This document shows, in pieces, positions 1-64,000 of a stretch of DNA of 64,000 bases. The position numbers and the translations under genes were made by a program. How positions within the stretch are numbered: the first letter of the stretch is position 1; each line of letters begins with the position of its first letter. The notes beneath the pieces were generated by a model that saw only the letters and a list, made by a program, of their open reading frames with translations, was not told the DNA's origin and did no database searches. The DNA comes from Oscillospiraceae bacterium (lineage in GTDB: Bacteria; Bacillota; Clostridia; UMGS1840; HGM11507), in NCBI GenBank assembly GCA_015068665.1, contig SVKB01000004.1, positions 62,001-126,000 of the forward strand, read 5' to 3'.

Positions 1-104
1 CATTGCTGTATAATGGTTCTTATATGCTGGGAGAGTTGATTGTTACCGTTATAGTAATGCTGTTTATATCAAATATAAAATACTTTGATAATATGATAAA
101 ATAG
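1..104 (+). CDS. C-terminal end of an unidentified membrane protein (partial)
   Basis: An open frame enters from the left edge (first full codon at position 3) and stops at a TAG at 102-104. The 33 visible residues are hydrophobic in the middle and end in a short basic tail, as expected of the last membrane segment of a polytopic protein. Too little is present to name a family. It is followed directly by a terminator-like hairpin, so it belongs to a transcription unit separate from spoIIGA. Confidence 0.5.
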   Translation, partial: LLYNGSYMLGELIVTVIVMLFISNIKYFDNMIK

Positions 105-110
105 TTTTAA

Positions 111-160
111 AAATGTCGAAACATTTTTGATTTTTCAATTCATGTTTCGGCATTTTTTTT
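111..160 (+). terminator. Rho-independent terminator after the partial membrane gene
   Basis: An inverted repeat with arms at about 111-124 and 142-154 (core AATGTCGAAACA / TGTTTCGGCATT, one G-U pair) is followed by eight T residues. It lies directly after the stop codon at 104. The same arms contain the Spo0A-type boxes listed separately. Confidence 0.8.
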
Positions 161-179
161 GTTTTCAATATTGTATAAT
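114..179 (+). promoter_or_regulatory. Likely spoIIGA-sigE promoter with two inverted Spo0A (0A) boxes
   Basis: TGTCGAA at 114-120 matches the 0A box consensus TGNCGAA exactly, and TTCGGCA at 146-152 is the reverse complement of a second match. A TATAAT -10 element sits at 174-179, about 20 bases before the GTG start at 200. No good -35 lies at the usual 17-base distance; the downstream 0A box occupies the -35 region. This resembles the Bacillus subtilis spoIIG promoter, where Spo0A~P activates a sigma-A promoter with poor spacing. The boxes and -10 are seen; the regulation is inferred. Confidence 0.6.
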
Positions 180-199
180 CATGATGGTGGTGAAATATT

Positions 200-1033
200 G
201 TGATAATATACTGGGATGTATTGTTTCTTATTAATTTTTTTATTGATTATATGGTTATATATGTAACTGCAAAAATTACGGGAAATTATACTTCGCTGTT
301 GAGAATAGCAGTTGCGTCAATAATCGGTGCAATAATCGGAGTATTTGCTTTTGAGAAAATATTTTTTGGAGTTTACGGTGTATTTATATCATTTTTGATG
401 TTGTATATAGCTTTTTCTTTTTTTGATATTAAATCAGCTTTGATTTTCTTTATGGTAATTTTTATATTAGGCGGAATAAGTTTTTTTATAAATAATATTT
501 TTAACAGAATAGTATGGATAGGAGCTGTTGCATACACAGAAAATTCGCTGCTTTTATCTTTGCTTTTTTGCATATTATGTGTCGTATCAATTTTACTCTT
601 TTTCAGATTGTTTAAAAGATTGCTTATCAAAAAGAATATGATAAAAAAGATTAATATAGGATTTGAAGGAAAAAATGTTGATTTATATGCTTTGATGGAC
701 ACCGGGAATTTATTACTTGATCCTGTGACAGGATATCCTGTTGTTTTGGTTTTTTTTGAAAAAATAAAAGGAATTTTACCTGAACCGTTGAAACTATTTA
801 TGGAATCCGAAAATGGGTTGTTGACTACGATGGACAGAAAATATAAAAATAAAATATGTCTGATTCCTTATAAAACGGCAGGGGATGAGAGTATATTGAA
901 AGGTTTCAGACCGGATTACGTTATTTTAAAGGATAACAAAGAAAGGGTGATAAAAAATGTTATAGTGGCTGTTGTTTTTAAAAAAATGTCTGCTGATAAT
1001 GAATTTGAAGCTGTATTAAATCCACAGATATAG
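200..1033 (+). CDS. spoIIGA: SpoIIGA, membrane aspartic protease that activates pro-sigma-E
   Basis: This is the mother-cell protease that removes the N-terminal pro-sequence of sigma-E early in sporulation. The 277-residue protein has about five hydrophobic segments in its first 140 residues and a C-terminal cytoplasmic domain carrying an aspartic-protease-type motif with the candidate catalytic Asp at residue 167 (ALMDTGNLL). The start is a GTG at 200, which gives the typical family beginning (MIIYWDV...) and is preceded by GGTGG at 186-190. Its substrate gene, sigE, begins ten bases downstream, the classic spoIIG arrangement. In known cases cleavage also requires the forespore signal SpoIIR, which is not in this window. 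Confidence 0.95.
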
Positions 1034-1043
1034 GAGTATTACT

Positions 1044-1760
1044 ATGAAAATGAAAATATTTGAAAAAATTAAAGAATTTATCATAAAACTTTACAGTAAG
1101 GATAACTATCTTGAATATATAGGCGGAACGGATATACTTCCACCTCCGCTGACTCAGGAAGAAGAGGAAGAGTATCTTAATAGCTTGCAAATGGGCAGTG
1201 AAGAAGCTAAAAAAATAATTATTGAACATAATCTGAGACTGGTTGTGTATATAGCCAGGAAATTTGAAAATACAGGGATATTCGTTGAAGATCTTATATC
1301 TATCGGTACAATTGGGTTAATAAAAGCAATAAATACATTTAAGCCGGATAAAAATATCAAGCTTGCAACCTACGCATCAAAATGTATAGAAAATGAGATA
1401 CTGATGTACATGAGAAAAAATGCTAACCGTAAAACTGAAATATCAATTGATGAACCGCTGAATGTGGATTGGGATGGCAATGAATTGCTTCTATCGGATA
1501 TTTTAGGTACGGATACAGATGTTATATATAAAAGCTTTGAGGAAAAAGTGGATAGGGAAATACTTAATGAAGCTCTTTCTAAGCTGAGTAAAAGAGAACA
1601 GGATATAATGAACTTAAGATTTGGATTGATAAAAGGGCAGGAAAAAACGCAAAAAGAAGTAGCGGATATGCTTGGAATAAGTCAGTCTTACATATCAAGG
1701 CTGGAAAAAAAGATTATAGAAAAGCTGCAAAAAGAAGTACATAAAATGCTGGAATTTTAA
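1044..1760 (+). CDS. sigE: RNA polymerase sigma-E factor, early mother-cell sporulation sigma
   Basis: This is the sigma-70 family factor that directs early mother-cell transcription after asymmetric division. The 238 residues start with an amphipathic pro-sequence followed by a YIGG...[10 protein letters not shown] segment that closely matches the region around the known sigma-E processing site. Region 2 follows ([16 protein letters not shown], then [12 protein letters not shown]) and the C-terminus holds the region 4 helix-turn-helix ([19 protein letters not shown]). AGGAG at 1032-1036 overlaps the spoIIGA stop, so the two are translated from one message. A strong terminator closes the unit. 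The forespore factor gene sigG, which often follows sigE, is absent here. Confidence 0.97.
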
Positions 1761-1807
1761 AAACGTCTCCATGTAAAGCGTTTTTCTTTACATGGAGACG
1801 TTTTTTT
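1761..1807 (+). terminator. Strong Rho-independent terminator after sigE
   Basis: A perfect 18-base-pair stem (1761-1778 paired with 1786-1803) encloses a 7-base loop and runs into a T tract ending at 1807. Confidence 0.95.
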
Positions 1808-1842
1808 ATCATAGAAAAAATAAAAAAAATTTAAAAAAACTA

Positions 1843-1871
1843 ATGACAAATCGGATAAAAAGATATATAAT
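1843..1871 (+). promoter_or_regulatory. Sigma-A-type promoter for the cdaA operon
   Basis: ATGACA at 1843-1848, a 17-base spacer and a perfect TATAAT at 1866-1871 lie about 40 bases before the cdaA start and just after the sigE terminator. Confidence 0.75.
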
Positions 1872-1910
1872 AAACTTAATATTTATTATATAAGGGGAAG
1901 TAGGTGTCTC

Positions 1911-2741
1911 ATGAAGGATTTGTTTTCGTGGTTAATCATAATTTTATCGGTTGTAATTGATGTAACCATAGTCAGCTTTTTGTTTTACAAGGTGATTACG
2001 TTTTTCCGTAATACGCGTGCTTATCAACTGCTTAAGGGGATTGCTCTTGTGTTGATTATTGCTCAGTTGAGTGAAATTTTCGGTTTTTCAGCTGTTAGCT
2101 TTATACTGAAAAACACCTTGCAGGTTGGCTTGATTGCTGTTGTAATTTTATTCCAGCCTGAAATCAGAAAAGGATTATCCGATATGGGAAGCCGTGGTTT
2201 TAAATTCCTTAACGTTGAAGATAACCGTGATAATGAAGCGGTCAGTGTTCTTATAAAAAATATTGTCAGTGCTTGTCTTGAGTTGTCTAAGATGGGTCAT
2301 GGTGCTTTAATAGTTTTCGAAAGAAAGGTAAAAATCGGTGATGTTATAAGAACCGGTATAAATCTTAATTCCGCTGTATCAACCGAGCTTTTAGTTAATA
2401 TATTTATTCCCAATACACCCCTTCATGATGGTGCAGTTGTTATTGGTGAGGATAAAATTAAAGCGGCAGCTTGTTTTTTACCCCTTTCTCAGAATGAAAC
2501 CCTTCCAAGTGAGCTTGGTACACGACACAGAGCCGGTATAGGAATTACCGAGTCAACCGACGCCATTTCCGTGATTGTATCTGAGGAGACCGGCAAGATT
2601 TCTGTAGCAGCTGATGGTGTATTGACAAGAAATCTCAATGAAGATAAATTATATGGTATTTTAAAGCAAGCTCTTTTCAGTGAAAACAGGAAAGAAAAGA
2701 AAAGTAAAAAAGTCTGGAGGTTTAATAAAAATGAAAAATAA
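1911..2741 (+). CDS. cdaA: CdaA, membrane diadenylate cyclase (c-di-AMP synthase)
   Basis: The enzyme joins two ATP molecules into cyclic di-AMP, which controls potassium and osmolyte homeostasis and cell-wall integrity in Firmicutes. The 276 residues begin with three membrane segments (about 5-30, 37-58 and 62-82), followed by a DisA_N-type cyclase domain with the signature Asp-Gly-Ala at 173-175 (PLHDGAVVI) and the Arg-His-Arg triplet at 205-207 (TRHRAGIG). The ATG at 1911 is preceded by a purine-rich GGGGAAGTAGG stretch. The gene overlaps cdaR by eleven bases, the usual cdaA-cdaR pairing. The glmM gene that often follows is not here; an FAD enzyme takes its place. Confidence 0.96.
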   Translation: MKDLFSWLIIILSVVIDVTIVSFLFYKVITFFRNTRAYQLLKGIALVLIIAQLSEIFGFSAVSFILKNTLQVGLIAVVILFQPEIRKGLSDMGSRGFKFLNVEDNRDNEAVSVLIKNIVSACLELSKMGHGALIVFERKVKIGDVIRTGINLNSAVSTELLVNIFIPNTPLHDGAVVIGEDKIKAAACFLPLSQNETLPSELGTRHRAGIGITESTDAISVIVSEETGKISVAADGVLTRNLNEDKLYGILKQALFSENRKEKKSKKVWRFNKNEK

Positions 2742-3687
2742 ACTAAAAGACAATCTTATTTTAAAAATAATATCAGTCAGCATAGCTATAATAGTCTGGC
2801 TTTATATTCAGGTTGTTCAATCTCCTGTAAATGATTTTTATTTCTATAATATTGAAGTTCTTGATTCTGACGGAAATACAATTGAAGCAGATATTCTCCA
2901 AAATAGAGGTTTATATATTGTGGAGGGCGAAAAACCTACTGTGGATATACATGTACGTACATCATTGTTAAAGCTTATGAACCTGAAAAAAGGTTCTTAT
3001 GAAGCTCGTGTTGATTTATCCGGTGCCCCGGATTCAGAAACCTATCCTGTTCGTATTGTTAAAAAAGGCGACAATCTTAATGATATTGATATCAGTGTCA
3101 GAAATGCAAAACAGGTTGCTATTAAGTTTGAGGAAATAGAGATGAAGGATAGTCTTGCTGTTCAGGTAGAGTTTGACGATAAGAAGCTTCCTGACGGATA
3201 TTATACTGACAGAAACAGTATAACATTAGATATGCCTTATATTCGTGTAAAAGCTCCTGAATCTGAAACAATGGAAAATGTTAAAGCCGTGGTTGATATT
3301 GATTTATCGGGAAAAACTGAAAGCTTCAGCGAGGATTTTCCTGTTAAGCTTGTGTATGAAAACGGCAGACCTGTATCTTTAAAGGAAACCGGAATCGAAA
3401 TAGTCGATAAGAAGGTTAAAGCAAATGTTGAGATTCTTTATAAAAAGGATGTTGAGCTGAAGCTCTATAACAAAAACGAAAAGCTTGAACTTAAGGTTGA
3501 ACCTTCGACGGTAACTTTAATTGGTGCCAAAGATTCGATAAAGGATATGCTTGATTTGACAATCAGAGAGTATACTCTTGAAAAAGAAGAGGTTGGATAC
3601 ACTCAGAAAATAAAAATACCGTCAACTGATAAGTATAAAGTGCAGAATGATACGGTAACCGTCCGTGTAATGAATGTTCTTGAGTAA
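2731..3687 (+). CDS. cdaR: CdaR (YbbR-domain) regulator of CdaA
   Basis: This membrane-anchored extracytoplasmic protein modulates the activity of the adjacent diadenylate cyclase. The 318 residues have a single N-terminal membrane anchor (LILKIISVSIAIIVWLYIQV), typical of YbbR proteins, followed by several YbbR repeat domains (the VDIHV, VKAPES and VTLIGA segments mark repeats). The start is the ATG at 2731, which has GGAGG at 2716-2720. An in-frame ATG at 2680 lies inside cdaA and would only add a charged extension, so I rejected it. The start overlaps the end of cdaA, suggesting coupled translation. Confidence 0.92.
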   Translation: MKNKLKDNLILKIISVSIAIIVWLYIQVVQSPVNDFYFYNIEVLDSDGNTIEADILQNRGLYIVEGEKPTVDIHVRTSLLKLMNLKKGSYEARVDLSGAPDSETYPVRIVKKGDNLNDIDISVRNAKQVAIKFEEIEMKDSLAVQVEFDDKKLPDGYYTDRNSITLDMPYIRVKAPESETMENVKAVVDIDLSGKTESFSEDFPVKLVYENGRPVSLKETGIEIVDKKVKANVEILYKKDVELKLYNKNEKLELKVEPSTVTLIGAKDSIKDMLDLTIREYTLEKEEVGYTQKIKIPSTDKYKVQNDTVTVRVMNVLE

Positions 3688-3702
3688 AAGGAGGAACAGG
3701 GA

Positions 3703-5265
3703 TTGACAATTTGTGTTAACGATATTTTTCTTCCTGTTAACCATACTGTTGATGATGCATTTCGTGCTGCTGTCAAAAAAAGCGGCGTTAAAGAAGATAA
3801 TATTAGCAAACTGTATATAAAGAAAAAATCAATAGATGCAAGAGGCGGAGAGCTAAAATTCGTCTATTCTGTTTGTATATCATTACACCAGCCGGCTAAA
3901 TTAAGCAAGCGGCATGATGTTAAGATACTTGAGGAATATGAATATGCTGTACATCCTGCAAAAGCTTTAAAGGAACGGCCTGTTGTTGTAGGGTTTGGTC
4001 CGGCAGGAATATTTTGTGCATATCTGCTTACTTTATATGGTGCAAAACCCATTGTGCTTGAAATGGGTAAAAGCGTGGATGAAAGAAAGCAGGATGTTGA
4101 TTTATTCTTTAATACAGGTGTATTTAATGAAAAGTCAAATGTTCAGTTCGGCGAAGGCGGAGCAGGTACCTTTTCAGACGGTAAGCTTACAACGAGAATT
4201 AATGATAAAAGATGTTCTTTTGTCTTGGAAACCTTTCATAAATTTGGAGCGGAGGAAAATATTTTATATGAAGCCCGCCCTCATCTTGGAACTGATAAAT
4301 TAATTGATATTGTAAAAAAAATACGAAAATTTATTGAGGAAAATGGCGGAGAGGTTCATTTTCAGGCTGAGGTTACTGATCTTCTGATTGAAAAAAACGA
4401 AATCAGAGGAGTTACGCTCGCCGACGGTGAAAAGATTTATACTGATAAGGTTGTTCTCGCAATCGGACATAGCAGCAGAACAATGTATGAGCTAATTTAT
4501 AAGCTTGGTATTGCTATGGAAAAGAAACCGTTTTCAGTCGGATTCAGAATAGAACACAGCAGAGATTTTATAGACTCGGCAAGATTTGGTAAATATGCGG
4601 GAAATGTACAGCTTGGTTCCGCAGATTATCAGTTTTCATACCGTCAGGGGGACCGTGGGTGTTATACATTCTGTATGTGCCCCGGTGGGCAGGTTATTGC
4701 CTCCAATTCCGAAAGAGACAGTGTTGTAACCAACGGTATGAGTAAGTCTGACCGTTCAGATGTCAATTCAAACAGTGCCGTGGTTGCATCGGTTCTACCG
4801 CAAGACCTTGACGTAGATATTTTGTCAGGTGTTGAATTTCAGCGAAAGCTTGAAAAATTAGCTTTTACAATGGGTGGGGAAAATTATTCTGCACCTGCTC
4901 AGCTAAGCTGTGATTTTTTAAATGAGAAAAAAACAACGGCATTTAAGTCATTTAAACCAAGCTATCCGTTAGGTACTGAATTTTGTGATTTTAATGAAGT
5001 GTTACCCACAAAAATAAAGGATATGCTTAAATCAGGACTGGCAGACTTTGATAAAAAAATTAAAGGTTTTTCAAGCGGTGATGGCATACTGACCGGATTT
5101 GAAACACGGACAAGTGCTCCTTTAAGAATATTAAGAGGTGTTGACTTTAATTCCGTAAGTATCAGAGGATTGTATCCTTGCGGTGAGGGTGCCGGTTATG
5201 CCGGTGGTATAACAAGTGCCGCCGTAGACGGGTTAAGAATAGCGCAGGCTATACTGGAAGAATAA
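3703..5265 (+). CDS. FAD-dependent oxidoreductase of the COG2509 type
   Basis: This is a predicted flavoprotein of unknown substrate. It has an N-terminal domain of about 90 residues, then a dinucleotide-binding motif at about residues 97-102 (VVGFGPAGIFCA) and a second family block (FGEGGAGTFSDGKL), and ends with a glycine-rich FAD-contacting segment (GLYPCGEGAGYAGGI). The length of 520 residues is normal for these proteins, which are widespread in Clostridia and usually annotated only as NAD(P)/FAD-dependent dehydrogenase. The start is a TTG at 3703 with a strong AGGAGG at 3689-3694. It follows cdaR by 15 bases and is probably cotranscribed with it; no functional link to c-di-AMP can be shown from sequence. 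Confidence 0.88.
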   Translation: MTICVNDIFLPVNHTVDDAFRAAVKKSGVKEDNISKLYIKKKSIDARGGELKFVYSVCISLHQPAKLSKRHDVKILEEYEYAVHPAKALKERPVVVGFGPAGIFCAYLLTLYGAKPIVLEMGKSVDERKQDVDLFFNTGVFNEKSNVQFGEGGAGTFSDGKLTTRINDKRCSFVLETFHKFGAEENILYEARPHLGTDKLIDIVKKIRKFIEENGGEVHFQAEVTDLLIEKNEIRGVTLADGEKIYTDKVVLAIGHSSRTMYELIYKLGIAMEKKPFSVGFRIEHSRDFIDSARFGKYAGNVQLGSADYQFSYRQGDRGCYTFCMCPGGQVIASNSERDSVVTNGMSKSDRSDVNSNSAVVASVLPQDLDVDILSGVEFQRKLEKLAFTMGGENYSAPAQLSCDFLNEKKTTAFKSFKPSYPLGTEFCDFNEVLPTKIKDMLKSGLADFDKKIKGFSSGDGILTGFETRTSAPLRILRGVDFNSVSIRGLYPCGEGAGYAGGITSAAVDGLRIAQAILEE

Positions 5266-5286
5266 TAAATAATCAGAGGTGTTGTT

Positions 5287-6315
5287 ATGGATTTTATTAA
5301 CAGAGGTAAAGAATTTGACTTAATTGGCTTTGGCGAGGTTATGCTACGACTGTCTCCCGACAGTAAGGAGAAAATATCTACAAGTGAAAGCTTTGTCAAA
5401 AATGCAGGAGGAAGTGAGCTTAACGTTGTATCCGGCGCGGCGATGCTGGGAGTGCGTTCAGCGATTATAACAAAACTTCCTGAAAATAAACTCGGACACT
5501 TTGTAAGAAATAAAATTCGATATGGTAATGTAAGTGATGATTATATAGTATATGATCATTCTCCTTCCAAAAGATTGGGAATCTATTTTTATGAAAGTGG
5601 TGTTTATCCGAGAAAATCTTCAGTTGTTTATGACAGGGCCAATGCTTCTATTACAACCTTGTGCGATGAAGAAATTCCTGATGATATTTTTGATAAAACT
5701 TCTATATTCCACATCAGCAGCATTTCTCTTGCATTAGGTGAAACACTTCGTACAACCGCAATTGATTGCATAAAAAGATTTAAAGAGGCCGGTGCAGTTA
5801 TATCATTTGATGTAAACTACCGTGCTACCTTGTGGGATGAAGATACAGCGAGAGAAACCATACAAAAGATTTTACCGTTTGTCGATATTTTATTTGTGTC
5901 AGAGGAAAGCTCAAGACGAATGTTCCGAAAAAAGGGAACTTTAGAAGAAATACAAAAAAGCTATGTGGATGAATACGGTTGTAAGATAGTAGCTACAACA
6001 AAAAGAGAAGTAATAAGTCCGACTAAGCACAACTTCTCTTCGCAGATTTATTATGACGGTAAGTTTTATACTGAACCTGCTTACGAAAATATCGAAATTG
6101 TTGACCGTGTAGGTAGCGGTGATGCATATGTTGCCGGAGCACTTTACGGTATTATCACTCATTCGGATATTACAAGTGCGCTGGAAATCGGAAATGCAAT
6201 GTCTGCTATAAAAAATACCTTGAATGGAGATATGTGCTCATGCAGTATCGGTGAGCTTGAAGAAGTTATCAAGTCTCATAAAAACAGTGGCGAGCAAAGC
6301 GAAATGAACCGATAA
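5287..6315 (+). CDS. PfkB-family sugar kinase, likely 2-dehydro-3-deoxygluconokinase-like
   Basis: This is a ribokinase/PfkB-fold kinase that phosphorylates a sugar or sugar acid with ATP. The 342 residues show the N-terminal GFGEVMLRLSP strand, the substrate-binding NAGGSELNVV motif and the C-terminal catalytic/anion-hole motif VDRVGSGDAYVAGAL, whose GSGDAY is a mild variant of the usual GAGDAF. The general resemblance is to KDG kinases (KdgK). No KDPG aldolase or uronate gene is adjacent, so the substrate stays open. AGAGGTG lies ten bases before the ATG. It sits between the FAD enzyme and birA with only short gaps. Confidence 0.82.
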   Translation: MDFINRGKEFDLIGFGEVMLRLSPDSKEKISTSESFVKNAGGSELNVVSGAAMLGVRSAIITKLPENKLGHFVRNKIRYGNVSDDYIVYDHSPSKRLGIYFYESGVYPRKSSVVYDRANASITTLCDEEIPDDIFDKTSIFHISSISLALGETLRTTAIDCIKRFKEAGAVISFDVNYRATLWDEDTARETIQKILPFVDILFVSEESSRRMFRKKGTLEEIQKSYVDEYGCKIVATTKREVISPTKHNFSSQIYYDGKFYTEPAYENIEIVDRVGSGDAYVAGALYGIITHSDITSALEIGNAMSAIKNTLNGDMCSCSIGELEEVIKSHKNSGEQSEMNR

Positions 6316-6317
6316 TT

Positions 6318-7094
6318 ATGATTAGAGTAACCGAAGAAAAAATAACTGAGTATCTTGGTAAAATTCCGTTTACCTTTAAAATTTTTGATGAACTGGAATC
6401 TACTAATTTATACGCAAAACAAAGCGTCGGTAAGGAATTAAATAATCATGTGATTATCGCAGATAAGCAAACTGCCGGCAGAGGACGCTGCGGACGTGAT
6501 TTTTATTCACCCGAGGGAAATGGTATATATATGTCTGCAGTAATAAAAGCGGACAAAAAATTCGAAGATATTGAATTGTTAACAGTAGCTGTTGCTGCAA
6601 TTACACATAAAGCTATAGAAAAAGTATCCGGGTGTAATTGTGAAATTAAATGGGTTAATGATATATACTTGAACAAAAAGAAAATATGCGGTATTTTATG
6701 TGAAAACATACTTGATAAAAACAGTATGAAAGTTAAGCATATTATCATTGGCATCGGTATAAATGTTAAGTCAACTGAGAATTTTCCCCGGGAACTTCAA
6801 AATAAAGCAGGTGCGATAGCTATACCATCTCTTGACAGGAATTTTCTTATAGCAGAAATACTTAAAGGGATATATAATTTGTCAGAGAATTTTGAGCTTG
6901 ATGATTATTTATCTTATTACAGAGAACATTCTATGGTCCTTAATAAAATGATAAGATTTAACGAAAACGGAAAAGAGATGTTTGGAAGAGCTGTTGAAAT
7001 AAATTCCTCGGGAAATCTTGTAGTTGAACTTTTAAACAATGAAAAAAGGATACTCAGATCCGGTGAGATTAGTATAGGTGTCAGTGATGCTTAA
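6318..7094 (+). CDS. birA: Biotin--protein ligase, monofunctional (no DNA-binding domain)
   Basis: This enzyme activates biotin to biotinyl-AMP and attaches it to biotin-dependent carboxylases. The 258 residues contain the catalytic biotin-binding loop GRGRCGR at 54-60 and the KWVND motif at 111-115, then a C-terminal SH3-like cap domain. The helix-turn-helix domain that makes some BirA proteins repressors is missing, so this one should be a ligase only. The ATG is two bases after the previous stop. bioY follows with overlap, making a biotin-salvage pair; no biotin biosynthesis gene is in the window. Confidence 0.94.
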   Translation: MIRVTEEKITEYLGKIPFTFKIFDELESTNLYAKQSVGKELNNHVIIADKQTAGRGRCGRDFYSPEGNGIYMSAVIKADKKFEDIELLTVAVAAITHKAIEKVSGCNCEIKWVNDIYLNKKKICGILCENILDKNSMKVKHIIIGIGINVKSTENFPRELQNKAGAIAIPSLDRNFLIAEILKGIYNLSENFELDDYLSYYREHSMVLNKMIRFNENGKEMFGRAVEINSSGNLVVELLNNEKRILRSGEISIGVSDA

Positions 7095-7629
7095 TCAAAA
7101 ACAAATTGCAAAATCAGGGATGATGGTTGCCTTTTTGGTTGTTTGTGCTTTTATTAGGATACCTGCGTTTGCTGTACCTTATTCACTTGTTTTTTTTGCG
7201 GTTAACTTCATTACTGTTATTTCGGATATTAAAACAGGATTTTTCAGTATTTTGATTTATGTCCTGCTCGGGTTTTTGGGAGTCCCTGTTTTTTCTCAGG
7301 GAGGCGGATTGAGCTGCGTTATAAGTCCGGGCTTTGGTTATATTATTGGTTTTGTTGTAATTCAACCTGTATGTGCTTTTTTAAAAAAAGTTATTTCAGA
7401 CTATAAGCCTGGAATAATGTACAAAAATATTATTTTGGGCATTATAAATCTGCTTGTGGTATATTTTCTCGGTTGTGGTTACGGATATGTAATATCCTGT
7501 TTCTACCTTAAACAAAATCTGTCATTATGGTATTTTGTTCAGTTTTACATACTGATATTTATACCCGGAGATATAATTTCAGTTATAATTTCCGGTTACC
7601 TTATAAAAAAACTTAAATTTGTAATTTAA
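7087..7629 (+). CDS. bioY: BioY, biotin-binding S component of an ECF transporter
   Basis: This integral membrane protein captures biotin and works with an ECF energising module. The 180 residues form about six hydrophobic segments and show BioY landmarks, including the GVPVFSQGGGLSCVISPGFG region and the GYIIGF segment. I place the start at ATG 7087 because AGGTG at 7076-7080 is correctly spaced for it; a GTG at 7078 is in frame but has no ribosome site. The gene overlaps birA. The A and T components (ecfA1, ecfA2, ecfT) are encoded 15 kb downstream, a group II (shared-module) arrangement. Confidence 0.93.
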   Translation: MLNQKQIAKSGMMVAFLVVCAFIRIPAFAVPYSLVFFAVNFITVISDIKTGFFSILIYVLLGFLGVPVFSQGGGLSCVISPGFGYIIGFVVIQPVCAFLKKVISDYKPGIMYKNIILGIINLLVVYFLGCGYGYVISCFYLKQNLSLWYFVQFYILIFIPGDIISVIISGYLIKKLKFVI

Positions 7630-7631
7630 TA

Positions 7632-7660
7632 TTGATTTTTGTCTTATTTTGTAGCATAAT
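7632..7660 (+). promoter_or_regulatory. Sigma-A-type promoter for ilvE
   Basis: TTGATT at 7632-7637, a 17-base spacer and CATAAT at 7655-7660 are located 35 bases upstream of the ilvE start. Confidence 0.65.
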
Positions 7661-7694
7661 ATAAGCAATATGATTATTTTGAGGAGAGATAAAA

Positions 7695-8759
7695 ATGGAA
7701 ATCAGAATTGAAAAAACTACAACACCTAAGGCTAAACCGGATCAGAGCAATCTTGGCTTCGGAAAAATTTTTACTGACCATATGTTTGTTATGGATTATG
7801 AAGCCGGTAAGGGATGGCATGATGCCAGAATAATTCCGTATCAGAATATATCGTTGGCACCTTCCGCTATGGTTTTTCATTACGGTCAGGAAATGTTCGA
7901 GGGATTAAAAGCTTATAAGGGTAAGGATGGTCAGACCAGATTGTTCCGTCCTGAAATGAATGCGAAAAGAACAAATGAATCAAATAAAAGACTTTGCATT
8001 CCTGAATTGCCTGTTGAATATTTTGTTGAAGCAGTTAAGGCAATTGTTAAAATTGATGAGGAGTGGATTCCTACACAACCGGGAACCTCTTTATATATAA
8101 GACCTTTTATAATTGCGACTGATGAATTTTTAGGCGTTGCACCTTCTAAAACATATAAATTTATAATAATCTTATCACCAAGTGGTGCATACTATGCCAG
8201 TGGACTTGCTCCTGTAGGTATCTGGATTGAAGATGAATATGTACGTGCTGTCAGAGGTGGTATGGGTTTTGCTAAAACCGGAGGTAATTACGCCGCATCG
8301 CTTATTGGTCAGGTTAAGGCTCATGATGACGGATATTCTCAGGTTTTATGGCTTGACGGTGTTGAGAGAAAATACATTGAAGAAGTAGGTGCTATGAATA
8401 TTTTCTTTAAGATTAACGGAAAAATCGTAACTCCTATGCTTAACGGAAGTATTCTTCCCGGTATTACACGTAATTCAGTTATTCATTTGTGCAAAAAATG
8501 GGGATACGAGGTTGAAGAAAGAAAGATTTCCGTTGATGAACTGTTGGAAGCTCAGAAGAACGGTAGTCTTGAAGAGGTGTTTGGTACCGGTACAGCTGCG
8601 GTTATTTCTCCGGTAGGAAAATTAAGATACTGTGATGATGTTATGATAATCAACGGTGGGGAAATCGGTCCGGTCAGCCAGAAAATCTATGACACTGTTA
8701 CAGGTATTCAAAATGGTACAGTTGAAGATAAATTCAACTGGATAACCTATGTAAAATAA
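7695..8759 (+). CDS. ilvE: Branched-chain amino acid aminotransferase
   Basis: This PLP enzyme carries out the last transamination in leucine, isoleucine and valine synthesis, or the first step of their degradation. The 354 residues match the long (eukaryote-like, type II) BCAT class: [14 protein letters not shown] near 61-74, the PLP lysine K194 in [22 protein letters not shown], and [11 protein letters not shown] near the C-terminus. GAGGAG lies nine bases before the ATG. No ilv biosynthesis genes are adjacent; the next gene encodes a DivIVA-like protein 18 bases downstream. Confidence 0.95.
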
Positions 8760-8777
8760 TAACCGGAGGATGTATAA

Positions 8778-9275
8778 ATGTCCAGTCAGATGAAATTTAA
8801 ACGCGGTATTTTCGGTCTTAATAAAAAAGACGTAGTTGCGTATATGGACTCTGTGTCGAAAAATATCGAAGATAAGTTGTTTAAAAAGGATACAGAAATA
8901 TCTGCTTTGAAAAAGGATATTGAGGTTTTAAAGCTTGAGAAACAGGCTCTTCAGGCAGAAATTGATGCTTTTGCGGAGGATAAAAAGAAAATTTCCGACG
9001 TTTTTTTAAAAGCCGAGGAATCTGCTAATAATACAATTAAGAAGGCTAATGAGGAAGCAGAGGAACTGATGCAGGCAACAAAAGAAAAAATTGATGCTGC
9101 ATACGAAAAGATGGAAAATGAACGTTCGGAATTTTATGCAAATTTCGAAGAAGAAAAAAGAAAGCTCGAAGATGAACTTTCAGATTATGCCAAAAAGGTT
9201 GCGAATCTGAGAGTTAAGATTAAAGAAACTTTAGTAAGCTTTGATTCTGCACTTTCTGATGAAGTTGAAGAATAA
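8778..9275 (+). CDS. DivIVA-domain coiled-coil protein
   Basis: This is a probable cell-pole or septum-associated scaffold. The N-terminus (FKRGIFGLNKKDVVAYMDSV) matches the DivIVA/GpsB membrane-binding segment in shortened form. Residues from about 30 to 155 are charged heptad-rich coiled coil (Lys, Glu, Ala). The total of 165 residues is typical of the small clostridial DivIVA-like proteins, which lack a recognised partner. Its specific role cannot be read from sequence. A bidirectional terminator follows. Confidence 0.8.
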   Translation: MSSQMKFKRGIFGLNKKDVVAYMDSVSKNIEDKLFKKDTEISALKKDIEVLKLEKQALQAEIDAFAEDKKKISDVFLKAEESANNTIKKANEEAEELMQATKEKIDAAYEKMENERSEFYANFEEEKRKLEDELSDYAKKVANLRVKIKETLVSFDSALSDEVEE

Positions 9276-9281
9276 AAATAT

Positions 9282-9315
9282 AAACCGGATTTGAATTATC
9301 AAATCCGGTTTATTT
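9282..9315. terminator. Bidirectional terminator between divIVA-like gene and glycosyltransferase
   Basis: A perfect 12-base-pair stem (9282-9293 with 9300-9311) lies between two convergent genes. A runs on its left and T runs on its right let it act on both strands. The right arm overlaps the last codons of the minus-strand gene. Confidence 0.85.
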
Positions 9316-10314
9316 GTTGTTTAAATATTTAAGTATTACATACAGTATAGGATACATTCTGATTTTAAGCAGAAAAATGATTATTTTTTGTTGATTGGTC
9401 TGATACATATCCCGATTGATATCGGTTTTTGTGAAGAAATCAGATTCGGCAAGTTCCTGTAATTTTTCTAAAAGACTTTTCTTATCGGTTACTTTAATAT
9501 TATCAATAAGAAATTTTATATATCCAATGATAATATTGAAACGGAATAAATGAATGTTATCCGAAACAATTTTATTATCTGATATAATGAAGCTTATATT
9601 GTTACAGTAGTTTACAGCTTCGTTAAAATAATCATTTATGCCCGGTTGTTCCGTTTTACAATAGTATAAAAACTCATTTTTCATATACAACATTTTTTTG
9701 CATGTTCGTATAACGTACGGCGTAAGTAAATATTCCCACTCGTAAATGTTCTTTTCCTCGAAAAAATCTATAGCTTGTTTTGCGGTTTCCGTTTTATAAA
9801 TTTTAGCCTTGAAGTCGGTTGTTATTATCTGGGAAAAGGGTACATTCATTCCGTAGAACATTTTTGGGAGAATTTCTTTTTCAACTCTTTCTTTTTTGTA
9901 AACGCCGTTTTCCAATGCGGATGAATGAACTCTTTCGTTTCGTGTGCCGTTATGCTTTATACAGTCACAAAGGATGAAATCAGAGTTGTATGTATTGATT
10001 GCTTTTACTACTTTTGTCAGATAATTCCTGTCAAGATATGTTTCACCGCTTATATATATTATAAAGCTTCCTTCAGCTTTAAGTGTGCCTGTTTTAAAAG
10101 CGGATGCTGTTCCTGAATAATTATCCATGTGTATAGCAATAACGCGCAAATCCTTCATTGTGTATTCTTCGCATATTGTACTGCATTTATCTGTTGAACC
10201 ATTATCAATAAGCAATATTTCGTAATTGTCATAGCTTTGAGCTAAAATTGAATCTACACATCTATGTATATACGATTCACAATTATAAATGTTAACAATG
10301 ATGCTTATTTTCAT
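9310..10314 (-). CDS. Family 2 glycosyltransferase, atypical metal-binding motif
   Basis: This is a cytoplasmic GT-A fold transferase of 334 residues. The N-terminus is classic for the family (MKISIIVNIYNCESYIHRCVDSILAQSYDNYEILLI is the pattern, with the nucleotide-sugar-binding Asp in IDNGSTD). Where GT2 enzymes normally have an Asp-x-Asp motif, this protein reads YISGETYLD, so the standard metal ligands are not obvious. There is no membrane segment. AGGGGTG precedes the ATG on the minus strand. It is transcribed away from the SLH operon and shares its intergenic region; whether it glycosylates surface proteins or polymers is unknown. Confidence 0.82.
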   Translation of the reverse strand: MKISIIVNIYNCESYIHRCVDSILAQSYDNYEILLIDNGSTDKCSTICEEYTMKDLRVIAIHMDNYSGTASAFKTGTLKAEGSFIIYISGETYLDRNYLTKVVKAINTYNSDFILCDCIKHNGTRNERVHSSALENGVYKKERVEKEILPKMFYGMNVPFSQIITTDFKAKIYKTETAKQAIDFFEEKNIYEWEYLLTPYVIRTCKKMLYMKNEFLYYCKTEQPGINDYFNEAVNYCNNISFIISDNKIVSDNIHLFRFNIIIGYIKFLIDNIKVTDKKSLLEKLQELAESDFFTKTDINRDMYQTNQQKIIIFLLKIRMYPILYVILKYLNNK

Positions 10315-10346
10315 TCATTTCACCCCTTTGTTTGTAATTTTATCAT

Positions 10347-10376
10347 ATTATACAAAACCATTCAACTATTTTTAAA
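10347..10376 (-). promoter_or_regulatory. Candidate promoter for the glycosyltransferase
   Basis: On the minus strand TTTAAA (10371-10376) and TATAAT (10347-10352) are separated by 18 bases, about 33 bases before the start codon. The -10 is perfect and the -35 weak. Confidence 0.5.
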
Positions 10377-10384
10377 TAATTCTA

Positions 10385-10413
10385 TTGAAATTATATTATT
10401 ATTTTGATATAAT
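10385..10413 (+). promoter_or_regulatory. Strong extended -10 promoter for the SLH operon
   Basis: TTGAAA at 10385-10390 and TATAAT at 10408-10413 have a 17-base spacer, with a TG extension one base before the -10. The same core elements precede the second SLH gene at 43793-43821. Confidence 0.8.
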
Positions 10414-10461
10414 AGAATAAATAAATATGTGCAATACATTAAAAATAGAGAGGTGTACGAA

Positions 10462-12045
10462 ATGAAAAAAATATTTTGTATGATTTTGGTTCTATGTTTA
10501 TTTTCGGTATCTGTTTTTGCAAATATCAACTTTACGGATTTAACTGATAGTCACTGGGCATATTCTTACGTCTCGCAACTTGTAACAGATGGGACTGTAA
10601 AGGGGTACGAAGACGGATCGTTCAGACCTGCCAATACGGTTACCCGTGCAGAATTTGTTAAAATGCTTGGTGTTGGTCCTGAGAGAAGAAACACTGATTA
10701 CGCTGATGTTCCCGCCTCCCATTGGGGATATGAATATATTATGACATCTGGTTTTGAAACCTCGGGGAATAATTTTTATCCCGGAAAGAATATAACCAGA
10801 GGCGAAACTATTGAGCTTATATGGAAACGCAACGGATCCAAAAAGGGAATAACTGCCCCAAAATTGATTCTTGATCAGTATAAGAAAAATCCTGATGCCG
10901 TAGCATGGGCATACGGCTACAAGGTTATGGTTGGTGATGATGGGATCAATTTAAGACTGAATGATACATTATCAAGGGCTGAAGCTGCTACATTGATTGT
11001 CAGAAGCCGTGAAATAGATTTTACTAAAGCTCCATCTGCTTTTAAAGATGTAGTTCCTGAATCCACAATGAAAATGTACTTTGAAAGTTTCAAGCTTTTT
11101 GATGATGGACGACTTTATTCACCTGATGCAACTGTAACCAATGGCGAAATGTCTAAAGCGGCTTTGAGACTGGCTGAAGATGAATTTAATTTTATGTATA
11201 GCTCTTATAATGTAAAAGCGTCTTTTGAGCATCCTTATGCAAAGGATGTTACCGTTATTGCTGACCGATGCATAAAAAAGGGAAGTGCTTCCAAAGAGTT
11301 CGCGGATGCAAATGCCAACGTTGAAAATACCCTGTCAGCATTTTCATTTGCAGCACTTCAGAAGACCAACAGTCTGATAAGCTACGGAAATATAAACAAT
11401 ACATATTCCGATATATCAGCTGATATTGACAGCCGAAAAAATGTTATGCTGACTTTTGCGTATGAAAAAGGGATCAGAATGAATTCCGATGGAACTATTG
11501 GCGCTTTGAATAATGCTACTCATAAGGATATTGCAGCATTTCTTATCCAGTTTGATCATCTCATTGGTATGGAAAGTGCTTATTCTACAGCAAAAAATGA
11601 AAATGGAAAATATATTGTAAAGGATGTTAAGCTGAGAAGTAATATCAACTCCTATCCTGCTAATAAAGATGATTATGCGTGTATTATTGACGGTATAGAT
11701 AATTATGTTTACGAACGTCCTTATCCCGGGAGCAAACCGAAAGAATCCTATAATTTTTCAAGAGAGTATAACGATGTCTTTATCGCAAAGCTTGAAAGTT
11801 TGGCAGAGTTTATTAATAAAAATTACGGTGTTGAGGCCGAGCTTGTTATGTATCCTAATCTGACATGGAACAACGGTAAGCATTTCGTTCTGAGATTAGA
11901 ATGTAACGTTAAATCGGTATCAAAAGAAATTTCGACAAAAGAAGCTTTTTCTGATTCGTTGATTACACCTGTTGATGAAATTATTAAACCCGGAGCAAAA
12001 TATTTTATTGAAATTACTATAGAAAATGTTAATTTGTTTTTTTAA
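10462..12045 (+). CDS. Secreted SLH-domain protein (527 residues)
   Basis: This is an exported protein expected to bind a secondary cell-wall polymer through its S-layer homology domains. A signal peptide (MKKIFCMILVLCLFSVSVFA) is followed by three SLH units: a good one at about 24-70 (DSHWAYSYVSQL...GYEDGSFRPANTVTRAEF), a second at about 75-120 (ASHWGYEYI...ITRGETIELI) and a degenerate third near 140-185 (AVAWAYGY...LSRAEAATLI). The rest, about 340 residues, belongs to no family I recognise. I chose the ATG at 10462 because GAGAGGTG precedes it and it begins the signal peptide. It heads the operon that continues into the HprK/PqqD/ABC genes. Confidence 0.9.
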   Translation: MKKIFCMILVLCLFSVSVFANINFTDLTDSHWAYSYVSQLVTDGTVKGYEDGSFRPANTVTRAEFVKMLGVGPERRNTDYADVPASHWGYEYIMTSGFETSGNNFYPGKNITRGETIELIWKRNGSKKGITAPKLILDQYKKNPDAVAWAYGYKVMVGDDGINLRLNDTLSRAEAATLIVRSREIDFTKAPSAFKDVVPESTMKMYFESFKLFDDGRLYSPDATVTNGEMSKAALRLAEDEFNFMYSSYNVKASFEHPYAKDVTVIADRCIKKGSASKEFADANANVENTLSAFSFAALQKTNSLISYGNINNTYSDISADIDSRKNVMLTFAYEKGIRMNSDGTIGALNNATHKDIAAFLIQFDHLIGMESAYSTAKNENGKYIVKDVKLRSNINSYPANKDDYACIIDGIDNYVYERPYPGSKPKESYNFSREYNDVFIAKLESLAEFINKNYGVEAELVMYPNLTWNNGKHFVLRLECNVKSVSKEISTKEAFSDSLITPVDEIIKPGAKYFIEITIENVNLFF

Positions 12046-12058
12046 TGGAGCGTAGAAT

Positions 12059-12724
12059 ATGGATTTTTTGAAAAAAACTAATAAAACCTTTGGCGTTATT
12101 GCGTGTCTTATGACAATATTTTCAAATTTTATTTTACTTTCAATTGGCACAGGTTTTTTAAGAATAGAATACTATTATGTTACACAGGCGTTGCTTCCGT
12201 GTCTTATTTCCCGAATTTTCCTGATTTTTTGGTGTTTGTATTTTGCTATAGGATATGAGTATGACAAAGCAGTACGTAATTTTGCCCGTTGCCTTATTCC
12301 TTATGTTATTCTTGGAATTATTATATTATTATTAGATACGCCGATGGCATATTTCTTCCTGATCCAGTCCACGACAACGCTGCTTGTACTTATCATGATG
12401 TCAAATATGATAAACCAAAAGAGGTTTGCGTTAAGATCAAAAGCATATGCTGATAAGCTTTATCAACTTAATGTATTGATTGGCTTTTGTATATTTCTTG
12501 TTATTATATATATTGGTCTGAGTGTTCCTATTGCCATAAAAGCACAACCAAGTGAGTACAATATAATGCTTCTTGTTTCTGCTATGGTTTGTCAGGTTTT
12601 TGTTATTGTCGGTATTTTTTGCGTGGATGCTGCGGAAAAGAAATTCAAACAGTCGCTTGAAAGTGGCGCAGTGAAAAAACAAACTCAGGATGCTAAAACG
12701 GAGACTGCTGAAAATGAAAATTAA
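12059..12724 (+). CDS. Polytopic membrane protein of unknown function
   Basis: The protein has 221 residues with about six hydrophobic segments (near 10-32, 42-64, 75-95, 98-115, 135-158 and 167-190) and a hydrophilic C-terminal tail rich in Lys, Thr and Glu. I recognise no family motif. GGAG precedes the ATG by eight bases. It lies 13 bases after the SLH gene and overlaps the HprK-like gene, so it is embedded in this operon and may be a membrane partner of the maturation/export proteins. That role is inference from position only. Confidence 0.65.
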   Translation: MDFLKKTNKTFGVIACLMTIFSNFILLSIGTGFLRIEYYYVTQALLPCLISRIFLIFWCLYFAIGYEYDKAVRNFARCLIPYVILGIIILLLDTPMAYFFLIQSTTTLLVLIMMSNMINQKRFALRSKAYADKLYQLNVLIGFCIFLVIIYIGLSVPIAIKAQPSEYNIMLLVSAMVCQVFVIVGIFCVDAAEKKFKQSLESGAVKKQTQDAKTETAENEN

Positions 12725-13568
12725 TATTGCCGGTATAAACATAGAAATAAAAGGACAAATCTACGATTACTTTAAGTACAGACTTCATAATTATATTGTG
12801 AAGGATGATGTTGATTGTAACATTTCAATATTATGTGAGGAGTGCGACGATATAACCATTCCGGACGGTGAAATAATCCAAAAGAATTCATTCAGGTATT
12901 TCGCAAGTAAGGAGGACTTGTTTTATTGTTACGATATCCTTAAAGATGATAAGTGCTCTGCACTTATAAAAGCAGATAAGAGCTGGACAAATATTACCTG
13001 TCTTATATATGATGTAGAGGATCTTGGCGGAGCGTCGCTTAATATACGTCAATTTAATATGCTTGGCCTTGTTATGAAGTATATTATGATATATCACGGC
13101 GGGCTTATGATACATTCTTCTTCGCTTTCGTATAAGGAATCCGGCGTTATTTTTTCTGCTGACTCGGGAACAGGTAAATCCACACATACACGATTGTGGA
13201 AAAAGGTTTTTGAGGGTGTTGAAATTATTAACGATGATATGCCGGTGATAAGGCTTTTTGATGATGTCTGGTATTTGTGCGGAAGCCCCTGGAGCGGTAA
13301 AACTGAGATAAACATAAACAAAAAAGTTCCTCTCAAAGGCATCGTTTTTCTGGAACGCGGAAAAGAAAATGAGATTGACAGAATGTACGCTCCTGAAAGT
13401 GTACTTAAGTTAATGAAGCAAACATTAATTCCTCCCGGAAAAGCTTTGACATCTGCTGCCATGGCAAATATATCAAAATTACTTGAAACTGTTCCTGCAT
13501 ACAGATTGAAATGCACAATTTCAGAGGAAGCACCCAAAGTCGTTGCTTCTAAATTAAATTTAATATAG
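12714..13568 (+). CDS. HPr kinase-like P-loop ATPase of the PqqD-associated type
   Basis: The C-terminal half of this 284-residue protein has the HPr kinase/phosphorylase core: His at 134 (LMIHSSSL), a P-loop SADSGTGKS at 148-156 and an acidic pair at 174-175 (IINDDMPVI) corresponding to the HprK catalytic aspartates. A second block (GSPWSGKTEININKKVPLKG) follows. It is not true HprK, since the N-terminal domain differs. Such proteins recur beside PqqD-like proteins, and in some lasso-peptide clusters a relative phosphorylates the peptide. The ATG at 12714 (GGAG at 12700-12703) overlaps the preceding gene. Substrate unknown. Confidence 0.8.
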   Translation: MKINIAGINIEIKGQIYDYFKYRLHNYIVKDDVDCNISILCEECDDITIPDGEIIQKNSFRYFASKEDLFYCYDILKDDKCSALIKADKSWTNITCLIYDVEDLGGASLNIRQFNMLGLVMKYIMIYHGGLMIHSSSLSYKESGVIFSADSGTGKSTHTRLWKKVFEGVEIINDDMPVIRLFDDVWYLCGSPWSGKTEININKKVPLKGIVFLERGKENEIDRMYAPESVLKLMKQTLIPPGKALTSAAMANISKLLETVPAYRLKCTISEEAPKVVASKLNLI

Positions 13569-13579
13569 GAGGCTTATTT

Positions 13580-13846
13580 ATGAAAATTAAGGATTGCTTT
13601 GTTCTAAGTGAAATCGGTGGTAGCTATATCGTTGTACCTACAGGTAGCGAAACTGTTGATTTGAATGGTATGATTACTCTTAACGAAACGGGACATTTTA
13701 TGTGGAATATACTTCTTGAAGATACGGATAAGGATAAACTTATCGAAGCATTTATGAAAGAATATGATGTTGATAGGGAAACAGTCAGTCAGGATATTGA
13801 TGAATTTATTGAAAAATTAAAGTCGATTGGAGCTATTTGTGAATAA
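13580..13846 (+). CDS. PqqD-family peptide-binding protein
   Basis: This 88-residue protein matches the PqqD / RiPP-recognition-element fold in pattern: an N-terminal beta region (VLSEIGGSYIVVPTGSETVDLNGMI is the hairpin region), then LNETGHFMWNIL, and helices ending in a VDRETVSQDIDEFIEKLKSIG segment. PqqD proteins bind leader peptides and present them to modifying enzymes; here no radical SAM partner is adjacent. AGGAGG lies nine bases before the ATG. It is placed between the HprK-like ATPase and the signal-peptidase-like gene, with which it overlaps. Confidence 0.85.
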   Translation: MKIKDCFVLSEIGGSYIVVPTGSETVDLNGMITLNETGHFMWNILLEDTDKDKLIEAFMKEYDVDRETVSQDIDEFIEKLKSIGAICE

Positions 13847-14303
13847 TAGAATTTTCAAACCAACCCGTGAATTAATTCCTTTTATAACGGAAATGATCAG
13901 GAATAATAAAAAGGTACAGCTTACTGTCACAGGTAACAGTATGTTTCCTTTGTTAACCCATCTTAGAGATTCCGTTACCGTTAAAGGATCCGATAATTAT
14001 AAGAAATATGATATAATTCTTTATGTGCGTAATAACGGTGATTTGATATTGCATCGCATTGTTAAGGTAAAAAAGGGTATTTATTATTTATGCGGTGATA
14101 ATCAGACTGTTATCGAATATCCGATATATAAGGATCAGATTATCGGTAAAGTCGTATCAGTAAAACGCAAGGATAAGGATTTTGATATAAACAATATTAT
14201 TTATTGCTTATATTCCTTTTTTTGGTGTTTGAATGTAAAAATAAGAAAACCGGCGTTGAGAATTGCTTTGAAGATTTGGGGTGTTATAAAAAATGAAAAA
14301 TAA
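13839..14303 (+). CDS. S24/S26-type signal peptidase-like protein with Ser/His residues
   Basis: This 154-residue protein carries a signal-peptidase-type catalytic segment: Ser34 in TGNSMFPLL and His72 in DLILHRIVKV, followed by YYLCGDNQ. Usual bacterial type I peptidases pair Ser with Lys; a His at this site is typical of the SipW/archaeal/ER (S26B) class, so a Ser-His dyad is likely. Unlike those, the membrane segment appears to be near the C-terminus (about 119-135). The GTG start at 13839 has GGAG at 13829-13832; a TTG at 13827 is the alternative. Overlap with both neighbours indicates cotranscription. It may cleave a leader or signal peptide during export. Confidence 0.78.
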   Translation: MNNRIFKPTRELIPFITEMIRNNKKVQLTVTGNSMFPLLTHLRDSVTVKGSDNYKKYDIILYVRNNGDLILHRIVKVKKGIYYLCGDNQTVIEYPIYKDQIIGKVVSVKRKDKDFDINNIIYCLYSFFWCLNVKIRKPALRIALKIWGVIKNEK

Positions 14304-15933
14304 AACTTCCCTGAAATGGATTATCGGCAACTCCAGGCCGGTTATTCCATTTTTATTAATATCAACAATTGTAAGTGCATTGGCGTCTTTGTGTATGGTT
14401 ATGCTTACATATGTTGGAAAACAGGTTGTGGATATTGCAACCGGTTCTTTTTCAGGAGCTTTTTGGGGCAAGATTGGGTTACTTGTATTGTTTGTTCTGT
14501 TGGAATTGACCTTACAGGTTATTTTCAGCCGGTTAAGTATTACCATAAGCGGGAAAATGGAAATCGGGATAAAAAACGGTATTTTCAGTAAAATACTGAA
14601 AAAAGATATTTCTTCAATATATAAGTATCATTCCGGCGATTTGTTAAACCGCATGACTGCCGATGTTCATATTATCACAGGCGCTTTTACAAATATTGTT
14701 CCGGCTGTGGTTGCATTACTTACGAGGCTTATCGGAGCCTTTTTAATGCTGTTCTGGCTGGATGCAACATTTGCTTTAATTTATCTTATCTGCGGTCCGA
14801 TTTTTTTGATTACTACAAGAATCTATAGTGCTAAAATGAAGTCACTTCACAAAAAATGTCAGGAAAGTGACGGGAATATAAAATCCTTTATACAGGAGGC
14901 TATTGCTAATATTCTTGTTATAAAAGCCTTTAAAACGGAAAAACCTGTTTCTGAAGAAGCTGAAAAATTACAACTGATTAATTATAATTACAAACTGAAA
15001 AGAAATACAATCAGTATTATAGCTAACATTTTTGTTTTTATTGCATTTACTTTCGGTTATTATCTTGCATTGTGCTGGGGAGCTTACAAGCTCTCAAAAG
15101 GAATGATTACCGTCGGAACGCTTACTGCAATGATGCAACTGGTGTCACAGGTTCAGACACCTTTTAAAAATCTTTCCGGTATTATTCCACAGTATTATCA
15201 GGCGATTGCATCAGCTGAACGTATTCTTGAAATTGAAAATCTCAAGGAAGATGTTGAAGGCATGGATAAGGAAAGCTTATCCGGAATATATTCTGAAGCC
15301 GAGAAAATTATTTTTGAAAATGTCTCTTTCTCCTATGACGAAAATAATACAGTTGTAAATAATTTTTCATATGAGATCAATATCGGAGATTTTATTTCGG
15401 TAAGCGGCAGGTCCGGGATTGGTAAAAGCACAATTCTTAAGCTGTTACTTGGTGTTATAAAACCGGAAAACGGGCAGATTTATCTTTTGTTAAAAGACGG
15501 AAATAAAATACCTGTGGATGAAAAAACCAGAGGATTGTTTTCATATGTTCCACAGGGAAACATGATTTTATCGGGAACAATTGGGGATAATATCAGGTTT
15601 TTCAATAATGAGCTTAGTGATGAAGATGTTATAAAAGCCTGCAAACTGGCAAGAATTGATGAGTTTATAAACCAACTTCCCGATGGACTTGATACAGTGA
15701 TAGGCGAGCACGGTATTGGTTTATCTGAAGGACAGGTTCAACGTGTTGCAATTGCTCGTGCTCTTATATCGGAAGCACCGGTAATTCTACTTGATGAAGC
15801 TACCTCGGCTCTTGATGAAAAAACTGAAAAAGAATTTTTAGAAGGATTGAAAACAATCCAAAGAAAAACTTGTATAATTGTATCGCATAAACAGGCTACG
15901 TTAGATGCATGCGATAAGAAAATTATGTTTTAG
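14293..15933 (+). CDS. ABC exporter, fused permease and ATPase
   Basis: This is a half-transporter of 546 residues: a six-segment permease domain (about 1-310) then a nucleotide-binding domain with Walker A at 372-380 (GRSGIGKST), the signature LSEGQVQRVAIARAL, Walker B VILLDEATSALD and the H-loop IIVSHKQA. It has no N-terminal C39 peptidase domain, so leader removal, if any, must come from elsewhere, such as the adjacent Ser/His peptidase. Its start overlaps that gene by eleven bases. Exporters of this size commonly carry peptides, lipids or drugs; the PqqD context favours a peptide. Substrate unproven. Confidence 0.85.
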   Translation: MKNKTSLKWIIGNSRPVIPFLLISTIVSALASLCMVMLTYVGKQVVDIATGSFSGAFWGKIGLLVLFVLLELTLQVIFSRLSITISGKMEIGIKNGIFSKILKKDISSIYKYHSGDLLNRMTADVHIITGAFTNIVPAVVALLTRLIGAFLMLFWLDATFALIYLICGPIFLITTRIYSAKMKSLHKKCQESDGNIKSFIQEAIANILVIKAFKTEKPVSEEAEKLQLINYNYKLKRNTISIIANIFVFIAFTFGYYLALCWGAYKLSKGMITVGTLTAMMQLVSQVQTPFKNLSGIIPQYYQAIASAERILEIENLKEDVEGMDKESLSGIYSEAEKIIFENVSFSYDENNTVVNNFSYEINIGDFISVSGRSGIGKSTILKLLLGVIKPENGQIYLLLKDGNKIPVDEKTRGLFSYVPQGNMILSGTIGDNIRFFNNELSDEDVIKACKLARIDEFINQLPDGLDTVIGEHGIGLSEGQVQRVAIARALISEAPVILLDEATSALDEKTEKEFLEGLKTIQRKTCIIVSHKQATLDACDKKIMF

Positions 15934-15959
15934 GGTGAAGTGAGTTGGGAAAGGAAAAA

Positions 15960-18164
15960 ATGTCTGAATTAGATGGCATTGTTGATCAAATTATTTATGC
16001 AAATGAAGAAAACGGATATACTGTAGCCGAATTTATCACACTGGAAAAAACTATAACAGTTGTCGGTATAATGCCATATACATATGAAGGGGAAAGTCTT
16101 AAGCTATATGGGAATATTACCGTGCATCCTGAATATGGTGAACAGTTTAAGGTTGAGGCTTATGAACGAAATGTTCCTAAGACCAAGAGTTCTATATATG
16201 CGTTTCTTGCTTCAGGTATTATCAGAGGTGTACGCTCTGCTACTGCGAAAAAAATTGTAGATAAATTCGGTGAAAAGACACTTGATATTATTGAAGAAAA
16301 TCCCGGACTTTTGTCAGATATAAAAGGAATTACCTATGAAAAAGCACTGGCTATAGGACAGGCTTATCACGAGAAGAAAAGTGTTACTGATATTGTTATG
16401 TTTTTGCAAAAATACAATATTTCAATTAATCTTGCAATGAAAATATACAAGGCGCTTGGGAATAATCCTATATCGCAGATTGAAAATAATCCTTATATAC
16501 TGTGCGAAAAAATAGACGGTATTTCATTTGTAACCGCTGATACAATTGCCGGAAATATGGGATTTAGTAAAAATGATGTTAAAAGGATAAAATCCGGACT
16601 TAAATATATTTTTCACCGTGGTGCACTTAACGGACATACTTTCCTCAATGAAGAGATGATTTTGTCTTACGGTGTCAACGGACTTGATGTTTCGGAAACT
16701 GAAATACATAATGCTCTTATTACTCTTGTGTCTGAATATGAGATTATTAAAGAATTCAAGGATGAAGAAATATACTATTTGCCCATCTATTATACTGCTG
16801 AAAATGATATAGCCGGCAAACTTTTATTTATGAATATAGATAAAGGGAAAAACCTGTTTTATAAAAGAGTATTTGATGATATATTCAGTATTAACAATAT
16901 TGTTCTTGCTGAAAAGCAAAAAAAAGCAATAGAAGAGGTTCTTTCGAATAAAATTACCGTTATAACCGGCGGACCGGGTACCGGTAAAACTACTGTTATA
17001 AACGCAATTCTCACCGTTATGGAAAAATTAGGAAAAAAGGTTACCCTTACGGCTCCAACGGGAAGAGCTGCAAAAAGAATGGCTGAGGTTTGCGGTAAAG
17101 AGGCAAAAACCATTCATAGATTGTTAGAGGTAACATTTGGTAACGGTAAACAATCGGAAAAGTTTGTAAAGAACGAAAAAAATCCTATTCATACTGATAT
17201 GATTATAGTGGATGAAATGAGCATGGTGGATGTTTTGCTTTTTAATTCACTGTTAAAAGCGGTAAAAGGAACAACTAAGTTAGTTCTGGTTGGCGATGTC
17301 AATCAGCTTCCATCAGTTGGGGCAGGGAATGTTCTTAAGGATATCATCAATTCTGAAAAATTCTCCTGTGTATATCTTGATGAAATATACAGACAGGAAA
17401 AAGAGAGTATGATAGTAAATAATGCTCACGGTATTTTACGCGGAGAGTATCCCAGACTTGCCGGAAAAACATCTGATTATTTTATGATAAGAAAAAATAA
17501 TACGGATGATATTCTTAATGAAATAGTTAAGCTTTATACTGAACATTTGCCGAACTATTTTAAAGATAAAAAAGATTTATCTGTCCAGATACTTTCTCCT
17601 ATGAAAAAGACAACACTTGGTACTGTCAATATAAATTCAGTTATTCAGAATGCTGTTAATCCTCATAGTGCGCGAAAAAACGAAAAGCATTGGGGAAAAT
17701 ATACTTTTCGTGAAGGTGATAAAGTCATACAGATGAGAAATAATTATGACATTGAATGGAGTATGCCTACAGGGGAAAAGGGGCTTGGAGTATTTAACGG
17801 TGATACGGGAATAATAAGAAATATATATAACAAAGATAAATATATAGTTGTTGAATTTTCGGACGGAAAGATTGCTGAATATGAGTTTGCGGTATTGGAT
17901 GATCTTGATCTGGCATACGCTATAACCGTACACAAAAGTCAGGGAAGCGAATTTGATGCTGTCATTATTCCTGCAACTTATGCGCCAAAAACCTTAATGT
18001 ATCGTAATCTGTTCTATACTGCACTTACAAGAGCCAAACATATGGTTGTTGTTATAGGGAGTGACGAAGTGGTTAGAATAATGGTAGATAATGAATCAGA
18101 AAATAAACGCTTCACTTCCTTATGTGATAAGCTTAAAAATAATAAGATTTTTACGGGGAACTGA
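15960..18164 (+). CDS. recD2: RecD2-type DNA helicase (YrrC)
   Basis: This superfamily 1B 5'-3' helicase acts in recombination and repair in bacteria without RecBCD. Of its 734 residues the first part is the RecD2 N-terminal region with the ELDGIVDQIIYANEENGYTV opening, followed by helix-hairpin-helix-like repeats, then Walker A at about 335-344 (TGGPGTGKTT), DEMSMVDVLL, GDVNQLPSVGAGNVL and the C-terminal VHKSQGSEF and YTALTRAK motifs. I prefer ATG 15960 (AAGGA at 15951-15955); a TTG at 15945 with GGGTG upstream is also possible and adds five residues. It follows the ABC exporter by 26 bases with no terminator, yet is ordinary housekeeping; comF follows by one base. Confidence 0.93.
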   Translation: MSELDGIVDQIIYANEENGYTVAEFITLEKTITVVGIMPYTYEGESLKLYGNITVHPEYGEQFKVEAYERNVPKTKSSIYAFLASGIIRGVRSATAKKIVDKFGEKTLDIIEENPGLLSDIKGITYEKALAIGQAYHEKKSVTDIVMFLQKYNISINLAMKIYKALGNNPISQIENNPYILCEKIDGISFVTADTIAGNMGFSKNDVKRIKSGLKYIFHRGALNGHTFLNEEMILSYGVNGLDVSETEIHNALITLVSEYEIIKEFKDEEIYYLPIYYTAENDIAGKLLFMNIDKGKNLFYKRVFDDIFSINNIVLAEKQKKAIEEVLSNKITVITGGPGTGKTTVINAILTVMEKLGKKVTLTAPTGRAAKRMAEVCGKEAKTIHRLLEVTFGNGKQSEKFVKNEKNPIHTDMIIVDEMSMVDVLLFNSLLKAVKGTTKLVLVGDVNQLPSVGAGNVLKDIINSEKFSCVYLDEIYRQEKESMIVNNAHGILRGEYPRLAGKTSDYFMIRKNNTDDILNEIVKLYTEHLPNYFKDKKDLSVQILSPMKKTTLGTVNINSVIQNAVNPHSARKNEKHWGKYTFREGDKVIQMRNNYDIEWSMPTGEKGLGVFNGDTGIIRNIYNKDKYIVVEFSDGKIAEYEFAVLDDLDLAYAITVHKSQGSEFDAVIIPATYAPKTLMYRNLFYTALTRAKHMVVVIGSDEVVRIMVDNESENKRFTSLCDKLKNNKIFTGN

Positions 18165-18165
18165 T

Positions 18166-18864
18166 ATGGTTGAATGGTTGCTTAATATTTTCTACCCGCA
18201 TAAATGTATGTTTTGCGGAGAACCGATTAATAATAAAGAATATTACTGCAATAAATGCTATTATAAGCTTCCTTTTGTTGAAGATTGCAGGTGTGTTGTA
18301 TGTGGCAGAGAAATTTCCGCAAGAGAAACAATTTGTCTGCCTTGTCGTACTCATAAGAGAAATTTTGATGAAAACCATCCTGTGTTTTTATATAAGGATG
18401 AGATGGAATCAGCACTAAAAAGATATAAGTTTACAGGGAAAATGTATTATTATAAGCCTTTTTCGAAATTTATATTTGATGAAGTGCAGGATATACTTGG
18501 TAATATTGATTACATTGTTTATCCTCCTGTAAACCGAAAAACATTTTATAAAAGAGGCTATAATCAATGTGAATTAATTGCCCGGGAATTATCAGCTTTA
18601 TCGGGAGTTCCGTATCTTAAGAATGTTATAAAGAAGCTTCGGCAGTATAATAAACAAAGCCTTGTCAAAGGTAAAGACAGATATAAAAATGTCAGAGGCG
18701 CATTTGGAATTAGGTCAAAATATCATGACATTTTAAAAGATAAAAGAATTTTACTGATTGATGATGTTCTCACAACCGGAGCCACTTTGGATGAGTGTTC
18801 CCGTATGCTTAAAAAGCATGGGGCATTTTCAGTTATTTGTACTACGCTATGTATAGTCAGATGA
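18166..18864 (+). CDS. comF: ComF family phosphoribosyltransferase-like protein
   Basis: ComFC-type proteins support natural transformation and recombination in Firmicutes. The 232 residues have an N-terminal zinc-finger region (CMFCGEPI...CNKCY and CVVCGRE...CLPC) and a C-terminal PRTase motif LLIDDVLTTGATLDEC. The ATG at 18166 is one base after the recD2 stop; an in-frame ATG at 18091 lies within recD2 and has no ribosome site. Pairing of recD2 and comF is common in clostridia. Confidence 0.9.
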   Translation: MVEWLLNIFYPHKCMFCGEPINNKEYYCNKCYYKLPFVEDCRCVVCGREISARETICLPCRTHKRNFDENHPVFLYKDEMESALKRYKFTGKMYYYKPFSKFIFDEVQDILGNIDYIVYPPVNRKTFYKRGYNQCELIARELSALSGVPYLKNVIKKLRQYNKQSLVKGKDRYKNVRGAFGIRSKYHDILKDKRILLIDDVLTTGATLDECSRMLKKHGAFSVICTTLCIVR

Positions 18865-18891
18865 AAGATTGAAATATTTTCAAAAAAACTC

Positions 18892-18920
18892 TTGTTTTTT
18901 TTCTTGGTATATGATACAAT
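18892..18920 (+). promoter_or_regulatory. Extended -10 promoter for secG
   Basis: TTGTTT at 18892-18897 and TACAAT at 18915-18920 have a 17-base spacer with a TG one base before the -10, about 30 bases before secG. Confidence 0.7.
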
Positions 18921-18952
18921 AATTTAAGTTGAAAAATAATGGAGGGAAAAAA

Positions 18953-19198
18953 ATGGCTACTTTAAAAACTATTCTATATGTTGTACAAATTATTGTGTCA
19001 CTTGCACTTATTGTTACTGTATTACTTCAGGACGGTAATTCCTACGGATTGTCGGGAAGCATCAGTGGCGGTGCTGATACCTTTTTCGGAAAAGGCAAAA
19101 GCAAGTCTTTAGATGGTATTTTTAAGCTGATAACAAAGATTTCAGCGGGATTATTCCTGGTTTTATCTTTGGTATTGGTTTTCTTAACTAAATTCTAA
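18953..19198 (+). CDS. secG: SecG, protein-export channel subunit
   Basis: This small subunit of the SecYEG translocon assists SecA-driven export. The 81 residues contain two membrane segments (about 4-24 and 54-78) joined by the family loop ending in the FFGKGKSKS segment. The start at 18953 follows GGAGGG at 18941-18946; a longer frame from 18929 begins before this ribosome site. A terminator-like hairpin separates it from rnr, the usual next gene in Firmicutes. Confidence 0.95.
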   Translation: MATLKTILYVVQIIVSLALIVTVLLQDGNSYGLSGSISGGADTFFGKGKSKSLDGIFKLITKISAGLFLVLSLVLVFLTKF

Positions 19199-19204
19199 AA
19201 ATTT

Positions 19205-19235
19205 AAGCTTCGTCTTTGGGACGAAGCTTTTTTAT
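19205..19235 (+). terminator. Terminator between secG and rnr
   Basis: A ten-base-pair stem (19205-19214 with 19220-19229) is followed by T residues. It lies only 14 bases before rnr, so some read-through may supply rnr. Confidence 0.85.
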
Positions 19236-19248
19236 TTAAGGAGAAATA

Positions 19249-21357
19249 ATGAATAGAAAAGAAAAAATATATAATTTTATAAAAGATAATCAATTAACTC
19301 CTTTTACCTTTAATGAAATAGCATTAATGCTGGGCGTAAATTCAGACGATATGGAGGAGTTTGATAAACTTTTACATGAATTGTTAAGTGAAAAAAAGAT
19401 TATTCTTACCAAGAAAAAAAGATACAAGTATAACAGGCAGAATGACTTGTTTCAAGGTGTTTTTACAGGCCATGATAAAGGATTTGGATTCATATCCTGT
19501 CCGGAGTTTGATAAGGATTTTTTTGTGTCTCCCTCTGATAAGAAAAATGCTTTGAACGGTGATGTGGTAAGATTTAAGATACTTAGTGATGCCGAGGGGG
19601 ATAAAAGGACTCTTGCTGCAGTTGTTGAAATTGTTGAAAGAAAAAATATAACAGTTGTAGGAACTTATATTAAAAATAAAAACTTTGGATTTGTAATTGC
19701 GGATGATAAAAAATTTGATAAGGATATTTATATACCGGGGAAAAACCGTTCAACTGCAAATGATGGTGACAAGGTGGTATGTACAATTCTTGATTACGGC
19801 AAAAACGGGAAAAATCCGGAGGGAATTATTACTGAAGTGCTTGGTGATTTTTTTGAGGATGGAAACGATGTTTTATCTGTTATTAAAAAATATGAACTTC
19901 CGTACATTTTTCCACCAAAGGTTATGAAAGAAGTTGAATGTATCTCAAGTGGAATTTCCGAAAAAGAATTGCAAGACAGGGTAAATCTTACTGAAAAAAT
20001 GATAATAACGATTGATGGGGCAGATGCAAAGGATCTTGATGATGCCATATCTGTTGAAAAAAATTCTGATAACACTTACACACTTGGAGTTCATATTGCT
20101 GATGTAAGTCATTATGTGAAGGAAGGTACAAGCCTGGATAAAGAAGCATATAAACGCGGAACAAGTGTTTATCTTGCAGACAGGGTTGTTCCTATGCTTC
20201 CTAAAGAATTGTCAAACGGTATTTGCAGTCTTCATCCGGATGTTTTAAGACTTACTTTATCTGTTTTTATGAAAATTAATAATAAGGGTGAGATTGTAGA
20301 TTATGACTTTGTCTCTTCGTATATTAAATCAAAATACCGCCTCACATACGATTTTGTTACAAAAGTTCTGGAGGATAATGAAGGGTGTCCTGATGAACTG
20401 AAAATGCTTTTGCACAATATGAAGGAGCTTGCGTTGTTATTAAGATGCAAACGGCAAAAACGAGGTAGTCTTGATTTTGACTTTCCGGAATGTAAGATTA
20501 TTTATGATGAAAATAATTTTCCTGTGGACATAAAACGTTATTCTATGACGATAGCCAATAATATCATAGAAGAATTTATGCTTTTGGCTAATGAAACAGT
20601 TGCAGAGCACATATACTGGCAGAATTATCCGCTGATATACAGAATCCACGAACAACCCGATCCTGATAAAATTGATAAATTCAAGATATTTATTAAAAAT
20701 ATGGGATATGTTTTTAAAGTAAGTCATGAAGAAATACATCCTAAATCTTATCTTGATTTACTTGAAAAAATAAAAGGTGATAAAAATGAACGTATTATAC
20801 AAACTGTTATGCTCCGTTCGCTTATGAAAGCAAAATATTCTCCTGAAAATAAAGGGCATTTTGGCTTAGCAAGTAAATTTTACTGCCATTTTACTTCGCC
20901 AATACGAAGATATCCTGATCTGATTGTACACAGGGTGTTGAAGGATTCAATAACCGGGAAAATTGATGAAGCTCGTATCGATTTTTTTGATGCTTTTATC
21001 TCAAAGGCCTCAGAACACACATCTGAACGTGAACGTATTGCGGAGAGCGCTGAAAGAGATACTGTTGACATAAAAAAAGCTGAATATATGATGGAAAAAA
21101 TCGGCGAAGAATTTGAGGGAGTTATATCATCTGTTACAAATTTTGGTATTTTTGTAGAGCTTGATAATACGGTTGAAGGTCTTGTAAGATACGAATATAT
21201 GAGAGATGATTACTATATTTACGATGATACTAACTATATTGCTATAGGGGAAAGAACGGGTAAAAAATATAAAATTGGTGACGGTGTTATGGTCAGAGTA
21301 ATTGATTCCAATCCGCAACTTATGGAAGTTGATTTTCAATTGATTAAAAAAATATGA
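19249..21357 (+). CDS. rnr: Ribonuclease R, 3'-5' exoribonuclease
   Basis: This processive exonuclease degrades structured RNA and takes part in trans-translation and ribosome quality control. The 702 residues include an N-terminal winged-helix segment, cold-shock domains (GHDKGFGFISC and NKNFGFVIADD), the RNB catalytic domain with the metal-binding motif DAKDLDDAI near 256-264, and a C-terminal S1 domain (GEEFEGVISSVTNFGIFVEL). AAGGAG precedes the ATG. The gene smpB, which often follows, is absent; a terminator comes directly after. Confidence 0.96.
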   Translation: MNRKEKIYNFIKDNQLTPFTFNEIALMLGVNSDDMEEFDKLLHELLSEKKIILTKKKRYKYNRQNDLFQGVFTGHDKGFGFISCPEFDKDFFVSPSDKKNALNGDVVRFKILSDAEGDKRTLAAVVEIVERKNITVVGTYIKNKNFGFVIADDKKFDKDIYIPGKNRSTANDGDKVVCTILDYGKNGKNPEGIITEVLGDFFEDGNDVLSVIKKYELPYIFPPKVMKEVECISSGISEKELQDRVNLTEKMIITIDGADAKDLDDAISVEKNSDNTYTLGVHIADVSHYVKEGTSLDKEAYKRGTSVYLADRVVPMLPKELSNGICSLHPDVLRLTLSVFMKINNKGEIVDYDFVSSYIKSKYRLTYDFVTKVLEDNEGCPDELKMLLHNMKELALLLRCKRQKRGSLDFDFPECKIIYDENNFPVDIKRYSMTIANNIIEEFMLLANETVAEHIYWQNYPLIYRIHEQPDPDKIDKFKIFIKNMGYVFKVSHEEIHPKSYLDLLEKIKGDKNERIIQTVMLRSLMKAKYSPENKGHFGLASKFYCHFTSPIRRYPDLIVHRVLKDSITGKIDEARIDFFDAFISKASEHTSERERIAESAERDTVDIKKAEYMMEKIGEEFEGVISSVTNFGIFVELDNTVEGLVRYEYMRDDYYIYDDTNYIAIGERTGKKYKIGDGVMVRVIDSNPQLMEVDFQLIKKI

Positions 21358-21370
21358 AAAATAATTTAAA

Positions 21371-21396
21371 AAAGCCTTTATTTTAAGGCTTTTTTA
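21371..21396 (+). terminator. Terminator after rnr
   Basis: AAAGCCTT and AAGGCTTT arms enclose a short loop and end in a T tract. Confidence 0.85.
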
Positions 21397-21405
21397 TGTT
21401 ATAAT
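21397..21405 (+). promoter_or_regulatory. Candidate extended -10 element at the head of the long operon
   Basis: TGTTATAAT at 21397-21405 is a perfect extended -10 element 48 bases before the methyltransferase start. No -35 is recognisable because the spacer falls in the rnr terminator. Confidence 0.45.
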
Positions 21406-21452
21406 AAAATGAAAAAATATAAATAGACTGAATTTGTTTTGAGGTGTAGAAG

Positions 21453-22322
21453 ATGTGGTTGGCGGAAAATTGGAATGATTATAAAATTATAGATACATGT
21501 AATGGGGAAAAGCTGGAAAGATGGGGAGAATATTTTTTTATAAGACCCGACCCGCAGGTTATATGGAATTATAAACATAACGAAAAAGCGTGGCACAATG
21601 TAGATGGAAGATATATAAGAAGCAATAAAGGTGGAGGACAATGGGATATTAAAACAAGAAATCTACCCGAAAGCTGGAAAATTTCTTATCGCAATCTGAA
21701 ATTTATAGTTAAACCAACAGGCTTTAAACACACCGGATTATTTCCGGAACAGGCAGCAAACTGGGATTTTATAATGGAAAAAATAGAAAATTCCGGTAGG
21801 GATATAAAGGTTTTAAATCTTTTTGGGTATACAGGCGGTGCTACAATCGCTGCTTTGTCAAAGGGCGCTTCCGTGTGTCATGTTGATGCATCAAAGGGGA
21901 TTATGAACTGGTGTAAGGACAATGTATATGCCAACGGCTTTGAAAACCGTAACATCAGATATATAGTTGACGATGCGGTTAAGTTCGTTGAAAGAGAAAT
22001 CAGACGCGGTAATAAGTATGATGCCGTGATAATGGATCCCCCGTCTTACGGAAGAGGTCCGAACGGAGAAATATGGAAGCTTGAAGATAAAATATACGGT
22101 CTTGTTGAGCTTCTTACAAATGTGTTGAGCGATAATCCGCTGTTTTTCATTGTTAACTCATATACTACAGGCTTTGCGCCTACAGTGCTGTATAATATTC
22201 TTTCTATGACAGTTAACAAAAAATACAAGGGTAAGGTTGAAGCGCAGGAGCTTGGAATCCCGGTTGAAAACAGTTCTTTTATTCTGCCGTGCGGTTCTAC
22301 GGGACGATGGGAAGCTTTATAA
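21453..22322 (+). CDS. Class I SAM-dependent methyltransferase, RlmI/RlmK-like (COG1092)
   Basis: This is a probable 23S rRNA methyltransferase. The 289-residue protein has the Rossmann motif I VLNLFGYTGGATIAAL, an acidic motif II (CHVDASKGIMNW) and the catalytic motif DPPSYGRGPNGE. This combination is characteristic of COG1092 enzymes, related to RlmI and RlmK. It lacks the N-terminal PUA domain of E. coli RlmI. It is the first gene of a run of 14 co-directional genes. Exact target base is not deducible. Confidence 0.85.
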   Translation: MWLAENWNDYKIIDTCNGEKLERWGEYFFIRPDPQVIWNYKHNEKAWHNVDGRYIRSNKGGGQWDIKTRNLPESWKISYRNLKFIVKPTGFKHTGLFPEQAANWDFIMEKIENSGRDIKVLNLFGYTGGATIAALSKGASVCHVDASKGIMNWCKDNVYANGFENRNIRYIVDDAVKFVEREIRRGNKYDAVIMDPPSYGRGPNGEIWKLEDKIYGLVELLTNVLSDNPLFFIVNSYTTGFAPTVLYNILSMTVNKKYKGKVEAQELGIPVENSSFILPCGSTGRWEAL

Positions 22323-22337
22323 AACGGAGGCTTTAAA

Positions 22338-23183
22338 TTGAATAATATTATAAAAACCGATAATCTGACATATTCGTATACTGATAATGAATACAGTAAG
22401 GTGTTTGAAAATCTGAATCTGAATATAAATAAAGGTGAGTTTGTGTGTCTGCTTGGGCATAATGGCTCAGGAAAATCAACGCTTGCAAAGCATTTTAATG
22501 CTATTTTACTGCCAACCGGCGGTGTTTGTTATGTTAACGGCATTGATACTAAGGTTGAAGAAAAGTTATTCGAAATAAGAAAAAATGTCGGGATGGTATT
22601 TCAGAATCCTGACAATCAGTTAGTCGCAACCATAGTTGAGGATGATGTTGCTTTTGCCCTTGAAAATTTGGGCGTTGAACCGGCTGTTATAAGAAGCAGA
22701 GTCGATGAAGCGCTTAAAACAGTTGGACTTTATGAATTTCGTAAGGCTGCGCCGCATAAACTGTCAGGAGGACAAAAACAACGTGTGGCAATAGCCGGAG
22801 TTATTGCATTAAGACCGCAATGTATTGTTCTTGATGAACCTACTGCAATGCTCGATCCTGTTGGGCGAAAAGAAGTGATGGATACATTGTACAGGTTAAA
22901 CAAAGAGGAGAATCTTACAATTGTTCTTATAACTCATTATATGGAAGAAGCAGTTCGTGCCGACAGGGTTATTGTGCTTGATAAAGGTATAGTGCTTTTA
23001 GATGATTGTCCGAAGCGGATTTTTGAAAATGTTGCTTTGATTAAATCTATAGGATTAGACGTTCCTCAAACTACGGAACTGTTATACGAGCTATACCGCA
23101 ATGGTATAAAGGTATCATTTGAAAAGCTTACAATTGATGAATGTGTTGATGAAATAAAAAATATACTGGAGGAAAAAAAGTGA
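22338..23183 (+). CDS. ecfA1: EcfA1, ATPase of the ECF energising module
   Basis: This cytoplasmic ATPase drives vitamin and metal uptake through S components. The 281 residues contain Walker [11 protein letters not shown]-loop [25 protein letters not shown] typical of the EcfA1 branch, signature [13 protein letters not shown] and Walker [12 protein letters not shown]. The start is a TTG at 22338 with CGGAGG at 22325-22330. The gene overlaps ecfA2 by four bases (GTGA), so A1 and A2 are coupled. It probably serves BioY and other S components encoded elsewhere. Confidence 0.95.
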
Positions 23184-24046
23184 ATCTTGAGATTAAAAAC
23201 TTATCTCATATTTATATGCCCGGCACTGCATTTTCTACTGTTGCGATAAAAAATATTAACCTTACTATACATTCAGGTGAATTTATTGGGTTAATAGGAC
23301 ACAGTGGATCAGGTAAGTCCACATTAATACAGCATTTAAACGGTTTGCTTAAAGGAACTGAAGGCGAAATACTTATAGATGGAAAAAATATCTTTGCTGA
23401 CAAAGGCATGCTAAAGGAATTGCGTTTTAAGGTAGGGCTTGTTTTTCAATATCCTGAAGCCCAGCTTTTTGAAGAAACTGTTTATGCTGATATAGCGTTT
23501 GGTCCTAAAAATATGGGTCTTTCTGACGATGAAATTGATAAAAGAGTGAAAGAGGCGATTTCTCTTAGCGGAGTAAAAGAGGAATTGCTTGATAAATCTC
23601 CTTTCGATTTATCGGGTGGACAAAAAAGAAGAGTAGCAATAGCGGGTGTGCTTGCTATGAAGCCTGAAATTCTTATTCTTGATGAACCTACTGCGGGACT
23701 TGATCCGAAAGGCAGACGCAGTATTCTTAACAGTATAAAAAATCTTCACAAAAAAACAGGTATGACTGTTATTTTGGTTTCACACAGTATGGAGGATATT
23801 GCCAATAATGTGGAAAGAATTGTTGTCATGAATCAAGGGACGGTTGTTATGGATGGTACTGTTGACGAAATTTTTTCAAACAGCAATTATTTAAGTGGGA
23901 TAGGACTTGGTATTCCGGCTGTTACAAAGGTTTTTTCAAAACTGTCAGAAGCAGGTTATGCTGTTCCTAAGAATATTTATACTGTTGAAAGTGCAGTTGA
24001 GATAATAAAGAAGCTCCTTGAAAAGGAGGTTAACAATGATCAGTGA
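23180..24046 (+). CDS. ecfA2: EcfA2, second ATPase of the ECF energising module
   Basis: This partner of EcfA1 forms the asymmetric ATPase heterodimer. The 288 residues have Walker [10 protein letters not shown], the EcfA2-type Q-loop [20 protein letters not shown], signature [13 protein letters not shown] and Walker [12 protein letters not shown]. The GTG start at 23180 follows GGAGG at 23168-23172. It overlaps ecfT by eleven bases. Confidence 0.95.
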
Positions 24047-24854
24047 TATAACGTTAGGACAATTCTACCCGGTAGATTCCTTCATTCATAAGTTGGATGC
24101 TGAAATAAAAATTATACTTACACTTTTATTTATGGTAGCAATATTTTTTGTTCAGGGATATATCGGATTTACAATAATTTTTATTTATATTTTGATTACG
24201 GTTAAAGCTTCAAAAATTCCGTTTTTGTTTTTAATTAAAGGTATTAAACCAATTTTGTTTTTTATTGTGTTTACAGTTATTCTCAATATGTTTATGACAG
24301 ATGGAGAAAAAGCCTTCACTTTTATTATATGGGATGTTACCTATGAAGGTATTTTTGCATCAGTGTTTATGGCATTAAGAATAATTTTCCTTGTAATCGG
24401 AAGTTCTCTTCTTACTTATACAACTTCTCCGATTATGTTGACTGACGGAATAGAAAAACTTTTAAAACCATTTGTCAAAATAGGCGTTCCCGCTTATGAG
24501 CTTGCAATGATGATGAGTATAGCATTACGCTTTATTCCTACATTAATTGAAGAAACTGATAAAATAATAAAAGCACAAAAGGCCAGAGGCTCTGATTTTG
24601 AAACAGGTGGGCTTATAAAAAGAGGAAAAGCAATAATTCCGATTCTTGTTCCGTTGTTTGTCAGTGCATTCAGAAGAGCTGATGAGCTGGCTATGGCAAT
24701 GGAAGCCAGATGTTATAACGGCGGTGTCTCGCGTACCAGACTCAGAGAATCCCGACCGGGAGTATATGATGTGTACGCAGTAATTATTTTTGCTTTGTTT
24801 ATGTCTTTATCGATAGCTATCGGATATACAAATTATGAATTTAAAGGCTTTTAA
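24036..24854 (+). CDS. ecfT: EcfT, transmembrane component of the ECF transporter
   Basis: EcfT couples ATP hydrolysis by EcfA1A2 to S-component movement in the membrane. The 272-residue protein has about five membrane segments and the cytosolic coupling motifs characteristic of EcfT: KAQKARG(S) near 185 and MEARCYNGG near 225. The ATG at 24036 has a full AGGAGG at 24024-24029 inside the end of ecfA2. The A1-A2-T-truA order is the common Firmicutes arrangement. Confidence 0.95.
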   Translation: MISDITLGQFYPVDSFIHKLDAEIKIILTLLFMVAIFFVQGYIGFTIIFIYILITVKASKIPFLFLIKGIKPILFFIVFTVILNMFMTDGEKAFTFIIWDVTYEGIFASVFMALRIIFLVIGSSLLTYTTSPIMLTDGIEKLLKPFVKIGVPAYELAMMMSIALRFIPTLIEETDKIIKAQKARGSDFETGGLIKRGKAIIPILVPLFVSAFRRADELAMAMEARCYNGGVSRTRLRESRPGVYDVYAVIIFALFMSLSIAIGYTNYEFKGF

Positions 24855-24864
24855 GGTGTGTTGA

Positions 24865-25605
24865 ATGAGAAATTTAAGATTTTCGATGTCTTACGACGGG
24901 ACTGATTACCACGGTTTTCAGATTCAGAAAGATGAGATAACCATTGAGGGAGTTTTGAAAAATGCTGTTAACGTCCTTACGGGCGAAGATGTTGATATAA
25001 TAGGCTGCGGAAGAACCGATGCCGGTGTTCACGCACAAAACTATATATTTAATTTTAAGACTAATTCTTCTATTCCGTGTGATAAATTTCCAATTGCACT
25101 AAATACTGTAACGCCGGATGATATAACTATTTTAAGCTGCGAAGAGGTTGAAGAAAATTTTCATTCGCGTTTTTGTGCTAAGCAAAAAACTTATCGCTAT
25201 ATAATCTATAACAGTCGATTTAAGAATCCGTTTCTTAACAGATTCTCATATCACTATAAACACAAACTGGATATTGAAAGTATGAATGTTGCAAAAAAAT
25301 ATATTGAAGGAACTCATGATTTTCAATGTTTTATGGCACAGGGAAGTGTTGTCCGTGATACTGTTCGGACTGTATATAGTATTGATATTACAGCAAAGGA
25401 TGATATGATATTTATTGATGTGTGTGGAAACGGTTTTTTATATAATATGGTAAGAATAATTGTAGGGACTCTTATTGGTGTTGGAAACGGTAAAATTCAA
25501 TCGGAAGATATTTCTAAAATAATCGAAGGCAGAAAAAGAGAAAATGCCGGAATGACTGTACCGGCATGCGGGCTCTATTTGAAAGAGGTTGTGTATGAAA
25601 ACTGA
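24865..25605 (+). CDS. truA: tRNA pseudouridine(38-40) synthase
   Basis: TruA isomerises uridines 38-40 in the tRNA anticodon stem. The 246 residues have the catalytic Asp in the strictly conserved GCGRTDAGVHA motif, FHSRFCAKQKTYRY, and the C-terminal GNGFLYNMVRIIVGTL block. The ATG at 24865 is ten bases after ecfT. Its end overlaps the next gene. Confidence 0.97.
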   Translation: MRNLRFSMSYDGTDYHGFQIQKDEITIEGVLKNAVNVLTGEDVDIIGCGRTDAGVHAQNYIFNFKTNSSIPCDKFPIALNTVTPDDITILSCEEVEENFHSRFCAKQKTYRYIIYNSRFKNPFLNRFSYHYKHKLDIESMNVAKKYIEGTHDFQCFMAQGSVVRDTVRTVYSIDITAKDDMIFIDVCGNGFLYNMVRIIVGTLIGVGNGKIQSEDISKIIEGRKRENAGMTVPACGLYLKEVVYEN

Positions 25606-26737
25606 TAAAAGAAAAACTAAAAAAAATAATAAAAAGTATATTGGAATTATCATTATAGTATTGATTGTGGCTATAGGTTATCTTATGGTAAATAATCAGT
25701 TTGTCAAAGGGCTTTACTATAAAGTAAATGAACCTATACATGCTGATAATCCTACTGTAAGTCTTAATAGCGACGGCAATTTTGGTATACTTAATTTCAA
25801 AAATCAGGTTTTTGTTGCAAACGGGAATAATATAATCGCCTACGACATTAACGGAAAACCTGTAAATCCTGAAATCTATTCAGAGCTGTCAGCTAAAGTT
25901 TCAGGATTTACGGATCTTAATTTTAAATCCTGTGATGATTATGTAATAGCTTATGATAAAAATGGTGTGGATCTTGTTATGTTTGGTAAAGGCAAGGAAA
26001 TGCTGCAGCTTGATGTAAAATCTAAAATAATATTTGCAAAACCGTTTAATTCAGGTGATTTTCTCGTTATCGCAGAGCATTCCGTTGCCAAAAATCAGGT
26101 TATACTTTACGGTAATGACGGTAAGGAGAAATATATATGGCATTCCGGTGTAAACAATATTTTAGATGCTGCTTATTCCTCTAAGGAAGAAAAAATGGCG
26201 ATTATATCAGCCGATTTATCAACCGGAAACTTTAATTCGAAAATTCAGTTTTTTGATATACATAAAAGCAGTCCTTACAGCGAAATGACCTTTGAAAATA
26301 TTTTGTTCACCAATGTTAATTACTATAATAAAAACAACCTGGTTGTATTGAGTGATTGCGGTTTATATTACTTTACAAACGAAGGTAATCTTGTTAATTC
26401 CTATAGCTTTGACGGTAAAATGTTATCCTGCTATAAGCAGATGCCAAACGGTGTTATGGCGTTATCTTTCGGCAGTAAAAGCGGAAATGGTACAGTTGTT
26501 GAGATTGTTGGTAATAATGGCCGTGTAATTGGACATTATGAAAATGAGAATGATATTATAAGTATTGATTATGACAACAGTAATATTCTATTATGTGAAT
26601 TGAAAAGAGCGGTCCTCATAACCAAAAGCGGTCATACAGTAAGAATTATAGAATTTAATAAAGATATGCAAAAAGCATTCTTTTTGAAAAACCGGTTTGT
26701 ATTAATCGGAAATTCCGAAATAAGATTTGTTAAATAA
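25595..26737 (+). CDS. Membrane-anchored DUF5711-like protein with predicted beta-propeller
   Basis: This 380-residue protein has a basic N-terminus, one membrane segment (about 17-35, YIGIIIIVLIVAIGYLMV) and a long extracytoplasmic part made of repeated short beta strands with aromatic/Gly turns, resembling a propeller. It looks like the DUF5711 family found in clostridia; no catalytic motif is visible. The ATG at 25595 follows GAGG; a TTG at 25589 is the alternative. It overlaps truA and is followed closely by cvpA, suggesting a shared envelope role, which is inference. Confidence 0.65.
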   Translation: MKTDKRKTKKNNKKYIGIIIIVLIVAIGYLMVNNQFVKGLYYKVNEPIHADNPTVSLNSDGNFGILNFKNQVFVANGNNIIAYDINGKPVNPEIYSELSAKVSGFTDLNFKSCDDYVIAYDKNGVDLVMFGKGKEMLQLDVKSKIIFAKPFNSGDFLVIAEHSVAKNQVILYGNDGKEKYIWHSGVNNILDAAYSSKEEKMAIISADLSTGNFNSKIQFFDIHKSSPYSEMTFENILFTNVNYYNKNNLVVLSDCGLYYFTNEGNLVNSYSFDGKMLSCYKQMPNGVMALSFGSKSGNGTVVEIVGNNGRVIGHYENENDIISIDYDNSNILLCELKRAVLITKSGHTVRIIEFNKDMQKAFFLKNRFVLIGNSEIRFVK

Positions 26738-26754
26738 TAAAGGAGGTTTAATAT

Positions 26755-27429
26755 ATGAGTATATCAATAGTCGGTCTGCTGATTTCAGCTATTGTCATCA
26801 TATTTTTTATGAGAGGCTGGAAAACAGGATTGATAAAATCAATTTTTGATTTGTTTTCCTTTTTAATAGTATGGGGATTAACCTGGATTTTATATCCGTC
26901 AGTTTCTGCATTGCTTGCAAAAACCTCCTTATATGACAATATAAACAGCTGGATACTGAACAGTCTGAATAACAGTGATTTTATAAGCTTGACTATACCG
27001 AAAATTCTTAAGGATATGCCGGAATTTATGCAAAATGCCATTGTGTCAACCTCTGAGTCAGCATTACAGACTTCCGTTGTATCTATTGCAGATGCTCTTA
27101 CAATTCTTACAATTAATGTTATAAGTATAATCGGATTATTTATTGTTTTAAGTATACTTGCATTTTTTATAAAAAAACTTGGTATGGCAATAAACAAGAT
27201 AATTATTATCGGAGCTATAAATAAAATTCTTGGCGGTATATTCGGTTTTATTCAGGGGGTTCTGATAAGTTATCTGATTATAATGCTTATATCTTATTTT
27301 CCTACAACCGGATTATATAGTTATGTTGCCCGTGATATGAGCAATTCGTATATATGTAAAGTTATGTATAATGATAATGTGTCTTTATTTGGAATGAAAC
27401 CTACATATCCTGTAATAAGAGGTGAATGA
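26755..27429 (+). CDS. CvpA family membrane protein
   Basis: The 224-residue protein has four membrane segments and the family pattern FMRGWKTGLIKSIFDLFSF near the N-terminus and a Gly-rich third to fourth segment (ILGGIFGFIQGVLISYLI). CvpA homologues are linked to colicin V production in E. coli and to envelope processes, with no defined reaction. AGGAGG lies eight bases before the ATG. Its end overlaps the corA-like gene region. Confidence 0.8.
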   Translation: MSISIVGLLISAIVIIFFMRGWKTGLIKSIFDLFSFLIVWGLTWILYPSVSALLAKTSLYDNINSWILNSLNNSDFISLTIPKILKDMPEFMQNAIVSTSESALQTSVVSIADALTILTINVISIIGLFIVLSILAFFIKKLGMAINKIIIIGAINKILGGIFGFIQGVLISYLIIMLISYFPTTGLYSYVARDMSNSYICKVMYNDNVSLFGMKPTYPVIRGE

Positions 27430-27430
27430 A

Positions 27431-28354
27431 TTGTATAACTTTTATAAAACAATTAATGCCAAAATTGAAAAAATCAACGAGTTTCAGCCGGGCGCCTGGA
27501 TAAATGTCGTATCGCCGTCAAAAGAAGAGCTGGAATTAATCAGTACAACTTATAATATAGACTATGGTTTTCTTAATGCTGCACTTGATATTGAAGAAAC
27601 ATCACGTGTAGAAACAGAGGATAATCAGACCTTGATTATTATTGACGTGCCGGTTACGGAAAATTATGACGGAAAAGCTGTTTATGAAACTATACCGTTA
27701 GCCATAATTACAACAGGTGATTGCATCGTTACCGTGTGCACGAGAGAGACTTCGTCAATAAATAATTTTATTACGGGAAATGTGAGGAACGTTCATACAA
27801 ATCTGAAAACAAGATTTGTAATGCAGATCCTATATAAGGTGTCAACAAGATTTTTATTCTATCTTAAGCAGATTGACAGAATATCTCATAATATTGAGAG
27901 AGAATTGCATAAATCTTTAAAGAATAAAGAGCTAATTCAACTACTTGATCTTGAAAAGAGTCTTGTGTTTTTTTCAACCTCTTTAAAGGCCAATGAATCC
28001 ACGATTAAGAGACTACAGAGAGGTTCTGTTATTAAGCTTTATGAAGAAGACGAAGAGCTCATTGAAGATGTTCTTATTGAAACCAAGCAGGCAATAGAAA
28101 TGTCAAATATATACAGCAGTATTTTAAGTGGCACTATGGATGCATTTGCATCAGTTATATCCAATAATCTTAATATTGTTATGAAGGTTATGACCTCAAT
28201 TACAATTCTTATGTCTGTACCAACCATGATTGCATCCTTTTACGGAATGAATGTTTCAGGAATTCCTGTTGCACATTTCTGGGTTCCCGTTGGTATTTCT
28301 GTTCTGGTTACTACGGTAACAGCAATTCTTCTTAATAAAAAAGGAATGCTTTAA
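27431..28354 (+). CDS. corA: CorA-family divalent cation (magnesium) channel
   Basis: CorA forms a pentameric magnesium channel. The 307-residue protein has a large cytoplasmic N-terminal domain, a long helix with acidic residues (EEDEELIEDVLIE), and two C-terminal membrane segments separated by the pore signature YGMNVSG near residue 277. The likely start is TTG 27431, preceded by AGAGGTG at 27418-27424; a GTG at 27422 lies within that ribosome site and is the alternative. Specificity for magnesium over other metals is by family. Confidence 0.88.
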   Translation: MYNFYKTINAKIEKINEFQPGAWINVVSPSKEELELISTTYNIDYGFLNAALDIEETSRVETEDNQTLIIIDVPVTENYDGKAVYETIPLAIITTGDCIVTVCTRETSSINNFITGNVRNVHTNLKTRFVMQILYKVSTRFLFYLKQIDRISHNIERELHKSLKNKELIQLLDLEKSLVFFSTSLKANESTIKRLQRGSVIKLYEEDEELIEDVLIETKQAIEMSNIYSSILSGTMDAFASVISNNLNIVMKVMTSITILMSVPTMIASFYGMNVSGIPVAHFWVPVGISVLVTTVTAILLNKKGML

Positions 28355-28369
28355 AAGAGAGGTATAAAT

Positions 28370-29635
28370 ATGAAAACAAAAAATGAGCTTTTGGAACTAA
28401 AACTCATTGATCTTAAAGAGTATGCTAAAAGCATTGGTTTAACAAATGTTTCAAAGTTAAAGAAAGATGCACTCATTGAAGAAATTTTGAAAGCAGAGAG
28501 TGAAAAAACTAAAAGCAACAATGAGACATCTTCTTCGGTTGAAGGTATTCTTGAGGTTCTTGAGGATGGATACGGTTTTTTACGAGGATTAAACTATCTT
28601 TCCGATACAGACGATATTTTTGTTTCTCCTACATTTATAAGGAAATTCAATTTAAAAACCGGCGACTGGATATCCGGAAAAAGCCGAATGCAAAGAGATG
28701 GAGAAAAATTTGCAGCATTAATATATATAGATAAGATAAACGGTGACTTACCTGTTGTTGCAATAAAAAGACAGGATTTTCATTCTTTGACACCGATTTT
28801 TCCAAACGAGAGATTAAAGCTGGAAGTGGATAAAAACTGCCATGCAATGAGACTTATTGATTTGATTGCCCCGATAGGGAAGGGACAAAGAGGTGTTATT
28901 GTTGCGCCCCCGAAGGCAGGGAAAACCACTTTGCTTAAGGAGATTGCAAACAGTATCACTAAAAATAATCCTGAAGTAACTTTAATCGTATTACTTATTG
29001 ATGAAAGGCCTGAGGAAGTAACGGACATCAAGCGAAGCATAAATGCAGAGGTTATATATTCAACCTTTGATGAATTGCCGCAGAATCACACCAGTGTTGC
29101 TGAAATGGTGCTTGAAAGAGCGATGCGTCTTGTAGAACATAATAAGGATGTTGTAATACTGCTGGACAGCCTGACCAGATTGGCAAGGGCATATAATCTT
29201 ACCATTACACCTTCTGCAAGGACTTTATCAGGTGGTCTTGATCCAGCTGCTCTTCATAAGCCTAAAAAGTTTTTTGGTGCAGCAAGAAACATTGAAAATG
29301 GTGGTTCGCTGACAATACTTGCAACCGCTTTAATAGAAACCGGAAGCAGAATGGATGATGTTATTTTTGAAGAATTCAAGGGAACCGGTAATATGGAGGT
29401 TCATTTGAACAGGCGTCTTTCTGAAAAACGTATTTTCCCTGCAATTGACATAAATAAATCGGGAACCAGAAAAGACGATTTGTTACTTAATACAAATGAA
29501 ATAAAAGCAATGAATATATTAAGACGGGCATTGTCCAATCAGAATTATCAGGAAACAACCGAACAATTTATCAATTCGGTTATTTCGACCCGTACTAACG
29601 AAGAATTGGTGGCCGATATACTGAGCAAGGAGTAG
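28370..29635 (+). CDS. rho: Transcription termination factor Rho
   Basis: This hexameric RNA helicase ends transcription at untranslated RNA. The 421 residues comprise the Rho N-terminal domain ([15 protein letters not shown]), an RNA-binding cold-shock-like domain ([15 protein letters not shown]), Walker [13 protein letters not shown], Walker [17 protein letters not shown] and the Q/R-loop region ([20 protein letters not shown]). AGAGAGG precedes the ATG by about ten bases. Its position inside a long multi-gene operon, without a leader of its own, is notable because rho is often autoregulated. Confidence 0.97.
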
Positions 29636-29639
29636 AAAC

Positions 29640-31382
29640 GTGGCATTTGATGGTATAGTATTAAAAGCTTTAGTTGATGAATTTAATACCAAGCTGAAAG
29701 ACTTAAGAATTGATAAAATTTATCAACCCGAACGAGATGAAATAGTTTTGGGGTTACGTGGATATAAAGAAAACTATAAGTTGTTTATCAGTGCAGATTC
29801 GAATTATCCACGTATAAATATTACTGATAATAACTACCTGAATCCTGACAAACCACCATTATTTTGTATGCTCCTTCGAAAACATTTGTCTTCCGGTAAG
29901 GTTACTTCCTTTACACAAATGGGATCAGATAGAATTCTTGATATTGCAATCAGTGCATATAATGAGCTCGGCGATGCTGTAGAAAAGCACCTGATAATTG
30001 AAATTATGGGACGACACAGTAACATTATTCTTGTTGATGAAAAAAATGTTGTTATTGACTCTGTAAAGCGAATTGACTTTACAGTTTCATCCAGAAGGCA
30101 GCTGCTTCCGGGACTGGTATATGAAAGCGCTCCGTTGCAGGATAAAATGGATGTTAATGCTCCTGATACAGAGCTTATAAGAAACAGACTGTATGGCAAT
30201 GAAGATATTGATGCGGATAAATTTATGATGAATTTGTTTTCCGGTGTATCACCTTTATTGTCAAGAGAGATATCTTATAAAGCTTTAAAGTCAACAAAGT
30301 GTATTCTCAGTAAAAATGATTTAATAAATAAAGCAATATTATTCAAAGAAATTGAGAAGCAGCTTTTAATAATCAATGAAAATGAATTTGATTCAAATAT
30401 TTTGTATTCTTCTTCAAACGAACCTGTATTCTTTTCTGTTATAAAGCTTGAGCAATACGGTGATTTATATAAACGCGTTGATTTTGAAAGTCCCAGTAAA
30501 ATGGTTGATGCCTTTTATAATGAATTGCATTTTTCGCGTAAGATGAAGCTTAGAAGTCAGAATCTTACCAAACATATTAATAATCTTATTGATAAGCTTA
30601 AAAAGAAAATAAGTATACACAGTGATACTCTTCTTAATAAAGAAAAATATGAGGAAAATAAGCTTAAGGGAGAGTTACTTTCTGCCAATATATACTTGTT
30701 AAAAGGTGGAGAGAAAAGTATTAAAGTTCTTAACTATTATACAGGCGAAGAGCTGATAATTGAGCTTGATAATAAACTTTCTCCCGCTAAAAATATTGAC
30801 CGTTATTATAAATTGTATAAAAAAGGTCAGAAAGCAAGGGAATACGCTGCAGAACAAATTGAGCATGCAGAAAAAGAATTGGTATATCTTGAATCCGAGC
30901 TTCTCTTCCTGGAAAAGGCTGAATCACAAAAGGATATTGATGATATCAAGGAAGAGCTTACAAAAGAAGGGTATCTTAAGGAAAATATAAAGAATAAACC
31001 TAAACGCGCAAAAAATGATAAGCCTGACATTCTTACAGTAACAACAAAGGATGGTTTTGAAATTTTTGTGGGAAAAAACAGCAGGCAGAATGAATACATT
31101 ACATTTAAATTGTCAAAAGGGAATGATTTATGGTTTCATGTGAAGGATTTCCCGGGATCACATGTAGTTCTGAAAAGCAAAAACACCGATTTTTCAGAAT
31201 CTGCAATTCTTCTTGCCGCTGAGCTGGCTGCCGGTTATTCGAAAAATTCAGCTGATAAAGTTACTGTTGATTATACTAAAATCAAATATGTAAAAAAGAT
31301 TCCCGGCGGAAAACCCGGAATGGTAATTTACACAAATTACAGCACGATAACCGTTGAACCAAAAGGGGAGGATCTGATATGA
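29640..31382 (+). CDS. rqcH: RqcH, ribosome quality-control factor (NFACT family)
   Basis: RqcH binds stalled 50S-peptidyl-tRNA complexes and adds C-terminal alanine tails that mark nascent chains for ClpXP. The 580 residues begin MAFDGIVLKALVDEFN, the diagnostic NFACT-N start, followed by helix-hairpin-helix and long coiled-coil regions (about 290-430) and the NFACT-R domain (DGFEIFVGKNSRQNEYITFK, then WFHVKDFPGSHVV). Older annotations call it fibronectin-binding protein. The start is a GTG at 29640 with AAGGAG at 29627-29632. clpP and clpX, which degrade its products, occur at 54.4-56.2 kb. Confidence 0.95.
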   Translation: MAFDGIVLKALVDEFNTKLKDLRIDKIYQPERDEIVLGLRGYKENYKLFISADSNYPRINITDNNYLNPDKPPLFCMLLRKHLSSGKVTSFTQMGSDRILDIAISAYNELGDAVEKHLIIEIMGRHSNIILVDEKNVVIDSVKRIDFTVSSRRQLLPGLVYESAPLQDKMDVNAPDTELIRNRLYGNEDIDADKFMMNLFSGVSPLLSREISYKALKSTKCILSKNDLINKAILFKEIEKQLLIINENEFDSNILYSSSNEPVFFSVIKLEQYGDLYKRVDFESPSKMVDAFYNELHFSRKMKLRSQNLTKHINNLIDKLKKKISIHSDTLLNKEKYEENKLKGELLSANIYLLKGGEKSIKVLNYYTGEELIIELDNKLSPAKNIDRYYKLYKKGQKAREYAAEQIEHAEKELVYLESELLFLEKAESQKDIDDIKEELTKEGYLKENIKNKPKRAKNDKPDILTVTTKDGFEIFVGKNSRQNEYITFKLSKGNDLWFHVKDFPGSHVVLKSKNTDFSESAILLAAELAAGYSKNSADKVTVDYTKIKYVKKIPGGKPGMVIYTNYSTITVEPKGEDLI

Positions 31383-32815
31383 TTAAAAATTTGTCATTAC
31401 TTGCGGATTTTTATGAATTCACCATGTCTCAGGGCTATTTTGAAAACAGTATGAAGGATACTGAAGTGGTATTCGATATGTTTTTCAGAAAGGTGCCTGA
31501 CGGAGGCGGATATGCCATTGTTGCAGGTCTTGAACAGTTTATAAAATATGTAAAGGAACTGCATTTTGAAAAAAGTGACATAGAATATTTACGCAGTAAA
31601 AAAATATTCAGTGATGAATTCCTTCAATATCTTGCTGACTTTAAATTTACATGTGATATATGGGCAGTAAAAGAGGGGACTCCCGTGTTCCCCAACGAAC
31701 CCTTGGTTATCGTCAAAGGACCGGTTATACAGGCACAGCTTATTGAAACCATGCTTTTATTATCAATCAACCATCAATCGCTGATTGCTACCAAGGCATC
31801 AAGAATTGTTCGTGCCGCAGACGGTAAGGCTGTTATGGAGTTTGGTGCAAGACGTGCACAGGGAAAAGACGGTGCTGTTTACGGTGCAAGAGCTGCTTAT
31901 ATCGCAGGATGTGCAGGAAGCTCATGTACTATTACGGATGATATGTTCGGTATTCCTGCACTTGGAACCATGGCTCATAGCTGGGTTCAGATGTTTGATA
32001 ATGAATATGATGCATTTCGGGCGTATGCAGAGGCTTTTCCATCAGATTGTACTTTGCTTATTGATACTTATAACGTTTTAAAATCAGGCTTGCCAAATGC
32101 GATAAGGGTATTTAATGACGTTGTCCTGAAAAAGGGCTTCAGACCAAAAGGTGTCAGGATTGATAGCGGGGATATCACATATTTGAGTAAAAAGGTAAGA
32201 GATGAGCTGGATGCAAACGGTTTTGAGGACGTTAAAATTATTGTTTCAAACTCCCTCGATGAAAATATCATCAAAGATACTTTGGCACAGGGGGCAATGA
32301 TTGATATTTTCGGCGTTGGTGAAAGGCTTATCACATCTAAATCCGAGCCTGTTTTTGGCGGAGTTTATAAGCTTGTGTCCGTTTATAAAGATGGTATGGA
32401 AATTCCCAAAATTAAAATCAGTGAAAATGTAGGAAAAATAACAAATCCGTCATTTAAGAATTTATACCGTCTTTTTGATAATAAAACCGGGAAAGCAATC
32501 GCTGATGTAATAACTTTGCATGATGAGTTGATTGACGAAAAAGAGCCGTATGTTTTATTTGATCCGGAGTATACATGGAAGAAAAAAATAATAAGTGATT
32601 TTACTGCAATACCCCTACTTATACAGGTTATGAAAAAAGGTGAGCTTGTATATGAATTACCTGAGCTTTCAAAGGTACGCGCAAATTGCGAATGTGAGCT
32701 CGGAAAAATATGGGATGAGGTTAAACGTTTTGAAAATCCGCATAAGTATTATGTTGATTTATCGGAAAAACTATGGAAGGTTAAACAAAAATTATTAGAA
32801 GATAATTCTAAATAA
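31379..32815 (+). CDS. pncB: Nicotinate phosphoribosyltransferase
   Basis: This enzyme makes nicotinate mononucleotide from nicotinate and PRPP in NAD salvage. The 478 residues start with LLADFYEFTMSQGYF, contain the EFGARRAQGKDGA active-site region and the PRPP-side motifs GVRIDSGDITYLSKKVR and IDIFGVGERLITS. GGGGAGG precedes the ATG, which overlaps the rqcH stop by four bases. No other NAD gene is close. Confidence 0.95.
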   Translation: MIKNLSLLADFYEFTMSQGYFENSMKDTEVVFDMFFRKVPDGGGYAIVAGLEQFIKYVKELHFEKSDIEYLRSKKIFSDEFLQYLADFKFTCDIWAVKEGTPVFPNEPLVIVKGPVIQAQLIETMLLLSINHQSLIATKASRIVRAADGKAVMEFGARRAQGKDGAVYGARAAYIAGCAGSSCTITDDMFGIPALGTMAHSWVQMFDNEYDAFRAYAEAFPSDCTLLIDTYNVLKSGLPNAIRVFNDVVLKKGFRPKGVRIDSGDITYLSKKVRDELDANGFEDVKIIVSNSLDENIIKDTLAQGAMIDIFGVGERLITSKSEPVFGGVYKLVSVYKDGMEIPKIKISENVGKITNPSFKNLYRLFDNKTGKAIADVITLHDELIDEKEPYVLFDPEYTWKKKIISDFTAIPLLIQVMKKGELVYELPELSKVRANCECELGKIWDEVKRFENPHKYYVDLSEKLWKVKQKLLEDNSK

Positions 32816-32829
32816 AAGGAGTGTATGGA

Positions 32830-33321
32830 ATGGAACTTAAAAAGAAAATACTTAGTATATTGGAAAAGGATGCAAAGCTTAGTTCTGACGAAATTGCCGT
32901 CATGCTTAATCTTGAGAAAAGCAAGGTAGCGGAAGCTATAGAAGAAATGGAAAATGAAAAAATTATATTCGGCACAAAAACTCTTATAAACTGGGATAAG
33001 GTGGAGGATGGTAAGGTTACTGCTTATATTGAGCTTAATGTAACACCTGAACAGGGCTTAGGGTTTGAAAAGGTTGCTGAGGATATAATAAGAGAGTTTC
33101 CTCAGGTGTCATCTGTTTCTCTTATGTCAGGCGGTTTTGACATTCTTGTGGAGCTGGAGGGCTACAGTATGAAGGATGTTGCCCTGTTTGTTGCAGAAAA
33201 AATTGCACCAATGCCAAACGTGATATCAACAAAAACGCATTTCGTTTTAAGAAGATATAAGCATGGCGGAGTTGTACTTAACAAAGAAGAGATTGACGAA
33301 AGAAGGGTGATTTCATTTTGA
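32830..33321 (+). CDS. Lrp/AsnC family transcriptional regulator
   Basis: This is a small feast/famine-type regulator of 163 residues. The N-terminal winged helix (KILSILEKDAKLSSDEIAVMLNL) is followed by an Lrp-type ligand-binding domain (VTAYIELNVTPEQG... to ISTKTHFVLRRYKHGG). The best start is ATG 32830 with AAGGAG at 32815-32821; a GTG at 32821 overlaps that site. It ends one base into the aminotransferase start, so the two are translationally coupled. Regulation of that aminotransferase or its own operon by an amino acid is plausible, unproven. Confidence 0.88.
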   Translation: MELKKKILSILEKDAKLSSDEIAVMLNLEKSKVAEAIEEMENEKIIFGTKTLINWDKVEDGKVTAYIELNVTPEQGLGFEKVAEDIIREFPQVSSVSLMSGGFDILVELEGYSMKDVALFVAEKIAPMPNVISTKTHFVLRRYKHGGVVLNKEEIDERRVISF

Positions 33322-34511
33322 TGAATAAAAAAACACCTGCTGATTTTCTTTCGCCCGTAGTAAAAAGCATACCGCCATCCGGTATACGAAAATTCTTTGA
33401 TATTGTCAGTGAAATGGAGGATGCTATATCTCTTGGTGTTGGAGAACCGGATTTTGTAACTCCCTGGCATATCAGACGTGCGGGTATAGAGTCTTTAAAA
33501 AACGGACATACCTACTATACATCAAATTGGGGACTTAAAGAATTAAGGCAGGAAATTTCAGACTGGTATGACCGAAAATACAAAATAAAATACAATCCTT
33601 TAAATCAGGTTTTTGTAACAGTCGGTGGAAGCGAGGCCGTTGATGTAACAATACGAGCTCTGATTGAACCCGGGGATGAGGTTCTTATACCTGAACCTTG
33701 CTTTGTGTGTTATAAGCCTTGTGTCGATCTTTCCGGCGGAACTTCTGTTCCCATTGTTACTACAGCTGAACACAATTTCAAGCTTACTGCAAAAGCATTG
33801 GAGGAAAAAATAACAGATAAAACAAAGCTGCTGATTTTATCTTATCCAAATAATCCAACAGGGGCAATAATGACCAAAGAAGATTTATCTGAAATAGTAA
33901 ATGTTCTTAAGGACAAGGATATTATGGTCTTATCGGATGAAATTTATTCGGAACTTACATACGATAATGAGCATGCTTCTATTGCTCAGTTTCCTGAAAT
34001 GAAGGATAAAACCATTGTCATTAACGGTTTTTCGAAATCCTTTGCTATGACAGGGTGGAGGCTTGGATTTGCTTTGGGGCATGAGGATATAATATCTGCT
34101 ATGATAAAAATTCATCAGTATGCTATTATGTCTGCTCCGACAACCTCTCAATATGCTGCAATCGAAGCTTTGAAGCATGGCGATGAGGACATTGAACAAA
34201 TGAGAGAAGAATATAATATCAGAAGACGTGTTCTTGTGGATGGCCTTAATAAATTGGGGCTTGAGTGTTTTGAACCGTTAGGGGCTTTTTACGTGTTTCC
34301 TTCAATTAAATCAACCAATATGACATCAAATGAATTTTGCGAAGAGTTGTTAAGAAGGGAAAAGCTTGCTGTTGTTCCGGGAAGTGCATTCGGAGATTCA
34401 GGTGAAGGATATGTTAGAATTTCTTATGCGTACTCTTTGGAAAAAATAAAAAAAGCTCTTAAGAAAATTGAACATTTTCTGCAAACTTTAAACGAAAATC
34501 CGGAGGGGTAA
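33321..34511 (+). CDS. Class I/II PLP-dependent aminotransferase
   Basis: This fold-type I aminotransferase has 396 residues, with ISLGVGEPDF near the N-terminus, the YPNNPTGA block at 175-182, the DEIYSELTY segment and the PLP lysine K239 in NGFSKSFAMTGWRLG. Closest subgroup by pattern is the aspartate/aromatic/PatA-like group, but the amino donor cannot be assigned. ATG 33321 is preferred over the TTG directly before it. It sits directly after an Lrp-type regulator, a recurring pairing in Firmicutes. Confidence 0.88.
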   Translation: MNKKTPADFLSPVVKSIPPSGIRKFFDIVSEMEDAISLGVGEPDFVTPWHIRRAGIESLKNGHTYYTSNWGLKELRQEISDWYDRKYKIKYNPLNQVFVTVGGSEAVDVTIRALIEPGDEVLIPEPCFVCYKPCVDLSGGTSVPIVTTAEHNFKLTAKALEEKITDKTKLLILSYPNNPTGAIMTKEDLSEIVNVLKDKDIMVLSDEIYSELTYDNEHASIAQFPEMKDKTIVINGFSKSFAMTGWRLGFALGHEDIISAMIKIHQYAIMSAPTTSQYAAIEALKHGDEDIEQMREEYNIRRRVLVDGLNKLGLECFEPLGAFYVFPSIKSTNMTSNEFCEELLRREKLAVVPGSAFGDSGEGYVRISYAYSLEKIKKALKKIEHFLQTLNENPEG

Positions 34512-34512
34512 A

Positions 34513-35001
34513 ATGGCACTTAATATTGTATTGGTTGAACCGGAAATTCCTCAGAACACCGGTAATATTGCAAGAACCTGCGCAGCAATTGGCGCAACTT
34601 TACACCTTGTAAAACCTTTGGGTTTTTCTATAGATGAAAAGCAGGTAAGACGTGCAGGGCTTGATTACTGGCATCTTCTGGATCTTAAGGTTTATGAAAA
34701 CCTGGAGGAATTTCTGCTTGTTAATAAAGATAAAAAAATGTATTTTGCAACTACAAAAGCAGATAAAACATACTGTGATGTTTCTTATGAAAATGATTGT
34801 TTTATTTTATTCGGAAAAGAAACAAAGGGGCTACCTGAAGAATTGCTGTATGAGCGTATGGATACCGCTGTAAGAATTCCTATGATATCAGACGCAAGAA
34901 GTCTCAATTTATCGAATTCTGTTGCAATAATCGCATATGAGGCAATGAGACAAAATAACTTTTCAGATTTGCAAAATACCGGTAAATTAACTAAGTTTTA
35001 A
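34513..35001 (+). CDS. trmL: tRNA (cytidine/uridine-34-2'-O)-methyltransferase TrmL
   Basis: TrmL is a SPOUT (knotted) methyltransferase that modifies the wobble base of some leucine tRNAs. The 162 residues include the starting block NIVLVEPEIPQNTGNIARTC, the DYWHLLDL segment, and the SAM-binding knot FGKETKGLPEEL with C-terminal RIPM...SLNLSNSVAI. GGAGGGG precedes the ATG. It is the last gene of the co-directional run that starts at 21.4 kb; I see no strong terminator after it. Confidence 0.93.
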   Translation: MALNIVLVEPEIPQNTGNIARTCAAIGATLHLVKPLGFSIDEKQVRRAGLDYWHLLDLKVYENLEEFLLVNKDKKMYFATTKADKTYCDVSYENDCFILFGKETKGLPEELLYERMDTAVRIPMISDARSLNLSNSVAIIAYEAMRQNNFSDLQNTGKLTKF

Positions 35002-35028
35002 AAAATGTTAAAAAAATAACATAAATTG

Positions 35029-35057
35029 TTGAATTTTTTGGAATTATATAGTAAAAT
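35029..35057 (+). promoter_or_regulatory. Sigma-A-type promoter for pgk-tpiA-gpmI
   Basis: TTGAAT at 35029-35034, a 17-base spacer and TAAAAT at 35052-35057 are found 37 bases before the pgk start. Confidence 0.65.
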
Positions 35058-35093
35058 AATATAAGTATGTAAAATAAATTATGAGGTGATATT

Positions 35094-36281
35094 ATGTTAA
35101 ACAAAAAATCAGTTGAGGATTTACAGGTTAACGGTAAAAAAGTATTAGTTCGTGTGGATTTCAATGTTCCGCTTGACGAAAATAAGAATGTTACCGATGA
35201 CAACCGAATTGTAGGTGCATTACCTACCATCAAATATCTTGTTGATAACAATGCTAAAGTTATTCTTTGCAGCCACCTGGGAAGACCCAAGGGTGAATTC
35301 AATGAAAAGTACAGTCTGAAGCCTGTTGTTAAAAGATTAGCTGAACTACTTGGAAAAGAAGTTAAAATGGCAGATGATGTTATAGGTGATTCTGCAAAAA
35401 AACTTGCTGCTGAATTAAAAGACGGTGAAGTTTTAGTTCTTGAAAATGTTCGTTTCCATAAAGAAGAAACTGATAACGACCGTGAATTTTCAAAAGAGCT
35501 GGCTTCAATGGCTGACTTATACGTTAATGATGCTTTCGGAACAGCTCACAGAGCTCATGCATCTACAGCAGGTGTTGCCGAATTTTTACCTTCTGCTTGC
35601 GGATATCTTATCAAAAAAGAAATTGATATAATGGGTAAGGCTTTATCCAATCCTGCAAGACCTTTTGTTACAATTCTTGGCGGTGCTAAGGTTTCCGATA
35701 AAATCGGTGTTATAACTAATCTTATTGAGAAGGTTGATGCGCTTGTTATCGGTGGCGGTATGGCTTACACATTTTCTAAAGCTATGGGTGGCAAAATCGG
35801 TGATTCTATTTGTGAAGACGATAAGCTTGAACTTGCTAAGGAATTAATCAAAAAAGCTGAAGAAAAAGGTGTAAAATTATTATTACCTGTTGATAATATA
35901 TGTGCTGATGCATTCAGTAATGATGCTAATATTTTGGTTGCAGCAGCCGGTGAAATTCCTGATGGATATCAGGGACTTGATATCGGAGAAAAAACCATTG
36001 AATTATTTGAAAATACTTTAAAAGATGCTAAAACTATTATCTGGAACGGTCCCATGGGCGTTTTTGAATTCCCGAATTTTGCTAACGGAACAAAAGCTGT
36101 GGCAAAAATAGTTGCTGATGCAGATGCTGTTACAATTATCGGCGGCGGTGATTCGGCGGCTGCAGTTGAACAGTTGGGCTTTGCTGATAAAATGACTCAT
36201 ATTTCTACCGGAGGCGGAGCTTCGTTGGAATTCTTGGAAGGTAAAGTTTTACCGGGTATTGATGTATTAAACGATAAATAA
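35094..36281 (+). CDS. pgk: Phosphoglycerate kinase
   Basis: This glycolytic enzyme converts 1,3-bisphosphoglycerate and ADP to 3-phosphoglycerate and ATP. The 395-residue protein has the substrate motif [19 protein letters not shown], the hinge region [13 protein letters not shown], and the C-terminal nucleotide loop [15 protein letters not shown] precedes the ATG. It heads a pgk-tpiA-gpmI operon; gap and eno, often also present in Firmicutes, are not in the window. Confidence 0.98.
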
Positions 36282-36297
36282 TAAACGGGTGAGTAAA

Positions 36298-37047
36298 ATG
36301 AGAAAAAAATTAATCGCAGGAAACTGGAAAATGAATAAAACAGTTTCCGAATCCATTGTTCTTATTAAAGAGTTATGTGAAAAAATAAATAATCCTGCAT
36401 GCGATGTTGCAATTTGTGTTCCTTACACAAGCTTATCTACCGCTGTAGAAATGACAAAAGACTCTGTAATCGGAGTTGGTGCTCAAAATCTGCATTTTTG
36501 TGACAGTGGTGCTTATACAGGGGAAATTTCCGCTGATATGCTTACTGAAATCGGTGTTTCTTATGTCATAATCGGTCATTCGGAAAGAAGACAATACTAT
36601 GCCGAAACCGATGAAACTGTTAACAGTAAAATAAAAAAGGCTTTGGAAAAGAAGCTGATTCCTATTGTTTGTGTTGGTGAATCTCTTGAGGAAAGAGAGT
36701 CCAATAAGACCTTTGATCTTGTTAAAACACAGGTAGTAAAAGCTTTAGAAGGTCTTTCAGATGAAGATATGCTTAAGGTTGTATTTGCTTATGAACCTAT
36801 CTGGGCTATCGGAACAGGTAAAACAGCAACCTCTGAACAAGCTAATGAAGTGTGTAAATTTATTCGTGATTGTATTGAAGAATTATACACAAAGGATATC
36901 GCAGATAAAGTAATAATACTGTATGGCGGAAGTATGAATGCTAAAAATGCAGAAGAGCTTTTAGCTCAGTCCGATGTTGACGGCGGTCTTATTGGTGGGG
37001 CTTCCCTGAAGGCTGAAGATTTTTCTGCTATCATATCCTTCTGCTGA
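36298..37047 (+). CDS. tpiA: Triosephosphate isomerase
   Basis: This enzyme interconverts glyceraldehyde-3-phosphate and dihydroxyacetone phosphate. The 249 residues start with the family-typical MRKKLIAGNWKMN, contain the catalytic His in IIGHSERR and the catalytic Glu in FAYEPIWAIGTGKTA, then the phosphate loop YGGSMN. I place the start at ATG 36298; a GTG at 36289 would sit within the GGGTGAG ribosome site. Confidence 0.98.
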   Translation: MRKKLIAGNWKMNKTVSESIVLIKELCEKINNPACDVAICVPYTSLSTAVEMTKDSVIGVGAQNLHFCDSGAYTGEISADMLTEIGVSYVIIGHSERRQYYAETDETVNSKIKKALEKKLIPIVCVGESLEERESNKTFDLVKTQVVKALEGLSDEDMLKVVFAYEPIWAIGTGKTATSEQANEVCKFIRDCIEELYTKDIADKVIILYGGSMNAKNAEELLAQSDVDGGLIGGASLKAEDFSAIISFC

Positions 37048-37065
37048 TTTGAAAGGAATAATTAT

Positions 37066-38583
37066 ATGAAAAAACCGGTTGCATTATTAATCCTCGATGG
37101 CTATGGACACAATGAGGTGGAAAAAGGAAATGCTATCGCCGCTGCCGGCGAGGGCAATATATCAGGATATTTGAAAAAATACCCTAATACGCTTTTATCT
37201 GCAAGTGGTATGGATGTTGGTCTGCCCGACGGCCAGATGGGAAATTCTGAAGTTGGTCATACTAATATCGGTGCCGGCAGAATAGTATATCAGGAGCTTA
37301 CCAGAATTACAAAATCCATAAATGACGGAGATTTTTTTGAAAAAAAGGAATTCCTCGATGCTGTTGAAAACTGCAAAAAGAATAATACTGCACTGCATCT
37401 TATCGGTTTGTTGTCCGATGGCGGTGTTCATTCTCATAATAGTCATTTATATGCTCTTTTAAAGCTTGCAAAGAATAAGGGTCTTGACAGAGTCTTTGTT
37501 CACACTTTGCTTGACGGACGTGATGTTCCGCCTTCCAGCGGAATTGATTATATCAGAGAACTGGAAGCCGAAATTGAAAAAATCGGAGTAGGTAAGATTG
37601 CTACTGTTATGGGCAGATATTATGCCATGGACAGAGATAACAGATGGGAGAGAGTATCCAAGGCTTATGAAGCAATGGTGCTTCTTAAGGGAGAAACTGC
37701 TCCCGATGCGGTTACTGCCGTGGAAAATTCATATAAAAATGAAATAGTTGATGAATTCGTTATACCGTGTGTTGTAGATGGTGCGGAGGCTATTGACATT
37801 AATTCTTCGGTTGTTTTCTTCAACTTCAGACCTGACAGAGCAAGAGAAATTACCCGAGTTTTTGTAGACCCTGATTTCAACGGCTTTGAAAGATCCAAAG
37901 GTTATTTTCCGCTTTATTATGTTTGCTTCACACAGTATGATGCAACAATGCCAAATGTTCATGTGGCTTTTAAGCCGGAAGAATTGGTTAATACTTTTGG
38001 TGAAATAATAAGCAAAAAGGGACTTAAACAGTTAAGAATTGCCGAGACTGAAAAATATGCCCATGTAACGTTTTTCTTCAATGGCGGCAAAGAAGCTGTA
38101 TACGAAGGTGAAGACAGATGCCTTATTGCTTCTCCAAAGGTTGCAACGTATGATCTTCAGCCCGAGATGTCTGCTTATGAGGTAAAGGATAATGTCATAG
38201 AAAGAATACAAAAAGACTTATATGATGTTATTATACTGAATTTTGCAAATTGTGATATGGTTGGACACACCGGTGATTTTGATGCGGCTGTTAAGGCTGT
38301 TAAAGCTGTTGATGACTGTGTAGGTCAGGTTGTTGATGAAATTCTTAAAAAAGATGGAGTAATCCTGATAACAGCTGATCACGGTAATGCGGATCTTATG
38401 TGGAATGAAGAGCAGGGAGTTGTTACAGCTCATTCAACCAATCCGGTTCCGCTGATTGTCATCGGAGCAGGTGATATCAGGCTTAAGTCCGGAAGAATTT
38501 CCGATTTATGTCCTACAATGCTGGATATAATGGGCTTGGATAAACCAGAGGAAATGACAGGTAATTCATTAATTATTAAATAA
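37066..38583 (+). CDS. gpmI: Cofactor-independent phosphoglycerate mutase
   Basis: This manganese-dependent enzyme interconverts 3- and 2-phosphoglycerate. The 505 residues show the alkaline-phosphatase-superfamily N-terminus ALLILDGYG, the phosphoserine motif PDGQMGNSEVGH with Ser at about 62, LLDGRDVPP, and the metal ligands in ANCDMVGHTGD and TADHGNADLM. AAAGG precedes the ATG. Mn-dependent GpmI is common in sporeformers, where pH sensitivity of the enzyme lets 3-phosphoglycerate accumulate in spores. Confidence 0.97.
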   Translation: MKKPVALLILDGYGHNEVEKGNAIAAAGEGNISGYLKKYPNTLLSASGMDVGLPDGQMGNSEVGHTNIGAGRIVYQELTRITKSINDGDFFEKKEFLDAVENCKKNNTALHLIGLLSDGGVHSHNSHLYALLKLAKNKGLDRVFVHTLLDGRDVPPSSGIDYIRELEAEIEKIGVGKIATVMGRYYAMDRDNRWERVSKAYEAMVLLKGETAPDAVTAVENSYKNEIVDEFVIPCVVDGAEAIDINSSVVFFNFRPDRAREITRVFVDPDFNGFERSKGYFPLYYVCFTQYDATMPNVHVAFKPEELVNTFGEIISKKGLKQLRIAETEKYAHVTFFFNGGKEAVYEGEDRCLIASPKVATYDLQPEMSAYEVKDNVIERIQKDLYDVIILNFANCDMVGHTGDFDAAVKAVKAVDDCVGQVVDEILKKDGVILITADHGNADLMWNEEQGVVTAHSTNPVPLIVIGAGDIRLKSGRISDLCPTMLDIMGLDKPEEMTGNSLIIK

Positions 38584-38598
38584 TTTTAAAATATAATC

Positions 38599-38627
38599 TT
38601 GTAAAATTCTTTATTTTATACTATAAT
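38599..38627 (+). promoter_or_regulatory. Promoter for the SRP RNA
   Basis: TTGTAA at 38599-38604 and TATAAT at 38622-38627 have a 17-base spacer. Transcription would begin near 38634, about 40 bases before the predicted mature 5' end, implying a processed leader. Confidence 0.65.
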
Positions 38628-38672
38628 TAAATAGTGATATTATTTCGGTATAAATTACCGGTTTAATATACC

Positions 38673-38945
38673 AAACCGTACTAGCCGGGGAGATAGCGGT
38701 GCCCTGTACCTGCAATCCGCTACAGCAGGGGTGAATATCATTATGAGGGTATTGATAGTGTGGCTGGTGTTTGTAAGTAGTGATGAAGATTTGGTCTTAT
38801 GCAATACTGTGTTGTGAACCTCGTCAGGTCGGGAACGAAGCAGCGATAAGCAATTTCGGGTATGTGCCGTAAGGTTGCCGAATCCGAGCCGGCTGCAAAA
38901 GTTCCGCATATTATTGGTATTCGAGTTTTGATTGTACGGTTTTAT
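38673..38945 (+). ncRNA. ffs: Signal recognition particle RNA, large Gram-positive type
   Basis: The ends pair (AAACCGTAC at 38673-38681 with GTACGGTTT at 38934-38942) and the molecule is about 270 bases, the size of the Bacillus/Clostridium form with an Alu domain. The 5' Alu region (GGGGAGATAGCGGTGCCCTG and AATCCGCTACAGCAGGGG) is clear. Domain IV is recognised by GTCAGGTCGGGAACGAAGCA, the GGAA tetraloop and Ffh-binding bulge, near 38822-38843. A T-rich stretch at 38941-38950 follows. It scaffolds Ffh for cotranslational targeting. Location directly upstream of dnaX is the conserved Firmicutes position. Confidence 0.95.
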
Positions 38946-38971
38946 TTTTTAAAAATACTTCGGAGGATATT

Positions 38972-40825
38972 ATGGCATATCAAGCATTGTACAGAAAATG
39001 GCGACCTTCCGTTTTTGAGGATGTAGTTGGTCAGAATCATATTGTAGAAACGCTTAAAAATCAAATAAATTCAAATAAAATTGCACATGCCTATCTTTTT
39101 TGCGGTTCCCGAGGCACAGGTAAAACCTCTACTGCAAAAATATTTTCCCGTGCAATAAACTGTGAGCATCCGGTTAACGGTAACCCTTGTAATGAATGTG
39201 ATACCTGTAAAGGGATAATTAATAACAGTATATTTGATGTTATTGAAATAGACGGTGCTTCAAACAATAAAGTTGATGATGTAAGAGCGATTCGTGATGA
39301 GGTTGTTTATCCTCCTGCAAATGCAAAATATAAGGTGTATATTATTGACGAGGTTCATATGCTGTCAAACGAAGCTTTTAATGCCCTGTTAAAGACCCTT
39401 GAAGAGCCTCCTTCATATATTATATTCATTCTTGCAACTACGGAATTTCATAAAATTCCCGCCACTATTATCTCAAGATGTCAGAAATTTGATTTCAAAA
39501 GAATTACATATAACGATACGGCGGACAGATTACGAAAGGTTGCGCAGTCAGATGGTATAAATATTACCGAATCGGCTGTTAAACTATTGGCTAAAGCAGC
39601 AGATGGTTCATTAAGAGACGGATTAAGCAAGCTTGATCAATGTCTTGCGCTTGGCCTTTCTAAAATAGATTATAAAGATATTGCAAATATTATTGGTGCT
39701 TCTGATCCCGAGTTTTTAGCTGATTTTGTAGATCTTATTATAGATGAAAACCTTGGCGAGGCTTTAAAGCTGCTCGATTCAGGTGTTAATATGGGAATGG
39801 ATGCTTTAAGACTGTTCTCTGACGTTATAGACTATTTCAGAGATTTGATGATGATAAAGAGTACAGGTGATTTTTCTCTTATTATCAATAATGAGACTGA
39901 TGTCCTTAACAGATATAAAGCTCAATGTGACAAATTGACTCTTACCCGTCTTTTAAGAATCATTGAAACTTTATTTGAGGGACAAAACACAGCTAAATAT
40001 TCGATATCTCCAAAGCTTTCCTTTGAAACAGCATTACTTAAAGCTGCGTCAAAAAACACCAATCATGATATTGAAGCTCTGATGGAAAGAATCGAGGCTT
40101 TAGAAAATAAACTAAAGAAAATAAGTACAGAAGGGGTTCCTTCACCGGTTTCTGCTTCTTTCTTCGAAGAATCTTTAGCTAAAGATGCAAAAAAGAAGGA
40201 AAGCGTAGATTCCGATTTTGCAATTGAATCCAAAGAGGTTAAAGATGATATTCCGGAAACTTCAGATGAGAACATTGGACTTCATGAGGAAACAGTTGCA
40301 GAAGTAGATGAGGATGAAGAATATGATTTTTCTTCCGCTTATGATGATATGGATGGTGTGGATGGTTACACCATTCCGGATGCTGATTTTATTACTGATA
40401 TTTCACCTGCATCTAAGGCGGAAAAACTCACTGAAGAGGATGAGGGAGAATCTTTTGGTGATACAAAGGATCTTGTCGGAGTATTAACATATATAAGTAA
40501 AAATTTCAGAGATTTTTCAGTTAATATTATGAATAAAGATCTGGCATTCGAAGGCGTTATGCTTTCTTCTGCAGCTTCCGTGGAAGATGATAAGCTGATA
40601 TTTACCTTTGATAATAAAATGCAATATGATATAGCGAAAAAAAACGAATATAATGAATTGATAAAATCTGCTATTATTGATACCTACGATCTTGAGGCGG
40701 TTGTAGTTCTTAAAGGACCGGGGGACGAACCTGAAGCTTCTGAAGAAAGCGACGATAGAGATCCATTGGAGGATTTATTCAAGATGGCTGAACAAAATCA
40801 GATAATATTCAAATTTGAAGAATAG
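38972..40825 (+). CDS. dnaX: DNA polymerase III tau/gamma subunit
   Basis: DnaX is the clamp-loader ATPase that joins polymerase, clamp loader and helicase. The 617 residues have Walker A GSRGTGKTSTAK, a zinc module (CEHPVNGNPCNECDTC), Walker B YIIDEVHML and sensor 1 ILATTEFHKIP in domains I-II, domain III to about 370, a charged linker (about 375-505, very acidic at its end) and a C-terminal tau domain. CGGAGG precedes the ATG at 38972. An A_AAA_AAG heptamer in the correct phase at codons 406-408 could permit a -1 frameshift to a shorter gamma form; see findings. Confidence 0.96.
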   Translation: MAYQALYRKWRPSVFEDVVGQNHIVETLKNQINSNKIAHAYLFCGSRGTGKTSTAKIFSRAINCEHPVNGNPCNECDTCKGIINNSIFDVIEIDGASNNKVDDVRAIRDEVVYPPANAKYKVYIIDEVHMLSNEAFNALLKTLEEPPSYIIFILATTEFHKIPATIISRCQKFDFKRITYNDTADRLRKVAQSDGINITESAVKLLAKAADGSLRDGLSKLDQCLALGLSKIDYKDIANIIGASDPEFLADFVDLIIDENLGEALKLLDSGVNMGMDALRLFSDVIDYFRDLMMIKSTGDFSLIINNETDVLNRYKAQCDKLTLTRLLRIIETLFEGQNTAKYSISPKLSFETALLKAASKNTNHDIEALMERIEALENKLKKISTEGVPSPVSASFFEESLAKDAKKKESVDSDFAIESKEVKDDIPETSDENIGLHEETVAEVDEDEEYDFSSAYDDMDGVDGYTIPDADFITDISPASKAEKLTEEDEGESFGDTKDLVGVLTYISKNFRDFSVNIMNKDLAFEGVMLSSAASVEDDKLIFTFDNKMQYDIAKKNEYNELIKSAIIDTYDLEAVVVLKGPGDEPEASEESDDRDPLEDLFKMAEQNQIIFKFEE

Positions 40826-40836
40826 GAGTGAAAATT

Positions 40837-41190
40837 ATGGCAAAAGGAAGATTCCCAATGGGAGGTATGCCCGGCGGTGGAAATATGAACAATATGATAA
40901 AACAAGCTCAGAAAATGCAGGAAAATTTACTTAAGGCTCAGAAAGAGCTTGAAGAGTCCACTTATGAAGTAACTGCGGGTGGTGGTGCTATAAGCCTTAG
41001 TATTACCGGAGAAAATCAGATTACAAGCATCAGTATAAATCCGGATGTTGTTGATCCAGATGATATTGAAATGCTTGAGGATCTTATTATGAGTGCTTTT
41101 AATGAAGCTATAAAAAAAGTAGAAAAAGAAAAATCTGAAAAAATGAGTAAACTGACCGGAGGAATGGGTAACTTAGGTGGCTTATTCTAA
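40837..41190 (+). CDS. YbaB/EbfC family nucleoid-associated protein
   Basis: This small DNA-binding protein has 117 residues with a Gly/Met-rich N-terminus (MGGMPGGGNMNN), the family helix KQAQKMQENLLKAQKELEE, the strand VTAGGGAISLSITGENQITSISINPDVV and a C-terminal helix ending in KLTGGMGNLGG. The ATG at 40837 has AGGAG at 40824-40828; an in-frame GTG at 40828 falls in that site. It is positioned between dnaX and recR as in most bacteria. Confidence 0.93.
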   Translation: MAKGRFPMGGMPGGGNMNNMIKQAQKMQENLLKAQKELEESTYEVTAGGGAISLSITGENQITSISINPDVVDPDDIEMLEDLIMSAFNEAIKKVEKEKSEKMSKLTGGMGNLGGLF

Positions 41191-41212
41191 ATAAAGGTTT
41201 TCAGGGGGAATT

Positions 41213-41821
41213 ATGAAGTATTTTGTTGCACCGCTTGCGAGGCTTATTGACGAATTTAATAAATTACCGGGTATAGGAAAAAAATCAGCTCAAAGATTGG
41301 CTTTTTATGTATTATCAAAAGATGATGCGTATGTAAAGAATTTTTCCGATGCTTTGCTTGATGTTAAACAAAAGGTCAGATTTTGTGAGCATTGCTTTAA
41401 TATTACCGATAAGCAGGTATGCGATATTTGTAGTGATCCCAAAAGAAATCCTAACATAATTTGTGTTGTAGAAGACCCTAAGGATGTTATTGCTATGGAA
41501 AGTATTGGTGAATTCAAAGGCGTATACCATGTTCTTCACGGTGTGATAAGCCCACTGAATGAAATCGGTCCTGATGATATTAAGATTAAAGAGTTGGTGG
41601 ACAAAGCTGCAAAAGGGAATATTGAGGAAATCATTCTTGCCACCAATATTAATGTTGAGGGTGAAACTACTGCTATGTATATAGCGAAGCTTTTATCAGG
41701 CTTTTGTGATAATATCACAAGACTTGCCAATGGCTTACCTGTTGGTTCTGATATTGAATACGCAGATGAGGGAACTTTGCTCAATGCCTTTGAGGGAAGG
41801 AGAAGGGTTAATGCAAACTAA
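41213..41821 (+). CDS. recR: Recombination mediator RecR
   Basis: RecR loads RecA at gaps together with RecO. The 202 residues contain a helix-hairpin-helix (FNKLPGIGKKSAQRLAFY), a four-cysteine zinc finger (CEHCFNITDKQVCDIC), and a Toprim domain (CVVEDPKDVIAMES through NVEGETTAMYIA). AGGGGG precedes the ATG. Its last codons overlap the dnaD-like gene. Confidence 0.97.
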   Translation: MKYFVAPLARLIDEFNKLPGIGKKSAQRLAFYVLSKDDAYVKNFSDALLDVKQKVRFCEHCFNITDKQVCDICSDPKRNPNIICVVEDPKDVIAMESIGEFKGVYHVLHGVISPLNEIGPDDIKIKELVDKAAKGNIEEIILATNINVEGETTAMYIAKLLSGFCDNITRLANGLPVGSDIEYADEGTLLNAFEGRRRVNAN

Positions 41822-42755
41822 AATTAAATTAGGAAAAAGTAAGGCTATATCTTATTTAAAGCTTCCCTTTGATTTTTTTGAAAACCATTTTCAAAAACTA
41901 TCTCCCAATACTGTGAAAATATACTTATATTTGCTATATCTTTGTACATTGGGAGAGGTTGAAATAAAAGAAAACGAAATAGCAAAGAAGCTTTCCCTGG
42001 TAAAAAAAGATATATCCGACTGTTATGCCGAATTGAAAGAAAACGGTTTGTTGTCAGTTAATGAAGTAAGTGGGGAAAATGAACTTATAAGCCTGGATGA
42101 ATTTTACAAAAACTATACTAAAACGTCTAACGAAGAAATAAAAAAGGAAATACTTGATAAAGCAAAATCTATAAAATTTGATTCGCAGTTTAAGAAAAAG
42201 ATAACATTTATAGAAGACATATACGGTAAAGAACTTTCGCAGAGTGATATATTGGAAATCTATGAGTTGCTAACAAATTATAAAATTGCTTATGATGTGC
42301 TTATTTGTGCAATAGAATATGCTATATCAAAGAACATAAAAAGCTTCAATTACATATCAAAGGTTGCTATAAATTGGAAAGAACTTGGTTTGACAAGCTA
42401 TGAAAGCTGTGAAAGATTCATTTCCGGCGAAAGTCTTGACAGCGAGCCGATTTATGAAAATATTAAAAAGATGTTTAATCTGAAAAGAGAACTTTATGAT
42501 ATTGAAAAAAAATATGTGGATGAGTGGATTTATAAACACCAAAAGACTCTCGAAGAGATACGGGAGGCACTGAATGTAACAATACTTAATATTGGAAAAA
42601 TTTCATTTCCGTATCTTAATTCAGTATTGTTAAATGAAGGACAAGCCACATCTGCTATTCAAAAATCTCAGAACAGCAAGCTTAGTAATTTTAAAGAACG
42701 CGATTACGATCAGGAAAATTTACTTGCTGTTTTAAGAAAAAAACAAAATGGTTAA
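41811..42755 (+). CDS. DnaD-domain replication initiation protein
   Basis: Proteins of this type remodel DNA and recruit the helicase loader during replication initiation and restart. The 314 residues have an N-terminal winged-helix region (FFENHFQKLSPNTVKIYLYLLYLC), then two DnaB_2/DnaD-like domains: FIEDIYGKELSQSDILEIYELL...FNYISKVAINW and a second at about 230-290 (YDIEKKYVDEWIYKHQKTLEE...FPYLNSVL). The start is ATG 41811 with AAGGAG at 41798-41803; longer frames run back through recR. The next gene encodes the loader, so the pair is a primosome unit. Confidence 0.88.
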   Translation: MQTKIKLGKSKAISYLKLPFDFFENHFQKLSPNTVKIYLYLLYLCTLGEVEIKENEIAKKLSLVKKDISDCYAELKENGLLSVNEVSGENELISLDEFYKNYTKTSNEEIKKEILDKAKSIKFDSQFKKKITFIEDIYGKELSQSDILEIYELLTNYKIAYDVLICAIEYAISKNIKSFNYISKVAINWKELGLTSYESCERFISGESLDSEPIYENIKKMFNLKRELYDIEKKYVDEWIYKHQKTLEEIREALNVTILNIGKISFPYLNSVLLNEGQATSAIQKSQNSKLSNFKERDYDQENLLAVLRKKQNG

Positions 42756-42790
42756 CTACTCGGCGCAGTAATAAATAAAGAGGTGTTGTA

Positions 42791-43783
42791 ATGGCTTACA
42801 GTGATAATGTATATAGAATTGCAAACTCAGTTTTAGAAAGAATAAGAGAAAAAAACGCGTATAAGCTCGAAAAGAGAAAAGAGGAAATACAATTTAAAAT
42901 ACCTGAATATTTTGAACTGAAAAAAGATTCTTTTGATACGCTCTCATCTCATGTAAGGTTTGACGACGAAAGGTTGATTATCGAAAGAAAAGAGCAATTA
43001 AAAAAACATCTGGATGAAAATGCTTTAAAAAGAAAAGAGTTATTAAAATCAAACGGGTTTCCCGAGGAATATCTTGATGGAATATATGATTGCACAGAAT
43101 GTAGGGACACAGGATATATAAACGGAAAACGATGCAAGTGCTTTGAGGATATATTAAGAAAGACGGCTATTGAGGAATCTAATATCAGTTACATACTTGA
43201 GGATAGAGATTTTGAAAACTTTGATTTGAAATTATTTTCAAATATTGATAACGGCAATGGTATTTCTCCACGTAAAAATATGAAGAATATTCTGAAGCAT
43301 GTAAAAGTGTTTATGGATGATTTTAATTCAAAAGACTCAAAATCCATGCTTTTTACGGGAGGGACCGGAGTTGGCAAAACATTTTTATCGGGATGCATTG
43401 CAGGGGAAATTTTAAAAAGAAACAAGAATGTTTTATATCAGACTGCAGGAAAGCTTACTGAAATTCTCGAGGAACATAAGTTCAACAGAGAAAATTCCAT
43501 CTATGATACATCGGGTTTAGTTCATGATTTATATAACATTGATTTATTGATAATCGATGATTTCGGTACTGAATTCAAAACTTCTTATACTCTGACAGCC
43601 CTTTTTGATTTGATAAATTACAGATTAATTAATAATAAAAAAATGATAATATCGACAAATTTGTCTCCGATTGAACTAAAAAATGTTTACAGTGAAAGAC
43701 TTTTTTCCAGATTTGTCGGTGAGTTTCTCATTCTGGAATTCATAGGGGAAGATCTGAGAACAAAGAAAATATTTGGTAATTGA
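42791..43783 (+). CDS. DnaI/DnaC-like helicase loader ATPase
   Basis: This AAA+ protein of 330 residues is expected to load the replicative helicase. An N-terminal coiled region is followed by a cysteine cluster (YDCTECRDTGYINGKRCKCF) like the DnaI zinc-binding domain, then Walker A FTGGTGVGKTFLSG near 190-200 and Walker B LLIIDDFGTE, and the arginine-finger helix YSERLFSRF. AGAGGTG precedes the ATG. It lies 35 bases after the DnaD-like gene. Confidence 0.9.
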   Translation: MAYSDNVYRIANSVLERIREKNAYKLEKRKEEIQFKIPEYFELKKDSFDTLSSHVRFDDERLIIERKEQLKKHLDENALKRKELLKSNGFPEEYLDGIYDCTECRDTGYINGKRCKCFEDILRKTAIEESNISYILEDRDFENFDLKLFSNIDNGNGISPRKNMKNILKHVKVFMDDFNSKDSKSMLFTGGTGVGKTFLSGCIAGEILKRNKNVLYQTAGKLTEILEEHKFNRENSIYDTSGLVHDLYNIDLLIIDDFGTEFKTSYTLTALFDLINYRLINNKKMIISTNLSPIELKNVYSERLFSRFVGEFLILEFIGEDLRTKKIFGN

Positions 43784-43792
43784 AAATATTTG

Positions 43793-43821
43793 TTGAAATG
43801 TATGTAAATATGTGATATAAT
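43793..43821 (+). promoter_or_regulatory. Strong extended -10 promoter for the 952-residue SLH gene
   Basis: TTGAAA at 43793-43798 and TATAAT at 43816-43821 have a 17-base spacer, with TG one base before the -10; identical core elements and spacing to those at 10385-10413. Confidence 0.8.
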
Positions 43822-43855
43822 TTATCTAGATTCTTATTTAATGAGGAGGACTAAT

Positions 43856-46714
43856 ATGAAAAACACAAGAAAAATTATTTCAATTTTATTATGCTTCTGC
43901 ATTTTTTTCTCAATGCAGGTGTTTGCATTGGAATTTCCTGATGTAACAGAAGATAATAAAAACGGTGAAGCTATTGATGTACTTTCTTCACTTGGAATTA
44001 TCAAGGGATATGACGACGGTCAGTTCAAACCTGATAAGGAAGTTACAAGAGCTGAATTGACATCGCTTTTAATGAGATTATTGAATTTGAGTATAACAGG
44101 CACAACAGTTGCTGATTCAGGTTATACTGATGTGGCAAATAATCACTGGGCTGTTTATGATATTAAAACTGCCAGCAGTATGGGAATAATCAAAGGCTTT
44201 GGAGACGGAAACTTCGGACCTGAAGCTTCGGTTACATTTGAACAGGCTGTTAAGATGGTTGTTTGTATGCTTGGTTACGAAAGTGTAGCTATCGACAAGG
44301 GCGGTTGGCCGGATGGATATGTTGCACAGGGACGTGATTTAGGCCTGCTTAAGAGTGCTGAAATTCCACAGACCAACGCAGCTCCGAGAAAGATTATTGC
44401 TCAGATTTTATATAATGCTCTTGATGTTGATCTTATGGCAGAAAGAAAAACCGACAATGATGAAAAATCTTATTACATTAAAAACGGTCAGAATCTTATG
44501 ACTGAGTATATGAAGATTGAAAAAATTGACGGTATGGTTACAGCTACTTCAAAAACCAGACTTGATAATCTTGAAAGCCAGCTACCTGATGACCAGATTG
44601 AAATTACAAGCAAAAACATAGTTGGACAGTATAAAGTTGGTACTTTTGAAAGTGCAAAATCAATGATTGGATTATCGGTTATTGCGTATGTTAAATATGA
44701 TGAATATAACGTTAATAAAATAATTCAGCACATGATGCCAAAGGCTAAAGTTGATGAAATTAAATTTGATGCCGCTGAGATTGATTCTTTCACTGAACAA
44801 AGATTAAGAACAATTAATGAAAAAACCGGTAAGACTGTTGATTATAAAATCAATCCTGCTGCAATTTATATGTACAACGGAAAAGCCATTTCCAAAGATT
44901 ACTTATTTGCCAATAATTTGGCTCAGCCAGTTGTTGGTTCTGTAAGACTTGTGAATTCCGGTTCAGGATATGATTATATTGAAATTGAAAGCTATAAGAA
45001 TTATCTTGTAAAATCTGTTGATACATCCGAATTCTTGATTTATGTTGATAATACCGTTGGAAATGTAACTGAATCTACAATTTTTGCTCCGGTTGAAAGA
45101 ACTCTTGATTATTCAATTTCGATTAAAAAGGGAACAAGTGATGTAAATTTATCATCAATCAGAAAAGGAAATATTATTTCTGTAAAGCAAACTATACCGG
45201 AAGCACAGGTTGGAATTCAGAATATGGAAATTTTAGTTTCTGATACCAAAAAAACAGGTAAGATTACAGAGGAAGATTCTGAATACGTTAAAATTGATGG
45301 TACAAAGTATACTATCTCTCCATTTATAGAAGACACTGATTTAGCTAAAAAGATAGTGTATAATACAAGTGGTACATTCTATGTGGATGCATTCAATAAT
45401 ATTTACTTTGCTGAATTCTCAACGGGTGGAGCATACAAATATGCATATGTTATTAATGCAGGTGTGAAAACCTCCGGCGATGGTGATGAAGCTAACGTAA
45501 GACTGTTTGATTATTCAACATCATCAGTAAAATTGTATGATTTCCATACTCGTGTTACAATTAATGGTGCTCCTTCTAAATCCGGAAGTGATGCTGTTTC
45601 AGCATTAGAGGAAAGTGCTGCTTTATTTGATGATGCTAATGGTTCAAACATGACATATGCTCAGCCTATCAAGTATCTTGTTAATAATCAGGGCAAAATT
45701 TCAGAAATCGTTACTGCAAATTCTACTACTGATGACTCACTAAAAAATATTGTTTTTGATGAGACCAGTGAATATAATTCAACAAACAAATACTTTAAAA
45801 TGAATTCAAATAACAATAAGATTGATTCAAAATCAATTGTTATTGAAGTACCGTTAGACAGATTTGATACAGAAGGATATGCAAAGCGTTCGTATTCTTA
45901 CTTTAAGAATAATTATCCTTACGAAATACATTCTATTGGAACTAACGAATCGGGTGCAGCAAATATAATTCTTGCTTACGAGCCTAATGTTGACAAGGAT
46001 GTTGAGTATAATACTCCAACATACATTGTTAAAGATATTAAGCTTACTACTGTTGATGAAGAAATGAAGACAAGATTAACTCTTATTAATTTCCAGACAG
46101 GAGCTGAGACAACAGAGTATTGTGCTAATGCAGATTATATTGCTGATGTTGAAATCGGTGATGTTATCAGATTCGGTAAAGAAACAGACGGCGATATTAA
46201 TGAAAATGTATATATTTACCTTGATATGAGTGCAGCAAAAGCAGGAACTCATCCTACAATGCCTGCTAATAAAGCTGCTATGAGCAATATATCAAAATAT
46301 CCTTTGAGAAAAGTTGCTATGGCTGAAAATTACGATGATCCATATAGAGTAGTTGATGTTTCAAATACCAGCACTTACTATATTTATTTATATGCTACTC
46401 CGTATAGTGTAACAGAAAACAGTTTTGAACTATCTGATTTAATTCCCGGAGAAACAGGTTTTGATGCTGATGCGGATGGGGATGGAATCAAAGATAAGCC
46501 TGCAAAAACTGCTAATCTTACAGCATCCTCATCAACAATGTTCTATACAATTAACTCAGCTGGCGAAATTACCGTTACCAAAGGTGCTACAGAGGAAAAT
46601 AGCGTAATGGGTACAATACTTTCATATAAAGATTATCCCGGTACTAATGATTATGTATACACATATATCGTTAACGACTCTTTAAAGGCTGTATATATTG
46701 TTAAAGCAAATTAA
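43856..46714 (+). CDS. Large secreted SLH-domain protein with a calcium-loop-like motif
   Basis: This 952-residue exported surface protein has a signal peptide (MKNTRKIISILLCFCIFFSM, then QVFA), followed by two clear SLH units at about 25-75 (GIIKGYDDGQFKPDKEVTRAEL) and 85-135 (NHWAVYDIKTASSMGIIKGF, then GDGNFGPEASVT), plus a partial third near 145-190. The remaining 760 residues are Ser/Thr/Asn-rich beta-type sequence with no family I recognise. Residues 870-880 (DADADGDGIKD) look like a thrombospondin-3/dockerin-type calcium loop. The start is ATG 43856 after AGGAGG; an ATG at 43841 precedes that site. It is monocistronic between its promoter and terminator, consistent with an abundant surface protein. 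Confidence 0.9.
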   Translation: MKNTRKIISILLCFCIFFSMQVFALEFPDVTEDNKNGEAIDVLSSLGIIKGYDDGQFKPDKEVTRAELTSLLMRLLNLSITGTTVADSGYTDVANNHWAVYDIKTASSMGIIKGFGDGNFGPEASVTFEQAVKMVVCMLGYESVAIDKGGWPDGYVAQGRDLGLLKSAEIPQTNAAPRKIIAQILYNALDVDLMAERKTDNDEKSYYIKNGQNLMTEYMKIEKIDGMVTATSKTRLDNLESQLPDDQIEITSKNIVGQYKVGTFESAKSMIGLSVIAYVKYDEYNVNKIIQHMMPKAKVDEIKFDAAEIDSFTEQRLRTINEKTGKTVDYKINPAAIYMYNGKAISKDYLFANNLAQPVVGSVRLVNSGSGYDYIEIESYKNYLVKSVDTSEFLIYVDNTVGNVTESTIFAPVERTLDYSISIKKGTSDVNLSSIRKGNIISVKQTIPEAQVGIQNMEILVSDTKKTGKITEEDSEYVKIDGTKYTISPFIEDTDLAKKIVYNTSGTFYVDAFNNIYFAEFSTGGAYKYAYVINAGVKTSGDGDEANVRLFDYSTSSVKLYDFHTRVTINGAPSKSGSDAVSALEESAALFDDANGSNMTYAQPIKYLVNNQGKISEIVTANSTTDDSLKNIVFDETSEYNSTNKYFKMNSNNNKIDSKSIVIEVPLDRFDTEGYAKRSYSYFKNNYPYEIHSIGTNESGAANIILAYEPNVDKDVEYNTPTYIVKDIKLTTVDEEMKTRLTLINFQTGAETTEYCANADYIADVEIGDVIRFGKETDGDINENVYIYLDMSAAKAGTHPTMPANKAAMSNISKYPLRKVAMAENYDDPYRVVDVSNTSTYYIYLYATPYSVTENSFELSDLIPGETGFDADADGDGIKDKPAKTANLTASSSTMFYTINSAGEITVTKGATEENSVMGTILSYKDYPGTNDYVYTYIVNDSLKAVYIVKAN

Positions 46715-46731
46715 TAGTGTATTTTATAATA

Positions 46732-46763
46732 AAAACCGAGTTTTACACTCGGTTTTTAACTTT
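46732..46763 (+). terminator. Terminator after the large SLH gene
   Basis: Ten-base arms (AAAACCGAGT at 46732-46741 and ACTCGGTTTT at 46747-46756) are followed by T-rich sequence. Confidence 0.9.
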
Positions 46764-46817
46764 TTTATGAATTTTAAATATAATGTATTAGAAGTAAAGA
46801 AAAAAAGGTGTGTTATT

Positions 46818-46970
46818 ATGCGGAATTGTTGGGGTAAAGGCTTGGGGATAATTCTTATGATATTTGGTATAGGTCTTATTGTAAGCTTTATCCTACCATT
46901 GGAATTTCTCGTAATTATACTTACCTTAATTGTTATTTACATAGGATTTTTGGTGTTCAGAAATTGTTAA
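46818..46970 (+). CDS. Small hydrophobic membrane protein (50 residues), function unknown
   Basis: A 50-codon gene with AAGGTG ahead of ATG 46818 encodes MRNCWGKGLG followed by two membrane segments (about 11-28 and 30-46) and a C-terminal FRNC. Cysteines flank both ends. A possible -10 (TATAAT at 46779-46784) lies after the preceding terminator. A longer in-frame extension to 46698 crosses that terminator and is not credible. It lies 23 bases before the SpoVM-like ORF, so a sporulation role is possible by context only. Confidence 0.6.
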   Translation: MRNCWGKGLGIILMIFGIGLIVSFILPLEFLVIILTLIVIYIGFLVFRNC

Positions 46971-46993
46971 ATAACTTAAAAGGGAGGTATATT

Positions 46994-47068
46994 ATGAAAA
47001 TAGTTGTATATAAACCCGGGAAAATGATGAATAAGCTTTTAAAGCTTTTCTTTAAAATTAATTCATAA
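46994..47068 (+). CDS. spoVM: SpoVM-like 24-residue amphipathic peptide
   Basis: A strong GGGAGG at 46982-46987 precedes ATG 46994; the 24-residue product begins MKIVVYKPGK and continues as a basic amphipathic helix (NKLLKLFFKI). SpoVM of B. subtilis, a 26-residue peptide that binds the convex forespore membrane and anchors SpoIVA for coat assembly, has the same layout: Met-Lys, Lys at 7, a Pro at 8-9, Lys at 10, then an amphipathic helix. The match is by pattern and size, so the name is tentative. It shares a short transcript with the preceding small membrane protein and ends at a terminator. Confidence 0.6.
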   Translation: MKIVVYKPGKMMNKLLKLFFKINS

Positions 47069-47071
47069 AAC

Positions 47072-47116
47072 AAAAAATCATCATTATATATTCGTTATAA
47101 TGATGATTTTTTTATT
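47072..47116. terminator. Bidirectional terminator between spoVM-like ORF and mnmE
   Basis: Long arms (47072-47088 and 47096-47113) with A residues on the left and T residues on the right lie between convergent genes, so the hairpin can end transcripts from both sides. Confidence 0.85.
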
Positions 47117-47159
47117 TTATTAGAAGTATATAAAGCTTTGCATAGAAAGATAGAGGAAT

Positions 47160-48542
47160 TTACTTTCCGAGACAAAATCTTGAAAAGATATTTCCTATTA
47201 TTTCTTCACTAACGGTCATTCCTGTAATTTCTCCTAAAGCGGATATAGCATTTTCTATTTCAATCGAAACAATGTCGGGAAATACTCCTATGGAAAGATC
47301 GGTAATAGCCTTTTGTATATGAGACAATGCCGATGTAAGTTTTTCGAAATGTCTTTCGTTGGTTATATAAACATCTTCCTTGATATTGATTTCGCCGTTA
47401 AGAATAGTCTCCTTAATTTGTTGGGTTAACTCATTTATTCCGGTAAGCTCTTTTGCACTTATTGAAAAATAACGGGCTTTATTAAATATTTTTTTTAGTG
47501 GAGAGATATCTGTATCTTTTGAAATATCGCTCTTATTTAATATGATGAATACCGGTTTATCATTTATGATTTCAGCAATGGCAAAATCTTCTTTACTTAA
47601 CTCGGTGCTTGTATCAATAATAAAAAGAACAAGATCAGATTCGTGGATTTTTTCGTATGCCTTTTCAATTCCAAGTGCTTCAACAATATCATCACTTTTA
47701 CGGATTCCGGCTGTATCTGTTATACATGCTTTAAGCCCATCAATATTTATTGTTTCTTCAAGTGTATCTCTTGTTGTACCTGCTATATCGGTTACAATTG
47801 CTCTATCATCTTTTAGGAGGGCATTAAGTAATGAGGATTTTCCAACATTGGGTTTTCCTGCTATAACAATTTTTGCCCCTTCTTTGATAATTTTTCCCGT
47901 ATTATATGTTTTGATGAGTGAAGCTATATCTTCTGATGATGTTTTTAACAAGTTAATTATATCTTCAATTGCCATTTCATCAATATCTTCTTCAGGGTAG
48001 TCAATTACAGCTATTATATTTGCAGTTGCTTCAATCAGCTTATCTCTTATAAGGTTAATCTTCTTAGATAGCTTGCCCTGAAGCTGATTTTCGCCTGAGT
48101 ATACATTGTATTCATCATTAGCATTGATTATATCAATAATTGCTTCCGCCTGAGATAAATCAATTTTTCCGTTTAAGAAGGCCCTTTTTGAGAACTCACC
48201 GTTTTCGGCTAAGCGAGCACCTGCTTTGATAAGCTCCTTAAGAATCATTCTGGCAACTGCCATTCCACCGTGACATGATATTTCTATGACGTTTTCTCCG
48301 GTAAATGAATTGGGGTTAATAAACTTTGATAACAAAACCTGGTCAATTACATGTCCGTCATTATCATATATGTTACCAAGTGCAATAGTATATCCGCTCA
48401 TTTGACTTATCGTTTTATTAAATTCTGATTTAAAAATTTTTTCGCATATCTCAAATGATTTTTCACCACTTACTCTGATAACCGCTATTCCACCGGTGCC
48501 AACCGGGGTAGAGATTGAACAAATTGTATCAAATAATTTCAT
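47160..48542 (-). CDS. mnmE: MnmE, tRNA wobble-uridine modification GTPase
   Basis: MnmE, with MnmG, installs the carboxymethylaminomethyl group at U34 of certain tRNAs. The 460 residues contain the N-terminal formyl-THF-binding domain (ISTPVGTGGIAVIRVSG), the helical domain, an inserted G domain (GKPNVGKSSLLNAL, DIAGTTRDTLEE, DTAGIR, NKSD) and the C-terminal FCLGK, whose Cys is required for activity. GGAAGG precedes the start on the minus strand. mnmG is not adjacent here. Often part of a jag-mnmE-mnmG run, it is alone in this genome segment. Confidence 0.97.
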   Translation of the reverse strand: MKLFDTICSISTPVGTGGIAVIRVSGEKSFEICEKIFKSEFNKTISQMSGYTIALGNIYDNDGHVIDQVLLSKFINPNSFTGENVIEISCHGGMAVARMILKELIKAGARLAENGEFSKRAFLNGKIDLSQAEAIIDIINANDEYNVYSGENQLQGKLSKKINLIRDKLIEATANIIAVIDYPEEDIDEMAIEDIINLLKTSSEDIASLIKTYNTGKIIKEGAKIVIAGKPNVGKSSLLNALLKDDRAIVTDIAGTTRDTLEETINIDGLKACITDTAGIRKSDDIVEALGIEKAYEKIHESDLVLFIIDTSTELSKEDFAIAEIINDKPVFIILNKSDISKDTDISPLKKIFNKARYFSISAKELTGINELTQQIKETILNGEINIKEDVYITNERHFEKLTSALSHIQKAITDLSIGVFPDIVSIEIENAISALGEITGMTVSEEIIGNIFSRFCLGK

Positions 48543-48570
48543 AATTTACCTTCCACAAGCTTTTTTATTT

Positions 48571-48599
48571 ATTATATAACAGTTCAAAAATACAATCAA
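48571..48599 (-). promoter_or_regulatory. Promoter for mnmE
   Basis: On the minus strand TTGATT (48594-48599) and TATAAT (48571-48576) are 17 bases apart, about 30 bases before the mnmE start. Confidence 0.7.
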
Positions 48600-48674
48600 G
48601 ATATATTTTAGTACAAATTTAATAAAAAAAACAGCTATTATTTAATAATATTTTATATTTAAACAGTTGTAATA

Positions 48675-48702
48675 TTGAAAAAAATGGTGTATTATATATA
48701 AT
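48675..48702 (+). promoter_or_regulatory. Promoter for iscS-iscU
   Basis: TTGAAA at 48675-48680, a 16-base spacer and TATAAT at 48697-48702 lie 34 bases before the iscS start. No IscR-type repressor gene is seen nearby. Confidence 0.7.
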
Positions 48703-48736
48703 AAGATACGAATAATAATGGGGAGGTATGTGATAA

Positions 48737-49912
48737 ATGGATAAATTTATTTATGTTGACAATGCGGCTACCACAAGGTTAAAGCCGGAGGTTCTTGATG
48801 AAATGATGCCTTATTTAACAGAAGAATACGGCAACCCCTCATCGATATACAAATATGCAAATAACTCTAAAATTGCAATAGATTGCGCCCGCGAGAAAAT
48901 CGCCAAAGCTTTTAATGCAGAGCCCAAGGAAATAATATTTACTTCCGGTGCATCTGAAGCTGATAACTGGGCAATAAAAGGAATTGCCTATTCTTTACGA
49001 AAAAAAGGCAATCATATAATTACTACAAAAATTGAGCATCACGCGGTGCTTCATACCACTGAATTTCTTGAAAAGCAAGGATATGAGGTAACTTATCTGG
49101 ATGTTGACGAAAACGGTTTGATCAGTCTTGAACAGCTTGAGGCAGCCATAACGGATAAAACAATTCTTATTTCGGTTATTTTTGCAAATAATGAAATTGG
49201 AACCATTCAGCCGATAAAAGAAATTGGGGAAATAGCGAAAAAACATGGAATATATTTCCATACCGATGCGGTACAGGCTGTCGGTAATGTGGAAATTGAT
49301 GTAAAGGATATGAATATTGATCTTATGTCCCTTACTGCTCATAAGGTATACGGTCCCAAAGGCGTTGGTGCTCTTTATGTAAAAAAAGGTGTTAAGCTGT
49401 ATCCGTTTATTCATGGTGGAGGACAGGAAAAGGGAAGAAGAGCGGGAACCGAGAATGTCGCGGGAATAGTTGGGTTCGGAAAAGCTATAGAACTTGCAAC
49501 AACTTCAATTGCCGAAAAGGTTAAGAAAATATCAGAATTGAGAGATTTATATATAGACACTGTGCTGAAGGAAATACCTTATGTAAGATTAAACGGTCAC
49601 AGAACCCAAAGACTTTGCAACAATGCAAATGTGTCTTTCAGGTATATAGAGGGGGAAGCTTTACTTCTTATGCTCGATATGGCAGGAATTTGTGCTTCCA
49701 GCGGCTCTGCCTGTACATCGGGATCTCTTGATCCGTCTCACGTGCTTCTTGCTATCGGATTACCGCACGAAATAGCTCATGGATCACTGAGAATTTCTTT
49801 TGGCGATTTCAATACGAAGGATGAAGTGTATTATATTGTTGAAAAACTTAAAGGTATTGTTTCCAGACTTCGTGAAATGTCACCTTTATATGAAAATGTA
49901 GAAAGGAAATAA
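48737..49912 (+). CDS. iscS: Cysteine desulfurase, NifS/IscS type
   Basis: This PLP enzyme removes sulfur from cysteine for iron-sulfur cluster and thiol synthesis. The 391 residues include VDNAATTRLKPEVL, the PLP lysine K203 in LTAHKVYGPKGVGAL, HGGGQEKGRRAGTEN and the catalytic persulfide Cys326 in ASSGSACTSGSLDPSHVL. This Cys loop is the long form typical of NifS/IscS rather than SufS. GGGAGG precedes the ATG. The scaffold gene follows after four bases. Confidence 0.96.
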   Translation: MDKFIYVDNAATTRLKPEVLDEMMPYLTEEYGNPSSIYKYANNSKIAIDCAREKIAKAFNAEPKEIIFTSGASEADNWAIKGIAYSLRKKGNHIITTKIEHHAVLHTTEFLEKQGYEVTYLDVDENGLISLEQLEAAITDKTILISVIFANNEIGTIQPIKEIGEIAKKHGIYFHTDAVQAVGNVEIDVKDMNIDLMSLTAHKVYGPKGVGALYVKKGVKLYPFIHGGGQEKGRRAGTENVAGIVGFGKAIELATTSIAEKVKKISELRDLYIDTVLKEIPYVRLNGHRTQRLCNNANVSFRYIEGEALLLMLDMAGICASSGSACTSGSLDPSHVLLAIGLPHEIAHGSLRISFGDFNTKDEVYYIVEKLKGIVSRLREMSPLYENVERK

Positions 49913-49916
49913 AAAT

Positions 49917-50360
49917 ATGTATAGTGAAAAAGTAATGGACCATTTTGCGAATCCAAGAAATGTTGGCGAAATCGAAAACGCAGATGCAGTTGGTGAAGTT
50001 GGAAATGCAAAATGCGGAGATATAATGAAAATTTATATGGATATTGAAGATGGCGTAATCAAAGATGTTAAATTCAAAACCTTTGGATGCGGAGCTGCTA
50101 TTGCTACAAGCAGTATGGCAACTGAGCTTGTAAAAGGTAAAAAGGTTGACGAAGCTTTAGAAATTACCAATAAGGCAGTTATTGATGCGCTTGATGGGTT
50201 GCCTCCGGCAAAAATACATTGCTCTGTTCTTGCTGAAGAAGCCATTAAAGCTGCTATAATTGATTATTATAAGAAGAACGGTTTGGATACTTCTGCAATT
50301 ACCGGATGCACAGGCTGCTGTTCAGGATGTCATTCGTGTTCGGAATCGGAGGAAAAATAA
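49917..50360 (+). CDS. iscU: IscU/NifU-type Fe-S scaffold with a Cys-rich C-terminal tail
   Basis: The 147-residue protein is the scaffold on which Fe-S clusters are assembled. The IscU core ligands are present: Cys33 (GNAKCGDIM), Cys58 (FKTFGCGAA), His101-Cys102 (KIHCSVLAEE). After the core ends at about 122, a tail contains five more cysteines at 131, 134, 135, 138 and 141 (TGCTGCCSGCHSC). This tail is not part of the classical IscU fold. AAAGG precedes the ATG, directly after iscS. It could bind an extra cluster or zinc; that is inference. Confidence 0.94.
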   Translation: MYSEKVMDHFANPRNVGEIENADAVGEVGNAKCGDIMKIYMDIEDGVIKDVKFKTFGCGAAIATSSMATELVKGKKVDEALEITNKAVIDALDGLPPAKIHCSVLAEEAIKAAIIDYYKKNGLDTSAITGCTGCCSGCHSCSESEEK

Positions 50361-50362
50361 AA

Positions 50363-51859
50363 ATGTTATTTAACAGTACAAGAAATAATACTCTCAAGGT
50401 TTCTTCCGCACAGGCTATCAAGCAGGGACTTTCCAATGAAGGCGGATTATTTGTTCCTGAATTTTTTCCGCAGGTATCATTAGAGGAGATAAATTCACTG
50501 GTAAATAAAAAATATGTTGATATTGCCAAATTTGTTCTTTCAAAATATCTGACAGATTTTACTGAAGAAGAATTGGAGCTATGTATTAATTCCGCATATA
50601 CAAAAGAAAAATTCGGTTCAGATAAAATTGCACCGTTATATAAGCTGAATAACGATACTTTTTTTATTGAGTTATGGCATGGGCCTACCTGCGCATTTAA
50701 GGATATGGCACTACAAATATTACCTTATTTGTTAACAGTGTCTGCTAAAAAAACAGGTGAGGACAAGCTCATTACTATTTTAGTAGCAACCTCCGGTGAT
50801 ACGGGAAAAGCTGCCCTTGAAGGCTTTAAGGATGTTGATGGAACAAAAATTATTGTTTTTTATCCTAAGGATGGAGTATCGGATATCCAGAAACTTCAGA
50901 TGGTTACACAAGCCGGAGAAAATGTTTTTGTAAGCGGTGTTGACGGGAACTTTGACGATGCCCAGAATGGTGTTAAAAAGCTATTTACTGATGAAGATTT
51001 CAAAAAAGAATTATTTGACAGTAACATAGTTTTTTCCTCAGCAAATTCAATTAATTTCGGAAGACTTGTTCCGCAGGTTGTATATTATTTTTCATCTTAT
51101 ATACAATTACTCGAAAACGGAATGGTTAGTCTTGGTGACAAAATAAATGTAGTCGTTCCTACCGGTAATTTTGGAAATATCCTGGCAGCGTACTATGCAA
51201 AAATGATGGGACTTCCGATTGATAAGCTTATATGTGCATCAAACAGCAATAATGTTCTTACTGACTTTATTAACACCGGAGTTTATGATAAAAACAGAGC
51301 TTTTAATCTTACCTCTTCTCCATCTATGGATATTCTTATATCAAGTAACCTGGAAAGACTATTATATGAGTTAAGCGATAAGGATGATAAGTTGATAACT
51401 GAGTATATGAGTCAGTTGCAATCAAGTGGCAAGTATAAGGTTTCTGATGCAATTTTAAATAAGGTAAAGACGAATTTTTACGGTGGTTACTGCGATGATA
51501 CTACAACCGCGAAGGTTATCAAAGAAACATTTGAATCGTACGGATATCTGATAGATACTCACACTGCTGTTGCAAAGGCTGTATATGATAAATATGTTGA
51601 AGAGACCGGAGATAAGAAAATTTCTGTAATTGCTTCAACAGCAAGTCCTTATAAATTCTTAAACAGTGTTATTACAGCTGTTGATGAAACCTATGATACT
51701 GATAAGGATGATTTTACTAAATTACAGGATTTGTCTGAAAAATCAAACACTTCTGTTCCCGATGCATTAGGTGGGTTAAAAGGTAAATCCGTAAGATTTT
51801 CCGGTGTATGCGAAAAAGAACAGATGAAAGATATTGTTAAAACCGCTCTTGATATGTAA
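50363..51859 (+). CDS. thrC: Threonine synthase
   Basis: This PLP enzyme makes threonine from O-phosphohomoserine. The 498-residue length marks the long (fungal/E. coli-like) class. The N-terminus STRNNTLKVSSAQAI, the PLP lysine K113 in GPTCAFKDMALQ, the SGDTGKAAL loop and VVPTGNFGNILAAYYAK are all present. The ATG at 50363 follows GGAGG at 50348-50352. It follows iscU by two bases although no other threonine gene is adjacent, so this is probably an operon of unrelated functions. Confidence 0.95.
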   Translation: MLFNSTRNNTLKVSSAQAIKQGLSNEGGLFVPEFFPQVSLEEINSLVNKKYVDIAKFVLSKYLTDFTEEELELCINSAYTKEKFGSDKIAPLYKLNNDTFFIELWHGPTCAFKDMALQILPYLLTVSAKKTGEDKLITILVATSGDTGKAALEGFKDVDGTKIIVFYPKDGVSDIQKLQMVTQAGENVFVSGVDGNFDDAQNGVKKLFTDEDFKKELFDSNIVFSSANSINFGRLVPQVVYYFSSYIQLLENGMVSLGDKINVVVPTGNFGNILAAYYAKMMGLPIDKLICASNSNNVLTDFINTGVYDKNRAFNLTSSPSMDILISSNLERLLYELSDKDDKLITEYMSQLQSSGKYKVSDAILNKVKTNFYGGYCDDTTTAKVIKETFESYGYLIDTHTAVAKAVYDKYVEETGDKKISVIASTASPYKFLNSVITAVDETYDTDKDDFTKLQDLSEKSNTSVPDALGGLKGKSVRFSGVCEKEQMKDIVKTALDM

Positions 51860-51880
51860 AGCCGGCATATAGCCGACCTG

Positions 51881-52027
51881 TCAGTTTTTTGATATGAAAG
51901 TGTCACAGCAGGTTTCACATGATGTGCATGCAGACGGATTGCCGACTGTGATGGATGGTGCTTCGCATTCGTTATTCATGCTGTGATATTTACATTTGTT
52001 TGCTTTGCAGTAAATTTTAGTTTCCAT
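51881..52027 (-). CDS. DUF1540 small cysteine-rich protein
   Basis: A 48-codon gene on the minus strand has AAAGGA ahead of its ATG at 52027. Its product carries the DUF1540 pattern: a first Cys pair with CKYH (Cys7, Cys12, His15), CEAPSITVG from Cys21, then a cluster at Cys34, 37, 40 and 41 followed by DTF. Such proteins are probably small metal-binding proteins; many are produced in clostridial sporulation or stationary phase, with no defined role. It fills the gap between thrC and the phosphoesterase gene and is convergent with thrC. Confidence 0.85.
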   Translation of the reverse strand: METKIYCKANKCKYHSMNNECEAPSITVGNPSACTSCETCCDTFISKN

Positions 52028-52102
52028 AGTTACTACGTCCTTTCGGTTATTTTATTTGTGGAAATCCACATTACTATTATCTCTTGAAACGGAGTATTTA
52101 TA

Positions 52103-52807
52103 ATGGCATTATTTACTATTTCGGATTTGCACTTATCCCTCAATACAAATAAGTCTATGGAGGTTTTCGGTGGAGTCTGGAGAGATTATATAACTAAGCT
52201 TGAGAAAAACTGGAATAAAATTGTTACTCCGGATGATTTGGTTGTAGTTCCCGGTGACATTTCCTGGGAAACGTATCTTGAGGATGCTGTTGAAGATTTC
52301 AGGTTTCTCGAGCGTCTTAATGGTAAAAAAATTATATCAAAAGGTAACCATGACTATTGGTTTTTAACTGTTAATAAGCTTTATGATTTTTTTGATAAGA
52401 ATGATATAAAAACAATAAGCATGCTACACAATAATTTTTTCGCATATGAAAATTACGCAATTTGCGGAACGAAGGGTGTAGATATTTCAAAAAAACCTGC
52501 AACAGATGAAAATATAAAGCTGGAAAACCGTGAAGCGATAAGACTGGAAAAATCAATTGTTGATGCCAAAAAAGCCGGATACTCTGATATTTTAGTATTT
52601 ATGCATTATCCTCCGATTATCAAAGAAGGGAAATATAACAATAATTTATTCTATTATATTTTAAAGGAGTATGGCATTAAAAAGTGTTTTTACGGTCATC
52701 TACATACGAGGTCGCATCATCTTGCTTATTGTGGCGATATTGAAGGAATTGAGTTTAATCTGATTTCATCTGATTATCTTGATTTTAAGCCAATGAAAAT
52801 TTTATAA
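52103..52807 (+). CDS. Calcineurin-like metallophosphoesterase
   Basis: The 234-residue protein has all the dimetal phosphoesterase blocks: ISDLHLS, VPGDISW, SKGNHDYW, FMHYPP and YGHLHTR. It is soluble, with no signal peptide. The FMHYPP and HHLAY features resemble the YpbG/COG1768 phosphohydrolases. Substrate unknown. AACGGAG precedes the ATG at about ten bases. It appears to be transcribed on its own between the DUF1540 gene and tig. Confidence 0.88.
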   Translation: MALFTISDLHLSLNTNKSMEVFGGVWRDYITKLEKNWNKIVTPDDLVVVPGDISWETYLEDAVEDFRFLERLNGKKIISKGNHDYWFLTVNKLYDFFDKNDIKTISMLHNNFFAYENYAICGTKGVDISKKPATDENIKLENREAIRLEKSIVDAKKAGYSDILVFMHYPPIIKEGKYNNNLFYYILKEYGIKKCFYGHLHTRSHHLAYCGDIEGIEFNLISSDYLDFKPMKIL

Positions 52808-52815
52808 AATTATAG

Positions 52816-52844
52816 TGGAAATTTTAAAAAATATATGATATAAT
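52816..52844 (+). promoter_or_regulatory. Extended -10 promoter for tig
   Basis: TGGAAA at 52816-52821, a 17-base spacer and TATAAT at 52839-52844, with a TG one base before the -10, lie 36 bases before tig. Confidence 0.7.
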
Positions 52845-52880
52845 CTCATAAAGTGATTTATATTAGGGAGGAAAACAAAA

Positions 52881-54305
52881 ATGAATTATTCTATTAAAGA
52901 GAATACCAAGAAGGAAGCAACCTTGGAAATTGTTGTTTCAAGTGAAGAATTTGCGAAAGGATTGGATTTTGCTTTTAACAAAAACAAAAAGTATTTTTCA
53001 ATTCCCGGATTCAGAAAGGGTAAAGTACCCAGAAAAATGGTTGAAAAATATTATGGTGTTGAAGTGCTTTTTGAAGATGCTGTTAACGAAATTATTCCTG
53101 AAAAATATCAGGAAGCTGCAGTTGATTCTAAATTAGACATCGTATCAAAGCCTGAAATTGACATAGTTTCAATCAGTGTAGAAGAAGGTTTTGTATTTAC
53201 TGCAAAGGTTGAATTAAAGCCTGAAGTTAAAGTTAAAGACTATAAAGGTATAAAAGCACCTAAAAATGAATATCCTGTTAAGAGTGATGCAGTAAACAAA
53301 GAAATTGATGCTCTTAAGGAAAAAACTGTAAGAATTATTGAAAGAGAAAACGGTAAGGTTGAAAAAGGCGATATAGTTAATATTGATTATGAAGGCTTTT
53401 GCGACGGAGTTGCATTCCCGGGTGGAAAAGCTGAAGGCTTTGATCTTACAATCGGTTCCGGTCAGTTTATTCCGGGATTTGAAGATGCTTTAATTGGTTG
53501 TGAATTAGGTGCAACTGAGATTGAAGTTAAATTCCCTGAAGAATATCACGCAGAAGACTTAAAAGGTAAACCTGCAACATTCAAGGTTGTAATTAATAAA
53601 ATTTCTTATAAAGAATATCCCGCTCTTGATGATGACTTTGCTAAGGATGTCAGCGAGTTTGATACAATCAAAGAATTAAAAGCTGATATTAAAAAGAAGC
53701 TTACTGCTGAAGCTAAACAAAGAGCTGATCAGGAATTTGAAAATGCAGTTGTTGAAAAGCTTCTTGACCTGGTAGAGGTTGAAGTTCCTTATTGTATGAT
53801 TGAAGAAAGAATAGAAAGCCTGGCAAATGATTTTGCTTACAGATTAAAGTCACAGGGTATGGAATTGGCTCAATACTTACAGTTAACCGGTATGACCGAG
53901 GATAGCTTTAAGGCTCAGTTTAAAGACAGAGCTGAAAGCCAGGTTAAGGTATCTCTTGCTCTTGAAGAAATTGCTAAGATTGAAAAAATCGAAGTAACTG
54001 ACAAGGATGTTGAAAAGGAACTTGAAAAAATGGCTGAAGCTTACAACATGGAAGTTGATAAGATTAAGCAGTTTATTAATCCTGATGATATTAAAGCAGA
54101 TCTTAAAATGAATAAAACTGTTGAGTTTGTTGTTAAGCATGCAGTTGTTGAAGAAGCAGTCGAAACTGAAGAAAAAGCCGAAAAGAAGCCGGCTGCAAAA
54201 AAGACTGCAACAAAAAAAGCAACAACTAAAAAAGCAGAAGGCGAAAGTGCGCCGAAAAAGACAACTGCTAAAAAATCCACTGCTAAAAAGAAAGAAGAAA
54301 AATAG
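52881..54305 (+). CDS. tig: Trigger factor with a lysine/alanine-rich C-terminal tail
   Basis: Trigger factor is the ribosome-bound chaperone that meets nascent chains. The 474 residues include the ribosome-binding segment FSIPGFRKGKVPRKMVEKYYG, the FKBP-like peptidyl-prolyl isomerase domain at about 150-245 (GDIVNIDYEGFCDGVAFPGG), and the helical C-terminal arms. Beyond the usual end is a 41-residue tail (434-474) with 16 lysines in AAKK/TTKK-type repeats, like histone H1 or the tails of some DNA-binding proteins. GGGAGG precedes the ATG. The order tig-clpP-clpX is classic. Confidence 0.96.
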   Translation: MNYSIKENTKKEATLEIVVSSEEFAKGLDFAFNKNKKYFSIPGFRKGKVPRKMVEKYYGVEVLFEDAVNEIIPEKYQEAAVDSKLDIVSKPEIDIVSISVEEGFVFTAKVELKPEVKVKDYKGIKAPKNEYPVKSDAVNKEIDALKEKTVRIIERENGKVEKGDIVNIDYEGFCDGVAFPGGKAEGFDLTIGSGQFIPGFEDALIGCELGATEIEVKFPEEYHAEDLKGKPATFKVVINKISYKEYPALDDDFAKDVSEFDTIKELKADIKKKLTAEAKQRADQEFENAVVEKLLDLVEVEVPYCMIEERIESLANDFAYRLKSQGMELAQYLQLTGMTEDSFKAQFKDRAESQVKVSLALEEIAKIEKIEVTDKDVEKELEKMAEAYNMEVDKIKQFINPDDIKADLKMNKTVEFVVKHAVVEEAVETEEKAEKKPAAKKTATKKATTKKAEGESAPKKTTAKKSTAKKKEEK

Positions 54306-54317
54306 AAGTTTTTATTT

Positions 54318-54345
54318 GAGGTTTAAAACCGTAGTTTTAAACCTC
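54318..54345 (+). other. Perfect hairpin between tig and clpP without a T tract
   Basis: A perfect 12-base-pair inverted repeat (54318-54329 and 54334-54345) with a four-base loop is followed by ATCTTATATATT rather than a T run. It may be an mRNA processing or stability element, or a weak terminator, in the tig-clpP interval. Confidence 0.55.
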
Positions 54346-54376
54346 ATCTTATATATTAAACGGAGGTGTTGTTATT

Positions 54377-54964
54377 ATGGCATTAGTACCATATGTAATT
54401 GAACAAACAAATAACGGCGAACGCTCATACGATATTTATTCCCGTCTTTTAAAGGACAGAATTATCGTTTTATCAGATGAGGTTAATGATGCTACAGCCA
54501 GCGTTATAGTTGCACAGCTTTTATTTTTAGAGGGGCAGGATCCGGAAAAAGATATAAGCTTTTATATTAACAGCCCCGGCGGTTCTATAACTGCGGGGAT
54601 GGCTATTTACGATACAATGCAGTATATTAAGCCCGATGTTTCAACAATTTGCATAGGTATGGCTGCAAGTATGGGAGCATTCTTGCTTTCTTCAGGTGCT
54701 AAAGGTAAAAGATTTTCTCTTCCAAACAGTGAAATTATGATTCATCAGCCTCTTGGCGGACTTGGCGGCAGAGCTCAGGCTACCGATATAAAAATTCATA
54801 CTGACCGTATTTTAAGAATAAAGCATGATCTTAACCAGATACTGGCTAAAAACACGGGCAAGCCTTATGAGGTGATATGTGCTGATACTGAACGAGATAA
54901 TTTTATGTCAGCTCAGGAAGCTAAGGAATATGGTATAATTGATCAGGTAATTGAAAGAAGATAA
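54377..54964 (+). CDS. clpP: ATP-dependent Clp protease proteolytic subunit
   Basis: ClpP forms the tetradecameric protease chamber. The 195 residues carry the catalytic Ser98 ([11 protein letters not shown]), His123 ([10 protein letters not shown]) and an Asp near 172 ([10 protein letters not shown]), giving the normal triad. GGAGGTG precedes the ATG. It lies between tig and clpX; processing of its N-terminal propeptide is expected from family behaviour. Confidence 0.97.
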
Positions 54965-54976
54965 ACGGGAGAATTT

Positions 54977-56221
54977 ATGAGTAAAAAAAATACAGAACAT
55001 ACAAAATGTTCTTTTTGCGGAAAAACCTCCGATATGGTTGATAAGATTATTTCGGGTCCTGATAATGTTTGTATATGCAATGAATGTATTGAACTGTGTA
55101 ATGATATTCTTGATGTGTCAATGGAGGATAATGGAGGGTATAAAGCTGAAAACAAAGCTCTGCTTAAACCTACCGAAATAAAAACGCTTCTGGACCAATA
55201 TGTAATCGGGCAGGATGAAGCTAAAAAAACTTTATCTGTAGCGGTTTATAATCACTATAAAAGAATAAATTCAAGCATCAGAGATGATGATGTTGAAATT
55301 CAGAAAAGTAATGTAATGGTATTAGGACCTACCGGTTGCGGTAAAACGTTATTGGCTCAGACTCTTGCCAAACTACTTAATGTTCCTTTTGCAATTGCAG
55401 ATGCAACCACACTTACTGAAGCAGGATATGTTGGTGAAGATGTAGAAAACATTTTGCTTCGTCTTATTCAGGCTGCCGACTATGATGTGGAACTGGCAGA
55501 AAAAGGTATAATATATATTGACGAAATTGATAAAATTGCAAGAAAAAGCGAAAACCCTTCTATAACCAGAGATGTCAGCGGAGAAGGGGTTCAGCAGGCA
55601 TTATTGAAAATACTTGAAGGAACTGTTGCTTCAGTACCGCCTCAGGGGGGCAGAAAGCATCCGCATCAGGAATTTATTCAGATTAACACTGCAAATATTT
55701 TATTTATATGCGGTGGTGCTTTTGACGGTATTGAAAAAATTATTGAAAAAAGAACCGGAAAAAGTATAATGGGATTTAATTCCGATATTATTGTAAAAAG
55801 TGATAAATCTCGAAGCATATTGAAAAATATCATGCCACAGGATTTGTTGAAATTCGGGCTGATTCCTGAATTCATAGGTCGTGTGCCGGTAATAGTAGCC
55901 TTGGATAATCTTGATGAAGAAGCTTTGGTATCGGTTTTAAAAGAGCCGAAAAACTCACTTGTGAAGCAGTATAAAAAGCTCTTTGAATATGACGGGGTAG
56001 AGTTGGAATTTGAAGAAGATGCCTTGAAGGAGATTGCAGCTGAGGCAATTAAACGCAATACCGGAGCCAGAGGATTAAGAGCCATTGTGGAAGAAATCAT
56101 TAAGGATGCAATGTTTGAAGTTCCTGCTATGGAACAAGTATCAAAGGTTGTAGTGACTAAAAATGCTGTTCTGAAAAATGAAAAACCGTTGCTGGTTTCG
56201 TCCGGATTAATTGAAAAATAA
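54977..56221 (+). CDS. clpX: ClpX, AAA+ unfoldase of ClpXP
   Basis: ClpX unfolds tagged proteins, including SsrA- and alanine-tailed ones, and feeds ClpP. The 414 residues have the N-terminal zinc-binding domain (CSFCGKTSD...[10 protein letters not shown]), Walker [13 protein letters not shown], the pore loop GYVGEDVEN, Walker [12 protein letters not shown] and the ClpP-docking loop region (IMGFNSD). The start is twelve bases after clpP; a terminator follows. Confidence 0.97.
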
Positions 56222-56234
56222 TATTAAGGATGAT

Positions 56235-56264
56235 AAAACTCTGTTTTTGCAGAGTTTTATTTTA
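56235..56264 (+). terminator. Terminator after clpX
   Basis: Nine-base arms (AAAACTCTG at 56235-56243 and CAGAGTTTT at 56250-56258) are followed by ATTTT. Confidence 0.85.
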
Positions 56265-56267
56265 TTG

Positions 56268-56296
56268 TTGATATTTTTTTGAAAAAAATGTATAAT
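56268..56296 (+). promoter_or_regulatory. Promoter for the endonuclease IV-like gene
   Basis: TTGATA at 56268-56273 and TATAAT at 56291-56296 are 17 bases apart, 39 bases before the start and right after the clpX terminator. Confidence 0.75.
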
Positions 56297-56335
56297 TATA
56301 TTGGCTTGAATATAAAGAAGCAGGAGGATAAAAAA

Positions 56336-57190
56336 ATGGATATTAAATTCGGACCGGGCGGAAACCCCTTGGCATTTTCGGAAGCAGGATATAAATCATC
56401 GGTTGATATGCCCGGATATTTACATTCTATAGGACTTAACGCTTATGAATACCAGTGTAATAAAGGGGTTAAAATATCAGAAAAAACAGCACAGGAATTA
56501 TGTGCAAATGCTAAAGCTAATGATATATTCTTATCAGTACACAGTCAGTATTACATAAGTCTTTCGAGTACAGAAAAAGAAAAGAGAGATAAGAGTATAG
56601 AATATATTATGGATTGTATGAGAATTTCGAAAGTGCTTGATGCAAAAAGAATAGTTGTGCATAGCGGTTCTGCATCGAAGATTTCCCGGGAGCTTGCCTT
56701 GGAATATGCAAAAGATACTTTGAAAAGAACTATTGATATTGCAAAGAGTGAAGGGTATGAAGGAATTCACATTTGTCCCGAGACAATGGGGAAAATCAAT
56801 CAGCTTGGTGATCTGGATGAAGTTATTGAATTATGCCTGGTTGACGATTCTTTTATCCCTGCAATTGATTTTGGTCATTTAAATTCACGTTCCTTCGGTG
56901 GGATAAAAACGATAGGTGATTACGAAAACATTCTTAATAAAATTGAAAATAAATTAGGATATGACAGACTTAAGGTTTTTCATTCACACTTTTCAAAAAT
57001 TGAATATTCTCTTAAAGGGGGAGAGGTTAAACATCTGACCTTTGAGGATAATGAATACGGACCTGAATTTGAACCGCTGGCAGAGCTTATTTACAGGAAA
57101 AACCTTACTCCTGTTATTATATGTGAATCGGCCGGTACACAGGGAATTGATGCTTTATATATGAAAAAATGCTATGAGGAGATGAAATAA
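56336..57190 (+). CDS. Endonuclease IV-family (AP endonuclease 2) TIM-barrel protein
   Basis: The 284-residue protein has the metal-ligand series of the Nfo/xylose-isomerase-like barrel: HSQYY, VVHSGSA, CPETMG, IDFGHLNSR, VFHSHFSK and ICESAG. The complete ligand set suggests a real three-metal site and AP-endonuclease or related phosphodiester activity in base-excision repair, but some family members act on sugars. The ATG at 56336 follows AGGAGG at about 56321-56326; the in-frame ATG at 56279 overlaps the promoter. It shares a transcript with aroQ. Confidence 0.85.
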   Translation: MDIKFGPGGNPLAFSEAGYKSSVDMPGYLHSIGLNAYEYQCNKGVKISEKTAQELCANAKANDIFLSVHSQYYISLSSTEKEKRDKSIEYIMDCMRISKVLDAKRIVVHSGSASKISRELALEYAKDTLKRTIDIAKSEGYEGIHICPETMGKINQLGDLDEVIELCLVDDSFIPAIDFGHLNSRSFGGIKTIGDYENILNKIENKLGYDRLKVFHSHFSKIEYSLKGGEVKHLTFEDNEYGPEFEPLAELIYRKNLTPVIICESAGTQGIDALYMKKCYEEMK

Positions 57191-57619
57191 ATGAAAAAGG
57201 TGCTTGTAATTAACGGTCCAAATCTTAATATGCTCGGAGTAAGGGAACCTGAAATTTACGGAAAAATGACGTTGGAGGATATAAACTCACTCATTTTAAA
57301 AAAAGCTGAAGAATTAAATATACAGGTGAAATTTTATCAGAGTAATATCGAGGGAGAAATTGTGAACTCAATCCATAGTGCATATAACAACTTTGACGGT
57401 ATAATTATAAACCCCGGTGCATATTCACACTATTCCGGAGCAATATATGATGCCTTAAAAGCTGTTGGATTACCATGTGCCGAGGTTCATATATCAAATG
57501 TTTTTGCGAGAGAAGAACACAGACACAATATGGTTACAGCGGGTGCTTCTAAAGGCGTAATAAGCGGATTTGGAGCTAAATCATACATTCTTGCTCTGGA
57601 GGGGCTTTTTGATGAATAA
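57191..57619 (+). CDS. aroQ: 3-Dehydroquinate dehydratase, type II
   Basis: This enzyme dehydrates 3-dehydroquinate in the shikimate pathway. The 142 residues have [17 protein letters not shown], the catalytic Tyr24 region, [13 protein letters not shown] and the C-terminal EVHISN and [10 protein letters not shown] motifs with the catalytic His. The ATG begins directly after the preceding stop. No other aro gene is in the window. Confidence 0.96.
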
Positions 57620-58667
57620 CTCTTTGGATAAAATAAGAGAGATAATAGGTAAATTTGATTGCGATGGTGTTATCATAAATAACAACAGTGATATAAGATA
57701 TCTTTCCGGTTTGAAATCATCTAATATATCTATATTAGTTACTTCTGACAAAGCTTTTGTATTATCTGATGGCAGATATAAATACATGATTGAAAGACAA
57801 GAATTGTTTACCCCTGTCTGTATCACTAAAGGAATGTGTGAAAGTCTGATTGAGCTTATTACAGAGCAAAAGCTTACAAAAGTCATGATTGATCCGTCCG
57901 ATATCAGTCATAAAAATTATAAAAATATTGCTGAGCAAATTAATTTATATGATTATGAAAATATATTATCGGAATTACGTATAATAAAAAGAGATGAGGA
58001 AATATCAAATATTATTGAAGCTCAAAGAATTGCAGACAGAGCTTTTACGGATATTCTTGATGAAATATCAATTGGAATGACTACTAAAGAAATAGCCGCT
58101 TTGTTAGATTACAAGATGGCTGTTTACGGTAGTGAAGAACCGGCATTTTCTACAATTACTGTAAATGAAGAGGAAAGTGCTGACTGTCACGGAGTTCCAT
58201 CTGAAAAGAAAATAAAATCAGGAGATCTTATTCTATTTGATTTTGGCGCAACTTATAACGGATATCGCAGTGATATAACCAGAACAATTGCAGTAGAGAG
58301 TATTTGCAATGAAAAAAAAGATATCTACGATCTGGTTCTTAAGGCACATACGGAAGCTGTTATGAAAGTTAAACCGGGTGTATTATGCAGTGATATAGAT
58401 GAAGCTGCAAGAAAATGTTTCCGGGAAAGAAATCTTGAGGAGTATTTTATACATTCACTGGGACACGGTGTAGGCTTGGATATTCATGAAGCACCTGTAC
58501 TAAGCAAAAAAAGCGAAACTGTTCTTAAAAAAGGAATGATAATAACCATAGAACCCGGATTATATTTTAAAGATAAATACGGAATTCGTATTGAGGATAC
58601 TTACCTTGTAACCGAAAATGGTTGTAAATCGCTTACCAATATACAAAAAAATCTTATTATTATATAA
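57612..58667 (+). CDS. M24 family Xaa-Pro aminopeptidase-like peptidase
   Basis: The 351-residue protein has a creatinase-type N-terminal domain ([23 protein letters not shown]) and the pita-bread metallopeptidase domain with its five metal ligands in [42 protein letters not shown] and GIRIEDT. It would remove N-terminal residues before proline. GGAGGGG at 57599-57605 supports ATG 57612, overlapping the aroQ stop. In Firmicutes aroQ, this peptidase and efp are a standard cluster. Confidence 0.94.
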
Positions 58668-58692
58668 ATATTGTAAAAAAGACTTGCTTTTT

Positions 58693-58736
58693 TTGGTATT
58701 TTTTATTACAATATATATAAGTATAAATGTTATAAT
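58693..58736 (+). promoter_or_regulatory. Candidate promoter region for efp
   Basis: Two overlapping candidates are visible: TTGGTA (58693-58698) with TATAAG (58716-58721) at 17 bases, and an extended -10 TGTTATAAT at 58728-58736 lacking a good -35. Confidence 0.4.
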
Positions 58737-58757
58737 AAAAGAGAGGGGAATTAACCA

Positions 58758-59315
58758 ATGATAACAGCAGGAGATTTTAGAAACGGCGTAACATTTGAAG
58801 AAGATGGAAACGTATGTCAGATTGTTGAATTCCAGCACGTAAAGCCAGGTAAAGGAGCTGCTTTTGTAAGAGCAAAGGTAAGAAACGTTATTACCGGCGG
58901 TGTTGTTGAAAAAACATACAGACCAACAGATAAATTTGAAAAGGCTCATATCGAAAGAAAAGATATGCAATATCTTTATTCTGACGGTGAACTGTTCTAT
59001 TTTATGGATGTTGAATCCTATGATCAGATACCTTTGAGTGCTGAACAGCTGGGTGATGCATTAAGATTCGTAAAAGAAAACGAAATGGTTAAGCTTCTTA
59101 TTTACAAAGGCAATGTTTTCGGTGTTGAACCACCAAACTTTGTTGAGCTTACCGTTACAGAAACAGAACCGGGCTTTAAGGGTGATACATCTACCGGTGC
59201 TACAAAGCCTGCAACCTTAGAAACAGGCACAACTATCAATGTTCCTTTATTCATAGATATCGGTGACGTTATCAGAGTTGATACAAGAACCGGTTCCTAT
59301 ATGGAAAGAGCTTAA
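58758..59315 (+). CDS. efp: Elongation factor P
   Basis: EF-P relieves ribosome stalling at polyproline stretches. The 185 residues form the three KOW/OB-type domains; the tip loop of domain I is [13 protein letters not shown] with Lys32 at the position modified in other bacteria. The C-terminal signature ([10 protein letters not shown] reads [14 protein letters not shown]) is present. GAGAGGGG precedes the ATG. No lysine-modifying genes for EF-P lie nearby. Confidence 0.97.
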
Positions 59316-59331
59316 ACGGAGGTTTTTTATT

Positions 59332-59760
59332 ATGGAAAATTTAATTGAAAAAGTTGCTTATCTTCAGGGATTGTGCGACGGTCTTGAAATTGATGATTCA
59401 ACTAAAGAAGGCAAAATGATTATCGGTATTCTTGATGTTTTAAATGAAATGGCTATGGTTGTTGAGGATATTAATGACGAACAGTTTGAAATGCAGGAAT
59501 TAATAGATGAAATTGATGAAGATTTAGGCAGTCTTGAAGAAGAATTCTATGATGATTGCGATTGCGATTGTTGTGATGACGATTGCGACTGTGACTGCGA
59601 TTGTGACGATTCGGAATTTTTCGAAATGGAATGTCCTAACTGCGGTGATGCAATCTGTTTTGAAGACAGCGAATTATTTAATGACGGTGTAGTTTGTCCA
59701 AGCTGTGGCGAAGAAATCGCATTTGATTGCGATTGTGAAGATTGTGACTGTCAGGAATAA
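59332..59760 (+). CDS. CD1247-domain protein with an Asp-Cys repeat and zinc ribbon
   Basis: The 142-residue protein has an N-terminal helical domain with the clostridial CD1247 pattern (YLQGLCDGLEIDDSTKEGKM, then ILDVLNEMA), a coiled acidic linker, a run of alternating Asp and Cys at about 74-93, a zinc ribbon (CPNCGD from 101 and CPSCGEE from 122) and a second Asp/Cys run at 132-140. I count 18 cysteines. The ATG at 59332 follows CGGAGG; an in-frame ATG at 59263 lies inside efp. A metal-binding or metal-sensing function is likely by composition; the exact role is unknown. Confidence 0.82.
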   Translation: MENLIEKVAYLQGLCDGLEIDDSTKEGKMIIGILDVLNEMAMVVEDINDEQFEMQELIDEIDEDLGSLEEEFYDDCDCDCCDDDCDCDCDCDDSEFFEMECPNCGDAICFEDSELFNDGVVCPSCGEEIAFDCDCEDCDCQE

Positions 59761-59787
59761 TTTAAGTAAAACTATGTAATTTTTCAG

Positions 59788-59820
59788 GATTCTCCGATGT
59801 CGCATTCGGAGAATCTTTTT
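59788..59820 (+). terminator. Terminator after the CD1247-domain gene
   Basis: Ten-base arms (59788-59797 and 59806-59815) enclose an eight-base loop and run into TTTTTA. Confidence 0.9.
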
Positions 59821-59836
59821 ATTGGGAGACTATTAA

Positions 59837-60619
59837 ATGGAAATAATTGATTCACATTGTCACATTTATCCGGGAAAAATTGCTGAAAAGGCAGTTGCTG
59901 CAATTGGCGATTTTTATGGTATTGATATGGAGTTAAAAGGAACGGTTGATGATTTGCAGGAAAATCTGAAAAAAAGCGGCGTATCGAAAGCAGTGGTACA
60001 TTCAACTGCTACTAAGCCCGAACAGGTTCCCAGTATTAACAATTTCATTGTAGATGTTATTAGTAATAATCAAAATCTTATAGGCTTCGGTACAATGCAT
60101 CCGGATTATGAATTAATAGAAGAAGAGTATATAAAGATTATAAGCAGCGGATTAAAAGGAATAAAACTACATCCTGATTTTCAGAAGATAAATATTGATG
60201 ATAAAAGCATGTATCCGATTTATGAAATCATCTGTGATTCCATTCCTATACTTTTTCATATAGGAGATGAAACCAAGGATTACTCAAATCCCTTAAGACT
60301 GAAAAAAATACTTGATGATTTTCCTAAACTTAAGGTTATTGCCGCTCATCTTGGCGGTTACAGAAAATGGGAAGAATCTATGGAAATACTTCAATGCGAC
60401 AATGTATGGGTGGATACCTGTTCTTCCTTCAGTTTTCTTTCTGACGATATGATTCTTAAGCTTATAAATCATTACGGTACTGATAAGGTATTATTTGCTA
60501 CCGATTATCCTATGTGGAATTTTAAAGGAGAATATGAAAGAATTACGTCTCTTGGGCTCGAAAATTCCGTTTTAGAGAGAATTTTTTCCAAAAACATAAA
60601 AGAACTCATTAAAATATAA
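59837..60619 (+). CDS. Amidohydrolase-family TIM-barrel hydrolase
   Basis: The 260 residues show the metal-dependent hydrolase series of the amidohydrolase 2 (COG2159) type: IDSHCHIYPG, GIKLHPDFQ, FHIGDE, AAHLGGY and FATDYPMWNF. The substrate may be a carboxylate; members include decarboxylases and amidohydrolases. GGGAG precedes the ATG. It begins a run to the window end with ispD, ispF and others, but has no evident link to isoprenoids. Confidence 0.85.
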   Translation: MEIIDSHCHIYPGKIAEKAVAAIGDFYGIDMELKGTVDDLQENLKKSGVSKAVVHSTATKPEQVPSINNFIVDVISNNQNLIGFGTMHPDYELIEEEYIKIISSGLKGIKLHPDFQKINIDDKSMYPIYEIICDSIPILFHIGDETKDYSNPLRLKKILDDFPKLKVIAAHLGGYRKWEESMEILQCDNVWVDTCSSFSFLSDDMILKLINHYGTDKVLFATDYPMWNFKGEYERITSLGLENSVLERIFSKNIKELIKI

Positions 60620-60640
60620 TTATTTAAACAGAGGTAATTT

Positions 60641-61318
60641 ATGACTGATAAGAAAATATGTGCCGTGTTGCTTGCTGCGGGTAACGGAAGCAGAATGAAA
60701 AGTGATGTTAAAAAACAATTTATTGAAATTAACGAACTTCCGTTATTTTGCTATTCAGCAAAAGTACTTTCGCAAATTGATGAGATTGACAGGATAATAC
60801 TTGTGACCTCGACAAGTGATATTGCTTATGTTCGGGAAGTTATTAAAAGGCATAACATACAAAAGATTTATGATGTTGTCCCCGGAGGAGACCGGCGTCA
60901 GGATTCAGTGAAAAATGCTGTTGATACGATTCCCGAATACTATGAACATGTACTTATTCATGACAGTGCAAGACCTTTCGTAAAAAAAGAAGATATACTG
61001 AATGTCATAAGAAATGGCGTAGAATTTAACTGTTCTTTTTTAGGCGTAAAGGTTAAGGATACGATAAAGAGTATTGATGAAAAAGGATTTGTTACAAGTA
61101 CACCCGACAGAGATTTTCTGGTAAGCGTTCAGACACCTCAGGTTGTAAAACTTGATGTAATAAAAAAAGGACTTGAACAGTTCCATGATAAAACATTTAC
61201 CGATGATGCCGGTGTAATGGAGGCTATGGGAGTAAAAACCAAAATCACATTCGGAAGCTACTCGAATATCAAGATCACCACTCCGGATGATTTAAAATAT
61301 TTAAAGGATTTGATTTAA
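60641..61318 (+). CDS. ispD: 2-C-methyl-D-erythritol 4-phosphate cytidylyltransferase
   Basis: IspD is the third enzyme of the MEP isoprenoid pathway. The 225 residues have the nucleotide-binding start VLLAAGNGSRMKSDVKKQFIEI, HDSARPFV, and TPQVVK...FTDDAGVMEAMG. The gene directly abuts ispF. GAGGT precedes the ATG. Confidence 0.96.
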   Translation: MTDKKICAVLLAAGNGSRMKSDVKKQFIEINELPLFCYSAKVLSQIDEIDRIILVTSTSDIAYVREVIKRHNIQKIYDVVPGGDRRQDSVKNAVDTIPEYYEHVLIHDSARPFVKKEDILNVIRNGVEFNCSFLGVKVKDTIKSIDEKGFVTSTPDRDFLVSVQTPQVVKLDVIKKGLEQFHDKTFTDDAGVMEAMGVKTKITFGSYSNIKITTPDDLKYLKDLI

Positions 61319-61792
61319 ATGAGAATAGGCTTTGGCTATGATGTTCACAAATATTCAGAAGACAGAAAATTTATTCTTGGGGGAGTTGAAATTCCATACG
61401 AAGCAGGACTGCTCGGACATTCTGACGCAGATGTTCTTCTTCACGCCGTAATGGATGCTATTCTCGGAGCACTTGCCCTCGGGGATATCGGTAAGCATTT
61501 TCCTGATACCGATGAAAAATATAAGGGAATTTCAAGTATTAAGCTTTTGAAATATGTCTATGAGAAGATGGATAATTCAGGTTATAGAATCGGTAATATT
61601 GATTGTACCGTAGCATGTCAGAAACCTAAGCTTTTACCGTATATTGATCGGATGAGAGAAAATATTGCTGATGTACTTAATACAGATATGTCTTTTATAT
61701 CAGTAAAAGCTACAACTGAAGAAAAGCTTGGTTTTACAGGGCGTATGGAAGGTGTAAAGGCGTACTGTGTTTGCTTACTGGAGGAAAAATGA
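61319..61792 (+). CDS. ispF: 2-C-methyl-D-erythritol 2,4-cyclodiphosphate synthase
   Basis: IspF is the fifth enzyme of the MEP pathway and forms the cyclic diphosphate. The 157 residues begin [14 protein letters not shown], with the zinc ligands DVH and [14 protein letters not shown], followed by [12 protein letters not shown] and the C-terminal [16 protein letters not shown]. The ATG follows the ispD stop without a gap; the ispF end overlaps the acyltransferase start. Confidence 0.97.
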
Positions 61793-62883
61793 AAAAAAGA
61801 TTTTACTATATAGATTTTTTAAGGATTTTTTCAATGCTGTCAGTTATTTTTCTTCACGTGGTAGCAGATTTGTTAAGAGTAAAGTATAACAGCATAGAAT
61901 GGCATTTTTCAAATATAATCACAGCCGTAATCGGGATAGCCGTTCCGGTATTTTTCATGATTTCAGGTGCAATGCTTTTAAGTAATGAAAAAAGCAGCTC
62001 GGTTGATAATCTTGTCAAAGGAAGACTGGTGAAGGTATTTATTCCGTTTGCTTTCTGGTCTTTAATTGCAATTCTTCATTATTTTGTTATCGATACCGTA
62101 AGAACAGGTAGCTTTGGATACGACGGAATGATATACCGCTTTAAATATATACTAAGTCAACCTGCCACCATCCATTTATGGTTTATGTACGCTTTGATAC
62201 CAATATACCTGCTTCTTCCTTTTTTGAAAACTCTGGTTGATAAAATGGATAAAAAGCAGGCTATATACTTAATTTCACTCTGGATGGTATGCAGTGTCTT
62301 ATATACTACAGTGCAAAATTTATTTCCCATAAAATATAAAACTGTACTTACCTTTAATAACAGCTTTAACCTCAATTTTATAGGCGGATATATCGGTTTT
62401 TTTATTTTGGGATATTATCTCCATGTAAAAGATATCAAAATAAAAAGCAGGCTTCTTATCCTTATAGCTATCATTGATGTTGCAATTATTTCTTTAGGTA
62501 CTTATTTTGCAACAAGTTATTATAACGGATATTTTGAAGGCTTTAAAGTTTACACAGGTGTGTTTACAACGGTATTGTCTATATGTGTTTTTTTACTTTT
62601 TAAGAACTTGTATGCAAATATCGAAAAATTTTCTTTTTGTAACGTAACCGAAGCTTTGAGCACTTTCAGTTTTCCAATTTACCTTGTTCATAATCTTATA
62701 ATTGATTTTTTCAATGTATTGGGATTTATTCAGCCTGAAAACGGTATTATATATATTATAGCAAGATTTTTAGCTGTATTTACAGCATCTTATATTGTTA
62801 TTTATATTCTTTCAAAAATCAAACCGTTATGCTTTGTTTCAACGGGGATTAAATACAGAGGTTTTAAGAATGAGAAAAATTAA
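61789..62883 (+). CDS. Acyltransferase 3-family membrane protein
   Basis: The 364-residue polytopic protein has about ten membrane segments and the family opening ([20 protein letters not shown]) with the conserved His, then [12 protein letters not shown], and [18 protein letters not shown] near 130-150. Relatives O-acetylate polysaccharides or cell-wall sugars. GGAGG at 61781-61785 supports ATG 61789, which overlaps the ispF stop. Its end overlaps the radical SAM start. Confidence 0.9.
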
Positions 62884-63865
62884 TATTCCCATATTTGTCA
62901 GTCATCAGGGATGTCCCAATGACTGTATATTCTGTAATCAGAAAAAAATAACCGGAGTATATAAAAAAGAAAAATACGAAGAAATAAAATATAAAATTAA
63001 AACGTATCTTGACAGCGCAGATCGTAATGCAGAAATTGAGATTTCATTTTTTGGCGGAAGCTTTACGGGAATAGATATGGATGAACAAAATATGTATCTT
63101 GAAACAGCCGGAGAGTTCTTCTACGATAAAAGAATAACAGGAATAAGAATATCCACAAGACCCGATTATATAACTGAAGAAATTCTTAATAATCTTGCTG
63201 CTAAAGGTGTTACCACAATTGAGCTTGGTGTTCAGTCGATGAATGACAAAGTGCTAATGCTCAATAAACGCGGTCATAAAAGTCAGGCTACCTTTGATGC
63301 CGTAAAGCTTATAAGAAAATTCCCTTTTAAATTAGGTCTTCAGATGATGGTTGGTATGTATGGATCCGATGAAGAAACCGATAAATATACCTGTGAAGAG
63401 ATTATTAAACTGTGTCCTGATTTTGTAAGGATTTATCCGACTGTTGTTATCAGACAAACTGAGTTATTTGATTTATATAATAATAAACTTTTTGTTCCGT
63501 ACAGTCTTGAAGATGCAATAAGAATTTCAGCTGATATACTAAAAAGGTTTAACGAAACTAATATAGATGTGATCCGAATTGGACTTATGGCAGGAGAAGA
63601 TATTAATGAAAACCAGGTTTTCGGACCTTATCATTCATCCTTTCGTGAATTGGTTGAAAGCTATTTATATTATGAAAAACTATATAAAGATATTTCAGCT
63701 TTAACTTCAAAGAGAATAAAAATAATATGTAAAAAAAGTGAAACCTCAAAAATTATCGGTAACAAAAGAAACAACATAAAGAAACTGATAAAAGAGCTTA
63801 ACCTTGAATCGTTGCGTGTAGTTAATGATGATATTGAGGAATATATTATAAAAGAGGATGTATAA
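62870..63865 (+). CDS. Radical SAM protein of the ELP3-like type
   Basis: The 331-residue protein has the 4Fe-4S ligands Cys15, Cys19 and Cys22 in QGCPNDCIFCNQKKITG, then FFGGSFTGID and IRISTRPDYITEEIL. The pattern belongs to the ELP3/YhcC radical SAM group, but the length is short and there is no acetyltransferase domain, so tRNA modification by analogy is only possible. The ATG at 62870 is inside the end of the preceding gene with GAGG upstream; a frame from 62795 lies in that gene. It is followed by an overlapping HAD gene. Confidence 0.88.
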   Translation: MRKINIPIFVSHQGCPNDCIFCNQKKITGVYKKEKYEEIKYKIKTYLDSADRNAEIEISFFGGSFTGIDMDEQNMYLETAGEFFYDKRITGIRISTRPDYITEEILNNLAAKGVTTIELGVQSMNDKVLMLNKRGHKSQATFDAVKLIRKFPFKLGLQMMVGMYGSDEETDKYTCEEIIKLCPDFVRIYPTVVIRQTELFDLYNNKLFVPYSLEDAIRISADILKRFNETNIDVIRIGLMAGEDINENQVFGPYHSSFRELVESYLYYEKLYKDISALTSKRIKIICKKSETSKIIGNKRNNIKKLIKELNLESLRVVNDDIEEYIIKEDV

Positions 63866-64000
63866 TGGGAAAATTTGATAATTATGTTCTTATAAGTGAC
63901 CTTGACGGAACATTATTGAAAAAAGGAAATTACATAAGCCCCAAGGATATTGAGGCAATAAAATATTTTCAGAAAGAAGGTGGCAAGTTTACCATTGCCA
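63865..64000 (+). CDS. HAD-superfamily hydrolase, N-terminal part cut by window end
   Basis: An ATG at 63865 overlaps the radical SAM stop (TAATG) and is preceded by AGAGG. The 45 visible residues contain the HAD nucleophile motif YVLISDLDGTLL, with the catalytic Asp, and the region ISPKDIEAIKYFQKEGGKFTIA typical of the Cof subfamily of phosphatases. The gene runs off the window, so cap type and substrate cannot be determined. Confidence 0.85.
   Translation, partial: MGKFDNYVLISDLDGTLLKKGNYISPKDIEAIKYFQKEGGKFTIA

Follow-up and report, generated by a model that had tools for sequence, protein, structure and literature searches.

The operon described here is a real, conserved peptide maturation and export system that acts in trans: its processing and export genes stand together in the window (the whole 64,000-nucleotide stretch of DNA analysed, from the genome of an Oscillospiraceae bacterium), and 17 precursor genes are found in the same genome, all of them outside the window. 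We consider it probable that a single enzyme set here serves many precursors, yielding linear, phosphorylated and exported peptides that act as companions of surface proteins.

The operon and its genomic neighbourhoods

The genes of the operon follow one another on the + strand in the order SLH protein, membrane protein, kinase, PqqD-family protein, S26-like peptidase and ABC exporter, with overlaps of 8-11 bases at three of the junctions. Genes and catalytic residues are located as follows (window coordinates).

10462..12045, + strand: SLH surface protein, 527 aa (Pfam SLH, E 6e-23)
12059..12724, + strand: polytopic membrane protein with about 5-6 TM helices
12714..13568, + strand: HprK/ScmC-like kinase, 284 aa, proposed peptide Ser/Thr kinase (ScmC, E 3.5e-7)
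13113..13115, + strand: catalytic His134 of the kinase, invariant in 29/29 homologues and part of the His-Lys-Asp-Asp set (PMC9266682)
13176..13178, + strand: P-loop Lys155 of the kinase (SGTGKST), invariant in 29/29 homologues
13233..13238, + strand: Asp174-Asp175 of the kinase (NDD), invariant in 29/29 homologues
13580..13846, + strand: PqqD-family peptide-binding protein (RRE), 88 aa (PF05402, 64 bits, E 1.6e-17)
13839..14303, + strand: S26/S24-type Ser-His peptidase, 154 aa, proposed leader peptidase (family matches and conserved residues)
13938..13940, + strand: nucleophile Ser34 of the peptidase (GNSMFP), invariant in 24/24 homologues
14052..14054, + strand: general base His72 of the peptidase (LHRI), invariant in 24/24 homologues
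14293..15933, + strand: ABC exporter, proposed mature-peptide exporter (ABC_membrane and ABC_tran)

A RecD2-like helicase gene comes next after the ABC exporter gene. A preliminary description of this DNA had set out five of these genes, from the membrane protein to the exporter, and their identities, order and spacing are as it described. It had also taken the exporter to be without its own C39 peptidase, which agrees with the matches to ABC_membrane and ABC_tran and the absence of C39. No radical SAM enzyme, cyclase or short precursor is encoded within the operon, as had likewise been claimed; for the precursor, that claim holds within the window and fails genome-wide, and in other genera the precursor gene adjoins the kinase gene.

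The kinase is encoded by a single-copy gene, which was located in the genome contigs by a profile scan, a scan with the single sequence having given nothing. Its best NCBIfam model is ScmC, followed by weaker matches to the HprK-related kinases A and B, all of them below the curated cut-offs and ScmC far below (30 vs 125 bits). A Pfam search of the kinase matched no family, and comparison of its profile with PDB sequences gave PEP carboxykinase as the sole match (E 0.024). All 9 genomes of the order (9/9) have a homologue, as do 115/391 of the class, where some of the matches probably belong to a shorter, different subfamily. The His-Lys-Asp-Asp set (H134, K155, D174 and D175) is invariant in 29/29 homologues. 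The same catalytic set is used by the Ser kinases of lasso precursors, among which PadeK, ThcoK and PsmK phosphorylate the C-terminal Ser (PMC9266682). Judged from its sequence, the kinase of the operon would phosphorylate the precursor peptide.

The closest NCBIfam models of the PqqD protein are the lasso-type PqqD chaperones, which it matches below cut-off. The peptidase matches both Peptidase_S24 and signal peptidase I (about E 1e-7), and Asp87 is invariant in the 24 homologues along with Ser34 and His72, such that it has the catalytic Ser and His of an S26 signal peptidase-like enzyme of the SipW/ER type.

The SLH protein comprises a signal peptide, two tandem SLH trimers and a novel C-terminal alpha/beta domain, and its AlphaFold model (pLDDT 89.6) contains both trimers and the C-terminal domain. 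In a Foldseek search the best match was the SLH domain of Bacillus anthracis Sap (TMt 0.77), and the C-terminal domain had no match in the PDB. While the protein has the SLH trimer fold in common with Sap and with SpaA of Paenibacillus (TMt up to 0.77), it differs from both in having two predicted trimers, a C-terminal domain that lacks a counterpart in the PDB and a conserved genomic tie to a peptide-kinase-like gene. SLH homologues adjoin the kinase gene in most of the neighbourhoods retrieved, an adjacency conserved across the class that marks the protein as something other than random cargo; the earlier suggestion that it might be cargo is weakened by its Sec-type signal peptide and its conservation as a distinct protein. 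The membrane protein has a charged C-terminal tail and matches no Pfam family. Its homologues adjoin the SLH gene in G003, G002 and G001. That it forms one family with the TM proteins found beside SLH genes in other lineages is no more than possible: profile comparisons gave at most 68% probability with c40, and with c11 less than 10%.

Forty kinase neighbourhoods were retrieved and their genes clustered. Outside the bacterium's own order, the recurrent arrangement is PqqD - S26 - ABC - c5 - small ORF - kinase - SLH protein, in which c5 is a secreted protein of about 300 aa. At f2 loci, the SLH, kinase and membrane protein genes stand apart from the PqqD, S26 and ABC genes, so that the kinase might have another substrate. 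Capsule genes (Wzz, CpsB/CapC, CpsD-like) or NTP_transf_5 lie near the loci in several lineages, a proximity that suggests a link between the system and wall or capsule polymers.

Precursor peptides and adjacent surface proteins

The preliminary description had raised the possibility that the kinase, PqqD, S26 and ABC quartet always occurs without a conserved short ORF. This is not the case: in other Clostridia an ORF of 40-66 aa often lies directly upstream of the kinase gene (about 20 loci), and its leader carries the motif MKxYxKPxxxVVELxxxExIA, with Met, Tyr and Pro invariant. Across 35 peptides, Y4 and P7 of the YxxP element do not vary. A candidate precursor is also present at locus L167, from the record of Herbivorax, a cultivable relative. 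The profile that recovered the 17 genes in the bacterium's own genome was built from these kinase-adjacent small ORFs and refined with members of the order. The copies lie on contigs C6, C8 (3), C10, C12, C16, C20, C21, C22, C23 (6) and C41, the one on C22 being 51 kb upstream of the window, and they are preceded by Shine-Dalgarno sequences. They are encoded in trans, and their leaders, with YxxPxL and Ile at position -2, match those known to function with PqqD-type proteins and HprK-like kinases (PMC10368454, PMC9266682); both points support the earlier guess of a phosphorylated or leader-cleaved peptide encoded elsewhere.

The consensus of the peptides in this genome is MKKYIKPELxxxKIxxxxIAS-GLSDWLExx...ITTYExxS. 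Their cores are 24-28 residues long, with acidic residues outnumbering basic ones by 4-7, and 11 of the 14 distinct peptides end in Ser (p 2.6e-9). This terminal Ser is specific to the lineage; f2 peptides end in Ile, and many others in Ala, Asn, Lys or Asp. No Pfam or NCBIfam family matches the precursor above its curated cut-off, the nearest relevant one being paeninodin at 11.5 of 27 bits. In G002, which has the full operon, a short-ORF search of the 88% complete genome found no precursor. Leaders of different lineages have similarities of 0.26-0.37, and the similarity of cores between genomes is near zero. Within a genome, core similarity is 0.23 here, 0.48 in G025 and 0.93 in f2, with G216 (0.05) as an exception. 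This pattern fits contact of the core with a partner common to the whole genome, and is not easily reconciled with antimicrobials under diversification.

All 53 genomes, out of 391 of the class, in which the precursor was detected (E<=1e-3) also contain the kinase. When genomes used to train the profile were left out, the kinase accompanied the precursor in 26/26 genomes, as compared to a background of 88/364 (p 3.8e-18, a value that ignores shared ancestry). Precursor orthologues in f2 have dN values of 0-0.10 and dS values of 0.12-0.42, and scattered second copies in f2 have dN of 0.06-0.10 and dS of 0.34-0.52; the low dN relative to dS indicates that these are constrained coding genes under purifying selection. 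The system has one mark of RiPP biosynthesis, a genetically encoded leader-core precursor linked to the enzymes; another, modification of the core, would be supplied by the kinase.

In the bacterium's own genome, the precursor usually begins some 10-20 bases past the gene for a large secreted protein. These adjacent proteins have a recurrent, Ig/Fn3-like C-terminal domain in common, the profile of which has 28 matches in the genome, 25 of them stronger. For 13 of the 17 precursors, one of the 25 stronger domain genes is no more than 2.1 kb away (p 1.2e-14, counting four near-identical C8/C12 copies as if independent); the other four have no such gene within that distance. Of the domain genes, about half lack a neighbouring precursor. 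Pfam searches identified esterase, F5/8 type C, GLUG or SLH domains in some partner proteins and nothing in others. Scattered precursors in G025, G216, G224, G142, G131, G112 and G326 mostly follow secreted proteins in the same way. A model of the c5 partner (pLDDT 69) consists of Ig/Fn3-like beta sandwiches, with a global TM score too low to name a relative. Since an Fn3-like fold is generic, direct binding between peptide and domain does not follow from it. A candidate mechanism resembling donor-strand exchange, with the core imitating the N-terminal end of mature c5 (TTTTxY vs ITTYxL), was found not to be general in this genome.

A proposed mechanism and its alternatives

We infer the phosphorylation, the order of the steps, the cleavage site and the extracellular role of the peptide as follows. 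The PqqD protein would bind the precursor leader (MKxYxKPxLxx...), after which the HprK-like kinase would phosphorylate the core; the likeliest target is a Ser/Thr residue, which in this lineage would be the C-terminal Ser. Once the S26-type Ser-His peptidase has cut the leader off behind the conserved (I/T)-A, the peptide, linear, acidic and about 26 residues long, would leave the cell through the ABC exporter. There it may work with the surface protein encoded beside its precursor, probably with a part in docking, assembly or attachment to the wall, and the SLH and membrane proteins of the operon would be its putative wall-side partners. Tentatively, the peptides may represent a novel class of ribosomal phosphopeptides, neither signals nor antibiotics: each would leave the cell by a dedicated route of its own and serve as a structural companion, docking a surface protein or linking it to a wall or capsule polymer. 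If so, they would provide a sorting route whose tag travels apart from the protein.

Among the closest known systems are the phosphorylated lasso peptides, in which YxxPxL occupies positions -17 to -12 of the leader, Thr or Ile stands at -2, and a PqqD-like B1 protein speeds phosphorylation of the precursor by the kinase (PMC10368454). In the precursors described here, Tyr lies 17-18 and Pro 14-15 residues ahead of the I-A site, which is Thr-Ala in the G216 copies. Together with this leader, the B1-type PqqD protein (the RRE), the PadeK-type His-Lys-Asp-Asp kinase and the ABC exporter are shared with paeninodin (PadeK), BsfA/BsfK and pseudomycoidin (PsmK), and the C-terminal Ser of the bacterium's own lineage is a further likeness to paeninodin. 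A phosphorylated lasso-peptide system with its cyclase and protease encoded elsewhere is nevertheless highly improbable, and for this genome it is largely refuted. The lasso B2 leader protease (PF13471) has no match at E<=1 in the genome, of which roughly 6% of the sequence is missing, and no asparagine-synthetase-like cyclase was found there, two partial PF00733 matches being read as MnmA and GuaA. It was the absence of B2 and cyclase that led to rejection of a lasso-peptide system. Moreover, the cores mostly begin with S or A at the predicted cleavage site and lack a consistent Gly1 and ring-closing Asp/Glu at 7-9. Unlike the phosphorylated lasso systems, the operon also encodes an S26 Ser-His peptidase, and many trans precursors adjoin surface-protein genes.

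The peptides could instead be secreted signals or antimicrobials, that is, ordinary RiPPs merely co-regulated with surface-protein genes and not their partners. Secreted bioactive RiPPs typically come with an RRE, a kinase, a protease and an exporter, and at L065, in whose cluster L067 and L070 also fall, the leader is fused to a Cys-rich core beside a radical SAM enzyme, resembling natural-product biosynthesis. We regard this explanation as unlikely, given that up to 17 scattered copies per genome have a common core motif and each accompanies a different secreted protein, that the same pairing recurs in other genera, and that conservation of the core within a genome argues against diversifying antimicrobials. 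Alternatively, the main substrate of the kinase could be a constitutive surface component (the SLH protein, the membrane protein or a wall glycan), with the link to the peptide being secondary, as might be read from the SLH gene adjoining the kinase gene in most lineages, the presence of the kinase throughout the order and the f2 loci without PqqD, S26 and ABC genes nearby. This is quite improbable, as the kinase resembles peptide kinases and is present wherever the peptide is. In addition, SLH proteins are exported by the Sec route by virtue of their signal peptides, which would make them ill suited as substrates of an ATP-dependent kinase in the cytosol. According to the least plausible explanation, HPr or a small metabolite is the substrate of the kinase, a distant relative of HprK and PEP carboxykinase, and its neighbours form a chance cluster; the kinase is co-located with PqqD, S26, ABC and precursor genes over many families, and all peptide-bearing genomes have it.

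Relation to other systems and implications

In the SynChlorMet cassette, ScmC is kinase-like and ScmD is PqqD-like. The operon resembles this cassette in that the best curated model of its kinase is ScmC and that the kinase has a PqqD partner, and differs from it in having SLH, S26 and ABC genes in place of the radical SAM Scm genes. In the prochlorosins, one modification enzyme set (LanM) serves many scattered precursor genes, as proposed here with different enzymes; to our knowledge, no precursor-by-precursor pairing with surface proteins occurs in prochlorosin-type one-to-many systems. A literature search found no paper describing the operon arrangement. The combination of scattered precursors paired with surface proteins, a kinase as the sole evident modifier and an S26 peptidase in place of B2 appears to be undescribed in the literature searched. 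The parts of the system are of known kinds, and the arrangement is what seems new.

RiPP-type machinery is usually studied as a source of antibiotics and signals encoded in compact clusters. In gut Clostridia, its parts look repurposed as general cell-surface equipment, with many scattered precursors per enzyme set that cluster-based genome mining would overlook. Should placement or assembly of the adjacent surface proteins depend on the peptide, this would constitute a new principle of surface display, and a peptide family that is widespread yet unannotated would gain a role.

Precursor loci elsewhere in the genome

Contigs C8 and C12 of the same genome (G000) encode four giant related surface proteins of about 1500-2000 aa, each followed by a near-identical copy of the YxxP-leader precursor (loci L093, L095 and L148), and a repeated 71-aa ORF lies close to at least two of these four precursors. 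This arrangement points to a recent duplication of the surface-protein plus peptide module. In loci L144 2669-4258 and L146, a second SLH-family gene on contig C41 of G000 was found near a divergent precursor, and a precursor in another genome, G003, sits in a similar gene context that includes aldose epimerase-like and isochorismatase-like genes. Contig C8 also carries a second, weak PqqD-like ORF (L094 11019-11348; G000 C8:30037-30204), which is adjoined by an OPT-transporter-like gene and is apparently unrelated to the kinase/PqqD/S26/ABC operon of the window.

Gene layout and kinase variants

In family f2 (loci L100, L101 and L104-L106), the PqqD-S26-ABC genes and the precursor are adjoined by capsule genes (CpsB/CapC and CpsD-like), and the kinase-SLH-TM set is located at a separate genomic place. 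The shorter HprK-like kinase of L063 and L068 (about 235 aa), which has a dihydrofolate-reductase-like ORF directly upstream, probably represents a different kinase subfamily.

Peptide cores and the shared leader

The mature N-termini of c5 proteins, the secreted partners of about 300 aa (for example, L059 10843-11676), begin with TTTTxY, a motif similar to the ITTYxL at which many of the peptide cores end; this likeness could reflect chance or donor-strand mimicry. In L065, L070 and L207 the YxxP leader recurs in front of Cys-rich cores, and a radical SAM-cluster gene lies close to the kinase in L065, L067 and L070; the leader/PqqD/kinase module is thus common to chemically different peptide systems.
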